A stretch of 35,716 nucleotides of DNA from Methanolobus sp. GTDB lineage: Archaea; Halobacteriota; Methanosarcinia; Methanosarcinales; Methanosarcinaceae. The position numbers and the translations under genes are program-made. The stretch is from positions 1 to 35,716 of the forward strand of contig JAASSR010000012.1 in the NCBI GenBank assembly GCA_021767785.1, in the 5' to 3' direction. Shown here piece after piece: positions 1-35,716 of the stretch (positions within the stretch are counted from its first letter, which is position 1; each line of letters opens with the position of its first letter). Below the pieces are notes generated by a model. It was not told the DNA's origin. It worked only from the letters and a program-made list of their open reading frames with translations, and did no database searches.

Positions 1-9
1 GTGATAATA

Positions 10-1944
10 ATGAATCTTGGACTTGGCATAGATACTGGCGGTACATATACGGATTCTGTGATAATGAATCTTGAGGACGGATCAATAATAGATTCAAATA
101 AATCGCTTACTACTTATCCTGATATAATCAAGGGCATAATTAATTCAATTGAAGGCCTTAAAACTGAATATCTTATTAATGTAAAATTTACTTCAGTATC
201 AACCACACTCGCAACCAACACCACACTAGAAGGCAAGGGATACCCGGCAGGTCTTATACTTATTGGATATAATTTATCCCGGGATGTCCCTACCGATCAC
301 ATTCTTTCCATAGAAGGCGGGCATGATTCAGACGGGAATGAAGTAGAGCCCCTGGGCAAACTGGAGGAGGTGAAGAATTTTGTAAAAATGAATCAAGATA
401 AGGTCTCTTCCTTTGCTGTATCATCTTATTTTGGAGTGCGCAATCCGGAACATGAACTTATGATAAAAAAAATAATCCAGGATCTTACGGACCTCCCTGT
501 TGTCTGCGGACATGAACTTTCCATGGATCTTGGAGCATACGAAAGAGCTTTGACCGCACTTCTTAATGCCCAGTTGATTCCGGTAATAGACCAGTTCATA
601 AGATCAGTACGGTCTGTAATGCAGGACAAGAATATCAATTCGGTTTTAATGATGATGAGATGTGACGGTTCACTGGTCAGGATCGAAGAGGCATTGAAAA
701 AACCTGTGGAATCCATATTTTCCGGGCCTGCTGCCAGTCTGCTTGGAGCTGCACATTTAACAGGTCTCAAGGATTGCCTGACCATAGATGTTGGAGGTAC
801 GAGTACAGATATTTCTATGATTCACAATGGTATGCCTGTAATCAGTAGTTCCGGTGCCGTGATCGGAGGCTGGGATACAATGGTCAAGGCCATCAAAATG
901 AATACCTCTGCAATTGGAGGGGACAGTCATGTATGGATGTATGAAAAAACGCATATCGGACCTAACAGGGTCATACCTCTATGTCTTTGTGCTGCCGAAT
1001 TTCCTTCTATAATAAACAAATTACAGAACGCTGAAAGGATATCAAGGCGTATAATGAATGATATCATCCAGCCAACAACATTCTTCATGTGCAATGGTGT
1101 AAAATCCCATTGCCTGCATGCCTCGGAACTTGATGGAGAAGAGATAGAAATATTTGATGCAATTACAGAAGAACCTTCTTCAATATCAGATATTGCATCA
1201 AAGACAAATAAACATCCACTGATGTTCGAAAGCATACTTAGAAAGCTCATACAGAAACGATATATAAAGCAGATAGGTTTCACACCGACCGATGTTCTGC
1301 ATGTGACCGGAGACTATACCAGATGGGATTCCAATGCATCGATGTTAGGGGCTACGATACTTTCAGAATATACTTCCATGGAGTCCCTTGATCTTTGTGA
1401 CAAAATAAAAGAGGACGTAGCCAAAGGATTTGTGCTTAATCTCATTTCACACTGCGCAGATAACGTGAAGAAAACCGATCTGGAAAAAATATTGAATAAT
1501 ACAGAATTAATGAAATTCATGCTAAAGACCCCTGTAGTAATGGTGGGTGCACCTGTGACTGCATATGTGAAAGATATGAAACATTTCATTAATGCGGATA
1601 TAAGGATTCCGGAATACCATGAAGTGGGTAATGCTGTAGGTGCCCTGGTAGGTAATGTGGTCTATAGGGAAGAGGTTCTGATAAGACCCACCGCACCTGG
1701 TAGCTCACAGTATCTGCTATTCTCTGAAAAAGGAAGATACACCTTTGATGACTATCAGGAGGCACTTGAAACTGCAAATTCACTTGTAAACAGTACTGTT
1801 TCAGAGTATATGGCAGATTACGGATTAAGTATGGACAATGTCATGTTCGATCTTGAATGTAATAATATCGGTAGTGTTGGAACTGTACCTCTTGAGACAA
1901 AGATCGTGGGAATAGCTGTTGGTTCTCCAAGGAAGGTAATATGA
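10..1944 (+). CDS. Hydantoinase/oxoprolinase (HyuA)-like ASKHA-fold protein, possible corrinoid/methyltransferase-associated ATPase
   Basis: ORF 1-1944. N-terminal GIDTGGTYTDSV and internal TIDVGGTSTDIS motifs typical of HyuA/acetone-carboxylase-beta-type ASKHA proteins. ATG at 10 is the likely start (the ORF opens with GTG at the window edge). Its stop overlaps the next start (ATGA at 1941-1944). Confidence 0.8.
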   Translation: MNLGLGIDTGGTYTDSVIMNLEDGSIIDSNKSLTTYPDIIKGIINSIEGLKTEYLINVKFTSVSTTLATNTTLEGKGYPAGLILIGYNLSRDVPTDHILSIEGGHDSDGNEVEPLGKLEEVKNFVKMNQDKVSSFAVSSYFGVRNPEHELMIKKIIQDLTDLPVVCGHELSMDLGAYERALTALLNAQLIPVIDQFIRSVRSVMQDKNINSVLMMMRCDGSLVRIEEALKKPVESIFSGPAASLLGAAHLTGLKDCLTIDVGGTSTDISMIHNGMPVISSSGAVIGGWDTMVKAIKMNTSAIGGDSHVWMYEKTHIGPNRVIPLCLCAAEFPSIINKLQNAERISRRIMNDIIQPTTFFMCNGVKSHCLHASELDGEEIEIFDAITEEPSSISDIASKTNKHPLMFESILRKLIQKRYIKQIGFTPTDVLHVTGDYTRWDSNASMLGATILSEYTSMESLDLCDKIKEDVAKGFVLNLISHCADNVKKTDLEKILNNTELMKFMLKTPVVMVGAPVTAYVKDMKHFINADIRIPEYHEVGNAVGALVGNVVYREEVLIRPTAPGSSQYLLFSEKGRYTFDDYQEALETANSLVNSTVSEYMADYGLSMDNVMFDLECNNIGSVGTVPLETKIVGIAVGSPRKVI

Positions 1945-3551
1945 GCACATCTCTGGAACATATGCAAAATACGCATGCTTTGGATAATATTGATGCCCTG
2001 CGTCAGAGTGTAAACAATCGCATAGGTATCAGGGAAGATGTTGAAGAAGATGAACTAATCTATCAGATGCTGCAGGCATCCCATGATATCAAAGATCTCT
2101 TTGCATCATCTTTTGGACCTCGTGGGCTTAGTAAGTTAATAATCAGTCCCACAGATGATGTCTATCTTACAACTGACGGGAAGACGATAATTGAAGAGAT
2201 CGATGTGTTGCATCCAGTTGTTACTTCCTTTAAAAAACTTGCAATGTCCATGGACAGGGTATGCGGTGATGGTACAAAGACCGCGGTAATTCTTGCTTCT
2301 TCCTTAATCGAGAATGCTGCTAAACTTGTAGATCAGGGTCTGCATCCGACAACTATCATAAAAGGGTATCAACTTGCTCTGAGCAAAGTGTATGATATCC
2401 TGGATTATGAAACTATCCGAATATATTCTGACAATGACCTGCATTCTGTTATAGAGAATGCCAGCCTGAGTAAAAGTATTGAACCTCAACAGGCCCGTAT
2501 TATAGCAGACATTGTTTTGAATACACTTTTAAATATCAGGGATATTCATGCTGAAGATCGCATCGATCTGAATGATTATGTTAAAGTTATAAAAAAAGTA
2601 GGTGCTCCCTCTATAGAATGCATTTCAGGAATGATACTGGATGAAAAACCTTCAAGATATGACATGCCTGACCATTTGAAAAATGCGAATATCCTTATGA
2701 TAAATGGGAACCTCAAATTTGAGAGTAAGATCATAAATTCCCAGCGTAATATAAGATTCGATGGTTTTGACAATTCAACACTTCTTCTGGAAGGACAAAT
2801 GAAAGCGTTGAAAATTATGTCACAGAAGCTAATCGATTCCGGAGCTAATTTGATCCTCTGTGAAGGGGATGTGGATGAATCAGTAGAGGAATCCCTTGCA
2901 AAGCATGGTATTTTGCTTTTTAAAAAGCTGAAGATAAGAGACATGGAAATGATCTCAAAAGCAACAGGTGCAAATATAATTTCCATCAAGGATGATATAA
3001 TTCCTCATGACGTAGGATTTGTTGATGAGGTTCAAGTTAAAAAAAGAAACGGTGAATATTTTCTTTTCCTCTCTGCAGATAAACAGCCGATATCCACTAT
3101 TCTGATATGGGAACCTTTCAGATATGCCCTTGAAAAAGTTGAGGAAGCAGTAGATGATGCCATTAATAATGCAGCATTTATTTTGAAAAGTCCTCTTGTC
3201 GTTAAAGGAGGAGGAGATATTGAATTTGTACTTTCACAGATGCTCAGGAATTATTCTTCCACTGTTGAAGGAAAAGAGCAACTTGCAGTAATCGAATATG
3301 CAAACGCACTTGAAGAAATTCCCAGAACACTCGCACGTAATACAGGTCTAAATGAAGTTGACGCAATGACAACAATGCTCAATTCGTATAACAAGGGAAT
3401 TGATTGCAGAATCGATCTTACAAGAAAGATTGTTGCCAACAACCCTCCTGTATATGATTCAGCAAATATCAAACAGATGGCTGTTATCGCGGCAACAGAG
3501 GCTGTAAGCAATATGTTGAGAATTGATCAGATCGTATTGAAAAAATCCTGA
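1941..3551 (+). CDS. Divergent group II chaperonin (thermosome/Hsp60-like paralog)
   Basis: Co-linear with thermosome over full length: SSFGPRGLSKLI, TTDGKTIIEEIDVLHPVV, GDGTKTAVILASSLI, GANLILCEGDVDE, RDMEMISKATGANI, VVKGGGDIEFVLS, AATEAVSNMLRIDQIV. Several normally near-invariant positions differ. Confidence 0.85.
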   Translation: MSTSLEHMQNTHALDNIDALRQSVNNRIGIREDVEEDELIYQMLQASHDIKDLFASSFGPRGLSKLIISPTDDVYLTTDGKTIIEEIDVLHPVVTSFKKLAMSMDRVCGDGTKTAVILASSLIENAAKLVDQGLHPTTIIKGYQLALSKVYDILDYETIRIYSDNDLHSVIENASLSKSIEPQQARIIADIVLNTLLNIRDIHAEDRIDLNDYVKVIKKVGAPSIECISGMILDEKPSRYDMPDHLKNANILMINGNLKFESKIINSQRNIRFDGFDNSTLLLEGQMKALKIMSQKLIDSGANLILCEGDVDESVEESLAKHGILLFKKLKIRDMEMISKATGANIISIKDDIIPHDVGFVDEVQVKKRNGEYFLFLSADKQPISTILIWEPFRYALEKVEEAVDDAINNAAFILKSPLVVKGGGDIEFVLSQMLRNYSSTVEGKEQLAVIEYANALEEIPRTLARNTGLNEVDAMTTMLNSYNKGIDCRIDLTRKIVANNPPVYDSANIKQMAVIAATEAVSNMLRIDQIVLKKS

Positions 3552-3562
3552 GGAGAGTTTTA

Positions 3563-4687
3563 ATGCCTGATGTAATGACTTCAAAGGAACGTTTTATCAA
3601 CGCTCTTGAATTAAAGGAAGTGGACAGGGTGCCACTGGGTTATTTGTGGTTTGGAGCTGGTGATGCGGTACTTGACCGGATGAATGCGAACATGAAGGAT
3701 GTTTATTATTCTCCAAAAGGAATAGCCAGAGCACAGTTATTAGCAAGGGAAATGTATCACCATGACAATGTTATGTCTCCATGGGGTTGTTTGCTTGTGG
3801 AAGCAGAGGCATTTGGAGCAAAAATAAACATCAAGAAAGATGGTTATCCATCAATTGCAGAATTTCCTTTAAAGTCTGCAAAAGAATACGAAAACATAGA
3901 TCCAATAGATATCGAACGCTCAGAAAGAGTAAAGACCATTCAAGAGTCGATAAGCTTGCTCAAAGAACAGGTTGAGGATGAAGTTTTTATTAGCTGTGCG
4001 ATGCTTACTCCTCTCATGCTTGCTTCCCAGTTAATGGATGGGAGCAGGATGTTAATTGAAATGGTAAAGGATAGCGATAATTTCCATTCACTACTTGATG
4101 TTCTCACTGATAGTTGCATCGCCTTTGCAGACATAATGCTTGACGCAGGAGCAGACGGCGCATTTATTGAGAACGGCGGTAGCACGTCGGATCTTTTCAG
4201 CCCTGATATGGCAGAGAAATTTGGTTTTCAGTACTCTAAGAAATTATATTCACACATACAGGATAGTGGTGGTTATGTACTATCGCATAACTGTGCAAAC
4301 CATGCCTTCTATGAACTGGAAAAGGCTCTTGAACCTGATGCTTTGAACTTTTTCTTTGGAAATGTGGAAGCACTCGGGAAAAAGTATGGAGTCGATTGCG
4401 TGAAACTCCACAATCATAAACATATTGGTTGCAGTGAACGATATTGTTTCAGGGATTTCAAATACCTTACTGATTCAGGCATATGCCTGATGGGGAATGT
4501 CAATCCCTATGCATTCAATTCAGAAAGTATCGGCAATATCGCGGCCGAAGTTAAGAGTTGTATGGATGCAGCTCCAGACAGGGGCTTTATACTATCCACA
4601 GGATGTGAGATACCACTTAATACACCTCAGGAAGAGATGGAAATTCTCTGGGAATCGATGAGGTCTTACTCAGAAGTGGAGGATTGA
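3563..4687 (+). CDS. Uroporphyrinogen decarboxylase-family protein, MtaA/MtbA-like (methylcobamide:CoM methyltransferase-like)
   Basis: UroD-fold N-terminus (SKERFINALELKEVDRVPLGY). His-X-Cys (LSHNCANH) and a distal Cys (LSTGCEIPLNTP) in the positions of the Zn ligands of MtaA/MtbA. Confidence 0.8.
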   Translation: MPDVMTSKERFINALELKEVDRVPLGYLWFGAGDAVLDRMNANMKDVYYSPKGIARAQLLAREMYHHDNVMSPWGCLLVEAEAFGAKINIKKDGYPSIAEFPLKSAKEYENIDPIDIERSERVKTIQESISLLKEQVEDEVFISCAMLTPLMLASQLMDGSRMLIEMVKDSDNFHSLLDVLTDSCIAFADIMLDAGADGAFIENGGSTSDLFSPDMAEKFGFQYSKKLYSHIQDSGGYVLSHNCANHAFYELEKALEPDALNFFFGNVEALGKKYGVDCVKLHNHKHIGCSERYCFRDFKYLTDSGICLMGNVNPYAFNSESIGNIAAEVKSCMDAAPDRGFILSTGCEIPLNTPQEEMEILWESMRSYSEVED

Positions 4688-4688
4688 A

Positions 4689-6308
4689 ATGTACGGAATA
4701 GCATTAGATGTGGGAACCAGCGGCTTCAGGGCACAATTGATCGATCTGGAAACGAAAGAAGTTGTTACTACTTCAATGACAATGAAACATCCGTTACCAG
4801 GTGGGAACGTAACCGATCACCTTGACTTTGCCATATCTGTTGGAGAAGATGTGGCACACAGTATCATCATAGATGCTGTAGGAAAAATGATCGAGGGATT
4901 CGATGTAGACCCACTGATGATATCAAAGATGGCGGTATGTGGTAATCCAATACAACTATCACTTTTCCAGAATTCTGAGATACGTGATCTGGCCTATGTG
5001 GGTGAAAACATGCGAAAAAGAATGGGCATAGATAATATACAGCGTAATGCCCGAATATTCAAGGCTTCAGATATATTCCATGAAATTTTAAACCTTGATA
5101 ATTGTTTGATAAGCATCCCACCTGCCATCGAGCATGAGATCGGCGCTGACGCACTTGCCATGATGGTGGAGACGGATTTCCTCGAACAGGAAGAACCAAC
5201 TCTTGTAACGGATTACGGAACGAACGCTGAGATGGCCATAAAGGTCGGCAACAGGATAATCACGGGAAGTGCAGCCGCCGGACCTGCCATTGAAGGTCAG
5301 GGTATAAGTTGTGGTATGCTTGCCGGACCCGGAGCGATAACAGATGTTAATATGGAAGATGATGCCTGGAGAATATCTGTACTCGATGAGAACATGGAAA
5401 CTGTAGAAGGCCATCTTATAGATCCGGTAAGTGGAACAATATTTGAAGAATCGGATACAGTACCAGATGGAATCACAGGGACAGGTCTTATTTCCATTTT
5501 GTCTCTTGCGATGGAAACCGGGATAATTATCACTCCACCTAAGCTAAAATACGGAAATATCATACTGGGTGAGGGTATAGAGGTAACAGAAAAGGATATA
5601 GTAGAGGCTGGCAAGGCCATCGGTGCCATAAGAGCTGCTCAGCTAACACTGATACATGAGTCCGGGATTGAATATGAAGACCTTGAAACGATGTATATGA
5701 GCGGTGCTTCCGGGACCTATGTTGACGCTCTCAAAGCAAGAAAAATAGGATCATGTCCCGATTTTACAAATAAAACAGTGCAATTTGGAAACACATCCCT
5801 TTCCCTTGCAAGGGACATAGTTACTGAAAAAGTGCAACTGGATGTATTGATTGAATTGTCAGGGCAGATAAAGACTGATCATCTTATGATGGCAACCAAC
5901 GAAACCTTCAAGAAATTATACGCCTGTGAACTGGGGTACTGGACAGAGGGTATGTCCATGAAGGTGTACCGGAAACTTCTGAAGATGTCTAAATTGCCTG
6001 AACTTCCGGATTCTGTAGAATATCCTGTAATTGAGAAAAAAATGCGAAAAGATATCAGTAACAATGGTTCAGGTCGAATTAAGGTAGTAGAGGACATAGG
6101 AGGCACTCTTGAAGAGCTTGCAGTGGGGTGCATTATGTGCCATCAGTGCGAAAAAGAATGTCCTGAGGAAGCAATATACATCGAAAAAGAAGATGATCTC
6201 ATTGCAAAGTACAGCACTACAAAATGCCTGGGTACGGCATGCAAAAGATGTGTGAATGTGTGTCCGGTGCATGCGATCGACTACAAAGAAATTAAGCTAA
6301 TGATTTAA
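4689..6308 (+). CDS. RamA-like reductive activase of corrinoid proteins, ASKHA domain plus C-terminal 2x[4Fe-4S] ferredoxin domain
   Basis: N-terminal GIALDVGTSGFRAQLID; TDYGTNAEMAIKVGNRIITGSAAAGPAIEGQGISCGM; C-terminal CIMCHQCEKECP and CLGTACKRCVNVCP ferredoxin-type clusters. This is the architecture of RamA/DUF4445-type activases. Confidence 0.87.
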   Translation: MYGIALDVGTSGFRAQLIDLETKEVVTTSMTMKHPLPGGNVTDHLDFAISVGEDVAHSIIIDAVGKMIEGFDVDPLMISKMAVCGNPIQLSLFQNSEIRDLAYVGENMRKRMGIDNIQRNARIFKASDIFHEILNLDNCLISIPPAIEHEIGADALAMMVETDFLEQEEPTLVTDYGTNAEMAIKVGNRIITGSAAAGPAIEGQGISCGMLAGPGAITDVNMEDDAWRISVLDENMETVEGHLIDPVSGTIFEESDTVPDGITGTGLISILSLAMETGIIITPPKLKYGNIILGEGIEVTEKDIVEAGKAIGAIRAAQLTLIHESGIEYEDLETMYMSGASGTYVDALKARKIGSCPDFTNKTVQFGNTSLSLARDIVTEKVQLDVLIELSGQIKTDHLMMATNETFKKLYACELGYWTEGMSMKVYRKLLKMSKLPELPDSVEYPVIEKKMRKDISNNGSGRIKVVEDIGGTLEELAVGCIMCHQCEKECPEEAIYIEKEDDLIAKYSTTKCLGTACKRCVNVCPVHAIDYKEIKLMI

Positions 6309-6352
6309 AGACAAAATTGAAAAAATCATAAGATGATTACAGGAGCAGTTAG

Positions 6353-6667
6353 ATGAAAGAAGTAAAAGTAAATTCCAGAATATGTGGTTTCACACATATA
6401 ATTAAGGGAAAAAAGGATGGTCAAAAGATAGTTGTTGATATAGATACCCCATGTGAGAAGATCAAAAAGATGGCTCATATGGAAGTCGATATGATGGAAC
6501 TGTTCGATATAAAAGAGAATACTGTAATGGAAAATGCCAAAGAGGCAAGGTGCACTTCTACATGTCTTGTGCCCTGTGCAGTGATGCATGTATGTTGTGT
6601 CGAAGCAGGTTTCATGTCAGACTCACTTACCAAAGAAGCCGAAAGCATCAGTATAGATTTTCTATGA
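6353..6667 (+). CDS. Small Cys-rich protein resembling the DUF6951-type family seen near corrinoid methyltransferases
   Basis: 104 aa; pattern VNSRICGFTHIIKG..VDIDTPCEKIKKMA..CTSTCLVPCAVMHVCCVEAGF. Begins 45 nt after the RamA-like stop on the same strand. Family assignment from memory. Confidence 0.65.
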   Translation: MKEVKVNSRICGFTHIIKGKKDGQKIVVDIDTPCEKIKKMAHMEVDMMELFDIKENTVMENAKEARCTSTCLVPCAVMHVCCVEAGFMSDSLTKEAESISIDFL

Positions 6668-7150
6668 AGAATTTCCTTTATCGATATGCAAATCACTATT
6701 AAGAATTGATAAACATATGTGATTACGAAGTTGGTATTGAATAAAACAATGATGACTAGACATATTTTATTTTTATCTGATAGGTTGTTTTGTTCAAATC
6801 CGCCGCGTCCATGATATTAGTGTGATCATTATATCCCTCAGGCATAGATATTTATACGTATCCAGCCTTTTTCCAGATTGACAGTTAACTTATTTGCGGG
6901 TTAAGAAAGGGATAATTCCATTTGGCTACTTCTTTTAGGTTAATTGCTAAAAAGTGCATCGTATAGATTACGGGATAAGAGGTTCCCGTCTCAATGAAAA
7001 CTGCCATAGCATTACAACCATCAATATCCCGGAGAAGATTAAAATCAATCTGTATCTGAGAGATGAGGCTATGTTCCAGCTGCAATAATTGTAGACTTGG
7101 TGTGGATCAAAAAGAACGGATCATGCGAAGTATCTTGACCTGAGGTTAAC

Positions 7151-7438
7151 ATGTCGAAAATAAACAATAAAGGAAATACAACTATGAGATACAACAACGA
7201 TGGCTATAAAGGCGATTCAAGAGAAGGAAACAAAAGGAATGATGGTAACTACAAAGGTGGAGGAAAACGTGGCGGTGGCAGAAGAGGTAACTTCAATTCC
7301 GGTGGCCCGCGAGAAATGCACAAAGCAACCTGCTCAGACTGTGGGCAGGAAACTGAAGTGCCATTCAAGCCTACTGAAGGCAGACCTGTATATTGCAGAG
7401 AGTGTTTCCAGAACCACAGACCTCCCAGAAGATATTAG
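7151..7438 (+). CDS. Small zinc-ribbon-like (CxxC...CxxC) protein with an RG/GG-rich N-terminal region, putative nucleic-acid binding
   Basis: 95 aa; GGGKRGGGRRGNFNSGGPRE followed by ATCSDCGQETEVPFKPTEGRPVYCRECFQNHRPPRRY. Followed by a strong hairpin plus T-run. Confidence 0.8.
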   Translation: MSKINNKGNTTMRYNNDGYKGDSREGNKRNDGNYKGGGKRGGGRRGNFNSGGPREMHKATCSDCGQETEVPFKPTEGRPVYCRECFQNHRPPRRY

Positions 7439-7468
7439 ACACAATCAACCGGGCTTTCAAATTAGCGG

Positions 7469-7506
7469 GCAAAGTACCTGATACTTTGCATATATTCTTT
7501 TTTTTC
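7469..7506 (+). terminator. Intrinsic-type terminator after the CxxC/RGG gene
   Basis: Perfect 8-bp stem GCAAAGTA (7469-7476) / TACTTTGC (7482-7489), 5-nt loop, then a TTTTTTTT run ending near 7505. Confidence 0.7.
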
Positions 7507-7557
7507 CAAAATACTCATAAATACACTGAATATTAAAATTGATATTCATCAAACATA

Positions 7558-8349
7558 TTAGTTCTCATCTTGATCCGACAAAGGATTAAGTGCAGAGTAA
7601 ATATGGCTCACACCTTCCATGACTTTGAATCCCTTGCCTGTTATCATATAATCTCCCCTTTCATGACGCTGGATGATCATACCTTTTTCCACCAGTTTCT
7701 GAAGATGGAACAGAAGGTTTCCTCCACGAAGACCTGTAAGGTTCGACAGAGCTGAGAAACTCTTTGTCTCTGCTGAAATGGCTTTCATTATATCAAAACG
7801 TTTCTGATGACACAGAGGCTCCAGAATGTCATCAACCACTGTCCCGGCAGGAAGTTTACTGAGGTCCTGCCTCTTCTCCTTGTTTGTCTCGTAGATCTTC
7901 ATAGAACGCATTAGAGTTACCTGTCTTGACAGTATATCGGAAGCTTCGGCAAAACAGATGTCACATTTATCATAGGGAACCATGGTACGAAGCTTCTTGA
8001 GTTCAAGTCGGTTCTCTTCTATGGAGGCTTCATTAACCTTTTCTTCCATTATAAGACCTGCATTCTTCTGCAGTACATTTGAAAGAAGGTTTTTGCATTC
8101 ACCACGCATATCACACTTCTTAACCATATTCTTTTCAAGTCCCTTTCCTGCATCGTCCATCAGATGACGGACAATGACACCTGAATAGTCATCCTTTACA
8201 CTGCGTACAACAGAATCGAGATGCTGGTGATTGGCCGAATCAATGAATGATCTTATATCGTTATGGATATCCGATAGCTTAAGCTTGATATCTGAAAGTT
8301 CTGATTCATAATCAGTATCATGTCTCATGAAGTAAGTATAAGTATTCAA
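7558..8349 (-). CDS. ArsR-like winged-HTH transcriptional regulator with a Cys-containing N-terminal sensor region
   Basis: C-terminal LCHQKRFDIMKAISAETKSFSALSNLTGLRGGNLLFHLQKLVEKGMIIQRHERGDYMITGKG is a typical ArsR-type wHTH. N-terminal KKCDMRGEC and YDKCDIC motifs. Start may be the internal ATG at about 8328. Confidence 0.78.
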   Translation of the reverse strand: MNTYTYFMRHDTDYESELSDIKLKLSDIHNDIRSFIDSANHQHLDSVVRSVKDDYSGVIVRHLMDDAGKGLEKNMVKKCDMRGECKNLLSNVLQKNAGLIMEEKVNEASIEENRLELKKLRTMVPYDKCDICFAEASDILSRQVTLMRSMKIYETNKEKRQDLSKLPAGTVVDDILEPLCHQKRFDIMKAISAETKSFSALSNLTGLRGGNLLFHLQKLVEKGMIIQRHERGDYMITGKGFKVMEGVSHIYSALNPLSDQDEN

Positions 8350-8470
8350 GATTTAAAGGGTTTTTGTATAATATTTAAAAGTTGTAAAACTATACTTCAA
8401 TGTATTTAGTATATTACAATGCCGATTAAGTATATATGAGAAACTGTACTATTAGATATTGCTGACACAT

Positions 8471-8480
8471 ACTCCGGAGT
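8471..8480. promoter_or_regulatory. Perfect palindrome ACTCCGGAGT in the divergent intergenic region, candidate operator
   Basis: Read directly; lies between the divergent regulator (7558-8349) and the MTH865-like gene (8532). Confidence 0.35.
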
Positions 8481-8531
8481 TAAATAGCAACTAAGCAACT
8501 AAAAAAAATACGACATAAAGGAGACAGTTAA

Positions 8532-8771
8532 ATGAGCGTAAAAGAAGACATACACAGCCAGATCGTAGGTGGACTTGCAAATGCAACCTTCCCAATAGAA
8601 ACACCAGAAAAACTGCTTGACTCATTCCCTGCAGGAGCAGACACGACCTGTAAATCAGGAGATATATCTGTAACTGCAGGAGAAGCAGGCGGATTGCTAA
8701 AAGAGAGTGACTTTCCATTCAAAAGTGCAAAAGAAGTTGCAGATATTATTGTAGAAAGGGCAGGACTTTAA
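8532..8771 (+). CDS. MTH865-like small protein
   Basis: 79 aa MSVKEDIHSQIVGGLANATFPIETPEKLLDSFPAGADTTCKSGDISVTAGEAGGLLKESDFPFKSAKEVADIIVERAGL matches the MTH865-like family pattern as recalled. AAAGGAGAC RBS upstream. Confidence 0.8.
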   Translation: MSVKEDIHSQIVGGLANATFPIETPEKLLDSFPAGADTTCKSGDISVTAGEAGGLLKESDFPFKSAKEVADIIVERAGL

Positions 8772-8779
8772 GCCCTTTC
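8754..8779 (+). terminator. Hairpin overlapping the stop codon of the MTH865-like gene
   Basis: GAAAGGGC (8754-8761) / GCCCTTTC (8772-8779), perfect 8-bp stem with the TAA stop in the loop; T-rich sequence follows. Confidence 0.5.
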
Positions 8780-8924
8780 ATCTCCTTGCATTTTAATTTA
8801 TTTTTAAAAATATAATAGATTTAGTACTATTTATTACACTTTATCTTTATTTTTTGAATACAGGTCACTGTAATCATAATCAAAACACTTTTTTAACATT
8901 AAACTGATTCAAAAAAGGATAGAA

Positions 8925-10964
8925 ATGGCTGGCAATATGGACCTGACATTGTTCACTGATGTCGAAATAATTTTTGGGTTATCGATACTGATACTACTGC
9001 TATTCCACAGGATCAGGTTATCTCCTGTTCTTGGATTTCTTGTAACGGGTATAATTGCAGGACCTCATATGCTCGGTATCATCAATGAAGTGGAACAGGT
9101 AGAGATACTTGCGGAGCTGGGAATTATTCTCCTGCTGTTCACAATCGGTGTGGAGATGTCCATCAAAGAACTATGGGAAATCAAAAGGTTAGTACTGGTG
9201 GGTGGAGGACTGCAGGTAGCCATCACTACTATCCTGGTATATTATATTTCCCTTTATGCAGGATACAGCTCCGGCACTGCACTCTTCCTGGGATTCCTGG
9301 TATCACTGAGCAGTACTGCTATTGTGCTCAAACTGTTGCAGGAAAAGGGAGAGATGCCCACACCTCACGGCAAGATATCCCTTGGCATATTGATATTTCA
9401 GGATATAGTTATTGTCCCGATGATACTTGTGACACCAATACTGGCAGGTGTTCCTTCCACATCAGGTGACAGTACTATTACCTTTCTTCTTAAAGGACTT
9501 GGGATCATACTGTTCGTTATCATCAGTGCAAGGTGGTTAATGCCTGAACTGCTTTTCAGGATTGCGAAGACCAGGAACAGAGAACTTTTCCTTTTGACCA
9601 TTCTATTCACAGTGTTTGGTACAGCATGGCTGACTTCAAAAGCGGGCCTTTCACTTGCTCTTGGAGCTTTTCTGGCAGGGCTGATAATATCAGAGTCAGA
9701 ATACAGTCATCAGGCCATTGGTAATATGTTGCCGTTCAAGGATGTCTTCATAAGCTTTTTCTTCGTATCTATAGGAATGTTGATGGACGTCAGTTTTTTT
9801 ATAGAGAATATTACCCTCCTGCTTGTACTGGCAGCTGTAGTAATTGTATTGAAATCCATCACATCAGGACTTGTTACATTCTTACTGGGATATCCTCTGA
9901 GGACAACTATGATAACAGGACTGACATTGGCCCAGGTAGGAGAGTTCTCATTTATTCTTTCAAGTTTCGGAAGGGAGTTTGGTCTGCTAAATGATTATCT
10001 GTACCAGACCTTTCTTGCAGTATCCATAGCTACTATGGCAGCTACACCTTTTGTAATGACATATTCACATAACTTCTCGCGTAACGTCCTGAAAAGGACT
10101 AAGAATCCAATATTTGTCAACGGCCTGTACTCCAAGAGCATGACACCTGTTCAGGAAGATGAAGATTTAAACGATCATCTTATAATCATAGGTTATGGTT
10201 TCAATGGAAAAACGGTATCCAATGCCGCAAAGAACGCGGGTATTCCTTACGTGATCATAGAAACAAATCCGGAAACCGTGCGTCATGAAAGAGAAAAAGG
10301 AGAGAGGATCTATTATGGAGATGCAACACATGAAGTAATACTTGATTCTGCAAATATAAAATCCGCCAGGGTGCTTGTCGTCGGTATTTCGGATTTCATT
10401 GCAACAAGAACAATAATAAATGTGGCAAAAAGGATGAATCCCGAAATATACATTATAGCAAGGACCCGGTACATGAACGAGATCAAGTACCTCAGTAATA
10501 TGGGTGCGGACGAAGTTATTCCTGAAGAATATGAGACTTCTGTGGAGATATTCAGCCGTCTTCTTAAAAAATATCTGGTACCTGAAGATGAGATCTATGC
10601 ATTCACAAAAGAGATACGTGCTAACGGATACTCCATGCTAAGACAGCATTCACTTGAAGACACAAAAGAGTCTTTTAGCCTGAAAGATGATCTGCCCGGA
10701 GTAGACATTATTTCTTTTAAAGTCAAAGATGATTGCCTCCTCCATGGGAATACACTTAAAGACATCGATCTCAGGAACATACATGGCACAACCGTTTTGG
10801 CTATACGCAGGAACGAAGAAATAATAGAAAACCCTGCTGGAGATACACAACTTTTCTCAGGTGATATGCTTATCGTTATTGGAAAGCCTGAAAAACTTTG
10901 CCAGCTGAGGAAGTTCTTAGCCGGGGATTCGGATATAGACAATTGTGAAAGTTTTTCATTATAA
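8925..10964 (+). CDS. KefB/CPA2-type cation:proton antiporter with C-terminal TrkA-N (RCK) and TrkA-C domains
   Basis: Multi-TM N-terminal domain (LGFLVTGIIAGPHMLGII, FLVSLSSTAIVLKLLQEKGE), nucleotide-binding HLIIIGYGFNGKTVSNAAKNAGIPYVIIE, TrkA-C-like C-terminus. Confidence 0.9.
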   Translation: MAGNMDLTLFTDVEIIFGLSILILLLFHRIRLSPVLGFLVTGIIAGPHMLGIINEVEQVEILAELGIILLLFTIGVEMSIKELWEIKRLVLVGGGLQVAITTILVYYISLYAGYSSGTALFLGFLVSLSSTAIVLKLLQEKGEMPTPHGKISLGILIFQDIVIVPMILVTPILAGVPSTSGDSTITFLLKGLGIILFVIISARWLMPELLFRIAKTRNRELFLLTILFTVFGTAWLTSKAGLSLALGAFLAGLIISESEYSHQAIGNMLPFKDVFISFFFVSIGMLMDVSFFIENITLLLVLAAVVIVLKSITSGLVTFLLGYPLRTTMITGLTLAQVGEFSFILSSFGREFGLLNDYLYQTFLAVSIATMAATPFVMTYSHNFSRNVLKRTKNPIFVNGLYSKSMTPVQEDEDLNDHLIIIGYGFNGKTVSNAAKNAGIPYVIIETNPETVRHEREKGERIYYGDATHEVILDSANIKSARVLVVGISDFIATRTIINVAKRMNPEIYIIARTRYMNEIKYLSNMGADEVIPEEYETSVEIFSRLLKKYLVPEDEIYAFTKEIRANGYSMLRQHSLEDTKESFSLKDDLPGVDIISFKVKDDCLLHGNTLKDIDLRNIHGTTVLAIRRNEEIIENPAGDTQLFSGDMLIVIGKPEKLCQLRKFLAGDSDIDNCESFSL

Positions 10965-10982
10965 GTTGAAGTAAAGAATAAG

Positions 10983-11016
10983 AGAGGCGTGAATTAACCT
11001 CTATATAATTCTTTTT
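10983..11016 (+). terminator. Possible terminator after the antiporter gene
   Basis: AGAGG (10983-10987) / CCTCT (10998-11002) stem followed by a short T-run (11012-11016). Confidence 0.35.
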
Positions 11017-11174
11017 GTTGACATACTTGGTTTTAAAAATAAGATTTGATATTCGTTTCAATATTATTATCGAAAATGGGTCATTCTTTCAAATCAAAAA
11101 TCCAGATCAAATAATCTGAAAAAATAACGGTCTTTGAAAATTACATGCGTTTAGCTTATATGTAAAAAGGTAGA

Positions 11175-11217
11175 AGTTTCAATCGTGTAGGGAGGTCTCA
11201 TAGGAGACCTGGAAACT
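11175..11217 (+). ncRNA. Two-tier stem structure, candidate structured RNA or leader
   Basis: AGTTTC (11175-11180) pairs with GAAACT (11212-11217) around an inner perfect hairpin AGGTCTC (11193-11199) / GAGACCT (11204-11210) with loop ATAG. No matching feature in the ORF track. Confidence 0.35.
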
Positions 11218-11252
11218 AAAAGACTTTCAATTCGAAAAATGGAGATTTGAAA

Positions 11253-11396
11253 ATGGAGTGGAAATTGTCAAGAAGAACGCAACAGCGTTTCAGACATTTC
11301 AGAGTTTGGAAAGAGTTTGATAGTACAGAAAGAAATACAGAAGATTGTTTTCAGATTACAACAAAAAGAACACATCACGCTATCGAGTTCTTAATA
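11253..11396 (+). CDS. Possible 47-aa small protein (unannotated sORF)
   Basis: ATG at 11253 preceded by GGAGAT (11241-11246) at RBS-like spacing. Translation MEWKLSRRTQQRFRHFRVWKEFDSTERNTEKIVFRLQQKEHITLSSS*. Below the 60-aa ORF cutoff. Confidence 0.3.
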
Positions 11397-11525
11397 CCTT
11401 CTTTAAGCACCTGTTAATTAAAAGAAGGCGGAATGATGGTCTTTTTCTAAGTTTTGAATTAAAGGGGAAATAAAAAAATAGGCCTCATACATTTTCTCTT
11501 TTTTAAATAAAAAATCAATTATTCT

Positions 11526-12302
11526 TCATAAAACTTCATATTTCAATTGTTCATAACAACGAACCAGCAATTGCGGACCTGCTTTCATCTCAATTATATT
11601 GAAATCAAAAAGTCCTGCAAATTCCTCAACCATGAACTCGAATTCTTTTTCATAATACAATCCCGTGTCCATTTTAGCCACATTTTTATATCCTGCATAC
11701 TCAAAAACAAATTTGGAGCGCTTAATGTCATCAGGATCAGGAGTCATACCCGCAGATACAACCATCTCACGCCAGTGGGATGCCCACATAGGTGTCATGA
11801 AGAAAGTACCTACGCCATTAAAACTCTTAAGTTTCTCAAGATATGCGGCCCTTCCTCCAAGTACTGCACCAATACAATCATCTATCACATTCCCGTTTTC
11901 CTCTTTCAGTATACGAACCTGACAGGGTAGATCGGCAAGCTCCATTTCGATTTTACCTAGCACATTCCCACATAGTCCATAGAAAAGAAGTACACCATCA
12001 GAGTATTCTGACACCTCACGGGTCTTATCATAAACAACCTCTTTGAGATGTTCCGGTGTGGCATGCAGAGCCAGTTCAAGCATTTCAACCACCAGGGTCA
12101 GGCCGGTGTCAGAAATATATTCATATATATCGTCTTTCATAACCGAAGAAAATTCGCAACCTGCATCTTCCAGCTTGGTCACCAGTCCGCAGCAATCCGG
12201 ATCATCAACTACTAATAAATTCTCAATAGAATTATCATTCTCCACAATGTGTACAATCTCGTCCTCAAACATCCGGCAGGCAATGAAACTAATTACTGGC
12301 AT
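11526..12302 (-). CDS. DUF1638-like protein, of a type often found near methanogen methyltransferase systems
   Basis: 258 aa; MPVISFIACRMFEDEIVHIV..DDPDCCGLVTKL..LLFYGLCGNVLG..CIGAVLGGRAAYLE..FFMTPMWASHWREM pattern recognised as DUF1638-type. Confidence 0.7.
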   Translation of the reverse strand: MPVISFIACRMFEDEIVHIVENDNSIENLLVVDDPDCCGLVTKLEDAGCEFSSVMKDDIYEYISDTGLTLVVEMLELALHATPEHLKEVVYDKTREVSEYSDGVLLFYGLCGNVLGKIEMELADLPCQVRILKEENGNVIDDCIGAVLGGRAAYLEKLKSFNGVGTFFMTPMWASHWREMVVSAGMTPDPDDIKRSKFVFEYAGYKNVAKMDTGLYYEKEFEFMVEEFAGLFDFNIIEMKAGPQLLVRCYEQLKYEVL

Positions 12303-12430
12303 AGATTAACAACCTCTGATATACAAAAATAATGTGAAACAATATCATATTATAATGTGACGCTGCCAATTACAGGCAAGATTAAACTAGTGGAAACAAT
12401 ATTCTTCAAAATATGTAAAAAGGAGGAAAA

Positions 12431-12754
12431 ATGAGTTATCTGTATCTTACTTTTGCGATCCTGTTCGAGATATGCGGAACAACCTGTATGAAGTTATCTG
12501 AAGGATTTACAAAACCACTGCCGTCAGTTTTAATATTTGTGTTCTACGGAATCAGTTTCATAGCATTCACTATTGCTCTTAAAAAGTTAGATGTGAGTGT
12601 AGCCTATGCTATATGGGCCGGACTTGGTGTGGCAATGATATCTCTAGTCGGTTACTTTGGATTTAACGAACCAATGCCTCCTGCAAGAATACTATTTCTG
12701 ATCCTGATAGCAATAGGAGTTATTGGTCTTCATCTTAGTTCCAGTGCAAGTTGA
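12431..12754 (+). CDS. Small multidrug resistance (SMR/EmrE-like) transporter
   Basis: 107 aa, four TM segments; N-terminal FAILFEICGTTCMKLSEGF with the conserved TM1 Glu; VSVAYAIWAGLGVAMI motif. Confidence 0.92.
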   Translation: MSYLYLTFAILFEICGTTCMKLSEGFTKPLPSVLIFVFYGISFIAFTIALKKLDVSVAYAIWAGLGVAMISLVGYFGFNEPMPPARILFLILIAIGVIGLHLSSSAS

Positions 12755-12802
12755 GATGTTATGAGGTCTTTTCTATAAAGATACTTTAAGTTCCAGGCAT
12801 GT

Positions 12803-13594
12803 TCACTCGCTCTTTAACATATCTTTTTTGAACATGCCGTATTCATCAAAACCATTCCAGATAAGTACGATAACTCCCAGAAGAACATTCATGATGGTTG
12901 CCACGTATATTGCTATCATAATGGCAATCTGATATTCAATGGCAACTATGGGACTCGCACCTGCAAGTATCTGTCCGGTCATCATTCCGGGAATAAAAAC
13001 TATACCTATAGTGGCCATATTCGCAATGGTCGGTCTAAGAGCTGTCCTCAGACTTTTTCTCAGGTATGGAACGAGTGCCTCGCTCTTTTCAGCACCCATG
13101 GATAAACGGAATAAATAACGATTCTCATTTCTCAGGATCTCTGTGCAGAAATTATCTATTCCCACTACATTGGCTCTCAGGGAATTACCCAGCACCATTC
13201 CGGCTATAGGTATGAAATAGCGTGCCTCGAAGAGATTATCAAGATCTATTATGAAATTGTTGAAATACAGAAGCAGCGGATAATTAGTTATAATAAAGGA
13301 AACAGACAACGGCAATAAAATATATTTTGATCTAAGTTCTGCATTCTTAAGAACAGTATGTGATGCCACAAAGACCATCACAAGTACCCATGCAATATTC
13401 AAAAGTGTGTTATTGAGGTCAAAAAGGAAGGTCAGAAAAACACCTACAAAAGCCAGTTGAAGAGACATACGAATAATACTTTCAGCTGTTGAAGATATCA
13501 ATTTCAGCCGGAGATAGTAGCTTATAAGTATTGGAATTAACAAAAGCAGAAATGCAAAAAACATACCTGCCAGGCTGATATCGTATGCTTCCAT
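12803..13594 (-). CDS. fetB: FetB/YbbM-type ABC transporter permease
   Basis: 263 aa polytopic; FIPIAGMVLGNSLRANVVGIDNF and MATIGIVFIPGMMTGQILAGASPIVAIEYQI are hallmarks of the UPF0014/FetB family. Confidence 0.88.
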   Translation of the reverse strand: MEAYDISLAGMFFAFLLLLIPILISYYLRLKLISSTAESIIRMSLQLAFVGVFLTFLFDLNNTLLNIAWVLVMVFVASHTVLKNAELRSKYILLPLSVSFIITNYPLLLYFNNFIIDLDNLFEARYFIPIAGMVLGNSLRANVVGIDNFCTEILRNENRYLFRLSMGAEKSEALVPYLRKSLRTALRPTIANMATIGIVFIPGMMTGQILAGASPIVAIEYQIAIMIAIYVATIMNVLLGVIVLIWNGFDEYGMFKKDMLKSE

Positions 13595-14227
13595 TCAGTT
13601 AGTCTCCTGTGAAAAGTCAATTACCCTTGTGGCGGACTGTTCCCATTCCCTGTCATGAGATATGGAAAGAACAGTCCATTCAGGCTTTTTAAGGAACATG
13701 TCTACGACCTTCTGCTTCAAGCCGCTGTCTAACTCAGCCGTAACCTCATCAAGTAGAAAGATATCTTTACCAGAAAGAAGTGCCAGCATAAGAGCAATTC
13801 TTTGTTTTTCACCACCTGATAGTTTCGAATAGTCCTTATTGAGAATATCAGGGTTCAGGGAGAGACCATATATGATTGAATAAAGTTGATCCCGGTCGAG
13901 AACCTCATTATTCGCTTTAAATGAAAATATCTCATCTATCAGATCAGTTACTTTTCCTTCGGCAATATCTGTATCCTGAGAAACATAAGCAACTCTTTTT
14001 CTTAGATTCCATATTGTATCGGAGTTTACAGGAACATTATCAAGGATTATAGTGCCTGAGTCCGGAATGCTGAATCCCATGATCAGCCTGAACAGGGTTG
14101 ATTTACCTATACCGGATCTTCCCTTGATCAGTATCTTTTCACCTTTTGCAACTGACAGACTGAAATCTGAAAGAACGGATTGTCCATCATATCGAATTGA
14201 AATGTTTTTAATATCCAATATTCCCAT
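13595..14227 (-). CDS. fetA: FetA/YbbL-type ABC transporter ATPase
   Basis: Walker A KGRSGIGKSTL, signature KLSGGEKQRIALMLAL, Walker B DIFLLDEVTAELD; immediately upstream of the fetB-like gene. Confidence 0.85.
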   Translation of the reverse strand: MGILDIKNISIRYDGQSVLSDFSLSVAKGEKILIKGRSGIGKSTLFRLIMGFSIPDSGTIILDNVPVNSDTIWNLRKRVAYVSQDTDIAEGKVTDLIDEIFSFKANNEVLDRDQLYSIIYGLSLNPDILNKDYSKLSGGEKQRIALMLALLSGKDIFLLDEVTAELDSGLKQKVVDMFLKKPEWTVLSISHDREWEQSATRVIDFSQETN

Positions 14228-14379
14228 GCATTACTTCTCCGGTATCAGGAAAACACTCAGATTTGTCCAATATATCCCACCGTATATAAATACACCTGTC
14301 ATAATAAGCGAACTTTAGCTACAGATATAGATAAAGATACTTTCATATAGAAAAAACCTATTATATATATATATATGCT

Positions 14380-14425
14380 GAGTTGGTCTGTATAATATAT
14401 GCCACCGAATTTAAACAACCAACTC
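14380..14425. repeat. Inverted repeat GAGTTGGT/ACCAACTC in the fetA-bcp divergent region
   Basis: GAGTTGGT 14380-14387 and ACCAACTC 14418-14425, preceded by a TA-dinucleotide run near 14361-14376. Confidence 0.4.
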
Positions 14426-14505
14426 TGTTTCCTTTATTGAATTATTTAATTTTTTGAATATTAGCCGTATTTGGGCATAGATTATTTTCTGCTGAAACTC
14501 TTTAA

Positions 14506-15009
14506 ATGAAAAAGTACATAGAATATGCTATGAGTAAAAATTCACTTAAGCAAGGGCAAAAAGCTCCTGAGTTTTGTCTGCCGGACCAGAACGAAGAAAA
14601 AATATGTTTGAAGGACTTTGCAGGCAAATGGCTCATCTTATATTTCTATCCAAAAGATAATACATCAGGTTGCACAAGGGAAGCACAGGATTTTACTGCT
14701 TTAAAAAATGATTTTGAGTCTGAGAACGCATTTGTACTGGGTGTCAGCAAGGACAGCATCAAATCCCATTTAAAATTTATCGAGAAGAAAGAACTTGGAA
14801 TAACTTTGCTTTCTGATGAAGATACCAGCGTGCATAAGAAATACGATGTATGGAGAACAAAGAAAAATTATGGGAGAGAATATCTTGGTACCGTTAGATC
14901 GACTTTTCTGATTGACCCTGATGGAAATATCGCTCAAATATGGGATAATGTCAGGACAAAGGGACATGCAGAAAAAGTATTTGATACGCTTAAATCAATG
15001 AAAATATGA
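14506..15009 (+). CDS. bcp: Bcp/PrxQ-type peroxiredoxin (thioredoxin-dependent peroxidase)
   Basis: KAPEFCLPDQNEEKICLKDFAGKWLILYFYPKDNTSGCTREAQDF active-site motif. Start may be 14506 or the internal ATG at 14530. Confidence 0.92.
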   Translation: MKKYIEYAMSKNSLKQGQKAPEFCLPDQNEEKICLKDFAGKWLILYFYPKDNTSGCTREAQDFTALKNDFESENAFVLGVSKDSIKSHLKFIEKKELGITLLSDEDTSVHKKYDVWRTKKNYGREYLGTVRSTFLIDPDGNIAQIWDNVRTKGHAEKVFDTLKSMKI

Positions 15010-15037
15010 TGTGCGAATATAAACCAGCTCACATCCA

Positions 15038-15220
15038 TTAAATAAAATCTATATACTGAGATATCTTACTGAATATAATTACATAACCCAGAGCTAACAT
15101 CAGTAAAGATATAAGCCACGCCCACCTTAGAATACGCGCAAGGTTCTCAGGTTGCATCAATCTATTAAAAAAACGATCGACAATGTTTGGTCGATTTTCA
15201 GGATCTTCATTCATAAACAT
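15038..15220 (-). CDS. ahaG: Small single-TM protein at the 3' end of the ATP synthase operon, AhaG candidate
   Basis: 60 aa MFMNEDPENRPNIVDRFFNRLMQPENLARILRWAWLISLLMLALGYVIIFSKISQYIDFI. Starts 19 nt after the ahaD stop on the same strand, the position of ahaG in the described Methanosarcina aha operon. Confidence 0.55.
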   Translation of the reverse strand: MFMNEDPENRPNIVDRFFNRLMQPENLARILRWAWLISLLMLALGYVIIFSKISQYIDFI

Positions 15221-15239
15221 ATAAAAAATGGATAGAGGA

Positions 15240-15857
15240 TTATCCTTTAATCCTCTTAAGTCTGAAGGTGTTTTCCCTTTCCATCTCTTCCAGACGGAGC
15301 CTTATGAAGGTCATTGATTCCTGAAGTTCCGGTATTACCTTGAACTCGAGAGCATTGACACGCCTCTTGGTCTTCTCGATATCATCAAGAAGCTTTTTTA
15401 TGGTTGTCTCGATCTCTGCTGCAAGGATGATCTTTTCAACAAGATCTTCATAGGCATCTGCTGCCTCATCAGTATATGAACTGGTGCCAATAATACCATA
15501 GCCACGTTCGTCTATGCACTTCTTGACACTGGATGATTCGATCTTCGGAACAACGACACCCATTATGTTGCAACTTTCCAGTTCAATCTCAGGTTTGCAT
15601 TGAAGTGCAAAAGCTGTGGATTTGACGGTAATAGTACCGTCAACAGCATTTGCAATACCTATCTTCAGGGAAGCATCTTCATAGGCGGCATCCAGCTCGG
15701 TCCTGACATCCTTTGCCTTATTGAGGATCTCAAAGAACTCAAGGATCAGACCATCTCTTTTCATTTTGAGCAGCTTGTGACCACTCTGTGAAAGTTTGAT
15801 CTTTTTCTTGATCTCTATTAGTTCGGAACGAGTTGGTTTTACATCTTTTGCGCCCAT
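15240..15857 (-). CDS. ahaD: A-type ATP synthase subunit D
   Basis: DVKPTRSELIEIKKKIKLSQSGHKLLKMKRDGLILEF motif; position in operon. Confidence 0.95.
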   Translation of the reverse strand: MGAKDVKPTRSELIEIKKKIKLSQSGHKLLKMKRDGLILEFFEILNKAKDVRTELDAAYEDASLKIGIANAVDGTITVKSTAFALQCKPEIELESCNIMGVVVPKIESSSVKKCIDERGYGIIGTSSYTDEAADAYEDLVEKIILAAEIETTIKKLLDDIEKTKRRVNALEFKVIPELQESMTFIRLRLEEMERENTFRLKRIKG

Positions 15858-15875
15858 GTTGGATCACCTGTCAGC

Positions 15876-17255
15876 TCAGTTGCTCTTGTGAGCAGGGTGG
15901 TACTTGTCAATATACTTGTTATCGATCCTTGTAAGAAGGGCTTCCGGAAGTTCGGAGAGAATGTCCCAGCCGACCTGAAGAGTATCTTCTATTGACCTGT
16001 CCTCATCTCTTCCCTGACGAACGAACCTGTCCTCGAACAGGTCAGCAAACTCAAGGATCCTCTGATCTCTTTCAGACAGTGCCTCTTTACCTACAATGGC
16101 TACAAGACCTCTGAGGTCACGACCTTCTGCATAACCTGCATACATCTGGTCGGATACCGCCTTGTGGTCATCCCTGGTCTTTCCATCACCAATACCCGAG
16201 TTCATCAGACGTGAAAGGGACGGAAGTACATTGATAGGCGGATAGATACCTTTCATGTGAAGTTCCCTGGAAACTACGATCTGACCTTCTGTGATATATC
16301 CTGAGAGATCAGGGATAGGGTGAGTTATATCGTCACCGGGCATGGTAAGAATCGAGAACTGAGTAACTGATCCTTTCCTTCCCTTGATAACCCCTGCACG
16401 CTCGTAAAGTGATGCGAGGTCAGTGTACATGTAACCCGGATAACCACGTCTACCTGGTACTTCTTCACGGGCTGCACCCATCTGACGGAGTGCTTCACAG
16501 TAGTTCGTGATGTCAGTAAGGATAACAAGTACGTGCATATCGTGTTCGTATGCAAGGTACTCTGCAGCTGAAAGAGCCATCCTCGGTGTGATGATACGCT
16601 CTACAGCAGGGTCGTCTGCAAGGTTAAGGAAAACCACAGCTCTTTCAAGAGCACCGGTCTTCTCGAAGTCTTCCATGAAGTACTGAGCTTCTTCGTTTGT
16701 TATACCCATTGCAGCAAATACTACTGCAAAATCTTCCTCTGAGCCTGGAACCTTTGCCTGACGGGCAATCTGAAGTGCGATCTCATTATGTGGAAGACCT
16801 GATCCTGAGAAGATAGGAAGCTTCTGTCCACGGACAAGGGTGTTTGTTCCGTCAATTGTTGAAATACCTGTCTGGATGAATTCCTCCGGTGGCATCCTTG
16901 AATAAGGGTTCATTGATGCTCCGTTGATATCGACCCTGTCCTCAGGGACAATACGTGGTCCGCCATCCAGTGGTTCACCTGAACCTGAAAGGATACGACC
17001 GAGCATATCCTTTGATACAGGGAGCTTGATCGTCTCACCGGAGAACACAACACCGGATTCCTCATTCAGACCACCTGTTCCTTCGAATACCTGAACTGCA
17101 ACGACGTCAGCTGAGGTATCAAGGACCTGACCCCTCTTTGTTGTACCGTCGGGGAGATTGATGTGAACAAGTTCACCGTAACCCACCGGTTCGGTCTTTT
17201 CGAGGAATATCAATGGTCCTGAGATTTCTGTGATCGTCTTATATTCCTTGGTCAT
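15876..17255 (-). CDS. ahaB: A-type ATP synthase subunit B
   Basis: [46 protein letters not shown]. Internal ATG at 17255 preferred (GGAGGT RBS) over the ORF start at 17279. Confidence 0.96.
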
Positions 17256-17256
17256 C

Positions 17257-18993
17257 TTAATTACCTCCAAGTGCTTCAAATTCCTTGTCCATCTTATCCA
17301 GGACAGTATTCAGTACACCATCGAAATCCTCTTCGAATTTTACCTTGGCAAGTTCGTCCTTAGACTCAAGAGCCAGTATATCCTTCATAGGTATTCCGGA
17401 TTCGAGTGCTTCCTGTGCCATATCACTGTACTTGGAGATTGCTTTCAATAATTTATACTGCTTATCGAATGAACAGTATGTGTCAACAGGGTGGAATGCG
17501 TTCTGCTGCAAGAAGTATTCCCTGAGCATACGACAGATCTCAAGAACAAGCTGCTGATCTTCAGGAAGTGCATCAGAACCTACAAGCTGTACGATCTCCT
17601 GAAGTTCGGATTCCTGCTGAAGGAAATCCATTGCATTTTCCCTGAGTGAAACCCAGTCAGGTCCTACATTCTCTGCGAACCATTCTGAAAGACCCTGGGT
17701 ATACAGACTGTAACTTGTAAGCCAGTCAATAGATGGGAAGTGTCTTCTCTGTGCAAGTTTTGCATCCAGTGCCCAGAACACTTTTACAATACGGAGGGTG
17801 TTCTGTGTTACAGGTTCTGAGAAGTCACCACCAGGTGGTGATACCGCACCAATAACTGTGATAGAACCTTCTTCTGCTGCAAGTGATTTAACTGCACCTG
17901 CACGCTCATAGAACTCAGAGAGCCTCGCAGAAAGGTATGCAGGATAACCTTCTTCACCGGGCATTTCTTCAAGCCTTGAGGATATTTCCCTCATGGCCTC
18001 CGCCCACCTGGATGTAGAATCAGCCATCAATGAGACATCATATCCCATGTCACGGTAATATTCAGCGATGGTAATACCTGTATAAACAGATGCTTCACGA
18101 GCTGCTACAGGCATGTTGGATGTGTTTGCGATAAGTACGGTACGTTCCATAAGTGGACGACCTGTTTTTGGATCCTGGAGTTCCGGAAACTCGTTCAGTA
18201 CATCTGCCATCTCGTTTCCACGTTCTCCACATCCAATATAGACTACAATGTCAGTGTCACTCCACTTGGCAAGCTGCTGTTGCGTTACAGTCTTTCCTGA
18301 ACCGAAAGGACCAGGAATAGCTGCTGTACCTCCTTTTGCAACAGGGAAAAGGCCGTCAAGGATCCTCTGACCTGTAATAAGAGGTCTTCTAGGAATGAAC
18401 TTGTTCTCTACCGGACGTGGCATTCTTACAGGCCACTTCTGCATCAGGGAAAGTTCTGTACCATTTGCCAGAACACAAACTGTCTCATCAACCTTGAACT
18501 TTCCTGATTTTATTTCATCCACTGTACCTGAAACATTTGGAGGCACCATGATCTTGTGCTCGATATTCTCTGTTTCCTGTACAACACCTATTACTGAACC
18601 GCCTTTTACGGAATCGCCACTTGATACTGTTGGCTTGAACTCCCATACTCTTTCACGGTCAAGACCGTTGGCAGTAACTCCTCTGTCAATAAAGTCTCCC
18701 ATCCTTTCCTGGAGAACTTTCAGAGGTCTCTGGATTCCATCATAAATACTTTCTAATAAGCCTGGACCGAGTTCTACTGAAAGAGACATTCCAGTGTTCA
18801 CTACAGGCTCACCTGGTTTAATACCTGATGTATCCTCATATACCTGAACAGTGGCTTTGTCACCTTCAATCCTGATAACTTCGCCCATTAAACCTTCGTG
18901 GCCAACATGTACCACATCGTACATCTTTGGCTTAATACCCATAATAGTAACGACAGGTCCGGCCACACGATAAATTTCACCTTTCATTTCCAC
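17257..18993 (-). CDS. ahaA: A-type ATP synthase catalytic subunit A
   Basis: P-loop [45 protein letters not shown]; full length, no intein seen. Confidence 0.97.
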
Positions 18994-19283
18994 AGATCTA
19001 CACCTACCGATTGCTTTATTTTTTCCCTTAAGTTCGAACTTTCACCACTACCTCCGAGAGTAACGACAGTTGGCTCAACTGATTCGCTGATAGTCTCTCT
19101 CAACATCTCCGGTAGTTTATTCAGATCATCACCGTGCATTACCAGAATGCCGACTTCCCGATCCTCAAGTATCTTTTCTACAGTAGGTTCAAGTTCGTCA
19201 TTGTTAACTTCAAATATCTTCCTGATACCGGCCAGTCTGAAACCTGTTACAAACTCGCCATTTCCGACCACTGCTAACTCCAT
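18984..19283 (-). CDS. ahaF: A-type ATP synthase subunit F
   Basis: [61 protein letters not shown]; operon position. Confidence 0.93.
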
Positions 19284-20359
19284 CAGATCACCAACTGTTC
19301 CTTGATAATTTCATCACTGAGGCTGGCAGCTTTGCCACGAATTATTAGACGCAAGTTGTTAACCTCATTCTCTTTGTTTAGCATGTAGTCCATGATTGGT
19401 ACAATTGAGATCGGATAAACATGTGAAAAACTTGCTGCAGATTTAAGCCTGTATTTTTTCAGTCGGCTCTCAACATTGATCAAAGAGACCATATCCGGAC
19501 TTGCAACATCAGAAATTACATCCCAATATGGATAATTCTCAAGTTCAGAAATAAAATCCTCAAAGGAAAGAGATATCAACCTCTCTATATCCTTAAGTTT
19601 TAACTTGAGTCCGCCATCGATCATCAGATTCATCATTCCCGGATTATCGATATTGGCTTTCTTCAAGCGGAAAAGAGTAATAAGGTTCTTCACATCAATG
19701 CCCATCCTCATGAATTTAGCAAATAACTTACGATCCTTGGATCTGGAACCACTGACCGCTTCAAAAAGACCGGCATAGTACATTTTATCAAGCTGGTTCT
19801 CTATATCCGAAAGATTCGTACCATCATAATCCTTCAGTACAGGGTAATACTCCGTATTCTCAAGCCCGGATATAACTTCCTCATAAGTTGTTTTTGTTGC
19901 AAGATCCGAAAGGAAGGTATAGCTTAATCTTCCTGCAGCAACAAGAGCATCAAGAACCTCTTCATTGGTAGCATTACAATATTTACCTCGAAGAATGGTC
20001 TTTATGTTCCAGATATCGAATTTCTTGAGCTCTTCGCCTATAAGGAAGTTCACGTCGCCTTCTGAAATACTAAGAAGCTTTGTGAAAGTCACAGCAAGAT
20101 TTCGGTTCAGTGCATGTTCAATCAGATTCACACCATCATACTGTCTGGCTAACTCATCGACATCTTCTTTATATTCAGATTCTCCAATGAACCTGGTAAT
20201 CTCATTAATGCTCATGTTCATGAGTCTGGGGTAGGTCTCTTTTGGCAGGATCTTGCTTTTCATTGCACGTACACGTGCAGTGGTATATGCATAGTTTGCA
20301 TGACCCTTTGGTTTGGCCTTTTTGGAACTACCACGCTTAAATTTCTGCAACAACTGCAT
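19283..20359 (-). CDS. ahaC: A-type ATP synthase subunit C
   Basis: [40 protein letters not shown]..; operon position. Confidence 0.93.
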
Positions 20360-20366
20360 TTAGAAA

Positions 20367-20918
20367 TCACCCGAATAAGATATCAGATGTCTGTTTCAAC
20401 AACCGCTCATTCACGCTTTTAAGGATGACATCGTAGGTATAATCCAATCTGATAGTACCATCTTCATTCTCGATAACAACGCCACCAAGACAATCAATAT
20501 TACCTGCGTATTCGAGTGAAGATAACTTTTTGACGATCTCCTCAGATTCAGCATTGGAATAGATCTTGGTGCCATTAGACTCATATTTATCAATGAGACT
20601 TTTGAGGAGTTCTTCGTTTTTCTCCGGAGAAAACGCGGATATGGTTTCTACAGCCTGGACATATACTTTTTCGAGTATTTCCTTGCGTGCATTGAGCAAT
20701 GTGCGCTTCACTTCAAGATTTGCACTGGATAATTCTTGCTGTCTGATCTTTTTAATATCATCTTCTGCTTTTGCAAGACGTTCTCCCATAATCCTTTTAG
20801 CATTCTGCTTTGCCTCATCCAGAATCAGGGAGGCTTCTGCGTCTGCCTCGGAATCCAATTTGGAGACCTCTGCCTGAGCAGCATCCATGATATCTTTAAC
20901 AACAGTTTCAAGTCCCAT
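20367..20918 (-). CDS. ahaE: A-type ATP synthase subunit E
   Basis: MGLETVVKDIMDAAQAEVSKLDSEADAEASLILDEAKQNA; operon position. Start chosen at the internal Met of the ORF opening at 20927. Confidence 0.92.
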   Translation of the reverse strand: MGLETVVKDIMDAAQAEVSKLDSEADAEASLILDEAKQNAKRIMGERLAKAEDDIKKIRQQELSSANLEVKRTLLNARKEILEKVYVQAVETISAFSPEKNEELLKSLIDKYESNGTKIYSNAESEEIVKKLSSLEYAGNIDCLGGVVIENEDGTIRLDYTYDVILKSVNERLLKQTSDILFG

Positions 20919-20964
20919 GCTCAACACCTTTGGAAAATTTAAGAGCGAGGTATACGCCCTTAAA

Positions 20965-23147
<2,183 letters not shown>

Positions 23148-23155
<8 letters not shown>

Positions 23156-23474
23156 GTATTGCCCTCTCGAACTCTGTAATGATTAAGTTGACAGCTTCAT
23201 CTACCCTGGAAGAAGCGGATTTTGCTATAGATTCAGCTTCACTTTTTCCATTTTCGATGATCTTTTCTTTTTCTGAAGCAATTGACTCTTCTGCAGAATT
23301 TATTGCACTCTGTGCAGAATTCTGTGCATCGACCTCGGCCTGTTTTATGATTTCCCTGGCCTCGGCACGTGCACTGGCGATACGCTCATTCTTTTGTTTC
23401 TTAGCGTCGTCAACCATTTTTTGTGCATTGTCTTCTGCTTCTTTGATTTCCGACAATATTTTTTCTTTGGCCAT
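23148..23474 (-). CDS. ahaH: A-type ATP synthase subunit H
   Basis: [42 protein letters not shown] coiled coil; first gene of the aha operon. Start chosen at the internal Met. Confidence 0.9.
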
Positions 23475-23672
23475 ACTAATCCTCATGTGATGATTTGATT
23501 ATTATCCCGAATAAATCATCCTCTCCTATTGCTAACTCACATATAAAGTATTCGGTTTTCAGGATAAAGGAGATGTACAATTGATAATGATTTATCATGA
23601 AAATGATGGAACAATCTATATTCCATTACCAAACAAGTTACCTTAAGACACCGATTATAATCCATCAACTTA

Positions 23673-23689
23673 TGAATGCTCAGCATTCA
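23673..23689 (-). terminator. Hairpin downstream of the radical SAM gene (end of minus-strand unit)
   Basis: TGAATGCT-C-AGCATTCA, perfect 8-bp inverted repeat with 1-nt centre, starting 3 nt beyond the stop codon at 23692; no T-run. Confidence 0.35.
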
Positions 23690-23691
23690 AA

Positions 23692-24936
23692 TCAACGCAT
23701 ATTATTATCCATTCTGAACGGAAGCTGACTTCCTTCCGGGACAGTATGGATATATTTGTCCCTGAATTCAGGGTTGCGCATCATACAGTAATCTGCAGAA
23801 CAATTATACGCTTCATGTTTACCCATCCTGTCCCATATAGATGCAAGCCTTTCTTCGCGTATACTACCGAATGAAAGAGGCGTATAGGCACAAGGCAGAA
23901 CATCCCCTCCAGCTGTAACATGCATCCACCTTCTGCCGGCAAAACAACCGAACTGCTCAGGCCCCATGAAATGCGGGAAAGCTGTGACTCTCGGACCATC
24001 TTCTTTTTTGTTCATGGATCTCTGGAACCCGGCAAGTTTCTTAACATCCTTTGAAGTCATGACCTCATTCTCATGATCCATCCAGCGTCCAACAGCTACT
24101 ATCTCATACATCGACAGTTCCTGCATTCCCATATCTGCCGCAAAGTTATAGAAGCCTTCAAGATCATCGATATTATATGGAGAAACAACAACAAAGAGGT
24201 CTGCAAGAATATCTGCATTCACTATATGTTTTATGCCATCCACAGTATTTTTGAAAGCACCTTTACGACCCCTTACACGATCATGTTCTGCTTCATGCGG
24301 ACTATCCAGACTTATGTGTGCTGCAAAAAGACCTGCTTGTTTGAAATCCCTGGCCCTTTGCTCGTTCAAACTAAAAGCAGATGTGAAACAGGTCGCTATC
24401 GCACGGTCTTTGTCAACATTTGAAACCATCTGCTCAAGATCTTTTCTGAGCATGGTTTCACCGCCATCAAAAGAGATATGATAAGAACCAAGGTCTATAG
24501 CCTGTTGTATTGTACTATTGATCTCATCATATGTAAGAATTGGTTCCGCAACGATATCAGCTGCACCACAATGAATACAGTCATAGGGGCAGTGCGTGGT
24601 AATACCTATAGAGAACAGATCAGGAATTCTTTTTTTAAGGATTGAAGAGACCTGTGCACTGATCATCCTGTTGAATATTTCACCCGGCATAGGAGGTGCC
24701 CATGTTGAGAATATGATGTTATTTTCATCTGTACATATTGGTTTCTCTTCCTGGAATATTCTGTTTATACGTTTAATAATGGGTTTTGCAACAGGAGACA
24801 GAGGACCTTCTGTATCAAGGACCACTTTTCCATTATCTGTACTTGCATTTACTTTAATTAATGATTTATCATAAACCCTCATGGATTCACCTGACGACTG
24901 AATATTATTTAATGATATTATCGGGGAGCATGTCAA
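23692..24936 (-). CDS. Radical SAM protein with SPASM-like C-terminal Cys residues, function unassigned
   Basis: TTHCPYDCIHCG (CxxxCxxC), ISFDGGETMLR; C-terminal FGCFAGRRWMHVTAGGDVLPCAYTPLSFGSIREERLASIWDRM and YNCSADYC. Confidence 0.82.
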   Translation of the reverse strand: MTCSPIISLNNIQSSGESMRVYDKSLIKVNASTDNGKVVLDTEGPLSPVAKPIIKRINRIFQEEKPICTDENNIIFSTWAPPMPGEIFNRMISAQVSSILKKRIPDLFSIGITTHCPYDCIHCGAADIVAEPILTYDEINSTIQQAIDLGSYHISFDGGETMLRKDLEQMVSNVDKDRAIATCFTSAFSLNEQRARDFKQAGLFAAHISLDSPHEAEHDRVRGRKGAFKNTVDGIKHIVNADILADLFVVVSPYNIDDLEGFYNFAADMGMQELSMYEIVAVGRWMDHENEVMTSKDVKKLAGFQRSMNKKEDGPRVTAFPHFMGPEQFGCFAGRRWMHVTAGGDVLPCAYTPLSFGSIREERLASIWDRMGKHEAYNCSADYCMMRNPEFRDKYIHTVPEGSQLPFRMDNNMR

Positions 24937-25777
24937 CCGTAATAAGATCAGTTATAAGCTCAAGTTTTTTCCTTGAATCTGAAGAAGGAAATGAAAAAAG
25001 AATATCTTTTGCACGCTGAACACAAAGGCGGACCTCCCGGACAGTCTTTTCCACAGCATCATCATGGTCCAGCACCCTCCTGTATATAAGAGGTAATGTT
25101 ACTGATTCATATGCAGAACTTTTATCTTCAAGCTTGTTAAGGTATTCAAGCAGATCATCAACTATCTGATAGGCATTTCCTACATTTTCTCCAAAGGTTC
25201 TCAATTTAAGAGCTGTTTCCTCATCTGTCTCGGCAACATATGCACCTATGGCAGCACTTGCAGCAAAAAGCGAACCTGTTTTTTTGGTGATACACTCAAA
25301 GTAGTTTCGCTCTCTGAACTCTTCTTCGACACTGGAAATATCTATAGTCTCACCTTCTGCCATATACATACCGGCCCTGCCAAACTCGTTAACAGCATTA
25401 TTACCATACCCTGAAATAAGAGATATAGCCTTGGAGATAAGAAAATCCCCGCAAAGAATGGCGGCAGGAATGCCATATTTCTTATGAGCCGATTCAACTC
25501 CTCTGCGTACAAGTCCACCGTCAAGAACATCGTCATGAATAAGAGAAGCTGAATGAATGAACTCAATTGCCAGTGCTGCCTTTACACTATCTTCAGAATT
25601 ACCACCGCACATCTCAGTACACAATATGAGCATTACAGGCCGTATGTTCTTACCACCGGAACTGCATACATGCAGAAGCATTTTTTGCATCTGAGAACGA
25701 TCGTCCAGGGAACCGACTATCTCATTTTTGGCGGTCTTGATTAGCTGATATTCATTCAGATCTTCAATTTTCATCAT
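24905..25777 (-). CDS. Polyprenyl diphosphate synthase (trans-isoprenyl diphosphate synthase)
   Basis: IHSASLIHDDVLDGGLVRRG (first Asp-rich motif), GGKNIRPVM, YQIVDDLLEYL (second Asp-rich motif, DDLLE variant). Confidence 0.9.
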   Translation of the reverse strand: MMKIEDLNEYQLIKTAKNEIVGSLDDRSQMQKMLLHVCSSGGKNIRPVMLILCTEMCGGNSEDSVKAALAIEFIHSASLIHDDVLDGGLVRRGVESAHKKYGIPAAILCGDFLISKAISLISGYGNNAVNEFGRAGMYMAEGETIDISSVEEEFRERNYFECITKKTGSLFAASAAIGAYVAETDEETALKLRTFGENVGNAYQIVDDLLEYLNKLEDKSSAYESVTLPLIYRRVLDHDDAVEKTVREVRLCVQRAKDILFSFPSSDSRKKLELITDLITVDMLPDNIIK

Positions 25778-25790
25778 GTATTTCGCCCGA

Positions 25791-26186
25791 TCACTCTGAA
25801 TACTTAGAAGGACAGCTCATCACGATCTGATGCGCCTCGACCATATCCTTTGAAATCATTTTACCACTTATGCTGACACTTTGTCCTTCCACCAGATTAG
25901 CAGGGAGTGAACCAGTGTATTTCACATCCAGCTCATAAGAAGGCTCCTCAAGGTCCTGAAGAGAAAATGAGGTGCTCCCAGTTGTGACATCAAGAGTTCC
26001 GTTCTTGATCATACCCATGGTATTTACCTCATGACCAACATACTTATCTGAATTTGATGAAAGCTCAGATATCATAAGATAACCTTCTGAAAGATCCACA
26101 TTCCAGAGACCCACAAAAGCAACGATAGCAATAAAAGCAACTGCAAGAACAGTTCTTTGTTTTTTATCCATAAGACACCTCATCAT
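25791..26186 (-). CDS. ccmE: CcmE-like periplasmic heme chaperone, CxxxY-type
   Basis: N-terminal TM anchor (RTVLAVAFIAIVAFVGLWNVDL), OB-fold-like domain with GMIKNGTLDVTTGSTSFSLQD and KYTGSLPANLVEGQSVSISGKMI, C-terminal CPSKY (CxxxY). Confidence 0.75.
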   Translation of the reverse strand: MMRCLMDKKQRTVLAVAFIAIVAFVGLWNVDLSEGYLMISELSSNSDKYVGHEVNTMGMIKNGTLDVTTGSTSFSLQDLEEPSYELDVKYTGSLPANLVEGQSVSISGKMISKDMVEAHQIVMSCPSKYSE

Positions 26187-26326
26187 GGCATTATTTTACC
26201 CGTCTGCGACATTGCCACAATAACCCTTTGCGGGAACGTACAAGATACGTTATATATGCTAACAATGCGATCCATGTAACAGAGAATGCAATTTCTAGTG
26301 CGCCTATAAAGAACCACCTCTATATT

Positions 26327-26336
26327 AGGTTAACCT
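26327..26336. promoter_or_regulatory. Palindrome AGGTTAACCT within TTAGGTTAACCT, candidate operator in the ccmE/ahbD divergent region
   Basis: Perfect 10-bp palindrome read directly; resembles half of DtxR/IdeR-type operators (TTAGG...). Confidence 0.35.
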
Positions 26337-26508
26337 GTGCCCATCATCAGCATTACGGCGAAACCTTGTGATGATAAACGAACACGTGTGAACTTACATA
26401 TACATTAAAGAGCTTGCCCGATAATCAAGTATTAATATAGGTTTGAAATAGTATAGTTCCATTCTATAAATAAGTAAACATACGAACAAACAATCCTGAT
26501 GATCAATC

Positions 26509-27573
26509 ATGACAAAACCTCCAAGACTCATAGCCTGGGAAACAACGGCTGGATGCAATCTTTCCTGCAAACACTGCAGAGGTTCATCCACTGAAAAAAA
26601 ACCCGAAGGAGAACTTACAACTGAAGAAGCACTTCACTTTATAGACGAGATAAAGGACATGGGAAACCCCATTCTCATATTGAGCGGCGGTGAACCACTT
26701 GTCAGGGATGATATTTTCGAAATAGCAAAATATGCCACTGAAAAAGGCCTGCGTGTTGCCATGGCAACCAATGGTACACTTGTAACATCCGAAATGGCAA
26801 AGAAGATCAAAAGTGCAGGTATAAAGAGAGTAAGTATAAGCCTTGATGGTTCAAGTCCTCAGACACATGACAACTTCCGCTGCATGCCGGGAGCCTTCGA
26901 AGGTGCCATGAAAGGCATAGATAACCTGAAAGAAGCAGGAGTGGGGTTCCAGATAAACCCTACGATCACAAAGAGAACAATTGAAGAAATTCCAGACATA
27001 CTTGAGATGGCAAAGGAACTGGACGCCGATGCACTCCATATATTCCTGCTGGTCCCAACTGGACGGGGAAAAGAACTTGAGAACGAGGAAATACCACCTG
27101 TAGAATATGAAAGAATACTCAACTGGTTCTATGACAGACAGAAGGATGCCGGAATTCAACTCAAAGCCACCTGTGCACCACATTATTTCCGAATTATGCG
27201 CCAGAGAGCTGAAAAAGAAGGTATTGAGATCAGTGTCAAGACACATGGTTATGAAGCGATGACAAAAGGCTGTCTCGGAGGTACAGGATTTTGTTTCGTG
27301 TCCAGTACCGGGGACGTTTATCCATGTGGCTACCTGCCTGCACTGGCCGGAAACATAAAGGATCAGAGTTTCAGGGATATCTGGGAGAACTCAAAAGTAT
27401 TCAATGATCTGCGTGATGTTTCCAAACTTAAAGGGAAATGTGGAAGATGCGAATACAACACAGTATGCGGAGGCTGTCGTGCACGCGCCTATGCAGCCAC
27501 AGGGGACTATCTGGAAGAAGAACCTTACTGCATATATATACCAAAAAACAGTGATCAGAATGATATTTCTTGA
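26509..27573 (+). CDS. ahbD: AhbD-type radical SAM heme synthase (Fe-coproporphyrin III decarboxylase, alternative heme pathway)
   Basis: MTKPPRLIAWETTAGCNLSCKHCRGSS, SGGEPLVRDD, C-terminal CLGGTGFCFVSSTGDVYPCGYLPALAGN and CGRCEYNTVCGGCRARAYAATGDYLEEEPYC; followed by ahbA/ahbB-like genes. Confidence 0.9.
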   Translation: MTKPPRLIAWETTAGCNLSCKHCRGSSTEKKPEGELTTEEALHFIDEIKDMGNPILILSGGEPLVRDDIFEIAKYATEKGLRVAMATNGTLVTSEMAKKIKSAGIKRVSISLDGSSPQTHDNFRCMPGAFEGAMKGIDNLKEAGVGFQINPTITKRTIEEIPDILEMAKELDADALHIFLLVPTGRGKELENEEIPPVEYERILNWFYDRQKDAGIQLKATCAPHYFRIMRQRAEKEGIEISVKTHGYEAMTKGCLGGTGFCFVSSTGDVYPCGYLPALAGNIKDQSFRDIWENSKVFNDLRDVSKLKGKCGRCEYNTVCGGCRARAYAATGDYLEEEPYCIYIPKNSDQNDIS

Positions 27574-28015
27574 CGATACCGATAAAAAGATACTCAATAC
27601 TATCCAGTTCGACTTCCCGCTGGAAACTGAACCTTTCAGGAAGCTTGGAGAAAAACTGGATATCAGTGAAGAAGAAGTGATCGAAAGGCTTGAAAGACTA
27701 CACAACGAAGGTGCTGTGAGGAAGATCGGACCAATTATCAACCGCAGGGGTGTTGGTGGTACAAGTACTCTGGTAGCTGCCACGGTTCCTGAAGAAAAAG
27801 TGGATGAAGTTGCAGGCTACATCAATGAATATCAAGAAGTATCCCATAATTATCATCGACCTGAAAAATTCAATATATGGTTCACAATATCCGCAGCCAA
27901 CAGAGAAAGGATAGATACTATCATAAAAGAACTTCAGGAAAAGACCGGACTTGATTTTATAGACCTGCCAACGAAAAAACTGTTCAAAATAGGAGTAAAA
28001 TTCAATATCAGATAA
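27560..28015 (+). CDS. ahbA: Siroheme decarboxylase subunit (AhbA-like, Lrp/AsnC-type fold)
   Basis: MIFLDDTDKKILNTIQFDFPLETEPFRKLGEKLDISEEEVIERL..VSHNYHRPEKFNIWFT. ATG at 27560 overlaps the ahbD end; the longer ORF start at 27404 lies inside ahbD. Confidence 0.88.
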   Translation: MIFLDDTDKKILNTIQFDFPLETEPFRKLGEKLDISEEEVIERLERLHNEGAVRKIGPIINRRGVGGTSTLVAATVPEEKVDEVAGYINEYQEVSHNYHRPEKFNIWFTISAANRERIDTIIKELQEKTGLDFIDLPTKKLFKIGVKFNIR

Positions 28016-28032
28016 AAATCAGGTGGTAATAA

Positions 28033-28491
28033 ATGGATGATATTGACGAAAAGATAATAAAAATGACACAGAACGGTATTCCCCTTAAAAGATCACCTTT
28101 TGAGGAAATTGCAGGTGAGCTTGGAATAAATGAGCAGGAAGTAATCGACCGTCTCAAAAAGATGCGTGATAAAGAAGTAATACGGAGGTTCGGTGCATCC
28201 ATCGGACACAGGGATCTCGGAATTGTGGCAAACGCAATGTGTGTGTGGAACGTACCTGACAAAAGAACGGAAGAAGTAGGAACTATAATGGCCGGTTTTC
28301 CTGAAGTAACCCACTGTTATGAAAGACCCCGGGCTTCCGGATGGAAATACAACCTTTTCGCAATGGTGCACTCCTATACAAAAGAAGATTGTGAAGAAGT
28401 TGCAGCAAGAATATCAGAATCCACAGGTATCAAAGATTACAAGCTTCTTTTCAGTGACAGAGAATTCAAGAAAACCGGAGTTCGGTTATAA
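28033..28491 (+). CDS. ahbB: Siroheme decarboxylase subunit (AhbB-like)
   Basis: MDDIDEKIIKMTQNGIPLKRSPFEEIAGELGINEQEVIDRLKKM..VTHCYERPRASGWKYNLFAMVH; adjacent to the ahbA-like gene. Confidence 0.88.
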   Translation: MDDIDEKIIKMTQNGIPLKRSPFEEIAGELGINEQEVIDRLKKMRDKEVIRRFGASIGHRDLGIVANAMCVWNVPDKRTEEVGTIMAGFPEVTHCYERPRASGWKYNLFAMVHSYTKEDCEEVAARISESTGIKDYKLLFSDREFKKTGVRL

Positions 28492-28551
28492 TCGCAATCT
28501 TTAACTAATTTACAGAAAAAGCAGAAGGCAATTAATCCCGGAGATGGAGAT

Positions 28552-29226
28552 ATGAAGGATAATAACCACTTCCTGCCACTGCTGATAGATATGAGCGATA
28601 AGAAGGTTGTTATATTCGGAAGTGGATCCGTCGGGAAAAGGAAAGCTGACCTGTTCTCAGAATATGCGAGGGTTACGGTTGTGAGCCTCAACTTTTCCGG
28701 CCCTTTTTTCGAACTTGAAAAAAAACACAACATCGGACTGATAAAAGCTGATGTAGGAAAGCTCACCGATGAAGAGATCGGAAACATAATCAAAGGAGCT
28801 TTTCTTGTAATACCTGCAACTAACAACAGAAGTATAAACGAAAGGATCGTAACTCTTGCAAAGTCTTTTGAGATACTCACTAATGAAGTTGATTCAATTG
28901 GTGATGTTACAATACCTTCCGTGATCAAAAGGGGCGAGCTTACCATAAGTATATCGACATCCGGATCAAGTCCTGCCTTTTCCAGATTCACAAGAAGACA
29001 AATAGAGAAGGTCATAACTCCTGAATTTACAGATATGATAAGAATACAGGATGAAATGAGAACATATCTCAAAAGTGAAGTGCCTGAGCAAAGAGACAGG
29101 AAAGAGATCCTCTGGGGCATAATTGAAAGTGAAGAAGTGTGGACTGCACTTGAAGAATCCTATGAAAAAGGGTTTAAAACAGCACAGGATATAGTAAGGA
29201 AGAAAATAAGCGAGAAAGTTAGATGA
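28552..29226 (+). CDS. Precorrin-2 dehydrogenase/sirohydrochlorin ferrochelatase (Met8/CysG-N-like)
   Basis: FLPLLIDMSDKKVVIFGSGSVGKRKADLFSEYARVTVVS NAD-binding motif; RGELTISISTSGSSPAFSR motif. Confidence 0.9.
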   Translation: MKDNNHFLPLLIDMSDKKVVIFGSGSVGKRKADLFSEYARVTVVSLNFSGPFFELEKKHNIGLIKADVGKLTDEEIGNIIKGAFLVIPATNNRSINERIVTLAKSFEILTNEVDSIGDVTIPSVIKRGELTISISTSGSSPAFSRFTRRQIEKVITPEFTDMIRIQDEMRTYLKSEVPEQRDRKEILWGIIESEEVWTALEESYEKGFKTAQDIVRKKISEKVR

Positions 29227-29285
29227 ACATGTACCATATCCACTGCCATTCGAATTATACATTAACAAGAGGTGACCATGACTGA
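29223..29285 (+). CDS. Possible 20-aa upstream ORF overlapping the hemA start
   Basis: ATG at 29223 overlaps the stop of the Met8-like gene (29224-29226); translation [20 protein letters not shown], stop TGA 29283-29285, past the hemA ATG at 29278. Confidence 0.25.
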   Translation: MNMYHIHCHSNYTLTRGDHD

Positions 29286-30570
29286 AATAACCAGTATGGT
29301 GATCACCCATTCCAAAGCAACTGTAGAGGAGATCGAAGAAGCATGGGACGGGGACATCGAGAAAATGCTCAATGACCTTCATTCCAATGAACTGGTCTGC
29401 GAATGTGTTGTAATGAAGACATGCAATCGTGTAGAGATATATATTGTCTCCCCAAAGGGAAGCAGTGTCCTGTTCCAGTTCGCAAAGAAAATGGGGCTTT
29501 CTTCCAATATTGTAGATTTCTTTGATCATGAAGAATCTATTATGCATCTGCTGAGACTTGCATGTGGTCTTGAATCAATGATAATCGGTGAAGATCAGAT
29601 ACTTGGACAGATGAAGGATCTTTATCTTATTGCAAAGAAGCTCGGAACTACCGGAAAGATGCTTGATACTGCATTCAGCAAAGCTATTCAGGTAGGAAAA
29701 CGTGTCAGAACTGAAACAGAGATAAACCGTGGTGCGCTTTCAATTGCATCAGCCTCTGTAGATCTGGCAGAGGACACTGTAGGTGACCTGAAGAATAAAA
29801 TGGTGCTTGTCATAGGGACCGGAGAGATGGGAACACTGGTCACACGCGCCCTTTCCCACAGGGAGATCGAGCTTATGTATATTGCAAACCGTACCTACGA
29901 AACTGCAAAAGACCTTGCGGACGAGATGGGAGGACATGCAGTCCACTTCGATCAGATCGATGAGAATCTCAGAAGAGCGGATGTGGTCATAAGTGCTACC
30001 GGTGCACCTCACTACGTCCTCAAAGCTGAACAGGTCAAAAAAGCCATGAGTTTCAGAAACAAAGAGATCCTTTTAATAGATATTGCAAATCCCAGGGACA
30101 TTGAACCTTCAATTACAGAGATACCTCATGTGACATTATATAATATAGATAACCTGAGGGTCATAAATGAGAAAAATCTCGAAATGAGAATGTCAGAGGC
30201 AAAAAAAGCCCAGGAAATAATTGATGAAGAATATGACCTGTTGATAAAACAATATAAAAGACAGAGAGCAGATGCCCTGGTATCTGAACTGTATGCCCAG
30301 TCCTATAAGCTTCGTGTCAATGAAAAAGAAAAGGCTCTTACTAAATTAAGTGCCTACCATACCATTGGTGAGACAGAAAAACAGATAATAGAAGATCTCA
30401 CGCACTCAATAATCAACAAAATGCTGGCAGAACCAACCAAAGTTATGAGATATGCAGCAGAGATCGGTGACGATGAACTGCTGGAATCGGTTGCCAGGGT
30501 ATTTATCACTAATGAATCAAGGATTAAAGAAAAGGAGGAGCTGGTTAAATGTTCCCAGAGCGCAGAATGA
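29278..30570 (+). CDS. hemA: Glutamyl-tRNA reductase
   Basis: [47 protein letters not shown] motifs. Start ATG 29278 with GAGG upstream; the ORF track start at 29272 is GTG. Confidence 0.96.
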
Positions 30571-31523
30571 GAAGGCTGAGAAACGGCAAGATCAGAGATA
30601 TGGTCAGAGAGACTTCTTTGTCTGTCAATGATCTGATATATCCTGTGTTTGTCAATGAAACAATAGATAAACCGACTGAAGTGGCATCAATGCCCGGAGT
30701 TTTCAATGTGCCTGTGGAAAAGATAGCCGATGATGCAAAAGAAGCTGCTGATCTTGGAATACCGGCAATGATACTCTTTGGTGTGCCTGAAACAAAGGAC
30801 GAACAGGGCAGCAGTGCATGGGGTGATGATGATGTTGTGCAGCGTGCTGTACGTGAGATCAAAAGTGAGCTTGGAAAGGACATGCTTGTGATCACCGATG
30901 TTTGTCTCTGCGAGTACACCAGTCACGGACACTGCGGAATGGTAAATTATGATACTGAAGAAATAATGAACGATCCAACACTTCCTTTACTGGGAAAAAC
31001 TGCAGTAAGCCATGCAAGGGCAGGTGCTGATATGGTTGCTCCTTCAGGAATGATGGACGGGATGATCGCCGCCGTCCGGCGTGCACTTGATGATAACAAT
31101 TTCCAGAATATTCCTATCATGTCCTATGCTGCAAAATATTCCTCTGCATTTTACGGACCCTTCAGGGATGCTGCATGTTCAGGATGCTGCTTCGGGGACA
31201 GATCGACCCACCAGATGGATCCTGCTAACTCCGATGAGGCTACCATGGAAGCAGCTTTAGATGTCCAGGAAGGCGCCGACATAATAATGGTAAAACCGGC
31301 ACTTCCATATCTTGATATAATATACCGCCTCAAGACCGAATTCCAAATGCCAACTGCAGCTTATAATGTCAGTGGCGAATATGCAATGCTCAAGGCAGCT
31401 TCCCAAAACGGATGGCTTGATGAGAAACAGGTCATGTATGAATCACTTATTTCAATAAAAAGAGCAGGTGCAGATATGATAATTACCTATTTTGCCAGGG
31501 ATATGGCTGAAATATTAAAATGA
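30549..31523 (+). CDS. hemB: Delta-aminolevulinic acid dehydratase (porphobilinogen synthase), Zn-type
   Basis: [14 protein letters not shown] metal-binding motif; [30 protein letters not shown]. Confidence 0.96.
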
Positions 31524-31539
31524 TTACAAGGTGTTTTTT

Positions 31540-32805
31540 ATGTCTTTAGATAAGTCCAGAGATCTATACAATAAAGCAAGAAACCTCCTTCCGGGAGGAG
31601 TCAGCAGTCCGGTAAGAGCAATCAAACCATACCCATTCTATACAGAATCAGCAAAGGGTTCCAGGATAAAAGATATCGACGGTAATGAATACATTGATTA
31701 TTGTCTGGGATACGGACCTAACATGCTGGGACATGCGAATCCGGCAATAAAACAGGCAATTGTTTCACAGCTCGAGAAAGGATGGCTTTACGGTACACCA
31801 ACAGAACCTGAAGTCCGGCTTGCAGAAAAGATAGCAGCGGCATATCCGGGTATTGACATGCTCAGATTTGTATCTACAGGAACCGAAGCCACCATGAGTG
31901 CCTTGCGTGCTGCAAGGGGATTCACAGGCAAGAATAAGTTCATAAAGATCGAAGGTGGTTTCCATGGGGCTCATGATGCAGTACTGGTAAAAGCTGGTTC
32001 AGGTGCAACAACACTTGGAAAACCGGATTCTTTAGGGATTCCACAGGATTTTACAAAGCACACAATGCAGGTTCCTTTCAACGATACAGAAGCACTCACT
32101 GAGACCATTGAAAAGAACCAGGACGATATGGCTGCAGTTATAATCGAACCTGTTATGGGTAACATCGGTCCCATACTTCCAGAAGATGACTACCTGAAAG
32201 ATGTGCGTAAGGTTACCGAGGAGAATGATGTAGTTCTTATCTTTGACGAGGTTATCACCGGATTCAGACTCGCAATGGGAGGGGCACAGGAATACTTTGG
32301 TGTTACACCTGACATGACAACCCTGGGAAAGATCATCGGTGGTGGTATGCCGATAGGCGTGTTCGGCGGAAAGAAGGAGATCATTGAAATGATCGCACCA
32401 TCCGGAAGTGTATACCAGGCAGGAACTTTCAGCGGAAGTCCGGCTTCTGTGGCAGCAGGTCTTGCAGTGATGGATATACTGGAAAAGGAAGATGTCCATA
32501 AAAAGCTCAATGAAAACGGCGAAATGATGAGAAAGAGATTATCAGAAATAGTCTCAGACCTGAATCTTGACTACAGTGTGGTTGGTATTGCTTCAATGTT
32601 CAAGATATTCTTCGGAGACAAACCTCTGAACTACCAGGACGTCCTGAAATGCGATAAAGAAGGATATGTTAAGTTCTTCTTCAAGATGCTTGACAGTGGT
32701 ATTTTCATTCCGCCTGCACAATTCGAGACGAATTTCCTTTCAACAGCACATACAGAAGAAGATATTGAGAAGACCCTTCTTGCCTACGAAAAGAACCTGA
32801 AATGA
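31540..32805 (+). CDS. hemL: Glutamate-1-semialdehyde 2,1-aminomutase
   Basis: [99 protein letters not shown]. Internal Met start (MSLDKS) preferred. Confidence 0.96.
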
Positions 32806-32818
32806 GCGGTGAGATCAC

Positions 32819-33766
32819 ATGATAATAGGAACCCGCGGAAGTGACCTTGCTGTTGCCCAGACAAAAACTATCGAGCGGTTGCTGTCTGAGATCGGGGTCA
32901 ATACTACCAGAAAAATAATAAAGACATCCGGTGACACTTTTACAGACAGACCATTACATGAGGTAGCAGGTGTCGGGGCTTTTGTGAGGGAACTCGATGA
33001 CAGGATGCTGAGTGGTGAGATCGACATTTCCGTGCATTCCATGAAGGATCTGCCAACCATGCGTCCGCAAGAGCTTTCCACATCCGCGGTGCTAAAGCGT
33101 GATTCACCATATGATGTGTTGCTAACAGTGGATGGTTCCAGACTTGAAGAACTCCCCGAAGAAGCGGTAATAGGCACAACATCCATGCGCAGAAGAGCCC
33201 AGACGCTGAGGTTTCGTCCAGACCTCCATGTCCAGGATCTCAGAGGTAATATCAATACAAGAATAAGAAAGCTTAAAGAAGGTCTCTATGACGGAATACT
33301 TCTGGCAGAAGCAGGTATTCAAAGAATGGGCTGGGAGATGAATGTCCAGCGACTTGACCCGCAGTTCTTCTGCCCCTCAGCGAACCAGGGGACCATAGCA
33401 GTTGTTACACCTGCCGGGACAGAGGCAGAAGAGGTCACATCCAACCTTGATCACCAGCAGACAAGGATTGAAACAGAGATCGAGCGAATAGTTACCGCCG
33501 ATGTGGAAGGTGGATGTACTGCACCTATCGGATCCTTTGCACAGTTCATCAATGAAGATGAGATCAGCATACGCAGTGAAGTACTGGCACTTGATGGCTC
33601 AGAACATGTACTTATTGACGAGATAATACCGGTAGAAAATTATCAGGAGCATGCAAAAGTGCTTGCAAGGGCACTTGTACAGATGGGTGGCAAGGAACTT
33701 GTGCAGAGAGCCCTTTGTCAGTTGAGTGCAGGAACAGCTGACGAAGTACAGAGGCAGTATGAATAA
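32819..33766 (+). CDS. hemC: Hydroxymethylbilane synthase (porphobilinogen deaminase)
   Basis: IIGTRGSDLAVAQT; VHSMKDLPT; IGTTSMRRRAQTLRFRPDLHVQDLRGNINTRIRKL; VEGGCTAPIGSFA (dipyrromethane Cys). Confidence 0.96.
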   Translation: MIIGTRGSDLAVAQTKTIERLLSEIGVNTTRKIIKTSGDTFTDRPLHEVAGVGAFVRELDDRMLSGEIDISVHSMKDLPTMRPQELSTSAVLKRDSPYDVLLTVDGSRLEELPEEAVIGTTSMRRRAQTLRFRPDLHVQDLRGNINTRIRKLKEGLYDGILLAEAGIQRMGWEMNVQRLDPQFFCPSANQGTIAVVTPAGTEAEEVTSNLDHQQTRIETEIERIVTADVEGGCTAPIGSFAQFINEDEISIRSEVLALDGSEHVLIDEIIPVENYQEHAKVLARALVQMGGKELVQRALCQLSAGTADEVQRQYE

Positions 33767-34661
33767 AATCACAGGAATAGAATTAGATAATCCCACTATT
33801 CTGGCTGCCGGGATTATGGGAACCACAGGAGCATCACTGGTCCGTGTAGCGAAGGAAGGAGCAGGTGCAGTTGTTACCAAATCCATAGGACCTGAGCCAA
33901 AAGAAGGTCACAAAAACCCCAGCATGATAGATCTTGGATACGGATTTTTAAATGCAATGGGTTTACCCAATCCATCATACCCTGATTTTAAGGATGAACT
34001 TGCCATTGCAAAAAATGAAAGCAACGTTCCGGTAATTGCAAGTATATTCGGCGGGACAGAGGACGAGTTTGTGGATGTCGCAATTGGACTTATGGACTCA
34101 GAACCCGATGCCTTTGAACTTAACGTGAGTTGTCCGCATGCAAAAGGATATGGCGCATCCGTTGGAAGTAACCCGGATGCCGTTGAGAGTATAACTGTCG
34201 CTGTAAAAGATGCTGTCGATGCCCCTGTGTGGGTTAAACTCACACCCAACGTTACTGATATAGTTATAATAGGAGAAGCTGCACAAAGAGGCGGAGCAGA
34301 TGCTGTTGTGGGCATCAACACCGTAAAGGGAATGGCAATAGATATCAACAGTGGTTACCCGATACTTGGTAACAGATTCGGCGGACTTTCCGGACATGCA
34401 GTGAAACCGGTTGCTTTGAAATGTGTGTATGACCTTTATGCTTCACTTGATATACCCATCATAGGTGTTGGCGGTGTCTATACCTGGCAGGATGCCATCG
34501 AAATGATGATGGCCGGTGCCAGTGCGGTACAGGTTGGTTCGGCAGTATATGAAGGACTGGAAGTTTTCAGTTCCATATCCAGTGGTATTAAAAGCTTCAT
34601 AAATGAAAATGACTACAAATACGTCGGCGATATTGTCGGTATTGCACATGAGAGGATATAA
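33759..34661 (+). CDS. pyrD: Dihydroorotate dehydrogenase B, catalytic subunit
   Basis: [61 protein letters not shown]-like region ([15 protein letters not shown]); [34 protein letters not shown] 33759 overlaps the hemC end. Confidence 0.94.
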
Positions 34662-35440
34662 TGTACCCTATTGATGTCAAAATAATTGAAATAATCAAGG
34701 AAACACCTTCAACAAGAACTTTTGTTTTTGATAGATCATTTAATGAAGCTGTTGCAGGTCAGTTCGTCATGGTCTGGATACGCGGAGTTGATGAAATACC
34801 CATGACATTATCCGGCAAGAACTCCATCACTGTGCAAAAAGTTGGGGATGCCACTGAAAAGTTATTCATGCTAAAAGAAGGCGATCACCTTGGTATAAGG
34901 GGACCTTTTGGAAACGGTTTTACGCTTCCGGGAAGAGATGAAAAGATATTGCTCATAGCAGGCGGTGTGGGTGCCGCCCCACTTGCACCTCTGGCTGAAT
35001 ATGCTTCCTCGATAGGTGTCTGTATGACAACGATACTTGGAGCAAGAAATGCAGATGAATTGCTCTTTGTTGACAGATTCACACCATGTGGCGAACTTCA
35101 TCTGACAACAGATGACGGTTCTGCACACAGATGCGGCTTTGTGACAGACGTACTTGCTGATACCGATACAGCAGCTTATGACAGGATATACACCTGCGGA
35201 CCTGAGGTAATGATGAAATGCGTTTTCGGAATGCTTGAAAAAGAGAATTCAGTTGGAAAGACGGAATTCAGTCTTCACAGATATTTCAAATGCGGAATAG
35301 GCGTTTGTGGCGCTTGCTGCATGGATAGAAAAGGACTGCGTGTGTGCAGGGACGGACCTGTTTTCAATGGACTTGAACTTGTTGATTCCGAGTTCGGGAA
35401 TTACATGAGAGGACCAGGTGGAAACAAAGAGCTATTTTGA
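34661..35440 (+). CDS. pyrK: Dihydroorotate dehydrogenase B, electron-transfer (FAD/2Fe-2S) subunit
   Basis: [37 protein letters not shown]-terminal [25 protein letters not shown] 2Fe-2S motif. Confidence 0.94.
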
Positions 35441-35661
35441 AAATAATTTGGATTTTTAAGTTCTCTTTTTCTTCAAAACTTTTGTGTGCTTTTAGACTCC
35501 TAAAAATATTCAATATCAATTTATCTCATTTTGAACTCTCAAAAAGCACAAAAATGATAATGATAATAATTACAACATTGACTATTTTTCAGAAAAGTTC
35601 ATATACATTGAACAAAAGAGCAGACAGCATCAAAAAAACTTATCAAACTTGGTGGTATGAT

Positions 35662-35716
35662 ATGAAATACGTTAATCTGAAAAAAATATCTTTGATGCTG
35701 GTCGTGGCATCGATGA
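35662..35716 (+). CDS. 5' end of a truncated, probably exported protein
   Basis: ATG at 35662 after GGTGG; translation MKYVNLKKISLMLVVASM... resembles a signal peptide; runs off the window. Confidence 0.4.
   Translation, partial: MKYVNLKKISLMLVVASM

Follow-up and report, generated by a model that had tools for sequence, protein, structure and literature searches.

What does a divergent chaperonin do inside an operon for corrinoid-dependent methyl transfer? The question is raised by the window, the whole 35,716-nucleotide stretch of a Methanolobus sp. contig analysed here, in which a chaperonin gene occupies positions 1941..3551 of the plus strand. A preliminary description of this DNA had read the gene as a full-length, thermosome-like but divergent paralog embedded in a metabolic operon, and had proposed that it is possibly homo-oligomeric and has a dedicated client.

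As had been described, the open reading frame is full-length; it starts with ATG, is intact and encodes 536 amino acids, in which the Pfam profile Cpn60_TCP1 (PF00118) is matched from position 1 to 489 of its 490 (388 bits). All NCBIfam thermosome models remain under their cut-offs (alpha, 344.7 against 450 bits; beta, 333.1 against 400; thermosome_arch, 343.2 against 671.1), and the GroEL model gives 52 bits against a cut-off of 582, so the protein does not belong to group I. Its full-length Cpn60/TCP1 domain and fold, its full-length lid, and its nucleotide-sensing-loop Lys and two catalytic Asp residues are those of group II. The nearest solved structures, both by sequence and by predicted fold (AF2 model, mean pLDDT 75.9), are likewise all group II chaperonins. 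The protein is an intact group II chaperonin under purifying selection in which the ATPase residues are kept. The alternative of a pseudogene or decaying paralog is ruled out by dN/dS values of 0.04-0.18 in ten pairs. The paralog reading had been made to depend on other thermosome genes being present in the genome, and they are: the source genome (2.33 Mb, 154 contigs) contains five Cpn60 genes, namely three ordinary thermosome subunits, one true GroEL (on contig C21) and the window chaperonin.

The placing of this gene in a metabolic operon is confirmed by the gene spacing. A Hydantoinase_A/oxoprolinase-type ASKHA ATPase (1..1944, plus strand; PF05378 and PF01968) is a conserved neighbour whose stop overlaps the chaperonin start by 4 bp (ATGA, 1941-1944). 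The chaperonin is followed on the same strand by a URO-D family methylcobamide:CoM methyltransferase-like protein (MtaA/MtbA-like, 3563..4687; PF01208, 207 bits, below the MtaA/MtbA equivalog cut-offs), by RamA, the reductive activase of corrinoid methyltransferases (4689..6308; TIGR04270, 742 bits, cut-off 500), and by a DUF6951 protein (6353..6667; PF22263), which is a neighbour in ~18 loci and frequently the last operon gene. The gaps along these five genes are -4, 11, 1 and 44 bp. The hydantoinase-type protein is modelled with an ASKHA fold, its structural matches being ATPase subunits (of caprolactamase and of acetophenone/acetone carboxylase); its GlmL/MutL match has an E value of ~6e-6, and a role as a B12 reactivase is only weakly hinted at. 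Several copies of hydantoinase_A-type ASKHA ATPases (up to 8 counted) are present in most methylotrophic Methanosarcinaceae, often beside methyltransferase genes. A DUF1638 protein is encoded on the minus strand of the window at 11526-12302, ~5 kb from the operon.

The contig breaks off at position 1 of the window, and the upstream side of the operon is found on contig C104 (L116:3-2175), which ends within the first 49 amino acids of the hydantoinase-type gene (98% identical). This contig is the other side of the break, and the operon has therefore been split by the assembly. The genes upstream of the hydantoinase-type start on C104 encode a PAS/GAF histidine kinase, a regulator of the FilR1/Msr type and a fused Mts. 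Mts here denotes a protein with B12-binding_2, B12-binding and URO-D domains in one chain, which is the architecture of MtsD, MtsF and MtsH (MA0859, MA4384, MA4558); the preferred substrates of these three are dimethyl sulfide, methanethiol and both, respectively (PMC7374477).

Across ~40 orthologous loci, Mts is located immediately upstream of the chaperonin or one gene (hydantoinase-type) further up, the exceptions among the mapped loci being one with Mts downstream and one with Mts cut by the contig end. Near the chaperonin, these loci also encode a FilR1/Msr-type regulator, frequently accompanied by a PAS/GAF kinase. At the order level, the chaperonin is present in 34 of 150 genomes, all of which have Mts, and four genomes have Mts only. 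These four apparent exceptions come down to contig ends: in G061, G077 and G116 the contigs end 48-75 amino acids into the chaperonin gene at the expected place, and in G139 they end at Mts. At the phylum level, fused Mts is carried by 36 of 394 genomes; 33 genomes have both genes, 3 have the broken form (again G061, G077 and G116), none has the chaperonin only and 358 have neither (Fisher 5e-45, uncorrected for kinship). Within five genera, too, the two genes are present or absent together. Members of the hydantoinase-type family are found in ~76 of the 150 order genomes and in nearly all methylotrophic relatives, whether or not these have the chaperonin; RamA occurs in many genomes that have no chaperonin. 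At the mtsF loci and the Archaeoglobaceae loci, the chaperonin is present and the hydantoinase-type gene is not adjacent. Judged by gene content, the association with Mts is exclusive in two archaeal classes, and neither RamA nor the hydantoinase-type protein explains it. Genes of one operon are inherited together, and co-occurrence alone is therefore no proof of contact. No chaperonin accompanies Mts at the two mtsH loci examined, one in M. acetivorans and one in a relative, and those genomes carry the chaperonin elsewhere; not every fused Mts therefore needs its own copy.

Three further observations concern these loci. The MA4384-MA4394 cluster of M. acetivorans, with mtsF first, is the longest contiguous cluster responding to HdrED repression in a transcriptome (PMC11619418), and by position its chaperonin should be MA4386. 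A CobW-type G3E GTPase, another possible cofactor-handling protein, often adjoins the mtsF-linked chaperonin (e.g. L066:5789-6862). In the two-copy genomes G061, G077 and G116 (L104-L108, L110), the near-identity of the copies has presumably caused the assembly to break within the chaperonin gene, which annotation of such genomes will miss.

The orthologs are confined to one family among the 150 order genomes, with 42-83% identity over residues ~10-535, and are cleanly separated from thermosomes at ~32%. They are found in about nine genera of Methanosarcinaceae, always with Mts, and named members include Methanolobus, Methanococcoides, Methanosalsum, Methanohalobium, Methanimicrococcus and Methanosarcina. 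A family profile run on the 394 phylum genomes gives complete clade members 820-930 bits and all other proteins at most 375, except two from Archaeoglobaceae (410 and 381). A scan of GTDB contigs used peptide patterns, which would miss forms diverged like those of Archaeoglobaceae, and covers other phyla thinly. Two haloarchaeal records (L152:8001-9464, L153:3586-5043) hold very divergent thermosome-like genes with the same peptide patterns and 26-28% identity. The Methanosarcinaceae clade is monophyletic with a support of 99 in the first tree and 100/99 in a rebuilt tree, which left out GroEL, the haloarchaeal divergent forms and an outlying third thermosome subunit and used a careful search and an AU test. 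In the rebuilt tree, the canonical and Mts-linked sets split at 100/100. The window protein is thus not grouped with the alpha and beta subunits; it joins a pair of M. acetivorans paralogs, and the phylogenetic check put forward in the preliminary description upholds the divergence it had claimed.

The signature motifs had been described as altered, and the readings are correct: TTDGKTIIEEIDVLHPVV (residues 77-94), GDGTKTAVIL (109-118) and VEEAVDDAINNAAFILKSPLVVKGGG are all present in the protein, and the changes are not random across 46 sequences of the Methanosarcinaceae clade. Lys113 of GDGTK is found in all 46 and Lys81 of DGK in 45 of them, and neither occurs in 27 canonical sequences. 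The retention of the motif Asp residues also holds, since Asp79, Asp110 and Asp406, together with Lys178, are each invariant (46/46) in the clade alignment. In the window, all on the plus strand, the catalytic Asp79 is encoded at 2175..2177, the P-loop GDGTKT with the family-diagnostic Lys113 at 2265..2282, Lys178 of the nucleotide-sensing loop at 2472..2474, and the catalytic Asp406 (the equivalent of Mm-cpn Asp386) at 3156..3158. Catalysis relies on the Asp of the P-loop, on two further Asp residues and on one basic residue in the nucleotide-sensing loop; in the P-loop GDGTTT, the phosphates are contacted by the first Thr and the third (PMC5635000). Because these four catalytic residues are invariant and GDGTKT alters the middle Thr only, the clade chaperonin is expected to have ATPase activity. 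By alignment, the built-in lid region (2703..2795) has no deletion relative to group II (length 51 against 49 over residues 250-300), and the N-terminus (1941..2042) is ~15 residues longer than in canonical subunits and predicted to be disordered (pLDDT < 50). The Gly/Met-rich C-terminal tail is absent from all Mts-linked forms examined. Only in the C-terminal intermediate domain does conservation within the clade (0.81) exceed that within canonical subunits (0.73).

A second group with the same gene pair is found in Archaeoglobaceae, the family to which we infer the two genomes concerned to belong. Of 55 Archaeoglobaceae genomes, 2 have Mts, and these alone also have a divergent chaperonin, which follows the Mts gene at a distance of 8-12 bp; RamA is encoded nearby on the opposite strand (L156:5642-11312, L157:102-5888). 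RamA occurs in 6 of the 55, which are both module genomes and four further ones; the chaperonin therefore tracks Mts and not RamA. No McrA was found in the two module-bearing genomes (one 96% complete, the other 54%), and the module is therefore probably not tied to methanogenesis; Mts, chaperonin and RamA could constitute a possible methyl-sulfide pathway outside methanogens. In the trees, the Archaeoglobaceae forms are sister to the Methanosarcinaceae clade. A tree that places them among Archaeoglobus thermosomes is rejected by the AU test (p = 0.0001), and nine or more residues are private to both groups (Lys81, Lys113, Leu/Val90, Cys108, Glu235, Arg239, Gly309, Glu316 and Lys329). Long-branch attraction is disfavoured by the rebuilt tree, the AU test and the private residues; very long branches remain, and the case for the sister position is strong but not final. 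Both forms have Lys, Asp, Gly and Ser/Asn at the places of Asp79, Asp110, Lys178 and Asp406, and Val for the first Thr, and are predicted to be unable to hydrolyse ATP. With the catalytic residues lost in this branch, an ATP-driven folding cycle cannot be general to the family.

Orthology of the window gene to the noncanonical Hsp60 paralogs of M. acetivorans, mentioned in the preliminary description, is supported. The M. acetivorans genome has two clade members (L085, L086) with ~47% identity to the window protein, and all three lie in one clade with a support of 99-100. A review citing Maeder 2005 gives two extra group II chaperonin genes in M. acetivorans, clustering together (PMC6420498), and we infer the clade members to be these, Hsp60-4 and Hsp60-5. 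Seven genomes have both mtsD and mtsF loci; their chaperonins are 88-97% identical and their Mts partners 53-55%. In three Methanosarcina genomes, the chaperonins within a genome are more alike (95.5-96.8%) than those of the same locus between species (83-90%), and the mtsD- and mtsF-linked copies of these genomes are sisters in the tree. This pattern points to concerted evolution by gene conversion or repeated replacement, and the likeness of the copies beside differing Mts proteins points to one interchangeable chaperonin for both isoenzymes. The second copy is broken by a frameshift or deletion in Methanosarcina G141, G105 and G124 (L119:6715-8320, L097:9620-11225 and L096:8313-9703), the other copy being intact in each, which fits redundancy. 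A survey of concerted evolution in the order reports mtmBC and mtbBC and does not list the chaperonin gene (PMC6053082). An in-frame TAG occurs in the chaperonin frame of G128 (L076:8612-10213) and may be pyrrolysine, an error or decay.

These comparisons make it reasonably probable that the chaperonin is reserved for making or maintaining the fused methyltransferase Mts of the MtsD/MtsF type. The chaperonin would be co-expressed with Mts and would probably assemble into lidded, ATP-driven rings. It would most likely fold the two-domain Mts around the corrinoid, or keep or restore Mts for reductive activation by RamA, and a single pool may serve the different Mts isoenzymes of a cell. Mts would then be the physical client, and the step assisted may be folding, cofactor loading or reactivation. 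Comparative genomics in this way supports the dedicated client proposed earlier and supplies a strong candidate for it. Production of MtsF/CmtA has been achieved in E. coli, and this would speak against the chaperonin being strictly required for folding. A bolder proposal, which can be advanced only tentatively, is that a chaperonin family specific to one enzyme, and no younger than the module shared by Methanosarcinaceae and Archaeoglobaceae, loads or maintains the corrinoid in one fused methyltransferase, and that one of its branches has turned into a pseudo-chaperonin, dead as an ATPase yet still accompanying the enzyme.

Other explanations of the locus differ in the client or in the ring. 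The clients could be RamA and the hydantoinase-type protein, the two operon ATPases with an actin fold (ASKHA), much as the eukaryotic relative CCT folds actin. Both genes adjoin the chaperonin, one of them overlapping it by 4 bp, and the modelled hydantoinase-type protein does have the ASKHA fold; but the presence of both families in so many genomes without the chaperonin, and of the chaperonin at mtsF and Archaeoglobaceae loci without an adjacent hydantoinase-type gene, makes this quite unlikely. It is very improbable that a general stress chaperonin hitch-hikes in the mts operon, since the one-to-one occurrence with Mts across two classes, the joint loss in five genera and the coverage of general folding by three thermosomes and GroEL all stand against it, even though the methyl-sulfide operons of M. 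acetivorans are responsive to energy stress (PMC11267899, PMC11619418).

A further explanation, unlikely as well but compatible with Mts as the client, is that the protein forms no rings of its own: as an alternative subunit, it would enter the rings of the canonical thermosome and adjust these to growth on methyl sulfides. Three canonical subunits are available in the same genome, and the loss of catalytic Asp and Lys in the Archaeoglobaceae forms would be tolerable if active neighbours drove the ring, although ATP-independent action there would fit too. Mixed rings are opposed by 26 fixed differences between the clade and canonical subunits, many of them in the equatorial domain, by the missing Gly/Met tail, and by the invariance of the catalytic residues in all 46 Methanosarcinaceae sequences.

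The literature searched, in which subscription papers were few, yielded neither biochemical nor genetic tests of the chaperonin, and nothing on its link with Mts, the wide clade, the Archaeoglobaceae sister or the catalytic loss there. The Mts context of the chaperonin is what is new here; the two extra group II genes of M. acetivorans are already known. Chaperonins are viewed as general folding machines, and a one-to-one tie to a single enzyme would, if true, be a rare prokaryotic client specialisation. For the long-unexplained extra chaperonins of M. acetivorans, a genetically tractable organism, a role that can be tested is now at hand, and a missing part may be added to dimethyl sulfide-dependent methane production, a methane source in marine sediments. 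The catalytically degenerate Archaeoglobaceae forms are a natural experiment on the parts of the chaperonin cycle that are required.

The window chaperonin can be compared with several known systems. It belongs to the same clade as Hsp60-4 and Hsp60-5 of M. acetivorans, whereas reviews treat the five group II genes as special to that organism and give no metabolic link (PMC6420498). Group III (bacterial thermosome-like) chaperonins are likewise a side branch of thermosomes with an operon context, but they have no nucleotide-sensing loop and have a lid deletion (PMC5635000), neither of which is seen in the window chaperonin. The canonical thermosome alpha and beta subunits give the best PDB fold matches and have the fold, lid, nucleotide-sensing loop and catalytic residues in common with it; the window chaperonin differs from them in its ~32% identity, private P-loop Lys, longer N-terminus, lack of a Gly/Met tail, metabolic operon and patchy distribution. 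RamA/RACo, the diol dehydratase reactivases and MeaB are helpers that use ATP or GTP and have their genes next to that of a corrinoid enzyme. A chaperonin as a maintenance factor of a cofactor enzyme was not found in the searched literature, in which subscription papers were few; an earlier mention of the gene neighbourhood in such a paper is possible. These helpers are ASKHA or G3E proteins, whereas the window protein is a chaperonin.
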